Notes under the pieces: generated by a model
Databases searched by the model: none
What the model was told of the DNA's origin: nothing
What the model saw: the letters and a program-made list of their open reading frames with translations, nothing else
Made by a program: the position numbers and the translations under genes
From: an uncultured Pelagibacteraceae bacterium
GTDB lineage: Bacteria; Pseudomonadota; Alphaproteobacteria; Pelagibacterales; Pelagibacteraceae
Reading direction: 5' to 3'
NCBI GenBank assembly: GCA_902524545.1
Contig: CABZDW010000008.1
Location: 1-52,944, forward strand
Length of the DNA stretch: 52,944 bases
Part shown: positions 1 to 52,944 of the stretch, piece after piece
Layout of the letters: every line of letters begins with the position of its first letter
How positions within the stretch are numbered: position 1 is the first letter of the stretch

Positions 1-412
1 TATCAAAACAAAATTACTCACACTTAAAAGGGTTGGTTTGGGGTATATAAAAATCGGTCAACAAGCTACAACTTTATCAGGTGGTGAAGCGCAAAGAATT
101 AAATTAGCAAAAGAATTATCCAAAAGATCTACGGGAAGGACCATGTATATACTTGATGAACCTACTACTGGTTTGCACCAACATGATATAAAAAAATTAC
201 TTGAAATTCTTCACACATTTGTAGCTCTAGGAAATACTGTTGTTGTAATTGAACACAATTTAGATGTAATAAAAACAGCAGACTATATTGTTGATATGGG
301 ACCTGAAGGTGGAGTAAAAGGTGGAAAAATTATCGCAGAGGGAAAGCCAGAGGAAATTTGTAAAATTAATGAGAGTTACACTGGAAAGTTTTTAAAACCA
401 CTTTTAAACTAA
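1..412 (+). CDS. uvrA: UvrA excinuclease ABC subunit A, C-terminal fragment
   Basis: C-terminal end of UvrA, the DNA-damage-recognition ATPase of UvrABC nucleotide excision repair. The reading frame is open from base 2, so the gene starts upstream of the window. The visible part carries the second ABC ATPase signature ([10 protein letters not shown]), the Walker B segment ([11 protein letters not shown]) and the switch histidine region ([11 protein letters not shown]). The residues before it ([10 protein letters not shown]) are typical UvrA sequence immediately upstream of the signature. It ends with a normal UvrA tail ([12 protein letters not shown]). The zinc fingers and first ATPase domain lie outside the window. 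The family call is secure. Confidence 0.97.
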
Positions 413-454
413 AAAAAGCATTGTTAAATATTATCAAAATTAGTATATTTATTT

Positions 455-1057
455 ATGGACAAATTGTTAGCCTCCTTACCACGAACAATACACGCTTCTC
501 TGGCATTAGCTGTAATTGTTTTTTTTGGATTATTTTATCAAAATGATGGATTTAGTTTTGATAGACTTTTTTGGTCTTGGCTAACAAGATTTTTTCACGT
601 CGTAGTAGCTATAATGTGGATAGGACTTTTGTGGTATTTTAATTTTGTACAGATACCTAACATGAGTAAAATACCAGACGAACAAAAACCAGCTATAGGT
701 AAGGTTATTGCTCCGGCTGCACTTTTTTATTTTAGATGGGCAGCAGCGCTTACTATTTTTTCAGGATTTATACTTGCATGGTTAAATGGTTACCTTCATG
801 ACTCTATGACTTTGAGCATAGGATCAGGGGTGCCAAAACATACTGCTATTGGAATTGGGATGTGGTTAGGTGTTATTATGGCTTTTAATGTATGGTTTGT
901 AATTTGGCCAAATCAAAAAAAAGCTTTAGGCATAGTTGAATGTGAGCCTGAGGTAAAAGCAAAATCAGCTAAAACAGCAATGCTATTTTCAAGAACAAAC
1001 ACTTTGCTATCTTTACCAATGCTGCTTTCAATGGTGGCTGCTCAAAATTTGTATTAA
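455..1057 (+). CDS. Urate hydroxylase PuuD-type membrane protein (urate oxidase N-terminal domain)
   Basis: A 200-residue integral membrane protein with about five hydrophobic helices. The segment HVVVAIMWIGLLWYFNFVQ and the later FRWAAALTIFSGF and FNVWFVIWPNQKK segments match the membrane domain known as Urate_ox_N (PuuD). In characterised PuuD proteins this domain is followed by a C-terminal cytochrome c; here there is no CxxCH and the protein stops after the membrane part. Conserved histidines in the helices could bind haem. I infer a redox membrane protein, but urate as substrate is not shown by the sequence. Its stop codon interlocks with that of the convergent secF gene. Start chosen at the first ATG after uvrA. 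Confidence 0.7.
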   Translation: MDKLLASLPRTIHASLALAVIVFFGLFYQNDGFSFDRLFWSWLTRFFHVVVAIMWIGLLWYFNFVQIPNMSKIPDEQKPAIGKVIAPAALFYFRWAAALTIFSGFILAWLNGYLHDSMTLSIGSGVPKHTAIGIGMWLGVIMAFNVWFVIWPNQKKALGIVECEPEVKAKSAKTAMLFSRTNTLLSLPMLLSMVAAQNLY

Positions 1058-1938
1058 TTTTTATCTTCTCTAAGGACTGTTTTTTGAGATACATTAAGTC
1101 TCACTAAAACTGTGTTTGCGATATAAATTGATGAATAGGTTCCAAAAATTACTCCAAATATCATTGCTAAAGAAAAACCTTTCAACACTTCACCACCAAA
1201 AAAAAATATTGAGAGTAAAGCTAATAAAGTGGTTATGGAGGTTATCAAAGTTCGAGATAAAGTTTCATTTATTGAGATATTTGTTAATTCAAAAATTTTT
1301 ATGTCTGAATATTTTCTTAAATTCTCTCTAACCCTATCAAAGATAACAACTGTATCGTTCATTGAATAACCAACTATTGTCAACACTGCTGCAATTATTG
1401 AAAGATTAATCTCAAGACCTAGTAAAGAGAAGACTCCAAGTGTAACAATTACGTCATGAAATAAAGCTATTATAGCACCTAAGCTAAACTGCCATTCAAA
1501 TCTAATCCATATATAAATTAGCATTAAAAACAAAGCCACAGATATTGCAATCACACCTGATTTTAATAATTCAGCACTTACTTTAGGTCCAACATTTTCT
1601 ACTCGTCTAAAATTGAAGTTACTTCCGAATGATTTATCCAAATTCATCTTTATTTCCTCAATTACGTTTTTATTCTCATTATTTTCAAACTTAATTAAAA
1701 AGTCAGTCTCATTCCCAAAATTCTTAACTGATACATCACCCAAATTCATTTGACTTAAATTATCTCTAAGCGAAGAAACATTAATTTTTGTATCTGTAGA
1801 TCTTAATTCAATAAGAGTTCCACCTTTAAAATCTATTCCAAAATTTAAACCTTTTAGAGTAAGTAGTAAAAGGGAGATAATTATTAAAGATACTGAAAGT
1901 ATATTAAATTTATTATAATATTTGTTAAAAGCTATCAT
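1054..1938 (-). CDS. secF: Protein translocase subunit SecF
   Basis: SecF (294 aa), RND-type partner of SecD in the SecDF-YajC complex, which uses the proton gradient to help pull proteins through SecYEG on the periplasmic side. Visible features are an N-terminal transmembrane helix, the FGIDFKGGTLIEL motif near residues 33-45, a periplasmic domain, then five helices ending with the conserved TVVIFDRVREN motif near residue 200. It starts directly after the secD stop codon, so it is co-translated with secD. Its 3' end overlaps the convergent urate-oxidase-type gene by four bases. Confidence 0.97.
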   Translation of the reverse strand: MIAFNKYYNKFNILSVSLIIISLLLLTLKGLNFGIDFKGGTLIELRSTDTKINVSSLRDNLSQMNLGDVSVKNFGNETDFLIKFENNENKNVIEEIKMNLDKSFGSNFNFRRVENVGPKVSAELLKSGVIAISVALFLMLIYIWIRFEWQFSLGAIIALFHDVIVTLGVFSLLGLEINLSIIAAVLTIVGYSMNDTVVIFDRVRENLRKYSDIKIFELTNISINETLSRTLITSITTLLALLSIFFFGGEVLKGFSLAMIFGVIFGTYSSIYIANTVLVRLNVSQKTVLREDKN

Positions 1939-3492
1939 CTAAATGAGCCCCTCTTTTTCTTTATTTTTTGAAACATATAAAACAGTTAATAATCTTGCTA
2001 TAAAATAAACAGTAAATAGCGTTGTGAATATCCCAATTCCTAGTGTTAGTGAAAAGCCTTTGATTGGACCTGATCCCATAAAAAATAAAATTATTGCTGC
2101 TAATAAAGTAGTTATATTTGCATCTAATATGGCTGTTCTTGACTTTGTATAACCACTATCAAATGCTATCAAATTGTTTTTTTCATTTTTAAGCTCCTCT
2201 TTAATCCTCTCGAAGATTAAAACATTTGCATCGACAGCCATACCCACCGTAAGAATTATACCTGCTATACCAGGCAAAGTAAGAGTTGCTTCAAACAAAG
2301 TTAATATTCCAATTAATATAAAAAGATTTAAGACTAAAGCAATATTTGTGATAATTCCAAAAATTTTATATTTAAAAAATATATAAAGTATAACCAATAT
2401 AAAACCAATTAATAAAGCAATCATGCCTGCGTTTATAGAGTCCTGTCCTAAATCAGGACCAACGGTTCTCTCTTCAATGATATTTAGAGGTGCGGGTAAT
2501 GCACCTGATCTTAAAAGTAAAGCTAGATCAGTTGCTGATTGAAAAGTAAATCCTCCACTTATTTGGCCAGATCCAGTTGCAATTGTATCTCTAATCACTG
2601 GTGCACTTATTATCTTTTCGTCTAAAACGATAGCTAATCTTTTACCAATACCTGTTGATGTAGCTTTACCAAATCTTTTAGCTCCTACTCTATCTAAAGA
2701 GAAATTCACAACAGTCTCATTATTTTCACTATTCATTCTTGGTTGAGCATCCAAAAGATTATCACCACTTAGTATAATTCTCTTACTTACTATTGCTTCC
2801 TCAGAGCCATCTTCGAATGCTAATTTTTCTGCTCCAAATGAGTCTTCGTTGTTATTCGTAACAAATCTGAAAGTTAAATTGGCTGTTTTTCCTAATAAAG
2901 ATTTTATTCGCATTGGATCATCTAAACCCGGCAATTCAACTAGGATCCTGTCATTTCCTCTTTTGAGAATATTTGGTTCGTTTGTACCAATCTCATCAAT
3001 TCTTCTTCTAACTATTTCTAATGCTTGATCTTGAGAAGAAGTTTTAAGATTAATAATTCCTTGTTTAGAGTAAGAAACTTTAAAAAAATTATTTTCCTCT
3101 GTAATATTTAATTGATGTGATTTAAATCTTTGATAATAAGGATTTAACCTACTTTCCTTTGACTCGAAATCATCCAAAATAGTCTGTTTAGAATTTTCAT
3201 CTGAGGAAAATAAAAGAGTTTGATCTATAAGTTTAAAACTTGTTGTTTTAATATTTTTTTCTTTAAAATAATTTCTTATTGTGACTGTTAAATTTTGAAG
3301 TTTTTGTTCAATTACTGGGTCATTATCAATTTCAAGCAAAAGATAAGATCCACCTTGTAAATCTAGACCTAAATTAATTTTTTTGTTTAATATTTCGTTA
3401 CTAAATTTAAATAAATTAGATGAAGCAATTATGATAAAAAAAAGAGATATTAACGTTATAAAAATAATTCTTAGTTTAGAAAAATATAACAC
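1939..3492 (-). CDS. secD: Protein translocase subunit SecD
   Basis: SecD (517 aa), larger half of the SecDF proton-driven export motor in the inner membrane. It has an N-terminal helix, the LGLDLQGGSYLLLEI motif near residue 42, a large periplasmic P1 region containing IVRRRIDEIGTNEP, and a six-helix C-terminal membrane domain with GMAVDANVLIFERIKEEL. Length is in the usual range for compact alphaproteobacterial SecD. It lies 16 bases after yajC and abuts secF, forming yajC-secD-secF as in most proteobacteria. Confidence 0.98.
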   Translation of the reverse strand: MLYFSKLRIIFITLISLFFIIIASSNLFKFSNEILNKKINLGLDLQGGSYLLLEIDNDPVIEQKLQNLTVTIRNYFKEKNIKTTSFKLIDQTLLFSSDENSKQTILDDFESKESRLNPYYQRFKSHQLNITEENNFFKVSYSKQGIINLKTSSQDQALEIVRRRIDEIGTNEPNILKRGNDRILVELPGLDDPMRIKSLLGKTANLTFRFVTNNNEDSFGAEKLAFEDGSEEAIVSKRIILSGDNLLDAQPRMNSENNETVVNFSLDRVGAKRFGKATSTGIGKRLAIVLDEKIISAPVIRDTIATGSGQISGGFTFQSATDLALLLRSGALPAPLNIIEERTVGPDLGQDSINAGMIALLIGFILVILYIFFKYKIFGIITNIALVLNLFILIGILTLFEATLTLPGIAGIILTVGMAVDANVLIFERIKEELKNEKNNLIAFDSGYTKSRTAILDANITTLLAAIILFFMGSGPIKGFSLTLGIGIFTTLFTVYFIARLLTVLYVSKNKEKEGLI

Positions 3493-3508
3493 TTTATATT
3501 TTGAAAAA

Positions 3509-3796
3509 TTACTTTTTTACTTCTTGAGAATTCATTAAACTTTGAACACCAGTACCTCTAATCACCTCAACTGTTACATTGTCAGCAATTTCAACTTCAA
3601 TTTTATCATTATCGATAACTCTTGAAATTGTTCCAGTGATACCACCAGAGGTTACAATTTTGTCACCTTTTTTTAAATTCTCAACCATAGCTTTATGTTC
3701 TTTAACTTTTTTTTGTTGAGGTCTTATTAAAAAAAAATAAAAAATAACAAAAATTAAGATTAACGGTATAAACTGTCCTATTCCTGCACTATCCAT
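3509..3796 (-). CDS. yajC: Preprotein translocase subunit YajC
   Basis: YajC (95 aa), small single-pass inner-membrane protein accompanying SecDF. An N-terminal hydrophobic helix (about residues 8-24) is followed by the diagnostic FLIRPQQKKVKEH segment and the GDKIVTSGGITGTI motif in a small cytoplasmic domain. It is first in the yajC-secD-secF cluster, preceded by a 54-base gap from serS that may hold a promoter. Family assignment is clear from these motifs and the neighbours. Confidence 0.97.
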   Translation of the reverse strand: MDSAGIGQFIPLILIFVIFYFFLIRPQQKKVKEHKAMVENLKKGDKIVTSGGITGTISRVIDNDKIEVEIADNVTVEVIRGTGVQSLMNSQEVKK

Positions 3797-3850
3797 AAAA
3801 CTCCTTAATTAAAATTGACTATTTATACTATCTAAAAGATTAAAACAACT

Positions 3851-5110
3851 TTATTTGAAGGTAATTTTTTCCAAATTGTCCATATACGGTCTTAAAACTT
3901 TTGGAATTATTATGGAACCATCTTTTTGTTGATAATTTTCTATAACTGCTATTAAAGTTCTACCCACGGCTAGACCACTCCCGTTTAAAGTACCAACATA
4001 AAGTGTCTCTTTTTTTTTATTCTTATATCTTGCTTTCATTCTAACTGCTTGAAAAGTTGAACAAGATGAGCATGAGGAAATTTCTCTATATTTTTTTTCA
4101 GAGGGTAACCAAACTTCAATGTCGTAAGTTTTTTCAGCACTAAAGCCCATGTCACCACTGCAAAGTATCATTTTTCTATATGGCAATTCTAACAGGTCTA
4201 AAATTGTAGTTGCACATTTTGTCATTCTTTCTAATTCATCTGAGCATTTTTCTTGTTCAACGATACTAACCATTTCAACTTTGTAAAACTGGTGTTGTCT
4301 AATCATTCCTTTTGTGTCTTTTCCATAACTACCAGCTTCTTTTCTAAAACAAGGTGTAGAAGCAACAAATCTCAAGGGTAAATCTTTTTGACTCATTATT
4401 TTGTCTTTTACAATATTGGTTAAAATTACTTCTGCTGTAGGAATTAAAAATTTTCTATCACCATTATTATCAGATTTAATTTCGAATTGATCATTTTCAA
4501 ATTTAGGAAGTTGGCCTGTGCCAAACATTGTATTTTCAGAAGCTAACAAAGGTGGTGAAATTTCTTCATATCCATTTTTTAATACATGTATATCTAACAT
4601 AAAATTTGAAATAGCTCTTTCTAGTAATGCCAGTTTACTTTTAACAAATACAAAACGAGAACCTGTAGTTTTGGTAGCTAGATCAAAATCAAGCATTCCA
4701 AGTTTTTCACCTAATTCATAATGTGATAAGGGTTTAAAATCAAAATTTGGTATTTGACCTGATTTCATTATTTCTACGTTATCATTTTCATCTTTTCCAT
4801 TCGGAACATCTTTATGTGGAATATTTGGGATAAATGATAAAATTTTATCTAGTTGGTCTTTTATTATTTTTTGCTGTTTTGATATTTCATCTATTTCATT
4901 TGAAATTTCTTTTGATTTTTTAAATAATTTTTCATCTTTAGATTTTGAAATTTCTTTCTTTTCATTTTCTAAAGACTCTTTTTTTTGAATATAATTTCTA
5001 TTTTTGATATCTAAATCTTTAAGTTCATTAAAATCTATTTCAAGAAATCTACCTTTCAGAGCGTTTTTAAAATCATCAAAATTTTTTCTTATTTCTTTTA
5101 AGTTATGCAT
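3851..5110 (-). CDS. serS: Seryl-tRNA synthetase
   Basis: Class II seryl-tRNA synthetase (419 aa, full length), which charges tRNA-Ser and tRNA-Sec-type substrates with serine. The first ~110 residues form the charged coiled-coil arm that grips the long variable arm of tRNA-Ser. The catalytic core shows motif 2 (FRKEAGSYGKDTKGMIRQHQ) and motif 3 (GSGLAVGRTLIAVIENYQ). The start overlaps the end of tatC by eight bases, so translation is probably coupled to the tat operon. In many Alphaproteobacteria surE and pcm lie between serS and yajC; they are absent here. Confidence 0.98.
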   Translation of the reverse strand: MHNLKEIRKNFDDFKNALKGRFLEIDFNELKDLDIKNRNYIQKKESLENEKKEISKSKDEKLFKKSKEISNEIDEISKQQKIIKDQLDKILSFIPNIPHKDVPNGKDENDNVEIMKSGQIPNFDFKPLSHYELGEKLGMLDFDLATKTTGSRFVFVKSKLALLERAISNFMLDIHVLKNGYEEISPPLLASENTMFGTGQLPKFENDQFEIKSDNNGDRKFLIPTAEVILTNIVKDKIMSQKDLPLRFVASTPCFRKEAGSYGKDTKGMIRQHQFYKVEMVSIVEQEKCSDELERMTKCATTILDLLELPYRKMILCSGDMGFSAEKTYDIEVWLPSEKKYREISSCSSCSTFQAVRMKARYKNKKKETLYVGTLNGSGLAVGRTLIAVIENYQQKDGSIIIPKVLRPYMDNLEKITFK

Positions 5111-5873
5111 TAGAATCTTTAAATTTCTTATCCTCTATAAACTTTACAGAAAAAATTGATAATTCATATAAAATTAATAATGGAATTGCTAAACCAATTT
5201 GAGTTATAGGATCAGGTGGTGTTAATAATGCTGCTGCTGCAAAAATAATAACTACAACATATTTTCTTCTTTTCTTTAAAAATTCAGAATCAACAACACC
5301 AATTCTTGCTAGTAGACTTAAGACCACGGGTAATTGAAAACTTATACCAAAAGCGAAAATTAGTTTCATGACTAGTGATAAGTATTCATTTACCTTAGCT
5401 TCTAATTGAATTGGTAAATTTGTAGATAAACCTGTACTTTCAAATGATAAAAAAAACTTTATCGCTAATGGCATTATCAAATAATAAACTAACATCCCTC
5501 CAAGAAAAAAAAGCACTGGAGTTAATATTAAATAAGGTAATATTGCATGCTTTTCATGTTTATATAAACCCGGTGCTATAAATTTCCAAATTTGCATTAG
5601 TATAAACGGGCAAGTGACAAAAAATGCTGTAAAGAAAGAAATTTTTAGATATGTTAAAAAAGTTTCTTGAAGAGCCGTAAATATTAATCGTCTGTCAGTT
5701 CCATCATCTTTAACAGCTTGGGCGAAAGGATCTACTAAAAAACCATATAAATGTTCTGCAAAAAAATAACATCCAATAAAAAAAACAATTAGAAAAATAA
5801 AACTATGTATAAGTCTTTTCCTTAGTTCAGCTAAATGGCTTACAAAACCGCCTTCTTTATCATTCTGACTCAT
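5103..5873 (-). CDS. tatC: Sec-independent protein translocase TatC
   Basis: TatC (256 aa), the polytopic receptor of the twin-arginine translocase that exports folded, often cofactor-containing proteins. The N-terminal FVSHLAELRKRLIHS motif and the conserved GLYKHEKHAILPY loop are diagnostic, and about six hydrophobic helices follow. It overlaps tatB by 14 bases and serS by eight. Order tatA-tatB-tatC-serS is a standard alphaproteobacterial arrangement. Start placed at the methionine just before the conserved N-terminal motif. Confidence 0.97.
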   Translation of the reverse strand: MSQNDKEGGFVSHLAELRKRLIHSFIFLIVFFIGCYFFAEHLYGFLVDPFAQAVKDDGTDRRLIFTALQETFLTYLKISFFTAFFVTCPFILMQIWKFIAPGLYKHEKHAILPYLILTPVLFFLGGMLVYYLIMPLAIKFFLSFESTGLSTNLPIQLEAKVNEYLSLVMKLIFAFGISFQLPVVLSLLARIGVVDSEFLKKRRKYVVVIIFAAAALLTPPDPITQIGLAIPLLILYELSIFSVKFIEDKKFKDSNA

Positions 5874-6075
5874 GCTTTTTATCTTCTTTTTTTTCTATTT
5901 TTTCATTTTCAATATCAATATTTGAAACTTCATTTTGAACGTTATTGATATAATTCTTAATTGTACCAATCCATGAGCCAACTTTTTTTAGCATTATTGG
6001 AAAATCTTTTGGTCCAAGAACAACAATAGCTATTGCTACGATAATTAAAATCTCAAACCAACCAATAGTAGGCAT
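5860..6075 (-). CDS. tatB: Sec-independent protein translocase TatB
   Basis: TatB (71 aa), single-pass subunit that forms the substrate-receptor complex with TatC. N-terminal MPTIGWFEILIIVAIAIVVL helix is followed by GPKDFPIMLKKVGSWIG, with the Gly-Pro hinge and amphipathic helix typical of TatB, and a short acidic/basic tail. Many TatB proteins run to 130-180 residues, so the C-terminal tail here is very short, in keeping with genome compaction. It sits five bases after tatA and overlaps tatC. Confidence 0.93.
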   Translation of the reverse strand: MPTIGWFEILIIVAIAIVVLGPKDFPIMLKKVGSWIGTIKNYINNVQNEVSNIDIENEKIEKKEDKKHESE

Positions 6076-6080
6076 GTGAT

Positions 6081-6281
6081 TTAATCTTTTTTGTTATTAT
6101 CTTGATTATCTTCGGAAATATTTTTAGGTTCGTTGTCATCAGTAACATCTGATGCCATACCTTTTTTGAAGCTCTTAATTCCTTTAGCAACATCTCCCAT
6201 CAGACTTGAAATCTTACCTCTTCCAAAAAGTAACACTACAAGTATAACAACAATTGCTATCTGCCAAATTCCTATGCTCAT
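6081..6281 (-). CDS. tatA: Sec-independent protein translocase TatA
   Basis: TatA (66 aa), the pore-forming subunit of the twin-arginine translocase. It has the short N-terminal helix ([20 protein letters not shown]), a [20 protein letters not shown] amphipathic helix, and a charged tail. The FGRGKI hinge separates it from TatB, which has GPKD at the same place. First gene of the tat cluster, following a 55-base gap after scpB. Confidence 0.95.
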
Positions 6282-6336
6282 AGATGAGTTATATATCTTT
6301 TACTCTCAATTTTAAAGTGACTTTTTTTAACCTAAG

Positions 6337-7044
6337 TTATGAATTCCTATTTTTCTCCTCAGAGTCTAAAGTGCTGCTTAGCATTTCATCAATATTCGAA
6401 TAAATATCCTCTTTTTTACCATCTTGTCTTTCTTTATAAAATTTACCAGTTCCAAATATTGCATTATCAATATTTGTGCTATCAATAAGACCGGCGGCAC
6501 CCAATTCATCAACGGTTGGTAAATCTGATAACTTTTGAAGATTAAAATGACTTAAAAAATCATCAGTCGTAACATATTGAATTGGTTTTCCAGGGACATC
6601 TTTTCTACCACCTGGTTTAACCCAGTTTAACTCCATCAAAATTTCAAGAGTATTTGTACCAAATACGACACCTCTAATTTCTTCAATTTCAGCACGTGTC
6701 ACTGGTTGATGATAAACAATGATTGCAAGTGTTTCAATTGCAGCTCTTGATAATTTTTTTTCAACAGTTTTTTCTTGTTTCATAATTTCAGAAAGATTCG
6801 GGGATGTTCTAAATGACCATTTTTTTGAGATGGACACTAAATTAATACCTCGATTAGAATATTCGTTTTGTAATTTTAATAAAATTTTCTCAACATTGGT
6901 TTTTTTTGAAATTTTGTTTTCTATAGTTTCAATATCAAGTGGCTCAGCAGCTGCAAAAACTATTGCTTCAATTTCTTTTTCAATTGAGGATAATTTTGTA
7001 GGAAAATCAATTACATTATCTTTTTTAGTATTTTTTTTATTCAT
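6337..7044 (-). CDS. scpB: Segregation and condensation protein ScpB
   Basis: ScpB (235 aa), winged-helix kleisin-associated subunit that works with ScpA and SMC to compact and segregate the chromosome. The core contains the typical EAIVFAAAEPL start of the first winged helix, then LAIIVYHQPVTRAEIEEIRGV and the TNTLEILMELNWVKPGGRK and TTDDFLSHF segments of the second. The C-terminal tail is acidic and not conserved. Its start overlaps the scpA stop by one base. The smc gene is not in this window. Confidence 0.96.
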   Translation of the reverse strand: MNKKNTKKDNVIDFPTKLSSIEKEIEAIVFAAAEPLDIETIENKISKKTNVEKILLKLQNEYSNRGINLVSISKKWSFRTSPNLSEIMKQEKTVEKKLSRAAIETLAIIVYHQPVTRAEIEEIRGVVFGTNTLEILMELNWVKPGGRKDVPGKPIQYVTTDDFLSHFNLQKLSDLPTVDELGAAGLIDSTNIDNAIFGTGKFYKERQDGKKEDIYSNIDEMLSSTLDSEEKNRNS

Positions 7045-7781
7045 TACTTTTCCTTTATAAAAATGTCATCAAATAGATTTTCTTGTTTAATTTTTAAGTT
7101 ACCCTCTTTAACAAGTTCAAGAGATCCTGCAAATATACCTGCAGTACCAGTTTTTTTGTACTTTGTAACACTCTTAAAATTTTTAGGTATCAAGTCCTCT
7201 AATTTTTTCCAATCTGTTAATTTTCCAAAAAAATCTCTAATTGTCTTAATCCCCTCTTCGGTTGTAAAAACAGGAAGTTTAGGAATATTTATTCTTTGAA
7301 AATCTTTGGTCATAATAATAGTTGAATATGTTTTTAGTAATTCAAATAAATTTACTTTAATTTCACTGTTATAAATAGGTCTAATGCCTGCTCTTACACT
7401 TCTTGTTCTGATTTCACGACCTAATCTTTTACGTTTTAACATTTGTTCAGATAATAATCTTATTAATTCTAATTTCTTAAGTTGGAGTTTTAGTTTTTCT
7501 GCCACTTCCTGGACTTTAAATTCCTCCTCAGGTGTTCCTGGTAGAAGAAGTTTAGATTTCAAATAAGCAAGCCATGTGGCCATAAGTAAATACTCAGAGG
7601 CGGACTCTAGATTCAGATTTTTTTGGTTTGTTATAAAATCATGAAATTGATCTGCCAGTTTTGTAATAGAAATATTTTCTAAATTCATCTTTTGAGATTT
7701 TGCAAGGTCTAACAATATATCTAATGGACCGTTATAATTTTCAATATCAACACTAAAAAGTGAGGAATCATTTTCTGTCAT
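7044..7781 (-). CDS. scpA: Segregation and condensation protein ScpA
   Basis: ScpA (245 aa), the kleisin that bridges SMC heads. It begins with the family hallmark YNGPLDILLDLAKSQKMNLENI and has the SEYLLMATWLAYLKSKLLLP motif characteristic of ScpA. Order nagZ-scpA-scpB-tatA is typical of Alphaproteobacteria. It follows nagZ after nine bases and shares one base with scpB, indicating co-translation. Confidence 0.96.
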   Translation of the reverse strand: MTENDSSLFSVDIENYNGPLDILLDLAKSQKMNLENISITKLADQFHDFITNQKNLNLESASEYLLMATWLAYLKSKLLLPGTPEEEFKVQEVAEKLKLQLKKLELIRLLSEQMLKRKRLGREIRTRSVRAGIRPIYNSEIKVNLFELLKTYSTIIMTKDFQRINIPKLPVFTTEEGIKTIRDFFGKLTDWKKLEDLIPKNFKSVTKYKKTGTAGIFAGSLELVKEGNLKIKQENLFDDIFIKEK

Positions 7782-7790
7782 AAGTGAATA

Positions 7791-8738
7791 CTAGCTTATT
7801 ATCTTATAAAATTGTGATGTTTTTTTTATTACAAATTTGCTTATGAAAGGTGAATTTTGAGCAACAACTTCCATCTCATTTTCTTTGGCATTACAATGTA
7901 AAACAAGATCACAACCAGCATTAAACGCATTGATTGTATTTTCTTTAATTTTACCTTTTAAACTTTTCATAGATATATCGTCAGAAATCAGAATATTCTT
8001 AAAACCTATTTTATTTCTTATTAATTTTACCATTTTTTTAGAATGCGTTACTGTATTTTTTAAATCGATCTTTTTGAATATGATGTGGGCTGTCATTGCA
8101 AAAAAAGAATTTTTTCTTTTGAAAGGAAGGAAATCATTTTTTAATAAGTAATCTAATTTTTTACTAATTACAGGTGTAAAATGGTGGCTATCAACTTTTG
8201 CTAAACCATGTCCTGGTATATGTTTAATAACAGTTCCTACGCCATTATTATGGTGATAGTTGATGCAATAATCGCCAATTTTAGAAACTATTTTGGGATT
8301 ACTAGAGAAAGATCTGTCTCCAATAATTGATGATGAGCCTTTCTTTCTAAGGTCTAAAACAGGACAAGTATTAATATTAACTCCTATCAATTTTAATAAA
8401 TATGAAGTTTTATCAATAAATAGTTTATAGAAAAAATTAAATTCCTTCGGTTTTTTTATAAATTTTTTTCCAAAAAATTCAGAGGTCAAATTTTCAAAAG
8501 ATATAATATTTTTAAGCCGGTTAACTCTACCACCTTCTTGATCAATCAAGATTGGATATTTATTATCGTTAAAGATCTTGCGTATAGACGTAGTTAATTG
8601 TTTTGCTTGTTTAATATCTTTTATGTTTCTGGTAAATAAAATTACTCCCCATGGCTTATATTTTCTTAGAAAATTCTTTTCTCTATTACTAAGTTTTGTT
8701 GATTTAATACCAATAATAAAAGATCTTCGATTATTCAT
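7791..8738 (-). CDS. nagZ: Beta-N-acetylhexosaminidase NagZ (glycoside hydrolase family 3)
   Basis: Family 3 glycosidase (315 aa) that removes N-acetylglucosamine from muropeptides during peptidoglycan recycling. Diagnostic signatures are present: ILIDQEGGRVNRL, the KHIPGHGLAKVDSHH loop carrying the Asp/His acid-base pair, and SDDISMKSL carrying the catalytic aspartate. I chose the ATG at 8738 because it forms a TAATG overlap with the upstream stop, a junction common here; an alternative in-frame ATG at 8756 would add six residues. The C-terminal third is more diverged than usual, but the active-site residues are intact. Confidence 0.93.
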   Translation of the reverse strand: MNNRRSFIIGIKSTKLSNREKNFLRKYKPWGVILFTRNIKDIKQAKQLTTSIRKIFNDNKYPILIDQEGGRVNRLKNIISFENLTSEFFGKKFIKKPKEFNFFYKLFIDKTSYLLKLIGVNINTCPVLDLRKKGSSSIIGDRSFSSNPKIVSKIGDYCINYHHNNGVGTVIKHIPGHGLAKVDSHHFTPVISKKLDYLLKNDFLPFKRKNSFFAMTAHIIFKKIDLKNTVTHSKKMVKLIRNKIGFKNILISDDISMKSLKGKIKENTINAFNAGCDLVLHCNAKENEMEVVAQNSPFISKFVIKKTSQFYKIIS

Positions 8739-8995
8739 TAATCTAGAAGTTTCCAAAAATTAAATTTTTTCTTTTTATCTTTGCTAGATTTCTCTACATA
8801 TTGGATGATATCTTTAGTATCATTTTCTAAAACTGGCAATTTTTCAGAATAAATATCAATTTTTTTGTCAATATTACTCAAAGATCTAAAAGAATTTTTT
8901 TTATTATCATCTGAAAAATAATACTTACCTGTAAAAAATATAAAAAAACCAATGAATAATAAAAATATTAAATATTTAATTTCTTTTAGCATCAC
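8738..8995 (-). CDS. Small membrane-anchored protein of unknown function
   Basis: Unrecognised 85-residue protein. It has one N-terminal hydrophobic helix (about residues 6-25) followed by a highly charged lysine- and aspartate-rich tail predicted to sit outside or inside the membrane. It lies exactly between argS (four-base overlap) and nagZ (one-base overlap), where other Alphaproteobacteria usually encode a SPOR-domain envelope protein. No SPOR domain can be seen; this could be a remnant consisting of the anchor and linker only, or an unrelated small protein. It may start at the first or second methionine. Confidence 0.7.
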   Translation of the reverse strand: MMLKEIKYLIFLLFIGFFIFFTGKYYFSDDNKKNSFRSLSNIDKKIDIYSEKLPVLENDTKDIIQYVEKSSKDKKKKFNFWKLLD

Positions 8996-10722
8996 ATTTT
9001 ATCTGGCGTAGATACTCCAACTATATTCATTCCAGATTTTACTACATTAGAAATAGCTTTAAGAAAAATCAATTTATCATCTGTTATTTTTTTTTGATTA
9101 TTAATAAATCTTTTGTCCGGATTATCCTTACCTAAATTCCAATATGAGTGAAATAAAGAGGCTAATTCATATAAATAAGTCGGTATTCTATGCGGCTCAA
9201 GCTTATTACAAGATACATCGATACACTTAGGCCATTCAGATAATTTTTTTAAAATTTTAATTTCATCTTTGGAATATTCAAAATCGTACTTGGTAATATC
9301 TAGATCTGATTTTAAATCTTTATCAAGATGTCTATATACTGAACATATTCTTGCATAACAATATTGAATGTAATAAAGGTGGTTATCTTTTGATTTTTCT
9401 ATAACGTTATCAAAATCAAAATCGAGTTCAACATCACTACTTCGATTTAGCATTATGAATCTTGTTGCATCCTTTCCAACCTCATTAATTAAATCATCTA
9501 TAGTTATATAGTCTCCTTTTCTTTTAGACATTTTAAATGGTTTGTTATCTTTAATAAGTTTAACCAGTTGGCTTACTTTACAAATTAATCTATCTTTAGA
9601 GTTTGATAGAGCTTCGACAGATGATGAAATTCTCTTTATATAACCAGCATGATCTGCACCTAAAATATTAATAAGCCTATCAAATTTTCTGTCTAATTTA
9701 TTTTTATGGTATGCAACATCACTTGCAAAATAAGTCCAAGCGCCATCTAATTTTTTTAATGCTCTATCTTTATCATCTCCAAAATTGGTTGATCGAAAAA
9801 GCAACTGCTCGCGTTCAACCCAATTACTGTCATCTTCACCAGCAGGTGCCTTTATTTTTCCTTTATAAACAAATTTGTTTTTTTGAAGAAACTCAACAAC
9901 TTTTTCCACTTCTTGATTTTCAACTAATTTTTTTTCACTGACAAAGTTATCATGATTAATGCCAAGACTTTTAAGATTATTTTTGATTAACTTTAATGCC
10001 TCGTTAATAGCTAAAGAGGTCAATTCTCTAGATATTTTGTCAAAATTTTTAAAATCAATATTTTTATTTGAGTTTAAAATGTTTTGAGCAAAGTCAATTA
10101 GATAGTCTCCAGGATATAAATCTTCATTGTCCATTGGAAAAGGTTCATTAAAATAAATCTCTCTTATTCTATAATAAACTGACTTTGTAAAATTTATAAT
10201 CTGATTACCATAATCGTTTATATAATACTCTTTTGTAACTCTATTATTATTAAATAATAAAAGATTTGCCATCACATCGCCTAATATTGCCCCTCTACAA
10301 TGACCAACATGTAAAGGACCTGTTGGATTAGCAGATACAAATTCTATTAGGTAATTTTTTTTAATATTTTTATTTGTTCCAAAAGATTTGGAATTTTTAA
10401 TCACCTCTTTAATAAAATTTGTCCAAAAAATGGGTTTAAATTTAATGTTGATAAAACCAGGTTTTACAACTGATATGTCTTCAACAAATTTATCCTCTTT
10501 TTTAATTATTTCTACCAAAATTGAAGCCAGATCTGATGGAGATTTATTATTAATCTTAGAAAGGACCATGGCTACATTGGTAGAAATATCACTATCAAAT
10601 TTTGAAGGTGGAATTTCAGCAGTTATCCCGTTTAGTGAATCTGGTAGAATCAAATCTCCATTTAAAGAAAGTGTTGAAAGGATTTTTTTTATTTTATCTA
10701 AATACTGTTCAAAAATATTCAT
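8992..10722 (-). CDS. argS: Arginyl-tRNA synthetase
   Basis: Class I arginyl-tRNA synthetase (576 aa, full length). The HIGH signature appears in FVSANPTGPLHVGHCRGAIL and the KMSK loop as FKMSKRKGDYITIDDL. The N-terminal Add-1 domain is present, with a FINIKFKP-type end, and the C-terminal helical anticodon-binding domain is of the DALR type. It overlaps dgt by four bases and the small membrane protein by four bases, so it sits in a tightly coupled dgt-argS-nagZ-scpAB transcript. Confidence 0.98.
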   Translation of the reverse strand: MNIFEQYLDKIKKILSTLSLNGDLILPDSLNGITAEIPPSKFDSDISTNVAMVLSKINNKSPSDLASILVEIIKKEDKFVEDISVVKPGFINIKFKPIFWTNFIKEVIKNSKSFGTNKNIKKNYLIEFVSANPTGPLHVGHCRGAILGDVMANLLLFNNNRVTKEYYINDYGNQIINFTKSVYYRIREIYFNEPFPMDNEDLYPGDYLIDFAQNILNSNKNIDFKNFDKISRELTSLAINEALKLIKNNLKSLGINHDNFVSEKKLVENQEVEKVVEFLQKNKFVYKGKIKAPAGEDDSNWVEREQLLFRSTNFGDDKDRALKKLDGAWTYFASDVAYHKNKLDRKFDRLINILGADHAGYIKRISSSVEALSNSKDRLICKVSQLVKLIKDNKPFKMSKRKGDYITIDDLINEVGKDATRFIMLNRSSDVELDFDFDNVIEKSKDNHLYYIQYCYARICSVYRHLDKDLKSDLDITKYDFEYSKDEIKILKKLSEWPKCIDVSCNKLEPHRIPTYLYELASLFHSYWNLGKDNPDKRFINNQKKITDDKLIFLKAISNVVKSGMNIVGVSTPDKM

Positions 10723-11837
10723 TTAAAATTTTTGTGAAGGTTGATTGCATATCTGTCTGTCATTCCTGATATAAAATCTGAAATTGCTCTGTGTTTATTA
10801 TTTGAGTAATGATTTATTGAAATAAATTTTTTAGGGTTTTTTTTTATTTTATTAAACAGTTTTTTAATTATTAATTTGCCATTATTGTTTTTTTTTAGAA
10901 CTGTTATATTATTATACATCTTTGTTTTTAAAAAAAATCTTATTTCATTTACAGAATCTTTAACTTTTTCAGAAAAATCCACCATTGTTAAATTTGCTTT
11001 AGTAATATCTTTATAATTTTTTATTTTGTTAATCTTCAAATTGGCTTTGGTATTTTTGATTAAATCTCTTATCATTTGATCAATAGAGTCTCTTATAATC
11101 TGATATGTTACAATTTTATAGTTTTGTTTGTTTATCTTTTTTTTATATATTTTATAAATTTCTTTAAAAAAGTTAATTTCTATTAACTCCTCTAGTTTGA
11201 ATAAATTTGCATTTATACCATCTTGAATATCATGATTGTTATAAGCTATATCATCTGAAATAGCTGAAACTTGAGCCTCTAATGATGGATATGTCTGAAA
11301 ATTAATCTTATGATTGAATTTTTTTACTCCAATTAAACTATCAACTAAATCTAATTCATAAACTGGACCATTATGCTTAATCAATCCCTCTAACGTTTCA
11401 ATTGAAAGATTTAACCCACTATACTTAAGATATTTATTCTCTAAAAACATAACCACACGAAGAGTTTGTAAATTATGATCAAAGCCTCCGTAACCCTCCA
11501 TACATTCATTAAGAGAGTCCTCACCAGCATGACCAAAAGGTGGATGACCCAAATCATGTGCCAGACTTAAGGTTTCAACTAGATCCTCATTCAATTCGAG
11601 ATATCTTGCAATAGATCGTGCAATTTGAGCAACTTCCATGGAATGGGTTAATCTTGTTCTGTAATGATCACCTTCTGTGTTAACAAATACTTGTGTCTTA
11701 TGTTTGAGCCTTCTAAATGAGGCGCTGTGAACTATTCGATCTCTATCTCTTTGAAATGGCGATCTATATTTTGATCCAGTTTCATTGAATATTCTTCCTC
11801 TGCTTTTGGTAAGAGCAATCTTTGAGTATTTTTTCAT
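10719..11837 (-). CDS. dgt: Deoxyguanosinetriphosphate triphosphohydrolase-like protein
   Basis: HD-domain dNTP triphosphohydrolase (372 aa). It shows the N-terminal YRSPFQRDRDRIVHSASFRR stretch, TRLTHSMEVAQIAR (first metal-binding His), LAHDLGHPPFGHAGE (the HD pair) and DDIAYNNHDIQDG (the distal Asp). This is the alphaproteobacterial type 2 dGTPase-like family. It probably acts in dNTP pool balance, although the true substrate in this clade is not known to me. It is the first gene of the minus-strand run ending at secF, divergent from the Fe-S carrier gene. Confidence 0.94.
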   Translation of the reverse strand: MKKYSKIALTKSRGRIFNETGSKYRSPFQRDRDRIVHSASFRRLKHKTQVFVNTEGDHYRTRLTHSMEVAQIARSIARYLELNEDLVETLSLAHDLGHPPFGHAGEDSLNECMEGYGGFDHNLQTLRVVMFLENKYLKYSGLNLSIETLEGLIKHNGPVYELDLVDSLIGVKKFNHKINFQTYPSLEAQVSAISDDIAYNNHDIQDGINANLFKLEELIEINFFKEIYKIYKKKINKQNYKIVTYQIIRDSIDQMIRDLIKNTKANLKINKIKNYKDITKANLTMVDFSEKVKDSVNEIRFFLKTKMYNNITVLKKNNNGKLIIKKLFNKIKKNPKKFISINHYSNNKHRAISDFISGMTDRYAINLHKNFK

Positions 11838-11887
11838 CCTTTAAAATAAAATTATAAGTATTATATTAGTAATACCAATGATCACTG

Positions 11888-12205
11888 ATGATAAAAGAAA
11901 TTAAATTTACTGAAAAAGCCCTTAAACAGATCAATGTTTTGCTGTCTAAAAAAGACAAAGGATCTTTTTTTAGAATCGCTATTAAAGGTGGTGGTTGCTC
12001 AGGCTTTCAATATGAATTTACTTTTGACAAAGAAAAAGCAGCAGATGATTTAAATTATGAAAATATATTGATAGATAAAACCTCTGCAGATTTATTAAAA
12101 GGATCAGAAATAGACTATGTTTCTGAATTAATTGGTGAACAATTCAAAATAACTAATCCGCAAACCAAATCTTCTTGTGGTTGTGGTGTTTCGTTTTCTC
12201 TTTAA
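11888..12205 (+). CDS. erpA: A-type iron-sulfur carrier / insertion protein (ErpA/IscA family)
   Basis: HesB/IscA-family protein (105 aa) that delivers Fe-S clusters to apo-enzymes. The three conserved cysteines are visible: one in GGGCSGFQYEF and two in the C-terminal SSCGCGVSF. Location between dgt and exonuclease III is the usual alphaproteobacterial site of the ErpA-type carrier, which favours ErpA over IscA. Its stop overlaps the exonuclease start by one base. LipA and IlvD, both encoded in this window, are potential clients by inference. Confidence 0.92.
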   Translation: MIKEIKFTEKALKQINVLLSKKDKGSFFRIAIKGGGCSGFQYEFTFDKEKAADDLNYENILIDKTSADLLKGSEIDYVSELIGEQFKITNPQTKSSCGCGVSFSL

Positions 12206-12981
12206 TGATTATTTCCTCGTGGAATGTAAATTCTGTGCGAGCACGTATTGAAAATATCAAAAGTTATCTGCTAAAGTACAAACCTGATGTTGTGATGATG
12301 CAAGAAATTAAAACTGAGGATGTAAACTTTCCCTATGATGATTTTTCCTCAATGGACTATGAAAGTCATGTATTTGGTCAAAAAAGTTACAATGGTGTTG
12401 CTATAATCTCAAAAGGAAAATTAAAAAATGTTAAAACAGACTTAATCAAAGATAAACTAAAACAATCAAGAATAATCTCAGCTGAACTTGAATACAAAAA
12501 GAAAAATATTCAAATAATTAATATTTATACACCAAATGGTAACCCTGTAGATACTGAAAAATATGATTACAAAAAAAAATGGCTCGATGATTTAATCAAA
12601 CAATTAAAAGCTTTGACTAAAAAAAATCAAAATATAATTCTAGCAGGTGACTTTAATATTATTCCTGCAGCAGAAGATGTCTATAATCCAAAAAGCTTTG
12701 AAGATGATGCTTTGTTTAGATTAGAAATTAGAAAAAAACTAAGAGAAATAATTAATCTTGGTTTTAATGATGTTTATAGACATTTTAATGAGACCAAAGA
12801 AGGATATACCTTTTGGGATTACATGAGAGGAGCCTGGCAGAAGAATAATGGTATGAGAATAGATCATTTTTTAGTTTCTAACTCTTTAATAGACCAAATA
12901 AAGTCTATAAACATAAATAAAGATCCTAGAGGAAGAGAAAAACCCTCAGATCATACTCCAATAGAGATAACTTTAATCTAA
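12205..12981 (+). CDS. xthA: Exodeoxyribonuclease III
   Basis: ExoIII-type AP endonuclease/3'-5' exonuclease (258 aa) of base-excision repair. It carries the EEP-fold motifs: SSWNVNSVRARI, MMQEIKTED (metal-binding Glu), NIYTPNGNP, AGDFNIIPAAEDVYNP (Asp/Asn) and the final SDHTPIEI His. I chose the ATG at 12205, which makes a TAATG overlap with the Fe-S carrier and starts right before the conserved SWNVNS; the frame is open further upstream but that would bury the start in erpA. The stop is interlocked with the convergent znuA stop. Confidence 0.96.
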   Translation: MIISSWNVNSVRARIENIKSYLLKYKPDVVMMQEIKTEDVNFPYDDFSSMDYESHVFGQKSYNGVAIISKGKLKNVKTDLIKDKLKQSRIISAELEYKKKNIQIINIYTPNGNPVDTEKYDYKKKWLDDLIKQLKALTKKNQNIILAGDFNIIPAAEDVYNPKSFEDDALFRLEIRKKLREIINLGFNDVYRHFNETKEGYTFWDYMRGAWQKNNGMRIDHFLVSNSLIDQIKSININKDPRGREKPSDHTPIEITLI

Positions 12982-14036
12982 CAACCTTTGAAAGATTTTG
13001 ACATGTTTCCGATTAATTCAAAATATAAATCTTTACCAGGGTCTAGTGTAGCTCCTAATGGATCTATTACTCCTGTTGCAACATTAGTATCTTTTGCAAC
13101 TGCCTTAATAATATCTGGATTGAATTGAGGTTCTGAAAATATACAACTCACTTTATCATGTTCAATTATCTCTCTAATTTCAGCTAATTGTTCAGCTCCA
13201 GGCATTACATCGGTATTAACAGTAAATGCTCCTAGAATATTTACACCAAATCTTTTTTCGAAATATTGATATGCATCATGAAAAACAATTGATCTAAAAT
13301 CTTTATTTAAATCAGATTTTATTTTTTTAGTAAGCTTATCTAAATCTTTGTGAGCTTTTTTAAGATTGGCTTTATATTTTGTCTCATTCTGTTTGTCATT
13401 TTCGATCAGATGTTCTGCCATTTCACTCAAAATTACTTTTGCATTCATAGGATCTAACCAAATGTGTGGATCAAATTCACCGTGCGCATGACCTTCGTGT
13501 TCGTGACCATGATCATCATGGTCGTCTTCTTTATGCCCCTCTTTGTCATGATCATCATCATGTCCATGTTCTTTATCTTTATCATGGTCGTGATCGTCGT
13601 GATCATCCTCTTTTTTCGCATGATCATCATGATCATCTTCTTTGTGCCCATGATCATCATGTTCCTCAAAAATATTTCTTTCTCTAAATTTAAGTTTAGT
13701 TAAACCTTTAATTTCCATTAACTCAATTTTTTCAGCTTTTTTTGCAATAGACTTTAGTGGTTTTTCTAAGAAACTTTCTATATCTTCACCAACCCAAAAT
13801 ATAATGTCTGCATTTTGGATCATTTTTGCATGTGATGGCTTAAGTGCAAATCCATGTGGTGAGGCGTAACCATCAACAATTAAATCTGGTTTACCAACAC
13901 CATCCATCAGATAACTTGCAAGAGAATGAATTGGTTTAATTGTTGCTACAACTTTGATTTCAGCATTAACGGGTGTAAAAATTGTTAAGAATGATAATAA
14001 TGATAATAATAATGGAAGTTTTTTAATAGTTTTCAT
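12978..14036 (-). CDS. znuA: Zinc ABC transporter, periplasmic binding protein ZnuA
   Basis: Cluster A-I metal-binding protein (352 aa). A signal peptide covers about residues 1-25. Zinc ligands are visible as His61 (ASPHGF), His191 (FDPHIWLDP) and the His in VFHDAYQYF. Between them, residues 126-186 form a long His/Asp/Lys-rich loop of DDHDDH-type repeats, a known but here extended feature of zinc-specific ZnuA that is thought to collect or sense Zn. A late cysteine (VSCIFSEPQ) and the C-terminal Cys can form the family disulfide. Divergent from znuCB-zur across two Zur-like boxes. Confidence 0.96.
   Translation of the reverse strand: MKTIKKLPLLLSLLSFLTIFTPVNAEIKVVATIKPIHSLASYLMDGVGKPDLIVDGYASPHGFALKPSHAKMIQNADIIFWVGEDIESFLEKPLKSIAKKAEKIELMEIKGLTKLKFRERNIFEEHDDHGHKEDDHDDHAKKEDDHDDHDHDKDKEHGHDDDHDKEGHKEDDHDDHGHEHEGHAHGEFDPHIWLDPMNAKVILSEMAEHLIENDKQNETKYKANLKKAHKDLDKLTKKIKSDLNKDFRSIVFHDAYQYFEKRFGVNILGAFTVNTDVMPGAEQLAEIREIIEHDKVSCIFSEPQFNPDIIKAVAKDTNVATGVIDPLGATLDPGKDLYFELIGNMSKSFKGC
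13479..13661 (-). repeat. His/Asp-rich low-complexity repeat inside znuA
   Basis: Imperfect tandem repeat of GAT/CAT/CAC codons encoding DDHDDH, EDDHDDH and DHDHDKDKEHGH units. It corresponds to the histidine-rich loop of ZnuA, about residues 126-186. The repetitive DNA also leaves other frames open on both strands, giving Met/Ile-rich and Asp/His-rich spurious reading frames. Such tracts can change length by slippage. Confidence 0.85.
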
Positions 14037-14052
14037 AGTTTAATTAAGTTAA

Positions 14053-14087
14053 ATTGTTATAATATAACATTTTGTAATAATATAACG
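14053..14087. promoter_or_regulatory. Two tandem Zur-like operator boxes in the znuA/znuC divergent promoter
   Basis: At 14055-14069 is TGTTATAATATAACA, a palindrome perfect except for the central base. A second, weaker copy TGTAATAATATAACG lies at 14073-14087, 18 bases away. This TGTTATA-N-TATAACA form is the Fur/Zur-family operator type described for alphaproteobacterial zinc uptake genes. It sits between divergent znuA and znuC, with zur downstream, so I infer zinc-dependent autoregulated repression of both transcripts. Confidence 0.8.
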
Positions 14088-14107
14088 TTTGTAAGTCAAG
14101 AGATAAA

Positions 14108-14854
14108 ATGAGTTCTAATCAAAATATATTGGTCAAATTAAAAGATGCTGGCTTTAAAATAAATGACAAATGGCTTGTCCAAGGAGTTTCACTTCAAGTT
14201 GAAAAAGGTAAAATAGTTACTCTCATTGGACCGAATGGGTCAGGAAAAAGCACCACTGCAAAAATTGCTTTAGGAATTTATAAAAAAATCGAGGGCGCAG
14301 TTGAAAAATTCACTAATAAGGTTGGATATGTTCCCCAAAAAATTTCAATTGATTGGACTTTACCACTCAGAGTTAATGATTTCATGGTACTAACTGAAAA
14401 TCTTAAGTCTGAAATAATAGATGAAGCTTTATCGTTAACTGGTGTTATTCATTTAAAAGATAAAAATTTAGGTGACTTGTCTGGTGGTGAATTTCAAAGA
14501 GTATTGCTTGCGAGAGCAATCTCAAAAAAACCAGATTTGCTGGTACTTGATGAGCCAGTCCAAGGTGTGGATTTTACTGGTGAAATAGCATTATACGAAC
14601 TTATCAAGAAAATTTCTGATGAACTGGATTGTGGTATTTTATTAATTTCTCATGACTTGCATACTGTAATGAGTGCTACAGACCACGTGGTTTGTTTGAA
14701 TGGTCATGTATGTTGCTCAGGATCACCTACAGACGTTGCAAAGAATGAAGAATATAAAGCTTTATTTGGTGATCAAGCTTCACAAATATTATCAAGGTAT
14801 GAACATAAACACGATCATATTCATACTGACGAAGGAAAAATTAAGAAAAATTAA
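14108..14854 (+). CDS. znuC: Zinc ABC transporter, ATP-binding protein ZnuC
   Basis: ABC ATPase (248 aa) energising zinc import. Walker A is GPNGSGKST, the signature is DLSGGEFQRVLLARA, Walker B is LLVLDEPVQGVD and the switch His is in LISHDLHTV. It ends with a short His-rich tail (EHKHDHIHTDE), common in ZnuC. It abuts znuB with no spacer and is divergent from znuA; the context makes zinc rather than manganese the most likely substrate. Confidence 0.95.
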   Translation: MSSNQNILVKLKDAGFKINDKWLVQGVSLQVEKGKIVTLIGPNGSGKSTTAKIALGIYKKIEGAVEKFTNKVGYVPQKISIDWTLPLRVNDFMVLTENLKSEIIDEALSLTGVIHLKDKNLGDLSGGEFQRVLLARAISKKPDLLVLDEPVQGVDFTGEIALYELIKKISDELDCGILLISHDLHTVMSATDHVVCLNGHVCCSGSPTDVAKNEEYKALFGDQASQILSRYEHKHDHIHTDEGKIKKN

Positions 14855-15658
14855 ATGTTTGATGATTTTTTTATAAGAGCTTTGGTAGCAGGAATTGGAG
14901 TTGCTTTGGTTACAGGACCCCTTGGTTGTTTTGTAATTTGGAGAAGATTATCATACTTTGGTGATACTCTATCCCACTCTGCCTTATTAGGAGTAACATT
15001 AGCCTTTACGATGGAATTCAACATTGCATTGTCGGTGTTTATAATTTCTTCCTTAATAGCCTTAACTTTAATACAACTTCAAAAAAGAACTAATCTTCCA
15101 GGGGATGCCTTGCTTGGACTTTTAGCTCACTCATCACTAGCAGTTGGGCTTGTCGTCATAGGTTTTTTAACATTTATTAGATTTGATATCATGGGATTAT
15201 TGTTTGGTGACATATTAGCAGTCACGGTGGATGATTTATTAATCATATGGATTGGGGGTGCTGTAATTCTCTTAATTCTAAAGCTGATTTGGAAACCCTT
15301 ATTTGCATCAACAGTTAATTATGAATTGGCTGAAGCTGAAGGTTTAAATCCTGATAGAGCTAAAGCTATATTCACAATTTTAATGGCAGCAATCATTGCG
15401 ATATCAATTAAAATGGTCGGATTATTATTGATTACTGGAATGTTAATTATACCTGCTGCAATGGCTCGAAATATTTCAACAAGTCCACAAAAAATGGTTA
15501 TCTTTTCAATTATTGGAGGTCTATTGTCAGTAATTTTAGGATTATTTTCCTCGTTGGAATTTAATACTTCATCAGGACCTTCAATTATAACTGCTGCTTT
15601 TTTATTGTTTATACTTTCGTTATTCAAAATCAAACAAACAATTAAATTGAAAAATTAA
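14855..15658 (+). CDS. znuB: Zinc ABC transporter, permease ZnuB
   Basis: ABC-3 family metal permease (267 aa) with about eight hydrophobic helices. Typical segments are GPLGCFVIWRRLSYFGDTLSHSALLG near the N-terminus and KMVGLLLITGMLIIPAAMAR in the ATPase-coupling region. It begins at the base following the znuC stop and is followed 16 bases later by zur. With znuA and znuC it makes a complete high-affinity zinc importer, important in seawater where zinc is scarce. Confidence 0.95.
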   Translation: MFDDFFIRALVAGIGVALVTGPLGCFVIWRRLSYFGDTLSHSALLGVTLAFTMEFNIALSVFIISSLIALTLIQLQKRTNLPGDALLGLLAHSSLAVGLVVIGFLTFIRFDIMGLLFGDILAVTVDDLLIIWIGGAVILLILKLIWKPLFASTVNYELAEAEGLNPDRAKAIFTILMAAIIAISIKMVGLLLITGMLIIPAAMARNISTSPQKMVIFSIIGGLLSVILGLFSSLEFNTSSGPSIITAAFLLFILSLFKIKQTIKLKN

Positions 15659-15674
15659 TTAGGAAAATGTAAAA

Positions 15675-16079
15675 ATGAATAAAATGCAAAATCTCTCAAA
15701 AAATCAACAAATTATTTTTGATTTAATTGATAAATCTCCTGAACCTTTAAAGGCTTATTCAATACTATTTAATGTACAAAAAAGAGGTATTAAGGCCCCT
15801 TTACAAGTTTATAGAGCATTAGACAAATTAGTTGAAATTGGAAAAATTCATAAAATTGAAAGCAGAAACGCGTTCATTGCCTGTCAAAATTCGAGTTGTC
15901 AAATTTCAAAAGCTACAGCCTTTTCAATATGTGAAAGTTGTGAAAAAGTTACAGAGATAAATAATTCTAATCTTTCAAAATATCTAACGAGCTTTAAAGA
16001 TAAAAATGGAATGAAATATAACAAATATAACCTTGAATTTTTTGGATTATGCAAAAAATGTGTATCTAAAAAGAGTTAA
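15675..16079 (+). CDS. zur: Zinc uptake regulator Zur (Fur family)
   Basis: Fur-family repressor (134 aa). The N-terminal winged helix includes KAYSILFNVQKRGIKAPLQVYRALDKLVEIGKIHKIES-type sequence around residues 28-62. The dimerisation domain has two CxxC pairs (CESC and CKKC), the structural zinc site of the family. Position directly after znuCB and behind Zur-like operators argues for Zur rather than Fur. A preceding AGGAAAATG gives a ribosome-binding site. Confidence 0.92.
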   Translation: MNKMQNLSKNQQIIFDLIDKSPEPLKAYSILFNVQKRGIKAPLQVYRALDKLVEIGKIHKIESRNAFIACQNSSCQISKATAFSICESCEKVTEINNSNLSKYLTSFKDKNGMKYNKYNLEFFGLCKKCVSKKS

Positions 16080-16087
16080 AGCTATTA

Positions 16088-16426
16088 ATGATATTTTTTA
16101 CTTTAAAGATTGTACTTGCTGCAATCATAATAGCCTTTGCTAGCTGGCTTTCAGGTCAAAATCCAAAACTTGCAGGTTTTATTATTGCTTTGCCTCTTGT
16201 ATCACTAATAGCTATAGCTTTGTCTTACTACGAGCACAATGATATAGAAAAAACAGTTCTTTTTACCAAAAGTATACTAATTGCAGTACCTGTAAGTTAT
16301 TTATTTTTTTTACCATTCTTTTTTTCTAAATCTTTAAATATGAATTTTTTCTTAATGTATGGTGCGGGATTAGGTTTGTTAATTATTGGTTTTTTTATTC
16401 ATAAATATATAACTAATTTTCTTTAA
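16088..16426 (+). CDS. DUF3147-type small membrane protein
   Basis: Polytopic membrane protein (112 aa) with four hydrophobic helices. The pattern LKIVLAAIIIAFASWLSGQNPKLAGFIIALPLVSL resembles the DUF3147 family (helix, then a KxPxLGAxIxSLPLxSLL-like stretch, then a second pair of helices). Function is unknown. It begins eight bases after zur, so it may share the zinc-responsive transcript, but this is position only; no metal-binding residues stand out. Confidence 0.75.
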   Translation: MIFFTLKIVLAAIIIAFASWLSGQNPKLAGFIIALPLVSLIAIALSYYEHNDIEKTVLFTKSILIAVPVSYLFFLPFFFSKSLNMNFFLMYGAGLGLLIIGFFIHKYITNFL

Positions 16427-16473
16427 TTCAGTTACTCTCTAATAAACTTGTAAAAATAATAACAAATAAAAAA

Positions 16474-17916
16474 TTATTCTACTATCAAGGTATCTTTAGA
16501 TCCACCACCTTGAGAACTATTTACAATTGTACTTCCTTTTCTAAGTGCAACTCTAGTCAGACCGCCAGTTGTAACATAGCTTGTTCTACCACTTAAAACG
16601 AAAGGTCTTAGATCTAAATGTCTAGGCTCTATATTTTTTTCAGTAATAGTTGGTGCTGTTGATAAAGTTTCTAAAGGTTGTGCAATATATTCTCTGGGGT
16701 TTTTTTTAATCTTCTCTGCTACTTCCGCTCTCTCTTTTGTGGAAGCCTTAGGACCTATCATTATTCCGTATCCACCTGAAGCATTAGCTGGTTTTACAAC
16801 TAATCTAGACATATTTTCTAGTACATACTCTCTTTGTTTTTTGTCATGACACAAATAAGTTTCAACCTGGTTCAATGTAGGTTGCTCACCTAAATAATAA
16901 ACAATCATTTTATTTACATATGAATAAACTACTTTATCATCAGCTACACCTGTGCCTATTGCATTCACAATACCAACATTTTTTTTCAACCAACATTTAA
17001 AAAGTCCTGGAACACCAATTAAAGAATCTTTATTAAAGGCTTTAGGGTCTAAGAAATTATCATCTAGTCTTCTATAGATGCAGTCAACTTTTAAAGGACC
17101 TTTTACAGTTTTCATGTAAACCATATCGTTTTCTACAAAAAGATCTTTTCCTTCTACCAATGCAATCCCCATTTGCTCAGCTAAAAAAGAATGTTCAAAG
17201 TAAGCAGAATTATAAATACCTGGCGTTAATACTACCATGTGTGGATGAGCAGTTTTTTTAGGTATACATTCATTCATACAATTAAAAAGTTTGTTAGTAT
17301 ATTGATGTATTGATGCAACTTTATACCTAGTAAAAAGTTCAGGAAAAACATCTCTCATAACCATTCTATTTTCAAGCATATACGAAACTCCTGAGGGTAC
17401 TCTAAGATTATCCTCCAAAACTAAATAATCTCCATTTTTATTCCTGATTAAATCTACTCCAGATATATTTGCCCAAGATTTATATTTAGGTGAAAATCCT
17501 TCACATTCCTTAACATAATAAGGTGAATTAAAAATGATTTCTCTTGGTACAACATTATCTTTAAAAATTTTCTTTTGATTATAAACATCATCAATAAACA
17601 AGTTTAAGGCTTTAACTCTTTGTTTAAGACCTTTGGTTACTTTATTCCATTGTGCTTTTGGTATAATTCTTGGAATTATATCTAGGGGCCATTTTTTTTC
17701 CTCCGCCCTATTGTTAGCAGCATAAACTCTAAAATTAATCCCTCTAGCACTTATTGTGCTTTGGCAATTTTTTTCAATTTCTTGAAGTTTATCTTTTCCG
17801 TATCTTTCTAAAATATTTGAAATTATAACTGCATGTTTTCTTAGTTTATTTTCACTAGTAAAATAGCCATCGTATGCTTTTGTAGCATTGTAGTTATCCC
17901 AGAGTTTCCCCGCCAT
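16474..17916 (-). CDS. Circularly permuted ATP-grasp protein (DUF404/DUF407)
   Basis: Full-length (480 aa) member of the circularly permuted ATP-grasp type 2 family, a peptide-ligase-like enzyme of unknown substrate. Recognisable segments are SARGINFRVY, PREIIFNSPYYVKECEGF, the VLEDNLRVPSGVSYMLENR motif, GTGVADDKVVYSYV and the nucleotide-binding LVVKPANASGGYGIMIGP. In many bacteria this gene sits with an alpha-E (DUF403) gene, a transglutaminase-like gene and the Anbu peptidase. Here only the Anbu gene is beside it, divergently placed across 105 bases. It may add or join amino acids to a peptide or protein, which is inference from the fold. Confidence 0.9.
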   Translation of the reverse strand: MAGKLWDNYNATKAYDGYFTSENKLRKHAVIISNILERYGKDKLQEIEKNCQSTISARGINFRVYAANNRAEEKKWPLDIIPRIIPKAQWNKVTKGLKQRVKALNLFIDDVYNQKKIFKDNVVPREIIFNSPYYVKECEGFSPKYKSWANISGVDLIRNKNGDYLVLEDNLRVPSGVSYMLENRMVMRDVFPELFTRYKVASIHQYTNKLFNCMNECIPKKTAHPHMVVLTPGIYNSAYFEHSFLAEQMGIALVEGKDLFVENDMVYMKTVKGPLKVDCIYRRLDDNFLDPKAFNKDSLIGVPGLFKCWLKKNVGIVNAIGTGVADDKVVYSYVNKMIVYYLGEQPTLNQVETYLCHDKKQREYVLENMSRLVVKPANASGGYGIMIGPKASTKERAEVAEKIKKNPREYIAQPLETLSTAPTITEKNIEPRHLDLRPFVLSGRTSYVTTGGLTRVALRKGSTIVNSSQGGGSKDTLIVE

Positions 17917-18021
17917 ACAACAATTCTTTAATAATTAACGTAAATATTCAAATGCGTTATAGTTATATCAGATATGCTTGATTTTAAATATATGATAGAT
18001 AAATAAGGTTTATTAATAGTT

Positions 18022-18753
18022 ATGACTTATTGTGTTGGCATTAAAGCTCAAGACGGAATTGTATTTGCATCAGACTCTAGAACAAACGCTGGATTAGACA
18101 ATGTTAACATTTATTCAAAAATGTTTGTTCATGATGTTGGTGATAGAAGTGTCATTGTAGTTACTTCTGGAAACTTAGGTACATCTCAAGCAGTATATAA
18201 ATCTATTGAAAAAGATCTTAAAGGCGACAGCGGGATAATGAATTTAAATACCTGTAAAGATTTTGATCAAATTGCATCATATATAGGATCTTTAAATATA
18301 GAGCATTCAGCTCCTAGAGGAATAAATACCGATACAGTTTTATTAGGTTCCTCATTTTTAGTTGGTGGTCAGATTAAAGGTCAACCATTAGAATTATACT
18401 TAGTGTACTCTCAAGGAAATTATATTAAGCCAGCTGATAGCAAACCTTATCTAGTTATTGGTGAAGTAAAATACGGCAAACCTATTTTAGATAGAGTTAT
18501 AAAACCAAGCGTATCTATTGGTGATGCATCACGTTGTGCTTTGATTTCAATGGATTCAACTTTAAAAAGTGACTTAACCGTAGGCCCTCCTATTGACTTT
18601 GCTGTCTATAAAAAAGATGAATATAAAATTGCCTCACAAAAATGCTTAAATATTACTGATACTGAATATTCTAAGGTCTGTGATCAATGGTCGGACGGCA
18701 TATTTAAAATTTTTGATTCTTTTCCAAGATTTGATTGGGAAGACAAAAAATAA
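18022..18753 (+). CDS. Anbu-type proteasome-like peptidase
   Basis: Ntn-hydrolase (243 aa) of the Anbu (bacterial proteasome homologue) family. After removal of Met1 the mature protein would begin with the catalytic Thr (MTYCVGIKAQDGIVFASDSR); an Asp in SDSR and a Lys in IYSKMF lie at the positions expected for the catalytic Thr1/Asp17/Lys33-type triad. HslV is shorter (~175 aa) and starts TT, so HslV is excluded. Its natural substrate is unknown, and no ATPase partner is encoded here. The divergent ATP-grasp gene is its usual genomic companion. It is followed after 70 bases by a small membrane protein. Confidence 0.93.
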   Translation: MTYCVGIKAQDGIVFASDSRTNAGLDNVNIYSKMFVHDVGDRSVIVVTSGNLGTSQAVYKSIEKDLKGDSGIMNLNTCKDFDQIASYIGSLNIEHSAPRGINTDTVLLGSSFLVGGQIKGQPLELYLVYSQGNYIKPADSKPYLVIGEVKYGKPILDRVIKPSVSIGDASRCALISMDSTLKSDLTVGPPIDFAVYKKDEYKIASQKCLNITDTEYSKVCDQWSDGIFKIFDSFPRFDWEDKK

Positions 18754-18823
18754 GATTATTTTTCCTTTAAACTGTAATAAATTCTTAACACAACTGAAAA
18801 AATAACAATTAGAGGGAAATTTT

Positions 18824-19045
18824 ATGTTTATAAAAAAATATCTTAAATGGATCAGTACGTTTCTAGTTTTAGTGGGAATACTTCTTACAAATTTAAATAT
18901 ATATCCTTTAAATATATATTTTCATGGATTAGGAGTTGTCGGATGGACTATCGCTGGATTTATTAGCAAAGATAAAGCAATACTAACTAACTTTGGATTA
19001 CAAATACCATTATTTTTAATAGGAATTTATAAAATTATTATCTAG
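18824..19045 (+). CDS. Small two- or three-helix membrane protein of unknown function
   Basis: A 73-residue hydrophobic protein with helices around residues 8-24, 32-48 and 54-72, including a VVGWTIAGFISKDKAILTNFGLQIPLFLIG stretch typical of small marine alphaproteobacterial membrane proteins. I do not recognise a functional family. It has a good AGAGGGAAA ribosome-binding site, and its TAG stop overlaps the GTG start of the aquaporin gene by one base, so the two are co-translated. Confidence 0.7.
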   Translation: MFIKKYLKWISTFLVLVGILLTNLNIYPLNIYFHGLGVVGWTIAGFISKDKAILTNFGLQIPLFLIGIYKIII

Positions 19046-19695
19046 TGAAAAATACTAACAAAATATTTCTAGGTGAATTTATCGGAAGTAGCTTTTTAGT
19101 AATGGTTATTGTTGGATCTGGAATAATGGCTGAAAACCTCACAAATGATAATGCTTTAAGATTAACAGCCAATACACTTGCAACTGGAGCTGGTCTATTC
19201 GTTTTAATAACTGCTTTTGCAAATATTTCAGGTGCACATTTCAATCCTTTTGTAAGTTTAGCGATGTTTTTAAGAAAAAAAATCAATGGAAACCTTCTGA
19301 TCATATATATTCCTGCCCAAATACTTGGTTGTTTGCTAGGTGTTATGTTGGCTAATGTTTTTTTTGAACACAATATTCTTGAGTTATCAACAAAAAATAG
19401 GGATGGCTTTCATATTTTCTTATCTGAAATAATTGCTACTTTTGGTTTAATTTTTATTATTTTTGCTACTCTAAAAGATGGCAAAATAACAATAGCTGCA
19501 AGTGTAGCTACATATATTATGGCCGGTTATTGGTTCACATCATCAACATCTTTTGCAAATCCAGCTGTTGCTATAGCAAGAACTTTTACTGATTCTTTTA
19601 CGGGAATTAATTATTTGAATACGCCTGTATATATTTTAGCTGAATTTTTGGGAGCTCTAATAGCTGTATATTTTATTAAGAAACTAATTAAATAA
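19045..19695 (+). CDS. MIP/aquaporin family channel
   Basis: Six-helix channel (216 aa) of the major intrinsic protein family, for water or small neutral solutes. The N-terminal FLGEFIGSSFLVM motif is typical. The second pore box is canonical (SFANPAVAIARTFTDSFTGI), while the first is NPF (SGAHFNPFVSLA) instead of NPA at residues 67-69. The residue following the second NPA is Val rather than the Arg of orthodox aquaporins, resembling bacterial AqpS-like MIPs that can conduct metalloids; no arsenic genes are nearby, so the substrate is open. GTG start chosen because it overlaps the upstream stop (TAGTG). Confidence 0.88.
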   Translation: MKNTNKIFLGEFIGSSFLVMVIVGSGIMAENLTNDNALRLTANTLATGAGLFVLITAFANISGAHFNPFVSLAMFLRKKINGNLLIIYIPAQILGCLLGVMLANVFFEHNILELSTKNRDGFHIFLSEIIATFGLIFIIFATLKDGKITIAASVATYIMAGYWFTSSTSFANPAVAIARTFTDSFTGINYLNTPVYILAEFLGALIAVYFIKKLIK

Positions 19696-19742
19696 AACAA
19701 CTTTATTTAGAAATAAAAAATATTTTAAAGTAGACACCAGTA

Positions 19743-19886
19743 TTTAATAGTATAATAGTCGGCGAATCCACCCCCTAATCCTAAAATTAATTTATTCTTT
19801 AATAGAATTTTTTTTATTCTCACATAAAACAAATCTTAAGTCATGAATCGATAGGAACCGAAAACAATAATATAAAGGAGAAAAAA
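19743..19886 (+). promoter_or_regulatory. Long leader of the PiT-like carrier gene, with TATAAT box and a weak hairpin plus T8 tract
   Basis: A perfect TATAAT lies at 19751-19756, which would leave an untranslated leader of about 125 bases before the ATG at 19887, unusual in such a compact genome. Within it, ATTCT (19794-19798) can pair with AGAAT (19804-19808), followed directly by eight T residues, a possible weak attenuator. The distal part (AAGTCATGAATCGATAGGAACCG) is GC-richer than its surroundings. A strong TAAAGGAG ribosome-binding site precedes the start. I recognise no known riboswitch. Confidence 0.4.
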
Positions 19887-20852
19887 ATGGATATGACTTT
19901 AGTTTACACGGTTATAGGCTTTGGCCTTGCCGGTTATAGCGTAATCGCTAACGACTCAATTCAAACACTAGGTACATTTATAGCTTCAAAAAAGAAGTGG
20001 TTTAAATGGTATACACTTGCAGGATCTGCATCAGCTGTAATGATTATTGCGTTAGCATGGGGATGGTATTCGTATGATGGTGACATTTCTTATGGAAGAT
20101 TAACTAGAATACCTTATCAAGAAATTCAATGGTATCACGCAGTAGCGCCTGCAATACTATTATTATTAACAAGAATTGGAATACCGGTATCTACTACTTT
20201 CTTAGTTCTTTCAGCATTTGCCTCAACAGTTGTGCTTGAAAAAATGCTTATGAAAAGTGTCGTTGGCTATGGTTTAGCAGCAATGGTTGCTTACATCGCC
20301 TGGATAGCTGTTTCTAAATTCATTAATGAAAAATTTGATGAAGTAGACGAAAAATGGGTAGGCTTCTGGAGAAATAGTGTTTGGATTTCTTCTGGTTGGT
20401 TATGGTGGGTTTGGTTGTCTCACGACGTGGCTAATATAGCTGTGTATCTACCTAGACAATTAGATTTAACATTGCTTTTAATAGTAATGGGTTACTTTAC
20501 AGCACTGTTATTCTATATTTTTTACATTCAAGGTGGACCAATTCAAAAAGTTGTTCTTGAAAAAACAGGAACAAGGTACGCAAGATCAGCAACAATTATT
20601 AATGTAATTTATGCTGGTGTCTTATTCTACTTTAAAGAACTAAACGATTTACCTATGTCTACTACATGGGTTTTTGTTGGTTTATTATGTGGAAGAGAAC
20701 TTGCTATAGCTACCATGAACAAAGAATATAAGTTAGGTTATGTCTTTCCATTAATTGGAAAAGATTTCCTAAAAATGGTATTCGGATTAACTGTCTCAGT
20801 AGGTATAGTGCTTTCAATACATTATTTAATAATACCAAACAATTGGTTTTAA
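19887..20852 (+). CDS. PiT-like inorganic ion transporter homologue (divergent)
   Basis: Polytopic membrane protein (321 aa) with about nine helices and an internal two-fold repeat. Repeat one has IANDSIQTLGTF (residues 20-31) and PVSTTF (100-105); repeat two has SHDVANIAVYLPR (178-190) and PMSTTW (256-261). These correspond to the GANDVANAFG and P(I/V)STTH motifs of the PiT phosphate/sulfate permease family, so I infer an anion symporter. It is shorter than usual PiT and lacks the long central loop. The gene stands alone behind a long leader and is convergent with dgkA. Substrate not established. Confidence 0.65.
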   Translation: MDMTLVYTVIGFGLAGYSVIANDSIQTLGTFIASKKKWFKWYTLAGSASAVMIIALAWGWYSYDGDISYGRLTRIPYQEIQWYHAVAPAILLLLTRIGIPVSTTFLVLSAFASTVVLEKMLMKSVVGYGLAAMVAYIAWIAVSKFINEKFDEVDEKWVGFWRNSVWISSGWLWWVWLSHDVANIAVYLPRQLDLTLLLIVMGYFTALLFYIFYIQGGPIQKVVLEKTGTRYARSATIINVIYAGVLFYFKELNDLPMSTTWVFVGLLCGRELAIATMNKEYKLGYVFPLIGKDFLKMVFGLTVSVGIVLSIHYLIIPNNWF

Positions 20853-20864
20853 ATATATTTTTGT

Positions 20865-20890
20865 GGTCGTATTAATTATTTAATACGGCC
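20865..20890. terminator. Stem-loop between convergent PiT-like and dgkA genes
   Basis: GGTCGTATTAA pairs with TTAATACGGCC (one G-U pair), an 11-base stem with a very short loop. It lies in the 66-base gap between two convergent genes, a place where a shared bidirectional terminator is expected. Neither side has a proper T tract, so efficiency as an intrinsic terminator is doubtful. Confidence 0.5.
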
Positions 20891-20918
20891 ATATATGTCT
20901 TGATATCTAGCTATTTTT

Positions 20919-21251
20919 TTAAAAAGAGATTAAAAAAGTAATAATTAATATTAATAAAACAATAAATACAGCTGCACTTGATAAGTCTTTAATCTTTTTA
21001 ATTTCAGGGTCTAGATCAGTAGTGACTCTATCACACAGTTTTTCAACTGCAGTGTTCATTATTTCAAAAGCTAATAAAAGGAAATACAATACAGATAATA
21101 TAATCTTATAGTTTAAGTCTATATTTGATAAGAAAATATATGGAATTAAAAAAACACCCAGTACCAATTCTAAAATAAAAGAATTTTCTTTTGAAACAAT
21201 TTTTAAGCCATTTAAAGAATTGATTAAATTACTGTATAATTTTTTAATCAT
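20919..21251 (-). CDS. dgkA: Diacylglycerol kinase
   Basis: Prokaryotic DagK-type diacylglycerol kinase (110 aa), a small trimeric membrane enzyme returning diacylglycerol to phosphatidic acid. The family signature FEIMNTAVEKLCDRV with catalytic Glu, then a DLSSAAVFIVL segment, is present, as are three transmembrane helices and the N-terminal amphipathic start. Last gene of valS-ilvD-manC-dgkA; its ATG overlaps the manC stop by one base. Confidence 0.92.
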   Translation of the reverse strand: MIKKLYSNLINSLNGLKIVSKENSFILELVLGVFLIPYIFLSNIDLNYKIILSVLYFLLLAFEIMNTAVEKLCDRVTTDLDPEIKKIKDLSSAAVFIVLLILIITFLISF

Positions 21252-22441
21252 TACTTTACTCTTCCATACACATCTTGGTATCTGACAATATCAGTTTCTT
21301 TTAATATAGATCCAACTTGAGCCTCGATAATTTTAACTGGTTTTTTGTAAGGATTTTCTATTCTATGGATTGCACCTAATGGAATAAAAATAGTTTCATC
21401 AGGATTCATAGTAAAATATTTTTTATTTAACGTAATTTTAGGTTTACCATGGGTAACTACCCAGTGTTCAGCTCTATGATGATGTTTTTGAAGACTTAAT
21501 ATTCCTTTTGGTTTTACATATAATTCTTTAATTAGGAATTCCTTACCATTAAATAGATTTACATAACTACCCCAAGGTCTATGAAATACATTCTTATTTT
21601 TATAATAATGTCTTTTATTTCTTCCATACATCTTACAAATTTCTTTCCAAGATCCTAAATCAGACCAAGGAATATCTAATTTGATAGCGTTAATATCTTT
21701 AGTTTTTTCTAGAATTGCATAGTCAAAAGACTTAGCTGTTGCTTTGGTGAATGCTTGTTTGTTTAAATAATATACATTACTTTTATATTTTGCTTTTAAT
21801 ACTGCTTTATTACAATTTCGATAAATATTCGGTTGGTACTTTTTAAAATTATTAATGATTGAATCTTTTCTCAAATAAAACATTCCAGAATTCCAATAAC
21901 CTTTTTTACTTATTATTTGTTTAGCTTTGGCCGCTTTTGGTTTTTCTATAAATCTAGTTACTTTGGTATTTTTTGTTAAAAAATAGCCAAATTCACTTGA
22001 AGGCATTGTAGGTTTAATTCCAAAGATAAAAATATTATTTTGAGTGAGTTTCTTTTGGTTTTTTTTTATAGCTTTATTAAATAATGCAACCTTCTCTATC
22101 AAATGATCGGCAGCTAGGAACATTAAAGGTTGTTCCTTAGGTATATCCTTTATTAATGCCGTACTTAAAATAGCTGGTGCTGTATTTCTTTTGGCTGGTT
22201 CTAAAACTATTTTGAATTTTCTTATTTTGTATTTCTTTAGATGTTGTTTTACTTGTCTTAAATATTTTGCATTAGTGCTTATGATTGGTGCATCAAATAT
22301 TGATGCTTTAACTCTCTCTAAAGTTTTTCCCAACAAAGTCCAATTACCAAAATCTATAAACTGTTTGGCTTGATGTTTTTTTGCGTTAGGCCAAAGTCTT
22401 GTTCCAGCTCCACCACATAAAATGACTGGGCGAATTTTCAT
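21251..22441 (-). CDS. manC: Mannose-1-phosphate guanylyltransferase (ManC/AlgA type)
   Basis: Nucleotidyltransferase (396 aa) making GDP-mannose for surface glycans. The N-terminal domain shows ILCGGAGTRLWP, LEPAKRNTAPAI and FIEKPKAAKA with WNSGMFYL. The C-terminal cupin (from about residue 285, HRPWGSYVNLF and LQKHHHRAEHWVVTHGKP) is the mannose-6-phosphate isomerase-like part of type II enzymes. Total length is 70-80 residues shorter than the usual ~470 aa, mostly through trimmed loops. ATG overlaps the ilvD stop by one base. Confidence 0.92.
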   Translation of the reverse strand: MKIRPVILCGGAGTRLWPNAKKHQAKQFIDFGNWTLLGKTLERVKASIFDAPIISTNAKYLRQVKQHLKKYKIRKFKIVLEPAKRNTAPAILSTALIKDIPKEQPLMFLAADHLIEKVALFNKAIKKNQKKLTQNNIFIFGIKPTMPSSEFGYFLTKNTKVTRFIEKPKAAKAKQIISKKGYWNSGMFYLRKDSIINNFKKYQPNIYRNCNKAVLKAKYKSNVYYLNKQAFTKATAKSFDYAILEKTKDINAIKLDIPWSDLGSWKEICKMYGRNKRHYYKNKNVFHRPWGSYVNLFNGKEFLIKELYVKPKGILSLQKHHHRAEHWVVTHGKPKITLNKKYFTMNPDETIFIPLGAIHRIENPYKKPVKIIEAQVGSILKETDIVRYQDVYGRVK

Positions 22442-24159
22442 TAAATTTTCGAGTAATCCTTAACTTCGTTTTTCTTACCTGGATGTGTTGGTGCTCCTAA
22501 ATAAGCAGGTCCAACAGTTTGTGCATATTTCCAAAGAGTTCCTGATCCAAAATCAGATTTTCTAGCCTTCCATTTTCGTCTTCTTGAAGCTAATTGTGCT
22601 CTAGTTAATCGAACATTAATTGTTCCTTTCTTAGCATCAATGTCAATAATATCTCCGTTACGTAAAAGAGCAATGGGTCCACCTAAAGCAGCCTCTGGTC
22701 CTACGTGACCAACACAAAATCCCCGAGTTGCTCCAGAGAAACGTCCATCAGTTATTAAGGCAACTTTTTCTCCTTTACCTTGACCATAAATTGCACCTGT
22801 TGTTGAAAGCATTTCTCTCATACCTGGTCCACCAACTGGTCCTTCATATCTAATAATAATTACATCACCATTTTTATATTTTCTGCTTTGAACTGCTTTC
22901 ATTGCACTTTCTTCATTATCAAAACATCTTGCTTTACCAGTAAATTGTAATTTTTTTAAACCTGCAATTTTAACTATTCCTCCATCAGGTGCTAAGTTTC
23001 CTTTTAATCCAACTACACCACCAGTTGGTGATAAAGGATTTTTAAATGATCTCATTACTTTTTGTTTTGGATTAAATTTAATTTTCTTTAAATTTTCTTT
23101 CATAGTTTTACCTGTAACTGTCATACAGTCACCATGAATAAAACCACCTTCATAAAGAGTTTTTAATAACATTGGAACACCACCAGCTAACCACATGTCT
23201 TTAGCAACATATTTTCCACCTGGTTTTAAATCAGCAAGATATGGAGTTCTTTTAAATATTTTTGCAACATCCATTAAGTCAAATTTTATTCCAGCTTCAT
23301 TAGCAATTGCAGGTAAATGTAATCCTGCGTTTGTTGATCCGCCTGTTGCAGCAACTATTGTTGCAGCATTTTCTAAAGCTTTTCTGGTTACAATATCTCT
23401 TGGTTTAATTTTTTTGGCTAAAAGTTCCATTACCATTTTTCCACTATTTTTTGCATACTTATCTCTTTCTTCATAAGGAGCAGGAGTTCCTGCAGAATAA
23501 GGTAATGCTAAACCTATTGCCTCTGATACACATGCCATTGTGTTTGCAGTAAATTGACCACCACATGCACCTGCTGTAGGACATGCAACTAATTCTAATT
23601 TTCTTAATTCTTTTGCAGACATTTGACCTGAAGAGTGTTTTCCAACTGCTTCAAAAACATCAACAACAGTTACATCTTTACCTTTATATTTTCCCGGAAG
23701 GATTGAGCCACCATATATAAATACACTTGGAACGTTTAATCTAACCATCGACATCATTAAACCTGGTAAAGACTTATCACAACCTGCGATACCTACTAAT
23801 GCATCGTAACAGTGACCTCTAACAGTAAGTTCTGCTGAATCTGCAATTACTTCTCTCGAAATTAATGAAGATTTCATTCCTTCATGACCCATTGCAATAC
23901 CGTCTGTTACAGTAATTGTACAAAACTCCCTAGGTGTACCACCTGAAGCTCTGACACCCTTTTTGACTGATTGAGCTTGTCTCATTAAAGCAATATTACA
24001 AGGAGCAGCCTCATTCCATGTGGATACAACGCCTACAAATGGTTTTGAAACATCTTTTTCTGTTTCACCCATTGCGTAATAAAAAGATCTATGTGGCGCT
24101 CTATCCGCTCCTAAAGATGTATGTCTGCTTGGTAATTTTTTCTTGTCAAACTTTCGCAT
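22441..24159 (-). CDS. ilvD: Dihydroxy-acid dehydratase
   Basis: IlvD (572 aa), Fe-S enzyme converting dihydroxy-isovalerate and dihydroxy-methylvalerate to the keto acids of valine and isoleucine. Cluster-binding cysteines are visible in [24 protein letters not shown] and [18 protein letters not shown]; the C-terminal [24 protein letters not shown] motif is diagnostic. It overlaps valS by one base upstream and manC by one base downstream. Pairing with valS links synthesis of the valine precursor to valine charging. Confidence 0.97.
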
Positions 24160-26786
24160 TATAAACTTTCTATGGTTAATGATATTTTTTGGATATCATT
24201 TTTTAGATTACTATAGTTAGTTTTTTCTTGTTCAACAATATTTTTTGGAGCTCTATCAGTAAATCCTTTATTAGATAATCGCTGAGATATTTTGTCCATT
24301 TCCTCTTTGTATTTATTCTGTCTTTTAATTAAGTTTTCTTTGATTAGATTTAAATCCACATTTTCGTCAAAATAGATCTTAAATATGTCCCCTGAGATAA
24401 CCAAAGTTGCAGAAGGTTTTTTTTGGTCTTTCTCATAGAAATTATTGATACGACCGAGCTTTTTGAGAATAATCTCATTGTTAGTCATTAATGCTTTATT
24501 TTTTTTAGCAATTTTAGTCATTGAAATGTCAATAAATGAACCTGGACTTACATTTAATTCATTTTTAAAAGATCTAAGTTCAGAGATAACACTTATGATC
24601 TTCTCTACTTCCTTTAAAGATTGATCTTTTTTAGCCTTTCCTGATGGCCAATTAGCATACATTAAGAAGTTCTTATCTGATTTATCAAATTTATTTTTTA
24701 ACCAGATTTGCTCAGTAACAAATGGAATAAATGGGTGAAGAATAATAAGTATTTGTTTAAATACGAAAGCAGATACTTCTTTTACTTCTTTTTTAGCACC
24801 TTCATCGTCTGAAAAAAGAATAGTTTTCGAGAGCTCAATATACCAGTCACAATAAGAGTGCCAAGCAAACTGATAAGCATTTTTCGCTGCCTCATCAAAT
24901 CGATAATCTTTAAGATTTTTTTCAATTTTTTCTTTTGTTTGAATAAGCTCTGAATAAATCCACTTATTGATATTAAGCCTGATTTTAGGAGCTTTATCTG
25001 TTTTATTAAAATCACATTTATTAGTAATTAAAAAATTATTAGCATTCCATAATTTATTTAAAAAATTTCTATATCCTTTAACTCTATCTTCTGAAAGCTT
25101 CACATCAGTACCAGGTGACGCCATCGAAAGTAGAGTAAATCTTAAAGCATCTGCACTATATTTTTCAATTAAATCTAATGGATCAATTACATTTCCTTTA
25201 GACTTAGACATCTTTTGTCCTTTTTCATCTCTAACTAATGCATGAACATAAATATCTTTAAATGGCTCTTTGTTTAAAAATTCCATTCCAAACATCATCA
25301 TTCTTGCTACCCAAAAAAAAATAATATCAAAACCAGTTACCAAAACAGTTGTTGGATAAAATTTTTTAACAAAATCTTTATTGTCTGGCCAACCCAAAGT
25401 TGCAAAAGGCCATAAGCCAGAAGAAAACCATGTATCTAAAACGTCTGGATCTCTAGTAATTTTAACATCTTTTTTATAAAATTTTTTAGCTTGTTTTTTT
25501 GCATCATCTTCATTTAATGCAACAAAAATTTTTTTATCAGGTCCATACCAAGCTGGTATTTGATGGCCCCACCAAAGTTGTCTAGAAATACACCAAGGCT
25601 CAATATTATTCATCCATTGAAAATAAGTCTTTGACCAATTTTCTGGAAAGAAATTTGTTTTTTTTGATTTAACTATTTGTTTGGCTTTAACAGATAATTT
25701 TTTTGCATTTACAAACCATTGCTCTGTTAAAAAAGGTTCAATAACTGAATTTGATCTATCCCCATATGGTACTTTATTTCTAATATTTTCCTCTTTAACA
25801 AAAAAATCTTTTTCTTTTAATTCATTTAAAATTTTTTTACGTGCTTCAAATCTATCTAATCCAACATAATCTTTAAGTACATTATTATTAATTTTTCCAT
25901 CCTCAGTGAACACATTAATAATTTCTAGCTTATTTCTTTGTCCAACATCATAGTCGTTAAAGTCATGTGCAGGAGTAATCTTTAGTGCACCAGTCCCCTG
26001 TTCCGGGTCAGCATAATTATCTTTTATAATTTTTATTTTTCTACCAACGATTGGAATAGTGACAGTTTTGCCCACATATTTTTTAAATCTTTTGTCTTTT
26101 GGATTAACAGCAATAGCTGTATCACCAAGCATTGTTTCGGGTCTTGTAGTTGCAATAGTTATAAAATCTGATGAATTATTTATTGGATATCTAATATAGT
26201 AGATCTTTGAGTTCATTTCCCTTTGATCAACCTCTAGATCGGATATTGCAGTTTTTAATACTGTGTCCCAATTGACTAATTTTTCTGCTTTATAAATTAA
26301 TTTTTTTTTATGTAATTCAACAAAAACCTTAACTACTGATTTTGACAAATTATCATCCATTGTAAAAGCGTTTCTAGACCAATCACAAGAACACCCAAGT
26401 TTTTTGAGTTGATTGATAATTATATCTCCATACTGATTTTTCCATTCCCATACCTTTTCTATAAATTTTTCCCTACCTAAATCATTTTTATTTAAATTTT
26501 CTTTTTCAAGTTGTTTTTCAACAAGTGCTTGCGTTGCGATACCAGCGTGATCGGTTCCTGGTTGCCACAAAGTCTCGTAATTATTCATTCGATAATAACG
26601 AACTAAAAGGTCTTGAATTGAATTATTTAAAGCATGACCCATATGTAAACTTCCAGTTACATTTGGTGGAGGAATTACAATTGAATATTTTTTAGAATTT
26701 TTCTTTGGTTTAAATAGTTTTTTTTTTTCCCAATAAGAATATATATTATCTTCTACTTCAGAATGTATATATTTATCACTATTCAT
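24159..26786 (-). CDS. valS: Valyl-tRNA synthetase
   Basis: Class I valyl-tRNA synthetase (875 aa). HIGH motif: [20 protein letters not shown]; editing (CP1) domain with [17 protein letters not shown] loop: [19 protein letters not shown]. Anticodon domain and C-terminal coiled-coil arm (about residues 810-875) are present, so the enzyme is complete. It is first in the valS-ilvD-manC-dgkA run, with a 120-base AT-rich gap to the divergent tRNA-Cys gene. Confidence 0.98.
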
Positions 26787-26849
26787 GGATTAAGTAGTTT
26801 ATAATTTATTAATCCAAATTAACAATAATCAAATTAAATCGTTATTTAA

Positions 26850-26877
26850 TAGACTAATCACAAATATTTTATATAAA
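26850..26877 (+). promoter_or_regulatory. Candidate sigma-70-type promoter for tRNA-Cys and tRNA-Asn
   Basis: TAGACT (26850-26855) and TATAAA (26872-26877) with a 16-base spacer, ending 29 bases before the mature 5' end of tRNA-Cys. In such AT-rich DNA hexamers occur by chance, so this rests mainly on position. Confidence 0.4.
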
Positions 26878-26906
26878 ACCCTTTGTAGCTATCTACTAAA
26901 ACATCT

Positions 26907-26980
26907 GGCAACGTGGCGGAATGGTTACGCAGAGGATTGCAAATCCTTGTATCCCGGTTCGATTCCGGGCGTTGCCTCCA
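26907..26980 (+). tRNA. tRNA-Cys (GCA)
   Basis: A 74-base cloverleaf with encoded CCA. Acceptor arms GGCAACG and CGTTGCC pair perfectly; the anticodon stem-loop GAGGA-TTGCAAA-TCCTT gives anticodon GCA; the T arm CCGGTTCGATTCCGG is standard. Discriminator base is T, as expected for tRNA-Cys. It lies 51 bases upstream of tRNA-Asn, and the pair is probably co-transcribed. Confidence 0.97.
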
Positions 26981-27031
26981 AAAAAATTCTTGTTTTAGTC
27001 TTAAAAGAAAGTAAGTTTGAGTTTTTTATAT

Positions 27032-27107
27032 TCCTCGGTAGCTCAGTTGGTAGAGCAGTTGACTGTTAATCAATTGGTCGCAGGTTCGAGTCCTGCCCGA
27101 GGAGCCA
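27032..27107 (+). tRNA. tRNA-Asn (GTT)
   Basis: A 76-base cloverleaf with encoded CCA. Acceptor arms TCCTCGG and CCGAGGA pair perfectly; the anticodon loop CTGTTAA gives GTT for asparagine; the D arm (AGCTCAGTTGGTAGAGC) and T arm (GCAGGTTCGAGTCCTGC) are canonical; discriminator G. Nine bases separate it from the end of the convergent XRE regulator gene. Confidence 0.97.
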
Positions 27108-27116
27108 ATTTTATTT

Positions 27117-27482
27117 TTATCCGAGCTTTGAAATACCTGATACCTGTAACGATTTAGTAAATTTTATTTTTTGATCAGAGTTTAACTCAGAATACAATTT
27201 TACTAAAAAATTATAATTTACATTCATATGTCCTTCTTGAGATTTTTCTAAGTTTACTAAATATTCTGAAAAATCCTCAAAAAAATAGTTTATCGGAACT
27301 TTTAAATAATTTGAAAGTTGTAATAATCTTATTGAACTTACACCATTAGTACCTTTTTCATATTTTTGTATTTGTTGAAATGTTACGTTGATTGCTTTTG
27401 CTACTTTTGTTTGAGTTAAACCTAAAGCTAGCCTTCTAAGCTTAAGCTTGTTGCCTAAATGCTTATTAAAATTATCTTCCAT
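27117..27482 (-). CDS. XRE-family helix-turn-helix transcriptional regulator
   Basis: A 121-residue regulator with an N-terminal Cro/CI-type HTH (about residues 11-66: LRRLALGLTQTKVAKAINV followed by FQQIQKYEKGTNGVSS). The remainder is a short helical tail with no recognised ligand domain. This resembles a widespread alphaproteobacterial single-copy XRE regulator. Targets cannot be told from the sequence. It is on the same strand as and downstream of aapP, separated by 163 bases, so it probably has its own promoter. Confidence 0.88.
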   Translation of the reverse strand: MEDNFNKHLGNKLKLRRLALGLTQTKVAKAINVTFQQIQKYEKGTNGVSSIRLLQLSNYLKVPINYFFEDFSEYLVNLEKSQEGHMNVNYNFLVKLYSELNSDQKIKFTKSLQVSGISKLG

Positions 27483-27645
27483 TAAGACCCCTCTTAATTA
27501 TATTTAAAGGCTGATTGAACTAGTTTTTAATCTTCACTGCAACTAAATTCTTTTTAATTTTTAAAGAAAAATCCTTCTAAATGAGAAATATGTCAAGAAA
27601 TACTTACTGCTTTATCTAAAAAATATTGCTTGAATTTACTGCTAT

Positions 27646-28380
<735 letters not shown>

Positions 28381-28385
28381 TTATT

Positions 28386-29828
28386 TTAACGATCTGTTTT
28401 ATATTTTTGTTCTAAGTTATAGCTATATTTACTCATTGCATAACAAATAATCCAGAAAATTATAGCAGCAAAAACGTAACCTTCCATTGCAAAACCTAAC
28501 CATTCTGGATTTGTTTTAGCTAAATTTAACATTCCTACTATTTCTAAAAGACCAACAACAAAAATTAGTGGTGTATCTTTAACTAAAGCTAAAAATGTAT
28601 TAGCTATACCTGGAATTACAAGTTTTAAAGCTTGGGGTAAAATTACAAATATATGCATTCTCCAATATCCCATTCCTAAGGATTTTGCAGCTTCGTATTG
28701 ACCCCTCGGAAGAGCTTGTAAACCACCTCTTATAACTTCAGCAACGTATGCTGCTTCAAATAAAGAGATAGCTATGATGCATCTTACCAATTTATCAATG
28801 AAAAAATCTGCTGGTAAAAACATTGGAAACATTACAGCAGACATAAATAATACTGTAATTAATGGAACACCTCTCCAAAATTCAATGAAACCAATTGATA
28901 TGTATCTAATTAAAGGAAATCCAGATCTTCTTCCAAGCGCAAAAGCCATACCTATAGGGAAACAAAAGATCAAACAAAAGAAGGAAATTATAAAAGTTAA
29001 AGATAATCCACCCCAAGCACCGGTTTCTACCCAATTTAATCCATCTAATTTTCCAAGTTCAATTAATTCTTCGTAAAAAATAAAATATTTTAACAAAATA
29101 TAAAGACCAAAGGGAACAATTAAAAAGTAATAAAACTTAAATTTACTTGGAATAAAAAAACCAATTATTATAGAAAGTATCGCAGCAATTATTCCATATG
29201 AAAAATCAAAAAATACTGGGCCTCCTGAAATAAAGAAAAAGATAAACAAGAAAGCTATAAAAGGATAAATTACGACATAGTATAAGGTTAAATATTTTTT
29301 AAACTTATCACTTGCAAAGTATCCAACTGATCCAAGTAAAGCTAATGCAATAAATGACAGATTTATTCTCCATTGTTCCCCGTTAGGATACATGCCGTAC
29401 ATAAATCTTCTCATCCAAACTTTTATATAAGTCCAGCAAGCACCTGTACCTGTACAAACATCTTTTGAATCACCTGCAAAGCTAGCATCAACAAAAAACC
29501 AACTTAGTATCGGAGGAATTGATTTTATAATTATAAATATAATTAATAATGATAATATTGCATTAAAGTTGTTAGTATTGATATGCTTATTTAGTTGATC
29601 TAGTTGTTTAATGCCACTTAATTCAATCCTTATAAAATAAAGACCAATAAAACCAAGTGTTAATGGCAAAAAGTAACTTATAAAACCAGGTAAAAAACCT
29701 GTTACATTCAAGCTAAAAAAAGAGTTTAAAAGAACATCTAAAACACTAACAAGGAACAAAAAAGAACCCAGATATAAGAAGGTATTAAGATTAGACTTAT
29801 CTGGTTTTAAAAAATTAATTTTAGACAT
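28386..29828 (-). CDS. aapM: General L-amino acid ABC transporter, permease AapM
   Basis: Inner-membrane permease (480 aa) with about ten helices. The C-terminal half has the binding-protein-dependent transport signature EVIRGGLQALPRGQYEAAKSLG that contacts the ATPase. The N-terminal half carries an extra membrane/periplasmic region with a CTGTGACWTY loop, as in AapM. I placed the start at 29828, where ATG overlaps the aapQ stop by one base and the protein begins MSKINFLKPDK; an upstream ATG at 29864 would overlap aapQ by 37 bases. Confidence 0.93.
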   Translation of the reverse strand: MSKINFLKPDKSNLNTFLYLGSFLFLVSVLDVLLNSFFSLNVTGFLPGFISYFLPLTLGFIGLYFIRIELSGIKQLDQLNKHINTNNFNAILSLLIIFIIIKSIPPILSWFFVDASFAGDSKDVCTGTGACWTYIKVWMRRFMYGMYPNGEQWRINLSFIALALLGSVGYFASDKFKKYLTLYYVVIYPFIAFLFIFFFISGGPVFFDFSYGIIAAILSIIIGFFIPSKFKFYYFLIVPFGLYILLKYFIFYEELIELGKLDGLNWVETGAWGGLSLTFIISFFCLIFCFPIGMAFALGRRSGFPLIRYISIGFIEFWRGVPLITVLFMSAVMFPMFLPADFFIDKLVRCIIAISLFEAAYVAEVIRGGLQALPRGQYEAAKSLGMGYWRMHIFVILPQALKLVIPGIANTFLALVKDTPLIFVVGLLEIVGMLNLAKTNPEWLGFAMEGYVFAAIIFWIICYAMSKYSYNLEQKYKTDR

Positions 29829-30979
29829 TATTTTTCCTGAATTGCTATTTTGTTGTTGTACCAATTCATGAATAATGAAATTGCTATACTTAAAGATAAA
29901 TATGTAAACATTGTTATAGATACTATTTCAATTGCCTTACCCGTTTGCATTAAAGCAGTTCCAGCAAAAACTAGAACCAAATCAGGATATGCTATGGCCG
30001 CAGCTAATGAAGAGTTTTTAGTGAGATTAAGATATTGATTTGTTGTAGGTGGTATTATTATTCTTAAAGCTTGAGGCATCACTACTAACTTAAGTACCTG
30101 ATTTGGTGTTAAACCAATTGATGCAGCAGCTTCTTTTTGACCTTTACCTATACCTTGAATTCCTGCTCTTACACACTCAGCTATAAAAGTTGCAGTGTAT
30201 AAAGATAAAGATAACGCCAAAGCTATCAATTCAGGAGGTAAACTTACACCACCCTCATAGATAAATGATGTGGTTGCTAATTGCTTTAAAACAGGAACTT
30301 CAAAGGATAATCTAACTCCTCCTATCAAAAAACTGATAAGAGGTAAAACGAGGATTAAGCCTATTGATATAAGCAAAACTGGTGTTTGTTTACCTTGTGT
30401 CTCTTGTAATTTTTTTGCTTGGTATCGAATTACTATTATAGCAATAATTGCAGCTACTATTGAATAAAAGAAAATATCAAAATTTTGCCAAATAAAAGCA
30501 GGAACATACAAACCTTTTATTGTTAGAAATGCAATTCCAAACATCGCTTCAGCATCTTGCGGAAGTGGTAAAGCTCTCAAAGCAGCAAAATACCAAAAAA
30601 ATATTTGTAAAAGTAAAGGTATATTTCTAAAAAATTCAACATAAAAGGCAGCAAATTTGTTTATTAAATAATTAGGTGAAAGCCTCGCAATTCCAACTAT
30701 CACGCCCAGAATAGTCGCAATTACAATACCAATTACTGAAACAAGAATAGTATTTAGTAAACCAACTAGATATGCTCTAAAATATGAATGAGATCCGTCA
30801 TACTCTATTAGGGAAAATTGAACATCAAAAGAGGACTCTTGTGACAAAAATCCATATCCAAAGTCAATACCTCTGTTTTCCATATTGACTTGTGCATTAT
30901 ACGTAAAAAAACCAAAGACAAGAACAACAGCTATAACTGTCATTAATTGTGGCCCTATATCTTTAAGTTTAAAATTCAC
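29828..30979 (-). CDS. aapQ: General L-amino acid ABC transporter, permease AapQ
   Basis: Permease (383 aa) pairing with AapM. N-terminal NMENRGIDFGYGFLSQESSF is typical of AapQ; the coupling motif is ECVRAGIQGIGKGQKEAAASIG near residue 270. About eight helices. It follows aapJ after a 74-base gap that contains a strong intrinsic terminator, so only part of the transcription from the aapJ promoter is expected to reach it. Confidence 0.95.
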   Translation of the reverse strand: MNFKLKDIGPQLMTVIAVVLVFGFFTYNAQVNMENRGIDFGYGFLSQESSFDVQFSLIEYDGSHSYFRAYLVGLLNTILVSVIGIVIATILGVIVGIARLSPNYLINKFAAFYVEFFRNIPLLLQIFFWYFAALRALPLPQDAEAMFGIAFLTIKGLYVPAFIWQNFDIFFYSIVAAIIAIIVIRYQAKKLQETQGKQTPVLLISIGLILVLPLISFLIGGVRLSFEVPVLKQLATTSFIYEGGVSLPPELIALALSLSLYTATFIAECVRAGIQGIGKGQKEAAASIGLTPNQVLKLVVMPQALRIIIPPTTNQYLNLTKNSSLAAAIAYPDLVLVFAGTALMQTGKAIEIVSITMFTYLSLSIAISLFMNWYNNKIAIQEK

Positions 30980-31000
30980 AATTTTGATAATATATGAGTT

Positions 31001-31035
31001 TAAAAAAAAAGGGCTAGATAAATCTAGCCCTTTTT
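31001..31035 (-). terminator. Rho-independent terminator after aapJ, inside the aap operon
   Basis: GGGCTAGAT pairs perfectly with ATCTAGCCC (31011-31030) and on the minus strand is followed by nine T residues. A run of five A precedes it, so the element could also work in reverse. It is the strongest terminator in the window. Sitting between the binding-protein gene and the permease genes, it probably sets a high ratio of AapJ to transporter, as in many ABC operons. Confidence 0.9.
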
Positions 31036-31053
31036 AATTATTTATAACTTAAA

Positions 31054-32094
31054 TTATCTTGATGGTGGAACGTATAAAATACCACCTTTAGTCCATAATT
31101 CATTTGGACCTCTGTCTGGTAAAATACCAGTGTCAGCTATATTTCTCTTATAACTTTCACCATAATTTCCAACTTGTTTGATAATTCTTAAGTTCCACTC
31201 ATTATCTAAACCGAATGCTGCACCCATTTCACCTTCAGCTCCAACTAATCTTTTGATAGCTGGGTTGTCTGAAGTTTTCATCATGTCTGCATTTGCTGAA
31301 GTAATTCCATATTCTTCAGCTTCGATCATTGTATTTAAAGACCATCTTACGATATCTTCCCACACTGAATCACCTTGTCTCACAACGGGACCTAATGGCT
31401 CCTTCGAAACAGTTTCAGGTAACACAATGTGTTCATCTGGATTAGACATTTTTGTTCTCTGTGCAGCAAGACCAGATTTATCAGTAGTGTAAGTATCACA
31501 TCTACCTGCATCATAAGCAGCTACAACTTCATCAGCTTTTTCGAAAGCAACTGGTTCATATTTGATCCCTTTAGAATTAAAGAAGTCTCTCATATTTAAC
31601 TCAGTTGTTGTACCAATGTTAGTACAAGCTGAGATACCATTTTTGAATTGGCTTGTTGAAGTAATACCAGAACTTTTTCTAACCATAAAACCTTGGCCAT
31701 CGTAGAAATTTACTCCTACGAATGTAAGTCCGATATCAGCATCTCTAGAAAGAGTCCAAGTTGTGTTTCTTGATAAGATATCGATCTCACCAGAAGTTAA
31801 AGCTGTAAATCTTTCTTTAGCACTTAGTGGTGTAAACTTAACTTTGTTTGCATCACCTAATACTGCAGCAGCTACCGCCCTACATACATCAACATCTATA
31901 CCAGTCCAATTTCCTGCAGCGTCGGCGTTAGAAAATCCTGGAAGACCTTGAGATACTCCACATCTTACAAAACCCTTTTTTTGAGTGTTTTTAAGTGTTT
32001 TAGATTTTTTAGCAGCCATAGACTCTGTTGTAAATGTGAACAACACAGCTACCATAGCAACTAAAGAAGTTAATTGTTTTAAGTATTTAAACAT
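31054..32094 (-). CDS. aapJ: General L-amino acid ABC transporter, periplasmic binding protein
   Basis: Periplasmic solute-binding protein (346 aa), family 3, with a signal peptide ending near AMAAKK (residues 1-28). Family features are VRCGVSQGLPGFSNADAAGNWTGID-type start of the mature protein, DVDVCRAVAAAVLGD, and the RWSLNTMIEAEEYGI segment. It binds amino acids and delivers them to AapQM. Strong AAGAGGAAG ribosome-binding site. The DNA here is somewhat GC-richer and more codon-regular than its neighbours, fitting very high expression. Its leader carries two perfect stem-loops. Confidence 0.96.
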   Translation of the reverse strand: MFKYLKQLTSLVAMVAVLFTFTTESMAAKKSKTLKNTQKKGFVRCGVSQGLPGFSNADAAGNWTGIDVDVCRAVAAAVLGDANKVKFTPLSAKERFTALTSGEIDILSRNTTWTLSRDADIGLTFVGVNFYDGQGFMVRKSSGITSTSQFKNGISACTNIGTTTELNMRDFFNSKGIKYEPVAFEKADEVVAAYDAGRCDTYTTDKSGLAAQRTKMSNPDEHIVLPETVSKEPLGPVVRQGDSVWEDIVRWSLNTMIEAEEYGITSANADMMKTSDNPAIKRLVGAEGEMGAAFGLDNEWNLRIIKQVGNYGESYKRNIADTGILPDRGPNELWTKGGILYVPPSR

Positions 32095-32113
32095 TTTTCT
32101 TCCTCTTGTTTAT

Positions 32114-32150
32114 TTATTTGTTAACAAATAATTCAAAATCACTTTTGAAT
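32114..32150 (-). promoter_or_regulatory. Two adjacent perfect inverted repeats in the aapJ 5' leader
   Basis: TTATTTGTTAACAAATAA (32114-32131) is an 18-base perfect palindrome about 20 bases upstream of the aapJ start. Immediately beside it, ATTCAAAA (32131-32138) pairs perfectly with TTTTGAAT (32143-32150) around a four-base loop. On the minus-strand transcript they would form two consecutive hairpins before the ribosome-binding site. They could stabilise the mRNA, act as operator sites, or hide a regulatory switch. Confidence 0.6.
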
Positions 32151-32157
32151 ATTCACA

Positions 32158-32186
32158 ATTTAAGCACGTTCAAAAATAGTCTTCAA
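32158..32186 (-). promoter_or_regulatory. Candidate aapJ promoter
   Basis: On the minus strand TTGAAG (32181-32186) and TTAAAT (32158-32163) are separated by 17 bases. This would place the transcript start near 32151, exactly at the outer edge of the first leader hairpin. A further inverted repeat, ATTAGG-N8-CCTAAT (32196-32215), lies just upstream and could be an activator or repressor site. Positional inference only. Confidence 0.35.
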
Positions 32187-32268
32187 GAGGAATTTATTAG
32201 GTTTTTTGTCCTAATGAAATTCTAGTCAAGATAATAATAACTTCTAAATAACAGTAAAAATTGATGTC

Positions 32269-32345
32269 TGGCGCGCCCTGGAGGATTCGAACCTCCGACC
32301 CTCGGTTTAGAAAACCGATGCTCTATCCAGCTGAGCTAAGGGCGC
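32269..32345 (-). tRNA. tRNA-Arg (TCT)
   Basis: A 77-base cloverleaf on the minus strand with encoded CCA. Acceptor arms GCGCCCT and AGGGCGC pair perfectly; the anticodon stem TCGGT/ACCGA encloses TTTCTAA, giving anticodon TCT, which reads AGA, the preferred arginine codon in such AT-rich genomes. D arm AGCTCAGCTGGATAGAGC and T arm GGAGGTTCGAATCCTCC are canonical. It lies 34 bases after trkH and may be read through from that operon. Confidence 0.97.
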
Positions 32346-32379
32346 ATTAAAAAATTAATCTTACATATACAATAATAAG

Positions 32380-33786
32380 TTAATTTTTAAAAAGGAATTT
32401 TCTTATTAAAAGTAAAATTGTTAATAACTCAATCCGGCCTACAATCATAAAGAAAATAAGATAATATTTACTAAATAATTGAAGGTTATTAAAATCGAAT
32501 TCTTCTAAACCATAGATTGAGGAGTTCACAGTATTCATCAAAGTTAAAATCGATAATTTAAATGAATTAACGAATGTTATTCCACTTAAACTCAACAAAG
32601 AGGTCAATAAAAATAAAGATAAAATAAATATTATTATTGTTAGAAAATATTTATTTATTTCGTCAAGATTAAAATTAATTTTAGTGAAGATTAACTTATT
32701 CATAAAAACATTTTTAGGTCTACTAAAAGATAAGATTTGATTTAGAGAAAACTTAAATAATGAATAGATTTTGATAAATCTTAAACCAGAGCTTGTTGAA
32801 AAAAAAGATCCACCTATAATCACCAAAATTAAGTATATAAAATTAAGATTTTCTTGGCCTTGACTTAACGAAAAGCCAATATTTGTCATACTGCTAATTA
32901 TTGCAAAAAGATTTATAAAAAAATCATAATTAAAACTAAAAAAAAGAAAAAAAGTAGTTACTACAACCACTAAATAAACAAATAAGTGTAGATCTTCATA
33001 GAAAAAATTGACATTTTTTTTTCTTAAAAAAATTAAATTATATGAAAAGAAAAGACTAAAAAAAGAAAAAAGCATCAACAATGAAAATATAATTACCTGG
33101 CCATTTTCTTTAATTATTGTTGATAATTCATTTACAGGTAGAAAACCACCTGATGAAATTATTGTTAAAGCCAAATTTAATGAATCAAATGTTCTAATCG
33201 AAAAAATATTTAATACTATAAATATCAATATCGTTAATGATGAATACAAAATAAAAATTTTTACTGCTTGTTTTAAAATTTCTGAACTATTAAAAGATAT
33301 AAAATTTGTTAAAGTTTTTTTAAAACTATCATCATAAATATCTATTAAATAGATTATAGAGAATAAAAAATAAAGACCACCTATCCATTGAGTGGATGAT
33401 CTCCAGATAATAAGACTTTGATCAACTAGTCTTATATTATCAAAGACTGTGAAACCAGTCGATGTAAATCCTGATATTGCTTCAAAAAAAGAATTAGAAA
33501 AAGTTAGATTGTAAATACTAAAATAATATGGAATTGATAATACTAATGGTATTAATAGATAACCTAAAAAAATAGTTAATATTTTCTCAAAAATGTTAGA
33601 TTTAAAATCATACTTTCCAAATTTAAAGAAAACTATAAATAAAATAAATGATGTAACTAAAGTATAATAATAAGTATCTAAATTTAGATATAAATTGAAA
33701 TAGTAAGAATAAAGAATATTAAAAAAAGAGAGTATTGAAACAATACCAAAAAAAAAACTTAAATATTTGATCTGTAATTTAAACAT
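32380..33786 (-). CDS. trkH: Potassium uptake protein TrkH
   Basis: Trk/Ktr-type K+ translocating subunit (468 aa), strongly hydrophobic. The four filter loops with their glycines are recognisable: SGFTSTGFTVFDNI, TIISSGGFLPVNEL, SSMTNIGFSLSQG and MNTVNSSIYGLEEF. N-terminal sequence is diverged and very AT-rich. It follows trkA by four bases, so the channel and its gating subunit are made together. Both lie downstream of the NtrYX two-component genes, an arrangement that differs from the usual alphaproteobacterial trkA-hfq-hflX order. Confidence 0.92.
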   Translation of the reverse strand: MFKLQIKYLSFFFGIVSILSFFNILYSYYFNLYLNLDTYYYTLVTSFILFIVFFKFGKYDFKSNIFEKILTIFLGYLLIPLVLSIPYYFSIYNLTFSNSFFEAISGFTSTGFTVFDNIRLVDQSLIIWRSSTQWIGGLYFLFSIIYLIDIYDDSFKKTLTNFISFNSSEILKQAVKIFILYSSLTILIFIVLNIFSIRTFDSLNLALTIISSGGFLPVNELSTIIKENGQVIIFSLLMLFSFFSLFFSYNLIFLRKKNVNFFYEDLHLFVYLVVVVTTFFLFFSFNYDFFINLFAIISSMTNIGFSLSQGQENLNFIYLILVIIGGSFFSTSSGLRFIKIYSLFKFSLNQILSFSRPKNVFMNKLIFTKINFNLDEINKYFLTIIIFILSLFLLTSLLSLSGITFVNSFKLSILTLMNTVNSSIYGLEEFDFNNLQLFSKYYLIFFMIVGRIELLTILLLIRKFLFKN

Positions 33787-33790
33787 TCAA

Positions 33791-35182
33791 TTAAACAGAG
33801 CTAAGTCTAAAAAGATTTTCTACAACTCCGACTTTGTCTTTTTTTACAATTAAAACAATCTGATCGTCTTTTTGAAAAATAAAATCAGATTTTGGGATAA
33901 TTACTTTTTTGTTTCTTAAAACAGCACCAATTCTTATTTCTTCTGGTAAATTTGAATTTTTCAATTCTTTATTAACTAATTCCGAAGACTCAATTATCTC
34001 TGCCTCTATCACTTCGTACTCACTATTAGATATTGTGTATGCATTTTCAATAGTTCCTTTATGAATATGTTTTAAAATACTTGAGACGGTGTTCATTCTA
34101 GGATCAATAAGATCATCAATTTTTAAAGACGACTGTAAAAGAGAATAATTAGGTTTGTTAATCAGAGCCATGGTTCTTTTATCTTCAATATCTTTTTGAT
34201 CTTTAGCAAATTTTTCAACAAGAACACTAACCATTAAGTTGTCTTCATCATCATTGGTAAGTGCTAGAACGGTTTCTGCTTCATCTAGATTTGCCTCTGA
34301 TAGAACTTCTTCATCTAATCCATTTCCATTTATTACAATTGTATTATTCAATTCATTTGCAAGGTACTCAGATCGCGACTTATCTTTTTCTACAATCTTT
34401 ACTCTCACACCCTCTAATGTATCTTCAATATTTTTGGCAAGGTTATAACCAATATTTCCCCCTCCAATAATTAAAATTTTTTTAGATATTTTTTCTGTAT
34501 GACCAAAAGCTTCTAGAGTCTCTGCCATTTGTGACGAATTAATTATTACGTAAATTTTGTCGTTTTCTTTTACCTGGTCAGTTTTTTTTGGAATAAAAGA
34601 TTTATCCTCTCTAATGATTGCAATTATGTTTGCATCAAGATTTGGAAATTTGTTGGTTAATTCATTAAGTTTTAAACCAATCAATTTACAATTATCTTTA
34701 ATTAATATTTCTAAAAGTCTGATTTGATTTTCTGCAAACGGGACACTATCTAATGCGCCTGGCGCCTCCAATTTTCTTTGTATTGATCTTGCAATTTCAA
34801 TTTCTGGTGAAATTATTACATCTATGGGTAAATTTTCTTTGTTATATACACTAGTAAATTTTGGATTTAAATAATCTTGAGATCTTATTCTTGCGATTTT
34901 TTTTGAAATGTTAAAAATTGAAAATGCTATTTGGCAAATTAGCATGTTAATTTCATCATTTCGAGTAACTGCAATAATCATATCTGTCTCTGCAGCATTG
35001 GCTTTCTCAAGAATTGATGGGTAGGTTGCTTTACCAACTATAGCTTTTACATCAAGCGTATCATTAATTTTTTGTATATCTTCACTCGACTGATCAATTA
35101 CGGTAACAGAGTGCCCTTGCTCACTAAGCAATTTAGCAATAGTGAAACCTACTTTCCCAGCACCGCAAATTATAATATTCAT
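33791..35182 (-). CDS. trkA: Trk system potassium uptake regulatory protein TrkA
   Basis: Cytosolic gating subunit (463 aa) of Trk K+ uptake. It has two tandem RCK units: the first Rossmann fold with GAGKVGFTIAKLLSEQGHSV (residues 5-24) and the second with IIGGGNIGYNLAKNIE (about 235-250), each followed by a TrkA-C domain (for example IGLKLNELTNKFPN and EIRIGAVLRNKKVIIP). Both nucleotide-binding glycine motifs are intact. It starts two bases after ntrX, matching the ntrY-ntrX-trkA order seen in other Alphaproteobacteria. Confidence 0.96.
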   Translation of the reverse strand: MNIIICGAGKVGFTIAKLLSEQGHSVTVIDQSSEDIQKINDTLDVKAIVGKATYPSILEKANAAETDMIIAVTRNDEINMLICQIAFSIFNISKKIARIRSQDYLNPKFTSVYNKENLPIDVIISPEIEIARSIQRKLEAPGALDSVPFAENQIRLLEILIKDNCKLIGLKLNELTNKFPNLDANIIAIIREDKSFIPKKTDQVKENDKIYVIINSSQMAETLEAFGHTEKISKKILIIGGGNIGYNLAKNIEDTLEGVRVKIVEKDKSRSEYLANELNNTIVINGNGLDEEVLSEANLDEAETVLALTNDDEDNLMVSVLVEKFAKDQKDIEDKRTMALINKPNYSLLQSSLKIDDLIDPRMNTVSSILKHIHKGTIENAYTISNSEYEVIEAEIIESSELVNKELKNSNLPEEIRIGAVLRNKKVIIPKSDFIFQKDDQIVLIVKKDKVGVVENLFRLSSV

Positions 35183-35184
35183 TC

Positions 35185-36540
35185 TTAATTAAATTCTTTT
35201 ATTCCAAGACCCTTAAGTTTTCTATGAAGAGCACTTCTTTCCATGCCAACAAAAGTAGCAGTTTTTGATATATTTCCATTAAACTTTTTTAATTGAAGAC
35301 TTAAATACTCTTTTTCAAACTTTTCTCTAGCTTCTTTTAATGGCACAGACAAACTATTTTCATTAAATCTATTGTTATTAATCCCAGATTTTAAAGACTC
35401 CTTGATGATATTAGAAATTTTTTCCTGAGTATTCGGTTGTAGTATAGCAATTCTTTCAATTAAATTTCTTAATTCTCTTACATTTCCATGCCAATCATGA
35501 TTTAGAATATAACTATTATTTTCATCAATTTCCAAATTTTTGATATTATAACCTTTGGAAATTTTATCTGAAAAGTACTTTATAAGTAAAGGTATATCTG
35601 AAATTCTCTCACTTAATGGTTTAATATTAATCTCAAATACATTTAATCTATGGAATAAATCTTCCCTAAAATTTCCTAATTCTATTTCCTGTTTAAGATC
35701 TTTGCTAGATGAGCAGATTAGTCTTACATCAACATTAATATCATTATTACCATTTACCCTTTTAAATTTCTGATCTGTCAAAACTCTCAAAATTTTTGAT
35801 TGTATTGCTAATGGTATTTCAGATACTTGATCTACTAGAAGTGTTCCATTATTTGCCTTTTCTAACGCTCCGTAAGATATAGACCCGTCATTTTTTTCTT
35901 CACCAAATAACTCTAAATCATATTTATCATTATCAAGTAAAGCACCATTGATAATTACAAAAGGTTTATTCTTTCTTTTTGAATTTTTATGTATTTTTCG
36001 AGCAATTAATTCTTTGCCAGAACCTGAAGGACCATTTATAAAAATTCTACTTTCAGTAACAGAAATTTTTTCAATTTGATCTTTTATATTTACAATATTT
36101 TTACTATCACCAATTAACTCATAAGAGGAAAAAAGTTTATTTTCATATTCTTTATTTTGCGTCTTTAAGCTTAGATTTTCAACAGCTCTACTTATAAAAT
36201 TTAATAATCTTGTTTTATCAAAAGGTTTTTCAACAAATTCAAATGCTCCATGTTTTAATGAATTAACTGCCATTTCTATGTTTGCATGTCCTGAAATCAT
36301 AATCACTGGTACATCAGTATTCTTTGATTTTATGTGGGTCAAAAGTTGTATACCATCATTGTCACCTTTATCTAATTTAACATCAAGTATTGCAACATCC
36401 GGCATTTTTTTATCAATTTCATTTAACGCTTGATTATAGTTTGCAGCTAATCTTGTTCGATAACCTGCATCTACAATTAGATCATTCAGAATATTTCTTA
36501 TGTCTGAATTATCATCAACAATTAATATTTCTATACTCAT
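35185..36540 (-). CDS. ntrX: NtrX-type response regulator with degenerate AAA+ domain
   Basis: Response regulator (451 aa) partnered with NtrY. Receiver domain residues 1-125 (VDD, phospho-acceptor Asp53 in AILDVKLD, K in VEKPFD); AAA+ domain about 140-370; C-terminal Fis-type HTH (NISKTATFVGMERSALHRKL). Walker A is present (NGPSGSGKE), but after ELFG the GAFTGA sigma-54-contact loop is replaced by a short EEKNDGSISYGALEKAN stretch, and Walker B is LLVDQ rather than LxxDE. Sensor I is also altered (CSSSKDL). I infer it cannot activate sigma-54 polymerase and acts as an ordinary DNA-binding regulator. It abuts ntrY. Confidence 0.93.
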   Translation of the reverse strand: MSIEILIVDDNSDIRNILNDLIVDAGYRTRLAANYNQALNEIDKKMPDVAILDVKLDKGDNDGIQLLTHIKSKNTDVPVIMISGHANIEMAVNSLKHGAFEFVEKPFDKTRLLNFISRAVENLSLKTQNKEYENKLFSSYELIGDSKNIVNIKDQIEKISVTESRIFINGPSGSGKELIARKIHKNSKRKNKPFVIINGALLDNDKYDLELFGEEKNDGSISYGALEKANNGTLLVDQVSEIPLAIQSKILRVLTDQKFKRVNGNNDINVDVRLICSSSKDLKQEIELGNFREDLFHRLNVFEINIKPLSERISDIPLLIKYFSDKISKGYNIKNLEIDENNSYILNHDWHGNVRELRNLIERIAILQPNTQEKISNIIKESLKSGINNNRFNENSLSVPLKEAREKFEKEYLSLQLKKFNGNISKTATFVGMERSALHRKLKGLGIKEFN

Positions 36541-38319
36541 TTAATTAAATTTAATTTCTATTTTTGCTCCATCTGGGATCGAAACAAAACTAATTTCACC
36601 ATTATGATCATTAATAATTTTATTTACTATTGAAAGACCTAATCCTGTACCATTTTTTTTTGTTGTGAAGTAAGGGTTTAAAATATCCTTTATGTTATTT
36701 CTTATATTCTCAAATCCCAGACCACTATCTTTAATTATAATATAAATTTGGTTATTTCTCTCAAAAATTTCAATAGTGATGATTTTATCGAAATTACTAG
36801 TTTTTTCGGCTTTTTGTTGAATGCTCTCAATAGAATTTTTAATTAAATTAAATATTACTCTACTGATTTGCTCCTTATCGCATTCTAATAAGATTAAAGG
36901 ATTTTTATAATCTAAATCAATTTTTATCGATGAGTCTATTTCAGATAATAATTTTATATTTTCATGAATTATTTTGACCAAATCATTTTTTTTTAAAACT
37001 GGTTTAGGCATTCTAGCAAAGTCAGAAAATTCATTTACTAAATTACCAATTTGTTTGATCTGATTATTTATGATTTTTAAATTTTCCTCAAAATTATCTT
37101 TTTCATTCTTATCAACTTGTTTTATATATTTTTCTTTAATTCTATCGATTGATAATTGAATTGGAGTGAGAGGATTTTTAATTTCATGAGCTAATTTTCT
37201 TGCTAGATTACCCCAAGCTTCATATCTCTCATTAATAATCAATTTATCTTGCTGATTTTTTAATCTAACAATCATTGAATTAAAATTTCTATTTAAGATT
37301 TCTAAATCTTTATCTGTTTTTATCTCAGGTACTTTTGTAGTTAAATCACCTTCTCCTATTGCGGTAGATGCAGAAATTAGATTATTTATAGATCTAAAAA
37401 ATCTTGAAGAAAATCTAATAGCAATAGTAATTGATATAAAAAGCAAAAGAGTAACTATAATTATATATATAATTGCAAATGAAATTTTTATTCCTGTACT
37501 TCTTTCCTCAACCGTATAATAAAAATTGATTGCTTCTTGAGACTCATTTAAATATTTTGAAATATCTTTATCAAGGTATTTTACAACATATAAAAATCTG
37601 TTTTCAAAAGCTTGAAGTCTCATTATTGCTGCCGAGATATTTTCAGGGGCATTTATTATTTTAAGTGGTCTATCATCATCTAAAACAAGCTTTAGTGTTT
37701 TATCTATTGGAGGAATATATTTTGTTCGATCATCTATATTGGTAAATAGTAATTCTTTATTTTGATTAATTATATGTATTTCGTCTATATCTCTTATCAA
37801 TTTTTGAGTTTTTAAAAATCTTACATATTCTTTATTGTTATCATTTAAAAATTTAGCACTTTTGTTGGTGTCAAAAGCAATCAATATAATATCAGACTCA
37901 ATTTTGTTTCTTACTTCCTCAACATAACTTTTAGCGAGTTCATAAGAATTATTTACAACCGTTGTCACTTTTTTATCAAAATATTTTTCAAGAGCAAAAG
38001 AAAATAGAAAAAGTGAAAAAATCGAAATCAATATTGAGGGGATTAAAGTGAAGAGTGAAAAATAAGTAATATATTTTTTGTTTGATTTTAATCCATCTTT
38101 ATCAATATCATTTCGAATAGATTTTTTTATCTCTAAAAAAATTAATACAAATAACGATAAAAGTAATAAAATATTTACAATCAACAAATTTTGTAAATTA
38201 TTTTGATTTAATTCAATAAAACTTCTATCTATAAATGTTAAAAAAGTTAAAAATCCTAAAAATAGTGTGATACTAGATAGAATAATTATGAAAATATTTT
38301 TTTTCAAAAATTCAAGCAT
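36541..38319 (-). CDS. ntrY: NtrY-type sensor histidine kinase
   Basis: Membrane sensor kinase (592 aa). Several N-terminal helices (about residues 8-115) with a periplasmic/PAS-like region (about 120-270), another helix near 280, a HAMP domain (NNLISASTAIGEGDLTTKVPEI), the H-box LARKLAHEIKNPLTPIQLSI, the N-box NLIKNSIESI and G-boxes (IKDSGLGF, KNGTGLGLSIV). Known NtrY proteins respond to nitrogen status or redox/oxygen; the signal here is not determined. Its 5' end is 26 bases from the divergent ispDF; the dusB-ntrB-ntrC genes that usually sit here are absent. Confidence 0.95.
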   Translation of the reverse strand: MLEFLKKNIFIIILSSITLFLGFLTFLTFIDRSFIELNQNNLQNLLIVNILLLLSLFVLIFLEIKKSIRNDIDKDGLKSNKKYITYFSLFTLIPSILISIFSLFLFSFALEKYFDKKVTTVVNNSYELAKSYVEEVRNKIESDIILIAFDTNKSAKFLNDNNKEYVRFLKTQKLIRDIDEIHIINQNKELLFTNIDDRTKYIPPIDKTLKLVLDDDRPLKIINAPENISAAIMRLQAFENRFLYVVKYLDKDISKYLNESQEAINFYYTVEERSTGIKISFAIIYIIIVTLLLFISITIAIRFSSRFFRSINNLISASTAIGEGDLTTKVPEIKTDKDLEILNRNFNSMIVRLKNQQDKLIINERYEAWGNLARKLAHEIKNPLTPIQLSIDRIKEKYIKQVDKNEKDNFEENLKIINNQIKQIGNLVNEFSDFARMPKPVLKKNDLVKIIHENIKLLSEIDSSIKIDLDYKNPLILLECDKEQISRVIFNLIKNSIESIQQKAEKTSNFDKIITIEIFERNNQIYIIIKDSGLGFENIRNNIKDILNPYFTTKKNGTGLGLSIVNKIINDHNGEISFVSIPDGAKIEIKFN

Positions 38320-38345
38320 ATTTAAGAATTATAGTATTTAAAGGA

Positions 38346-39452
38346 ATGAACAACTATTTTGTAATATTAGCTGCCGGAAAAAGTAAGAGATTTCATAAAA
38401 AAATACCTAAGCAATTCTATAATTATAAGAATAAAGAAATTGTTGATCACTCTATTGAAAAATCAGTCAATTCGAAGCTTTTTAAAAAAATTTTAGTTGT
38501 CACTAATAATATTAATCATTTCAAAAAAAAGAAGATCCATCATTCAGTCAAAGTAATAAAGGGTGGTAAAGAAAGATCTGACTCTTCTTTAAAAGCATTA
38601 AAATATTTAAAAAAATACAAACCTAATAATATTCTGATACATGACGCTGCCAGACCTGATTTTACAATTAAATTATTGAGGGAATTATTGGGACATTTAA
38701 AAAAAAATATAGCTGTAATTCCATATACCAACTCTAAAGATACAATAAAATATAGAGTCAAAAATGAATTATACAATCTCAATAGAGAAAATACATATCT
38801 TACTCAAACACCACAAGCATTTAAGTTTAACAAATTATACAAACTTGCAATTAATGAAAAAAGTAAAATTTCGGATGAAGCAACTTTATTCGTCAATAAA
38901 AATCAAAAAATAAAATTTATAAAAGGAGAAAATACTAATAATAAAATCACTTTTAAAAGTGATATAAAATTAGCTAAAACTTTTTTTGGAATTGGTTTTG
39001 ATATTCACAGATTAGTTAGAAACAAAAAGCTTTATTTAGGTGGTGCTAAAATATCGTTTCACTCGGGATTGAAAGGACATTCAGATGGAGACGTAATTTT
39101 GCATTCAATTATAGACTCGATCTTAGGTGCAATGAGAAATAAAGATATTGGATCTTTTTTTCCAAACACAAAAAAATTTAAAAATATTAGGTCTCCCATA
39201 ATATTGAAACCAGTAGTTGAAAGACTTTATAAAGCAAATTTTTTTATAAATAATTTAGATATAAATTTAATTTGTGAACAACCAAAAGTATCAAAATACA
39301 GAGATCGAATAATCAATTCTGTCTCTAAACTAATGATGTTGAAAAAAGATCTTATAAATTTAAAAGGTAAAACAGTTGAAAAACTTGGTTTAATTGGAAA
39401 AGAAAAAGCCATTGCATGTGAAGCTATAATTTCAATATCAAAACATGATTAA
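38346..39452 (+). CDS. ispDF: Bifunctional IspD/IspF isoprenoid biosynthesis enzyme
   Basis: Fusion protein (368 aa) of the MEP pathway. Residues 1-215 are the cytidylyltransferase IspD (ILAAGKSKRFHKKIPKQF, IHDAARPDF, LTQTPQAF); residues 216-368 are the cyclodiphosphate synthase IspF (GIGFDIHRL with zinc-binding D and H, GHSDGDVILHSIIDSILG, DIGSFFP). The fusion is typical for Alphaproteobacteria and skips IspE, which acts between the two steps. Overlaps pgpA by eight bases. Confidence 0.97.
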   Translation: MNNYFVILAAGKSKRFHKKIPKQFYNYKNKEIVDHSIEKSVNSKLFKKILVVTNNINHFKKKKIHHSVKVIKGGKERSDSSLKALKYLKKYKPNNILIHDAARPDFTIKLLRELLGHLKKNIAVIPYTNSKDTIKYRVKNELYNLNRENTYLTQTPQAFKFNKLYKLAINEKSKISDEATLFVNKNQKIKFIKGENTNNKITFKSDIKLAKTFFGIGFDIHRLVRNKKLYLGGAKISFHSGLKGHSDGDVILHSIIDSILGAMRNKDIGSFFPNTKKFKNIRSPIILKPVVERLYKANFFINNLDINLICEQPKVSKYRDRIINSVSKLMMLKKDLINLKGKTVEKLGLIGKEKAIACEAIISISKHD

Positions 39453-39951
39453 AACTATTAATACTTTGTTTGTAACAATGTTAGGTTTGGGTAAAGTTCC
39501 AAAAATTCCAGGTACTTTTGGATCATTAGCTACAGTAATTATCCTGTACCTTTTTTTTCACATATTTAATTTATCTTCAAATTTAATATTAATACTATTA
39601 ATAGTCATTTTCGTTTTATCTTTTTCTGCTATAGCGCATCATATTAAAGATAATGAAAACAAAGATCCGAAAGAAGTAATTATCGATGAATTTATTGGTC
39701 AATCAATACCGATTTATCTTTATGAAATTTCACATGGCACAGAAAAATCATCAAATGAAGCATTAATTTTTTACGGTATTTGTTTTGTCTTATTCAGATT
39801 TTTTGATATTGCAAAACCATTTCCTGTAAATTTTTTTGACAAAAACTTTAAAAATAGTTTTGGCGTAATTATGGATGATGTAATTGCGGGAAGTTATGTT
39901 GTTTTATCTTTAATTTGTTTTATGTTTTTAAGCAATTATTTTGTGAAATGA
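39445..39951 (+). CDS. pgpA: Phosphatidylglycerophosphatase A
   Basis: PgpA (168 aa), membrane phosphatase completing phosphatidylglycerol synthesis. Diagnostic features: GLGKVPKIPGTFGSLATVI near residue 14, the IIDEFIGQSIP motif, FRFFDIAKPFPVNFFD and the final GVIMDDVIAGSYV acidic motif. Three to four helices. It is overlapped by ispDF upstream and by cinA downstream (ATGA), so the three plus-strand genes form one coupled unit. Confidence 0.95.
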   Translation: MIKTINTLFVTMLGLGKVPKIPGTFGSLATVIILYLFFHIFNLSSNLILILLIVIFVLSFSAIAHHIKDNENKDPKEVIIDEFIGQSIPIYLYEISHGTEKSSNEALIFYGICFVLFRFFDIAKPFPVNFFDKNFKNSFGVIMDDVIAGSYVVLSLICFMFLSNYFVK

Positions 39952-40409
39952 AATTATTAATTAAGCTATTAATTAGAAAAAAAATTAAAATATCAGTTGC
40001 TGAATCCTGCACAGGAGGATTATTAGCCTCTGCTATCACTTCAATTAGTGGTGCATCAAAAATATTCAATCTAGGTTTGATCACCTACTCTAATCAGGCA
40101 AAAATAAAGATTTTAAAAATAAATAAAAAAATTATCAAAAAATATGGCGCTGTGAGCCATGAATGTTGCTATGCAATGGTTAATAATTTATCTAAAATTT
40201 CAAAAGCCAATATTAATGTTTCGATTACCGGTATTGCGGGACCAAGAGGTGGAACCAAAAAAAAACCTGTTGGCTTAGTTTATATTGGAGTTAAAAAAGG
40301 AGCTAAAATCAAGATAAATAAATTTTTATTCAAAAGTAAAAAAAGATCCTCAATACAAAAAGCTACTGTAAAAAAAGCCCTAAATCTACTTCTTAGAGCT
40401 GCTAAATAA
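39948..40409 (+). CDS. cinA: CinA-family nicotinamide-nucleotide amidohydrolase (PncC)
   Basis: Stand-alone CinA C-terminal domain (153 aa), which deamidates nicotinamide mononucleotide. Motifs AESCTGGLLASAIT, VSITGIAGPRGGTKKKPVGLVYIG and the GAVSHECCYAM region are diagnostic. I chose the ATG at 39948, which overlaps the pgpA stop as ATGA and begins MKLLIKLLIRKK; an upstream in-frame ATG at 39915 lies inside pgpA. Its 3' end overlaps the convergent coq10-like gene by 24 bases. Confidence 0.92.
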   Translation: MKLLIKLLIRKKIKISVAESCTGGLLASAITSISGASKIFNLGLITYSNQAKIKILKINKKIIKKYGAVSHECCYAMVNNLSKISKANINVSITGIAGPRGGTKKKPVGLVYIGVKKGAKIKINKFLFKSKKRSSIQKATVKKALNLLLRAAK

Positions 40410-40844
40410 CTGCTCAGCCCTGTTTTGAAATGCATCAGCTATTTTCTCTAATCCAAATTGAAAAGATACAATCATTAATGAATTTAAAAATTTATTTTTG
40501 ATTTCAAAATCAATATCAAAAGTTATTTCAGTAATTCCATTCTCTTTATCAACAAAAATCCAATTGTTGGATAAATGATTTAAAGGTCCTTCTATATTCT
40601 TAACAAAAATTGAGTCTTTCTTTCTATCAAAAACTACATCACTTTTATAAGTGTCTTTAAACGGTCCTTTTCCTATTGTTAAGTCTGCAATTATTTTTGT
40701 TAAATCACCTTCATTTTTATTTTCATATATTTTTGCACCAAAACAGAATGGAACGAATTCTGGATATTTTTCAATATCCAATACTAAATCAATTAAATCT
40801 TTTTTTTTACATTCAATTAATCGCTTAACTGAAGCTTTTGGCAT
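40386..40844 (-). CDS. Coenzyme Q-binding protein COQ10 / RatA-like (START domain)
   Basis: SRPBCC/START-fold protein (152 aa), COQ10-RatA family; binds ubiquinone or lipid and is thought to aid quinone function. Characteristic segments are the LVLDIEKYPEFVPFCFGAKI start, the GPFKDTYKSDVVFD middle and the LEKIADAFQNRAEQLF C-terminal helix. Position directly after lipA is the usual alphaproteobacterial arrangement and favours the COQ10 role over a RatA toxin. One-base overlap with lipA (TAATG). Confidence 0.9.
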   Translation of the reverse strand: MPKASVKRLIECKKKDLIDLVLDIEKYPEFVPFCFGAKIYENKNEGDLTKIIADLTIGKGPFKDTYKSDVVFDRKKDSIFVKNIEGPLNHLSNNWIFVDKENGITEITFDIDFEIKNKFLNSLMIVSFQFGLEKIADAFQNRAEQLFSSSKK

Positions 40845-41776
40845 TAATGATTTTTTAATCTATTTTGTTGAAGTTTAGCGAAGTCTTCATCTGCATGATA
40901 TGAAGATCTTGTTAAAGGAGATGAGGAAACTAATAAGAAACCTTTTGCTTTTGCAATATCACCCAATTCTTTGAACTCCTCAGGTTTATAATATCTATCT
41001 AATGGAAAATGCTTTACAGATGGTTGCAAGTATTGTCCAACTGTTAAAAAATCTACATCAGCAGATTTTAAATCATCCATTACTTGTAAAATTTCATCTC
41101 TTGTTTCACCTAAACCAACCATTATTCCAGATTTAGTGAAAACTCTATTGTTCATTTTTTTTGCATTTTTTAAAAGTTCAAGAGATGCAAAATATCTTGA
41201 GCCTGGTCTAACTTTTAAATAAAGACCAGGTACAGTTTCAATATTGTGATTAAAAACGTCAGGATTAGCCTCTAATACTCTCTTATAAGCATCACCTTTT
41301 CTTAAAAAATCGGGCGTTAAAACTTCTATAGTTGTATTTGGATTGGTTTTTCTTGTTTGGTTTATAACCTCATAAAAATGATTTGAACCACCATCGTCTA
41401 AATCATCTCTATCAACTGATGTGATTACAACGTGTTTTAAATCTAATTTTTTAACAGCTTGAGATATTTTGATTGGTTCTAGCTTGTCTAATTTTTCTGG
41501 TTTGCCAGTTTTTACATCACAAAAAGCACATGCTCTTGTACATGTATCACCCATGATCATAAAAGTTGCATGTCTTTTACTCCAACACTCAGTTATATTT
41601 GGGCAATTTGCTTCCTGACAAACTGTTACAAGATTATTTTTATTTACAATTGTTTTTGTTAAAAAAAATTCCTTACTATTATTAAGTTTAGATCTAATCC
41701 AATCAGGCTTTTTCTTAATTGGATTTATTGGATTTTTTACTTTTTCAGGGTGTCTTAGTTTAATTTTTTGTGTCAT
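40844..41776 (-). CDS. lipA: Lipoyl synthase
   Basis: Radical SAM lipoyl synthase (310 aa), inserting sulfur into octanoyl groups on 2-oxoacid dehydrogenases and the glycine cleavage H protein. The radical SAM cluster motif [10 protein letters not shown], the auxiliary cluster cysteines ([13 protein letters not shown]) and the C-terminal [15 protein letters not shown] with its Ser ligand are all present. It overlaps the 3' end of ftsB by 17 bases. The pdhABC-lpd genes that often stand between ftsB and lipA are missing here. Confidence 0.97.
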
Positions 41777-42068
41777 TTTTTTTTATAATATAAATTTTTT
41801 CATTTTTTATACCAAATAAGAATCTTTCTCTAATTAAAGTTTCAATATAATCAAGATCTAGATTGTCACTTAATAATGAATTCTTAAAATCCAAGTCATT
41901 TATTTGATTTTTTAATGATGTTTCCTTTATTTTAAGATCATTTAAAATCTGTTTTTTTTCATAATATGAAATTAATCCTCTTTCACCCGACAAGAGATTA
42001 AAGAAAAAATACATGATTAGAAAAACTGATATAAGTAGAAAATAATTTTTTTTTAATCTTTGAAGCAT
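41760..42068 (-). CDS. ftsB: FtsB/DivIC-type cell division protein
   Basis: Small bitopic division protein (102 aa): N-terminal transmembrane helix (about residues 9-26) followed by a leucine-rich coiled coil ([25 protein letters not shown]-type, residues 36-75) and a short conserved end ([16 protein letters not shown]). It bridges early and late divisome proteins. Location next to enolase is conserved across Alphaproteobacteria. Start overlaps the eno stop by one base (TAATG). Confidence 0.88.
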
Positions 42069-43320
42069 TAATGAATCTTATTCATTCTAGCTTTTTTTCC
42101 AAGTTTTTCTTCTATTCGCAATAATTGATTATATTTAGCAACTCTTTCTGATCTTGCTAAAGATCCAGTTTTTATTTGATTAGAATTAGTACCTACTGCA
42201 AGGTCTGCAATAAATGTATCCTCACTATCTCCAGATCTATGAGAAATGATTGTTTGAAATCCAATAGCTTGCGCAAATCGAATTACATCTAAGGTTTCTG
42301 AAACTGTGCCAATTTGATTTAATTTAATTAAAATTGCGTTAGATGATAAATTTAAAAAACCTTTTTTGAGTCGCTCAAGATTGGTAACGTAAAGATCATC
42401 ACCTACAATCTGAACTTTTTTAAGTGATTTCATTAACCTATTCCATGATATCCAATCATTTTCTGCAAATGGGTCTTCTATCGATTTAATCTTATATTTA
42501 TTAATTATTTTTTTATATTCTTGAATAGATCTTTCTACAGAAATATAGCTTTTTGAATGAATAGAATATTTATTTCTTTTATATAATTCATTTGCAGCTA
42601 CATCCAAACAAATTGAAACATCTTTACCGTTAACAAATCCTGACTTCCTTATAGCGGAAACGATTAAATCTAAAGCCTGATTATTATTGCTAATCATTGG
42701 TGCAAATCCACCTTCATCTCCAACAGATGTTGAAAGTCCTTTATTCTTAATAATTTTACTCAAATTTTTAATCACCAAAAAACAAATCCTCATCGCATCA
42801 GTGAAATTTTTTGCGCAGTCTGGCCTAATCATAAATTCTTGAATTCTCAAACCATTATTAGCATGTGCTCCACCATTAATTATATTCATAAGTGGAAAAG
42901 GTAATTTAAAATTATTTTTAATTAAAAAAGTTTTATATAATGGTTTTTTTCTAATTTTTGCTGAAAGTTTTTTTACAGCCATAGACACGGCTAATATAGA
43001 ATTTGCCCCTAGTTTTGTTTTTTGTCTTGTGCCATCTAGATTAATCATTAAAGCATCAATCCTTTCTTGATTATGAATATTTTGTCCTTTAAGTTTTTTT
43101 GAAACCTTAGAATTAACTAAACTAATGGCATTAAGAACACTTTTTCCTAAATATCTTTTATTATTTTTATCTCTTTTTTCATAAGCTTCATAAGTACCTG
43201 TTGATGCTCCTGAGGGACAAATTGCTATTGCACTTTTGTTTTTTGTAAAAACTTCAGCTTCGATTGTTGGATTACCTCTACTGTCAAAAACTTGTCGGGC
43301 TTTTACTTTTGTAATTTTAC

Positions 43321-43324
<4 letters not shown>
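42068..43324 (-). CDS. eno: Enolase
   Basis: Enolase (418 aa), interconverting 2-phosphoglycerate and phosphoenolpyruvate in glycolysis/gluconeogenesis. Motifs: [41 protein letters not shown], metal ligands in [19 protein letters not shown] and VGDDLYVTN, and the [19 protein letters not shown] loop. Complete. It overlaps kdsA by four bases (ATGA) and ftsB by one. Confidence 0.98.
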
Positions 43325-45770
<2,446 letters not shown>

Positions 45771-45801
45771 TTATAGCTAATAAAAAAGTAAATTAAAAGT
45801 A

Positions 45802-46095
45802 TTAATTATTATTTTCTGGAATTGATGGTGTATCCTCTTCGACTTGGTCTAAAACTGAGCTAGATGGTGTCAAATCACCCCTAGATACTATCGTTAGAGC
45901 TAAACTACAAATGATAAACAGAGTTGCAACAACACCAGTTGCTTTTGTCATAAAATTTCCTGCTGACTTTGAAAACATCATATTTTCCTGGGAAACTCCG
46001 ATTCCAAGTGCTCCACCCTCTGATTTTTGCATTAAAACTAATAAAACTAAAATTAAAGCAAGAATGATATTCAGAACTAACAATATATTTTCCAT
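45802..46095 (-). CDS. secG: Protein-export membrane protein SecG
   Basis: SecG (97 aa), small two-helix subunit of SecYEG. Typical N-terminal helix ILLVLNIILALILVLLVLMQ is followed by the conserved KSEGGALGIG and the second helix after FMTKATGVVATLFI. A short acidic tail ends the protein. It starts five bases after the tpiA stop. Neighbours tpiA and pyrG agree with the standard gene order. Confidence 0.95.
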   Translation of the reverse strand: MENILLVLNIILALILVLLVLMQKSEGGALGIGVSQENMMFSKSAGNFMTKATGVVATLFIICSLALTIVSRGDLTPSSSVLDQVEEDTPSIPENNN

Positions 46096-46100
46096 GCAGG

Positions 46101-46838
46101 TTAATTATATGTTTTTTTGATTATATCAATGAATTTTTTGGGATCTTGAGACGCGCCTCCAATTAGGAATCCATCAATATTTTTTATTAACTTTAATTTA
46201 TTTATATTTTTTGGATTTACCGAACCCCCATATAAAACTTTGATATTTGTAACTTTTTTTTTTATAAAATTAATAGTGTTAAATAAGTCATCTGCTTTAG
46301 GAATTAGACCAGTCCCAATTGACCACACAGGTTCATAAGCAATTACAATATTTTTTCTTTTCTTAATTTTTTGTAAACCTACAATAATCTGTTTAGATAA
46401 AATTTTTTTAGTAATTTTTTTTCGTTTTTGACCTAAAGTTTCACCTATGCAAAAAATAACCTTTAAACCTGCTTGAGTTGCTGCTTTAATCTTGGCATTA
46501 ATTAATTTATCCGTTTCACCAGAGTCGCGATTTTCTGAATGACCTAAAATAACATATTTGGCCCCAACATTCTTTAACATCCTAGGATTTATAGAACCAG
46601 TTGAAGCACCATAGGTAAGGCTTTCATGACAGTTTTGAGCACCAACTTGAATTTTTGAATTTATAATCTTTTTAGACATTGAATGAATTAATGTACTTGG
46701 TGGGCAATAAATAATTTTAGTTTTATTTGATTTTTTAAAAATTTTTAAAAATTTGATTACTTTTTCAAGCGAATTTAATGTACTTAATGCACCAAACATT
46801 TTCCAATTAGCAATAAAATACATATATTTATTTGTCAT
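46101..46838 (-). CDS. tpiA: Triosephosphate isomerase
   Basis: Triosephosphate isomerase (245 aa). Catalytic residues are visible: Lys in FIANWKMFGA, the electrophilic His in VILGHSENRD, and the catalytic Glu in VIAYEPVWSIGTG; the phosphate-binding LYGGSVNPKN and FLIGGASQDP loops follow. Note that the usual GHSERR is GHSENR. First gene of the minus-strand run to coq10 and divergent from the PpiD-like gene across 56 bases. Confidence 0.97.
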   Translation of the reverse strand: MTNKYMYFIANWKMFGALSTLNSLEKVIKFLKIFKKSNKTKIIYCPPSTLIHSMSKKIINSKIQVGAQNCHESLTYGASTGSINPRMLKNVGAKYVILGHSENRDSGETDKLINAKIKAATQAGLKVIFCIGETLGQKRKKITKKILSKQIIVGLQKIKKRKNIVIAYEPVWSIGTGLIPKADDLFNTINFIKKKVTNIKVLYGGSVNPKNINKLKLIKNIDGFLIGGASQDPKKFIDIIKKTYN

Positions 46839-46894
46839 CTACCAAAATTTAATCTATAGGTTTGCTTTTTATAGATCAATAAATTTATATAGTA

Positions 46895-48310
46895 ATGATA
46901 GGTACTTTTAGAAATTTTGCTAAAACAAAGTTTGCTGGGATATTGGTGTTTATAATGATTATACCTTTTGTGTTTTGGGGTATGGGAAGTATGTTTAGTA
47001 GCGGAAACACAAATACAATTGCAAAAATAAATGAGTCAAATATTTCTACAGAGGAATTTATTGATTATTTAAATAATTCCGGGATTCCTCAAAATACAAT
47101 AAGAGAAAATTTAGATGATAATATTATTGAAGAAATATTATCTACAGTTGTTTCGGCTAAAATTTTAGATTTAGAAATTGAGGAGTACAATTTGATTATT
47201 TCAAAAGATACGCTACTCAAATTGATAAAAAAAAATAAAAATTTCTTAGATGAAAATGGAAATTTTCAAAGAATTAAGTATGAAAAATTTTTACTTGAAA
47301 ATAATCAAACGGCTCCTCAGTTTGAATTGCGTCTAAAAAATCGTGAATTACAAAAGAACTTATTTAGTTTCGTGGGTGCTGGAACTGTTACTCCAAAATT
47401 TTTAATAAAAAAACTTTATGAAGAAGAAAATAGAAAATTAGAGATAGATTATATAAATTTAAACGCATTTTATAAAAAAAAAGATAGTTTTACAGATAAC
47501 GATATAAAAAAATTTTTAGAGGAAAATAAAGATAATTTAAAAGTGGAATATATTGATTTTGATTATTCTATAATAAATCCTAAAAATTTAGTTGGTGTAG
47601 ATGAATTTAATCAGGCTTTTTTTGATAAAATTGACCAAATAGAAATTGATATTTCAAATGAACTTCCTTTTGAGACAATTGTTACAAACTTTAATTTAAA
47701 GTCTAAAAAAATTAAAGATTTTAGATTAACTTATGACAAGAACGAAATTGAAAAAAAGATATTTGAAGCAAGAAATAATGAGTTTGATATCATTGAATTT
47801 AAAGATGACTATATTCTCTATAAAATAACAAAATCAGAACAACTTTCTCCTAACTTAAATGATCTAGTTCTTAGAGAAGAGATCCTAGGATTAATATATG
47901 AAAGAAATAAGTATGAATATAATAAGGATTTAATAAAAAAAATTGATGAAAAAAACTTTGATGATGAAAATTTTGTAGAAATGGGACGTAATAAAATTAA
48001 AAATTTATTATTAAATTCTGTCAAAGATAACAAAAAATTTGATATTAAAGCAGTAGAACTTATGTACTCGTTACCTGTAAATTCTTTTACCCTTATAAAT
48101 GATGAGATGAGCAACATTTATTTAGCTAAAATAAAGAACTTTCAAAATGAAACAATGGAAAATAATGACAAAATAAATGAATATGCGAGTAAACAAAATT
48201 CAAATTTAAAAAATGATATGTTAAAATCTTATGATTTATATCTCAACAGCAGGTATGATGTTACTTTAAATCAAAAAACAATAGAACGAGTTAAAAATTT
48301 CTTTCAATGA
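46895..48310 (+). CDS. PpiD/SurA-like periplasmic chaperone lacking a PPIase domain
   Basis: Membrane-anchored periplasmic folding factor (471 aa) at the locus where Alphaproteobacteria encode the PpiD-type peptidyl-prolyl isomerase, just before trpE. N-terminal MIGTFRNFAKTKFAGILVF and an inner-membrane helix (about residues 13-33, ending FWGMGSMFSS) are typical, followed by a SurA_N-like chaperone region (KINESNISTEEFIDYLNN to QFELRLKNRELQKNL). A parvulin signature is not visible, and the protein is about 150 residues shorter than usual PpiD (~620), so the isomerase domain seems lost. I infer chaperone-only activity. Overlaps trpE by four bases. Confidence 0.82.
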   Translation: MIGTFRNFAKTKFAGILVFIMIIPFVFWGMGSMFSSGNTNTIAKINESNISTEEFIDYLNNSGIPQNTIRENLDDNIIEEILSTVVSAKILDLEIEEYNLIISKDTLLKLIKKNKNFLDENGNFQRIKYEKFLLENNQTAPQFELRLKNRELQKNLFSFVGAGTVTPKFLIKKLYEEENRKLEIDYINLNAFYKKKDSFTDNDIKKFLEENKDNLKVEYIDFDYSIINPKNLVGVDEFNQAFFDKIDQIEIDISNELPFETIVTNFNLKSKKIKDFRLTYDKNEIEKKIFEARNNEFDIIEFKDDYILYKITKSEQLSPNLNDLVLREEILGLIYERNKYEYNKDLIKKIDEKNFDDENFVEMGRNKIKNLLLNSVKDNKKFDIKAVELMYSLPVNSFTLINDEMSNIYLAKIKNFQNETMENNDKINEYASKQNSNLKNDMLKSYDLYLNSRYDVTLNQKTIERVKNFFQ

Positions 48311-49767
48311 ACTTAAATCGAAGCTTCAAAGATTTTAAGTTTCGACATAGAAGCAATAAAAATCAAATCATATATACTTCAAAAAAAATTAAAGAAGATG
48401 AGGAGATCTTAAATTTAATAGATAATTTTTTAAATGAAAAAAATAGCTTTATATTTGAGTCAGTAGAGAAAGGTAAGATCAAAGGAAGATACACTATATT
48501 TGGTAAAAATCCTGATAAGATATGGGAATTTAGAAATAAAGATTCTTATTTAATCCAAAATGATAAGAAAATTAAACTTAAAGATAAACCTGAAAACTTG
48601 ATTGAGAAAATAATTGAGGAATTTAAATTTGAAACTCCTAAAAGTTTACCAAAACTTTGTTCTTTAATTTCAGGATATTTCTCTTACGATTCTATAAGAT
48701 ATATAGAGAAAATTCCTAATAATTGTAAGGATGATCTGAATATACCTGATGTAAGACTTCTGCGACCAAGAACACTTATAATTCACGATAATTTAAAAAA
48801 AGAGATATTCTTTATTATAAATATCTACAAAGACGAAAAAATTAGAGATTATAAAAAAAAATATGACGAGATAAGATCAGATCTTTTTAGATTACTAATT
48901 CAGTCATCAATTAAAAATATAGATAATAGAACTCAATTAAAATCAAATAATATTAAAGTTAAATCAAATACCTCCAAAAATAAATTCTTACAGATGGTCA
49001 ATAAAGCAAAAAAATATATAAAATTGGGAGATATATTTCAGGTAGTTTTAAGTCAAAGATTTGAAGCCAAGTTAACAAAAAAACCAATTGATATTTATAA
49101 GAAACTTAGAGTGACTAACCCATCACCTTTTATGTTTTTTTTTAACTTCAGCGACTTTCAGATTATTGGTGCTAGCCCAGAAATATTAGTGAGATTAAGG
49201 GATAATAAAATTACTGTAAGACCAATCGCAGGAACAAGACCAAGAGGCAAAACATTGAGGGAAGATCGTTTTTATGAAAAAGATCTTCTTAATGATAAAA
49301 AAGAACTTTCAGAGCACTTGATGCTATTAGATTTAGGAAGAAATGATGCTGGTAAAGTTTCAAAAATTGATACGGTAAAAGTAACTGAAAGCTTTATTAT
49401 TGAGAGATATTCTCATGTAATGCATATAGTATCCAATGTCATTGGTGAATATAATAAGAAATTTTCAAAGTTTAAATCACTTCTAGCTGGTTTCCCTGCA
49501 GGAACTGTTTCTGGTGCTCCAAAAATTAGAGCTATGGAAATAATTGACGAATTAGAAACAACAAAGAGAAAAGTTTATGCTGGTGGTATAGGTTATTTTT
49601 CAGCAAACGGAGAATTTGATACATGCATAGCCTTAAGAACAGCTGTAGCTAAAAAAGATAAATTTTATGTTCAGGCTGGAGCTGGAATTGTTGCAGATAG
49701 CAAACCTTTAAAAGAATATGAGGAAACTGTTAATAAGGCAAAAGCCTTAATTAATGCTTTAAAATGA
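48307..49767 (+). CDS. trpE: Anthranilate synthase component I
   Basis: TrpE (486 aa), converting chorismate to anthranilate with ammonia from TrpG. The chorismate-binding domain shows VVLSQRFEAKL, IGASPEILVRL, RPIAGTRPRGK, LLDLGRNDAGKV, PAGTVSGAPKIRAMEII and the C-terminal GAGIVADSKPLKEYEET. The N-terminal domain is diverged, but a SKK-like feedback site cannot be judged by eye. No leader peptide or trp attenuator is seen because its ATG lies inside the end of the PpiD-like gene (ATGA). Confidence 0.97.
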   Translation: MNLNRSFKDFKFRHRSNKNQIIYTSKKIKEDEEILNLIDNFLNEKNSFIFESVEKGKIKGRYTIFGKNPDKIWEFRNKDSYLIQNDKKIKLKDKPENLIEKIIEEFKFETPKSLPKLCSLISGYFSYDSIRYIEKIPNNCKDDLNIPDVRLLRPRTLIIHDNLKKEIFFIINIYKDEKIRDYKKKYDEIRSDLFRLLIQSSIKNIDNRTQLKSNNIKVKSNTSKNKFLQMVNKAKKYIKLGDIFQVVLSQRFEAKLTKKPIDIYKKLRVTNPSPFMFFFNFSDFQIIGASPEILVRLRDNKITVRPIAGTRPRGKTLREDRFYEKDLLNDKKELSEHLMLLDLGRNDAGKVSKIDTVKVTESFIIERYSHVMHIVSNVIGEYNKKFSKFKSLLAGFPAGTVSGAPKIRAMEIIDELETTKRKVYAGGIGYFSANGEFDTCIALRTAVAKKDKFYVQAGAGIVADSKPLKEYEETVNKAKALINALK

Positions 49768-50333
49768 AAAAAATAATTCTAATAGATAATTACGATAGTT
49801 TCACTTTTAATCTTTATCACTACATATCTTCATTAAAAGTTCATGTAGATGTAATTAGAAACGATCAAATTACATCCAATCAGATATTAAAAAGAAGATA
49901 TAATAAAATTGTAATTTCCCCAGGCCCAGGTAATCCTAATCAATCAGGTAATTGTTTAAAAATAGTCAAATCTTTATATAAAAAAATTCCAATACTTGGG
50001 GTTTGTCTTGGACATCAAATAATAGGACAAGTATTTGGTTCTAAAATTGTTCAAGCTAAAAGACTAATGCATGGTAAAACAAGTAAAATAATCTCAAAAA
50101 AATTAGGAATTTTAAAAAATCTTCCAAAATCATTTGAAGCAACACGGTATCACAGCTTAATTATTGACAAAAAATCACTATCAAAACATCTTGAAATCAC
50201 GGCTGAGAGTGAAGATGGTTTGATTATGGCTGTTCAACATAAAAATTATGATGTTCATGGAGTGCAATTTCACCCTGAAAGTATTAAAACTAAATTAGGT
50301 ATTAAAATTTTAAAAAATTTTATTAAAATCTAA
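49764..50333 (+). CDS. trpG: Anthranilate synthase component II (glutamine amidotransferase)
   Basis: TrpG (189 aa), class I amidotransferase feeding ammonia to TrpE. It has LIDNYDSFTFNLYHYI at the start, ISPGPGNPNQSG, the nucleophile in LGVCLGHQIIGQ and the His-Glu pair in GVQFHPESIKT. Could also serve as PabA, as often in compact genomes, but its trp-operon context makes TrpG primary. Overlaps trpE by four bases (ATGA). Confidence 0.96.
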   Translation: MKKIILIDNYDSFTFNLYHYISSLKVHVDVIRNDQITSNQILKRRYNKIVISPGPGNPNQSGNCLKIVKSLYKKIPILGVCLGHQIIGQVFGSKIVQAKRLMHGKTSKIISKKLGILKNLPKSFEATRYHSLIIDKKSLSKHLEITAESEDGLIMAVQHKNYDVHGVQFHPESIKTKLGIKILKNFIKI

Positions 50334-50338
50334 AATCA

Positions 50339-51331
50339 ATGAAACAATTTATAGACAAAATTAAAAATAAAAGAGACCTAACTTTTGAAGAAAGCAAGGC
50401 AGCTTTTGAATTATTAATGGACGGTAGAGCAAATGAGCAGGATATATTTGATTTTTTGACGCTTTTATCTGCTAAGGGTGAGTCTTCAGGTGAAATAGCG
50501 GGTGGTGTCTACGTACTTAGAAATAAGTCTAAAAGAGTAAATGTAGAAAATTGTGTTGATACATGTGGTACTGGTGGAGATGGAATGAATACACTTAATA
50601 TATCTACAGCATCTGCACTATTACTTGCTAGTATGAACGTTAAAGTGGCTAAACATGGGAATAAAGCTGTATCATCTAAGTGTGGATCAGGTGATGTATT
50701 AGAGGCTTTGAAAATAAAAATAAATTTGGAACCAAAAGAAATAGAAGATCAAATAAATAAAAATAATTTTGGTTTCATGTTTGCTCCTAATTATCATAGT
50801 GCTATGAGGTTTGTTGGTCCAACGAGAAAAAAAATTGGAAAGAGAACAATATTTAATATGATCGGACCGTTAAGTAGCCCTGCTTTAGTAAAAAGACAGG
50901 TAGTTGGTGTCTTTGATAAAAAACTTTTAAGAATATTTGCAAATGCTTTAAATAACTTAGACATAAAATTTGCATGGATTGTAAATAGCGAGGATGGCTT
51001 AGATGAAATTTCGCCGTATGCTAAAACAAATGTTATTCAATTAAAAGATAATAAAATTTCTGAAATTATTATTGATCCAAAGGAATTAAAGATTAATGCA
51101 GATAAATTTGAAAATCTTGTTGGAGATGATGCAAAATTCAATGCAGAAAAAATGATTAACATATTTAAAGGTGAGGATAATGATTTTTCCAAAGCAGTAT
51201 GTCTAAATGCTGCAGCTGGATTAATTGTAAATGAAAACCATAAAGAGTTTACAGAAGCGTATAAAAATGCAAGAGAGCATATTTTATCTAATAAAGTTAT
51301 CGAACATTTGGAAATAATTCAAAATGCCTGA
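50339..51331 (+). CDS. trpD: Anthranilate phosphoribosyltransferase
   Basis: TrpD (330 aa), attaching phosphoribose from PRPP to anthranilate. Diagnostic DTCGTGGDGMNTLNISTAS and KHGNKAVSSKCGSGDVLEAL motifs, plus FMFAPNYHSAMRFVGPTRKK and NMIGPLSSPA, are intact. It starts five bases after trpG and overlaps trpC by eight bases. Separate trpD and trpG reading frames, rather than a fused trpGD, match alphaproteobacterial trpEGDC arrangements. Confidence 0.97.
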   Translation: MKQFIDKIKNKRDLTFEESKAAFELLMDGRANEQDIFDFLTLLSAKGESSGEIAGGVYVLRNKSKRVNVENCVDTCGTGGDGMNTLNISTASALLLASMNVKVAKHGNKAVSSKCGSGDVLEALKIKINLEPKEIEDQINKNNFGFMFAPNYHSAMRFVGPTRKKIGKRTIFNMIGPLSSPALVKRQVVGVFDKKLLRIFANALNNLDIKFAWIVNSEDGLDEISPYAKTNVIQLKDNKISEIIIDPKELKINADKFENLVGDDAKFNAEKMINIFKGEDNDFSKAVCLNAAAGLIVNENHKEFTEAYKNAREHILSNKVIEHLEIIQNA

Positions 51332-52115
51332 AAATATTCTTGAAAAAATAATTAAAAAGAAAATAGAAAAGATTGAAGATTCTAAAAAAAATATTTCAAT
51401 AGACTCATTAAATGAGTTAATAGAGAAAAATAAAACTTTTATTAATTTTAAAGAAAATATTGAAAAAAATATTAAAGAAAATAAATTTTCTATTATTGCT
51501 GAGATCAAAAAAGCAAGTCCTTCTGCAGGTGTAATCATAGATGATTATGACCCTGTTAAAATAGCTAGTATATATCATGATAATAATGCTACTTGTTTAT
51601 CGGTTTTGACTGAGGAAGATTTTTTTTTAGGAGATTTAACACATATAAGTCAAATTAAACAAAATATTGATTTACCAATTCTTTGTAAGGATTTCTTTGT
51701 AGATAAATTTCAAATTCCATTAGCAAAAAGTCATGGAGCAGATGCAATATTAATTATATTAGCTGGTGTAAGTGAAAGCCTTGCGAATGAGTTATATGAA
51801 GAAGCACTTAAATTAAATATGTCTGTGATAGTTGAGGTGCATACAGTTGAGGAAGCAAAACAAGCTTTAAAATTTAAAGAAGCATTAATTGGAATCAATA
51901 ATAGGAACTTAAAAACTCTTAAAACTGATATAAATACAACTTTTGATATTCATGATGTTCTAGTTAATCATAAAGGTCCTTTAATTTCTGAGAGTGGAAT
52001 AAAATCAAAAGAAGAACTATTAGAACTCTCAAATAAAACCTCTATTAAAACTTTTCTAATTGGTGAATCACTTTTGAAAAATTTGGAAAATAATTCCATT
52101 TTCACCGTTATTTAA
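51324..52115 (+). CDS. trpC: Indole-3-glycerol phosphate synthase
   Basis: TrpC (263 aa), closing the indole ring. The TIM-barrel motifs IAEIKKASPSAGVI, LTEEDFFLGDL, LPILCKDFFVDKFQI, IVEVHTVEEA, IGINNRNLKTL and SESGIKSKEEL are all present, with catalytic Lys and Glu residues. It is the last trp gene here; trpB, trpA and trpF are not in the window. In other Alphaproteobacteria moaC and moeA often follow; here lexA follows after 89 bases. Confidence 0.97.
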   Translation: MPENILEKIIKKKIEKIEDSKKNISIDSLNELIEKNKTFINFKENIEKNIKENKFSIIAEIKKASPSAGVIIDDYDPVKIASIYHDNNATCLSVLTEEDFFLGDLTHISQIKQNIDLPILCKDFFVDKFQIPLAKSHGADAILIILAGVSESLANELYEEALKLNMSVIVEVHTVEEAKQALKFKEALIGINNRNLKTLKTDINTTFDIHDVLVNHKGPLISESGIKSKEELLELSNKTSIKTFLIGESLLKNLENNSIFTVI

Positions 52116-52135
52116 TCAAATAGTTCCCTATTTTA

Positions 52136-52180
52136 TTGACTTTTTTTACTATTGTGAATTGAAGAGAACTTTTGTAGAAC
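52136..52180 (+). promoter_or_regulatory. lexA promoter region with an alphaproteobacterial SOS box
   Basis: GAAC-TTTTGTA-GAAC at 52166-52180 is the direct-repeat GAAC-N7-GAAC (complement GTTC-N7-GTTC) operator known for alphaproteobacterial LexA, unlike the CTG-N10-CAG palindrome of enteric bacteria. It lies 24 bases upstream of the lexA start. A TTGACT at 52136-52141 may be the -35 box; no convincing -10 box is visible. I infer autorepression of lexA. Confidence 0.8.
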
Positions 52181-52204
52181 AGATTTTGTACGATATTTGT
52201 TCTT

Positions 52205-52882
52205 ATGCTAACAAAAAAACAAAAAAACCTGCTTTTATTTATCAACAAGAAATTGAGAAGTTCTGGTGTTTCTCCATCTTATGAGGAAATGAAAGCTTCT
52301 TTAAACCTTAAATCTAAGTCAGGAATTCATAGACTTATAAGTGCTTTAGAGGAAAGAGGTTTTATTAAAAGACTTGCTCATAAAGCTAGAGCTTTAGAAG
52401 TAATTAAATTGCCAGAAACGGCTTCTGCAAATGATATTTATAATAGTTTTTCACCAAGTGTGATCAAAGGTGGTTTAGATGAGGAAAATTTATCCTCAGA
52501 TGATGCTGAGGTGCCAGTTTTAGGAAAAATTGCTGCGGGGACACCTGTTGAAGCTATTCAAAATGAAGTTTCAAGAATACCTTTACCAAGCAATTTAGAG
52601 AAAAATGGAGATTATTTTGGTTTGAAAGTTCAAGGGGACTCAATGATTGAAGCTGGAATTCACGAAGGCGATACAGTTATCATTAAAAGAACAGATACAG
52701 CTGATAATGGAAAAATTGTTGTTGCCCTAATTGATGAACATGAAGCAATGTTAAAAAGAATTAGAAAAAAAGGTAAAGTTGTTGCGTTAGAAAGTGCCAA
52801 TAAAAATTACGAAACTAAAATATTTGGCCCTGATAGAGTAAAAGTTCAAGGTGTATTAGTATCTTTATATAGAAACTTCTAA
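52205..52882 (+). CDS. lexA: LexA repressor
   Basis: SOS repressor/autoprotease (225 aa). The N-terminal winged helix spans residues 1-65 ([37 protein letters not shown]). The self-cleavage Ala-Gly site is in [11 protein letters not shown], the catalytic Ser in [15 protein letters not shown] and the Lys in [12 protein letters not shown], so the protein should be cleavable on RecA activation. Autoregulation is supported by the upstream GAAC-N7-GAAC box. UvrA, encoded at the left edge, is a usual member of the same regulon. Confidence 0.97.
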
Positions 52883-52904
52883 AAAAATAGTCTAAACCAT
52901 TTTA

Positions 52905-52944
52905 ATGAAAAAAGTGGCAACTAGATTTGCTCCCTCACCTACTG
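52905..52944 (+). CDS. gltX: Glutamyl-tRNA synthetase, N-terminal fragment
   Basis: The first 13 codons before the window ends, reading MKKVATRFAPSPT, the start of the conserved RFAPSPTGxLHIG motif of class I glutamyl-tRNA synthetase. It lies 22 bases after lexA. The gene is probably complete beyond the window. In many Alphaproteobacteria comEC stands between lexA and gltX; it is absent here. Confidence 0.85.
   Translation, partial: MKKVATRFAPSPT

Follow-up and report, generated by a model that had tools for sequence, protein, structure and literature searches.

NtrX of SAR11 bacteria as a probable ATP-binding regulator at ordinary promoters

The stretch of DNA analysed here (hereafter the window; 52,944 nucleotides, contig CABZDW010000008.1 of assembly GCA_902524545.1) comes from an uncultured Pelagibacteraceae bacterium whose genome assembly of 1.06 Mb in 27 contigs is 89% complete. 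The window carries ntrX, which encodes a response regulator, in a tight array with ntrY, trkA and trkH (Table 1). Pfam recognized the Response_reg, Sigma54_activat, AAA_lid_14 and HTH_8 domains in the product, and thus the receiver (REC), AAA+ and Fis-type HTH modules of an NtrX are all found in a single protein, with ntrY directly 5' of its gene. Of 58 named loci, 36 extended far enough to cover both flanks, and all 36 show the gene order ispDF- ntrY+ ntrX+ trkA+ trkH+. The protein is 99–81% identical to the NtrX proteins of its nearest relatives, named Pelagibacteraceae, which places the bacterium in SAR11, and its residues 1–447 align to Brucella abortus NtrX (E 6.6e-115; 42–43% identity), the closest solved structure (5m7n, 5m7o, and 5m7p). 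The NCBIfam NtrX family NF051870 ranked first of 104 families for the protein, by about 200 bits, with a score of 535 bits against a curated cut-off of 600; scores below 600 bits were also seen in other genomes of the class sample, in 14 of the 84 with a match to this family, the window genome included. On the grounds of synteny and full-length similarity, we call the protein a divergent NtrX despite the score below the cut-off. A search of its own genome with the protein gave four matches, of which only NtrX aligns past the receiver domain, and no NtrC was found in that genome (89% complete) at a threshold of E 1e-135.

Table 1. Features at the ntrX locus, in window positions
Feature	Position	Strand	Basis
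trkH, 4 bases 3' of trkA	32380..33786	-	
trkA, 2 bases 3' of ntrX	33791..35182	-	
ntrX, 451 aa, REC - AAA+ - Fis-type HTH response regulator	35185..36540	-	ORF, Pfam, best solved relative Brucella abortus NtrX
Fis-type HTH, residues 401-447	35200..35340	-	Pfam, alignment to Brucella NtrX
Sensor II R355, intact	35476..35478	-	alignment
Arginine-finger region, R292 and R298, intact	35647..35667	-	alignment
Walker B D237-Q238 (Asp-Glu in canonical activators)	35827..35832	-	alignment
L1 stretch without GAFTGA, residues 210-236 (ELFG to GTLLV), 27 residues	35833..35913	-	alignment
Walker A GPSGSGKE, residues 170-177, intact	36010..36033	-	alignment
Phospho-acceptor D53 of the receiver domain (D9, D10, S83 and K105 also present)	36382..36384	-	alignment
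ntrY sensor kinase (NtrY_N, HAMP, HisKA, HATPase_c), abuts the 5' side of ntrX, gap 0	36541..38319	-	

ntrY and ispDF are read in opposite directions with only 26 bases between them (38320–38345), and the ntrY promoter is therefore probably located within these bases or inside ispDF. In several named assemblies the ntrX start lies 17–369 bases from a contig end, and an NtrX match (E 1e-60) was absent in 15 of the 105 genomes of the order with a completeness of at least 90%.

An earlier note on this DNA had stated that the sigma-54 contact loop GAFTGA is missing at 35827–35910 and that Walker B reads LLVDQ instead of LxxDE, with Walker A, the FREDLFHRLN region and the Fis-type HTH retained, and each of these readings held. 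The translation of 35827–35910 on the reverse strand is LFGEEKNDGSISYGALEKANNGTLLVDQ, the Walker B residue Q238 is encoded by 35829–35827, and NFREDLFHRLN and GNVRELRN are present in addition to the motifs in Table 1. A search of the whole window protein with the pattern G[AS][FILV][TS][GNS]A found nothing resembling GAFTGA, which rules out a GAFTGA at another place. The L1 stretch is shorter in the window NtrX than the 31 residues of 18 outgroup activators, and ranges from 16 to 36 residues in NtrX proteins of the class. As regards the hallmarks of a sigma-54 activator (bEBP), Walker A, the arginine fingers and sensor II are present, while GAFTGA, the Walker B Asp-Glu and an rpoN gene in the genome are not.

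We extended the search to 260 alphaproteobacterial NtrX rows: 58 named Pelagibacteraceae, 79 of the window's own genus plus the window protein, 17 from other genera of the window's family (f1), 22 from another family of the same order (f2), and 83 from across the class. Some rows may be shared between the named and genus sets, and the class sample holds about one genome per family, so that shared ancestry is limited but still present; a fragment (L060) and three weak rpoN matches (L138–L140) were left out of the NtrX set. GAFTGA-like strings occurred in 0 of the 260 rows and in 18 of 18 outgroup activators, so the earlier wording that alphaproteobacterial NtrX proteins "can deviate" here was right about the deviation and too weak about its extent. 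The full-genome search for rpoN gave no match in the window's own genome (89% complete), and none of 147 genomes of the order had one above the cut-off of 22.8 bits; three weak matches scored 19.5–19.8 bits, in frames of 843–874 aa. The available text of one report gives two sigma factors for SAR11, sigma-70 and sigma-32 (PMC13198564). The earlier suggestion that this regulator works without sigma-54 is thus probably correct. In the class sample, 85 of 115 genomes carry rpoN. Among the 83 genomes that supplied an NtrX sequence, 69 carry it, and all 83 NtrX proteins lack the loop. Because every NtrX is loop-less, including those 69 from rpoN-bearing genomes, loop loss is, judged from the alignments, an old, family-wide trait independent of sigma-54 loss. 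The absence of the loop across the class sample also rules out loop loss by SAR11 genome streamlining. Caulobacter NtrX is likewise stated to lack GAFTGA in the accessible part of PMC10274813, in agreement with our result, and loop loss in NtrX is in that respect already known.

Brucella NtrX shares the REC-AAA+-HTH build and the missing GAFTGA; the 2017 study by Fernandez and colleagues reportedly also noted that its NtrX has no such motif. Its L1 stretch is equal in length to that of the window protein in an ungapped alignment, and VGMERSALHRKLK in its HTH is identical in the window NtrX. The two differ in that Brucella NtrX keeps Asp-Glu in Walker B, whereas the SAR11 crown clade described below mostly carries Asp-Gln.

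We next compared, across the order, the residue that follows the Asp of Walker B. Among 138 Pelagibacter proteins (the named, genus and window rows), it is Gln in 90, His in 8, Asn in 1 and Glu in 39; other f1 genera have Glu in 10 and Asn in 7, and f2 has Glu in 22 of 22. The Gln codons are CAA in 75 cases and CAG in 15. In a Pelagibacter crown clade (44 thinned rows, SH-aLRT 99) the residue is Gln in 35, His in 7, Asn in 1 and Glu in 1. This single Glu-bearing crown protein (L043) counts against a reading without hydrolysis, and the remaining Glu-bearing members of the genus fall outside the clade. An error in one genome is ruled out as the source of the Gln by its presence in 35 of 44 crown rows with both codons. 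A tree of the order (95 thinned rows; a quick search that left 32 forks open) requires at least seven state changes at this residue. As the crown is mostly Gln and the other Glu-bearing members lie outside it, the simplest reading would be a single E-to-Q change at the base of the crown with later changes to His or Asn. The catalytic Glu thus appears to have been lost within SAR11, to Gln in the crown clade and to Asn in other genera. Within the crown, column 238 changed four times, and 72% of the 451 columns changed less.

Loss of the Walker B acids was also found in the wider class. Ten of the 83 class-sample NtrX proteins lack one acid: Glu is replaced by His in two, Asn in one and Asp in one, and Asp is replaced in six, with the Glu kept (Lys in L169, Asn in L170, L186 and L192, Glu in L183, and Arg in L188). 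Walker B is intact in 73 of 83 NtrX proteins versus 57 of 57 GAFTGA-bearing NtrC proteins of the same class sample (Fisher p = 0.0056), and in 3 of the 4 NtrC proteins of the sample that lack GAFTGA. A joint tree was built, with a simpler model, from 83 rows of the class, 20 of SAR11 (hand-chosen to cover all states) and 4 of the outgroup; on it, Walker B must have switched between the intact and the decayed state at least 12 times. The earlier note had coupled the missing loop and the missing Glu in one title; both are indeed lost, but the comparison suggests two separate events, one old and family-wide and the other recent.

The positions for ATP binding and subunit contact behave differently from column 238. 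We take N198 to be the switch Asn, R292 and R298 the arginine fingers and R355 the sensor II residue, on the basis of the roles of these residues in PspF. In the crown, K176, N198, D237, R292, R298, and R355 each show zero changes, as do D53 and K105, and 87 of 171 AAA+ core columns never change; the HTH changes most slowly among the regions compared, with 0.63 changes per column on the crown tree. All 99 Glu-less Pelagibacter rows keep K176, N198, D237, R298, and R355, and R292 is kept in 98 of them, the remaining row having a gap. R292 is replaced by His in 3 of the 39 Glu-bearing rows, which we count against the pattern. At the sensor I position, where 18 of 18 outgroup activators carry Asn, 89 of the 99 Glu-less rows have Ser, as 35 of the 39 Glu-bearing ones already do. 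D53 is present in 83 of 83 class NtrX proteins and in every SAR11 row having that column. Because the columns for ATP binding and inter-subunit contact are unchanged in the crown while column 238 varies, the former functions look as if they are under selection and hydrolysis does not. The earlier suggestion that the protein works perhaps without ATP hydrolysis would then probably be right, the Glu being lost and the ATP-binding residues kept.

We therefore favour, at roughly three chances in four, the reading that this divergent NtrX has the build of an NtrC-type protein and is no longer a sigma-54 activator, and that it binds ATP, can dispense with its hydrolysis and acts at sigma-70-type promoters; SAR11 NtrX would probably be an ATP-binding regulator at ordinary promoters. 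In such a scheme, NtrY would phosphorylate D53 and thereby alter the assembly of NtrX on DNA. The AAA+ domain would hold ATP as a structural cofactor, at an interface that retains the partner subunit's arginine fingers and where hydrolysis is dispensable. The Fis-type HTH would set NtrX at sigma-70-type promoters, and NtrX would activate or repress through occupancy and contact. Both the absence of hydrolysis and the sigma-70 partnership are what we infer from the comparison of sequences. A structure model computed for this NtrX (mean pLDDT 86.6, pTM 0.68) retrieved Brucella NtrX at ranks 1–6 in a fold search, and its AAA+ part matched rings in the active state, 1ny6 among them (TM 0.89, normalized to the target length); the arrangement of the domains in the model is not secure, with an rmsd of about 20 Å over the full length. 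The PDB titles of the Brucella entries include ATP-bound and ADP-bound forms.

In the laboratory-made E108Q variant of PspF, the equivalent Walker B Glu is replaced by Gln, as happens naturally in SAR11, although PspF has GAFTGA and remodels the sigma-54 polymerase. In the available portion of PMC4132715, the ATPase activity of PspF E108Q is below 1%, its ATP binding about 30-fold tighter, and the protein hexameric with or without nucleotide; a trace of activity is retained, and an N64–E108 pair is described for PspF. Relatives lacking GAFTGA are reported to act at sigma-70 promoters, and some of them do not require ATP to be hydrolysed (PMC10274813, in the sections available). The GAFTGA-less regulators of sigma-70 promoters described there for Caulobacter and Rhodobacter capsulatus are NtrC rather than NtrX proteins, with other deletions, and for the Caulobacter NtrC the authors predict that hydrolysis matters (same sections). 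Since 73 of 83 class NtrX proteins keep Asp-Glu, hydrolysis may be important in some lineages. Among the matches listed from the open-licence literature, we found no biochemistry of SAR11 NtrX. The protein has been detected with Ser/Thr/Tyr phosphorylation in SAR11, and D53 is not among the phosphorylations given in the accessible part of that report (PMC13198564).

A stronger version, which we regard as unlikely though deserving of some weight, holds that the Gln itself was selected, that ATP is held near-permanently in a pre-formed ring, and that phosphorylation by NtrY gates DNA binding only, with no ATP spent. The identity with the PspF change, the persistence of Gln in most crown rows with both codons in use, and the unchanged arginine-finger columns speak for it. 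So does the restriction of the site to Glu, Gln, His, and Asn in Pelagibacter, where Lys, Pro, Arg, and Leu codons are also one base from CAA. However, the site varies more than 72% of columns, which looks like relaxation, and other lineages lost the Glu to His, Asn or Asp, or lost the Asp instead. Brucella NtrX, moreover, reportedly binds ATP without ATPase activity and without forming an oligomer (Fernandez and colleagues), and this argues against a ring.

That the AAA+ domain is a functionless, decaying remnant, leaving NtrX a plain REC-HTH regulator, has little probability in our view; the repeated losses of Walker B acids in the class speak for it, but in the crown the Lys of Walker A, the switch Asn, both arginine fingers and the sensor II residue are unchanged and 87 core columns are invariant, which opposes it. 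We would hardly expect, either, that ATP is still hydrolysed with another residue replacing the Glu. Gln, His, and Asn are polar and might sustain weak hydrolysis, and some AAA+ proteins tolerate changes at the Walker B Glu, but the near-complete loss of ATPase activity in PspF E108Q stands against this. We give almost no credence to the idea that SAR11 shed the loop and the Glu owing to the loss of rpoN, in line with the earlier note's pointer to the small number of SAR11 sigma factors: both are missing and rpoN is absent above the cut-off, but the 69 loop-less NtrX proteins from rpoN-carrying genomes already contradict the loop part, Walker B decay is no commoner without rpoN (2/14) than with it (8/69; Fisher p = 0.67), and f2, likewise without rpoN above the cut-off, keeps Asp-Glu throughout.

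NtrX still looks like an activator of the sigma-54 type, yet its AAA+ domain seems to serve in a different way. The general clue is that after loss of the contact loop the residue for hydrolysis appears freer to vary, unlike the ATP-binding residues. The natural Glu, Gln, His, and Asn variants of SAR11 NtrX would let binding and hydrolysis be separated.

An alignment of upstream regions of SAR11 genes revealed a dyad, [TC]ATG-N9-CATA. Of the genus glnA loci whose start could be read (L313–L340), 28 of 28 have it in front of the gene, as do 16 of 16 amtB loci (L357–L372). It lies about 90 bp 5' of the ATG (−89 to −124 for glnA and −78 to −93 for amtB), where the ATG was chosen by script and the values of −118 to −124 reflect an internal Met. 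The glnA count left out L341 (5' end missing) and L342 (a paralogue), and the amtB count left out fused Amt loci (L343–L356), which were used as a control and gave 0 of 14. The background was 71 of 10,080 simulated 200-nt windows (first-order Markov). The string TATGN9CATA alone gave no signal, with 14 sites versus 12 for the reversed control in the window's own genome and 1 observed versus 1.26 expected in the window. The signal is thus the conserved place of the dyad before glnA and amtB across genomes, not the pattern alone.

Searches of eight genomes with TATGNNAAAANTGCATA at up to two mismatches gave 13–33 matches per strand and genome versus 7–24 for the reversed control; in one of the genomes (G155) the forward pattern did no better than the control (15 versus 15). 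Among 30 such loci of the matches listed, with gene names taken from the N-terminal sequence, the seven without a mismatch precede glnA (four) and amtB (three). Again among the matches listed, 13 of 14 intergenic sites with zero or one mismatch precede glnA or amtB, and nine sites with one mismatch fall within ORFs.

In 19 further glnA loci, the dyad was present in 0 of 8 from f2, 4 of 9 from other f1 genera, and 2 of 2 from genomes of the genus without NtrX; the f1 misses, among the loci listed, show near forms (a spacing of 8 or one altered outer base). Six of the eight dyad-less f2 loci come from NtrX-bearing genomes. The f2 glnA genes lie 23–141 bases behind another ORF on the same strand, and because of this close trailing their promoter may be located elsewhere. 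The glnA dyad is present in four genus genomes without an NtrX match (G192, G202, G234 and G277; 92–97% complete), L332 belonging to G234 and L326 to G277, with L456 and L466 as the further loci. Assembly gaps could explain the missing NtrX in these four, since ntrX lies near a contig end in several assemblies.

The interior of the dyad is CAAN3TTG-like within one mismatch in 10 of 16 amtB loci and 3 of 28 glnA loci. The sites given for NtrX are CAAN3-5TTG in Brucella and CAAN2-5TTG in S. meliloti (PMC9223101, in the text available). The NtrX proteins of R. sphaeroides and S. meliloti act via GCAN9TGC or CAAN2-5TTG sites on envelope and cell-cycle genes, as far as the available sections go (PMC7240162, PMC9223101), whereas the SAR11 dyad precedes glnA and amtB. 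We regard the dyad as a candidate nitrogen-regulator site with NtrX as a candidate binder. That glnA and amtB are among the targets of SAR11 NtrX through this dyad is a tentative proposal, with the odds somewhat against it, and we lowered it because genomes without NtrX keep the dyad. Whichever protein binds it, the dyad before these two genes offers a testable operator for the SAR11 nitrogen response. The full combination, in which a natural E-to-Q change yields an ATP-locked ring with ATP as a lasting cofactor and a minimal regulon of glnA and amtB, controlled via the dyad at sigma-70 promoters without NtrC or sigma-54, seems to us quite improbable, and we lowered it too on account of those genomes; if true, such a ring would operate in one of the ocean's most abundant bacteria. 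Among the matches listed from the open-licence literature, we recognized no paper on the dyad or on the altered Walker B of SAR11 NtrX; as far as we have seen, what is new here is the dyad and the loss of the Glu, for which NtrC served as the control.

In most of L357–L372, the sequence 5' of the amtB dyad contains an inverted repeat of the type AACAGCCTT...AAGGCTGTT, with a different hairpin in its place in L363 and L367; the repeat is probably the terminator of the upstream gene. In the fused loci L343–L356, the ammonium-transporter domain occurs in frames of 708–726 aa, about 300 residues longer than an ordinary Amt.
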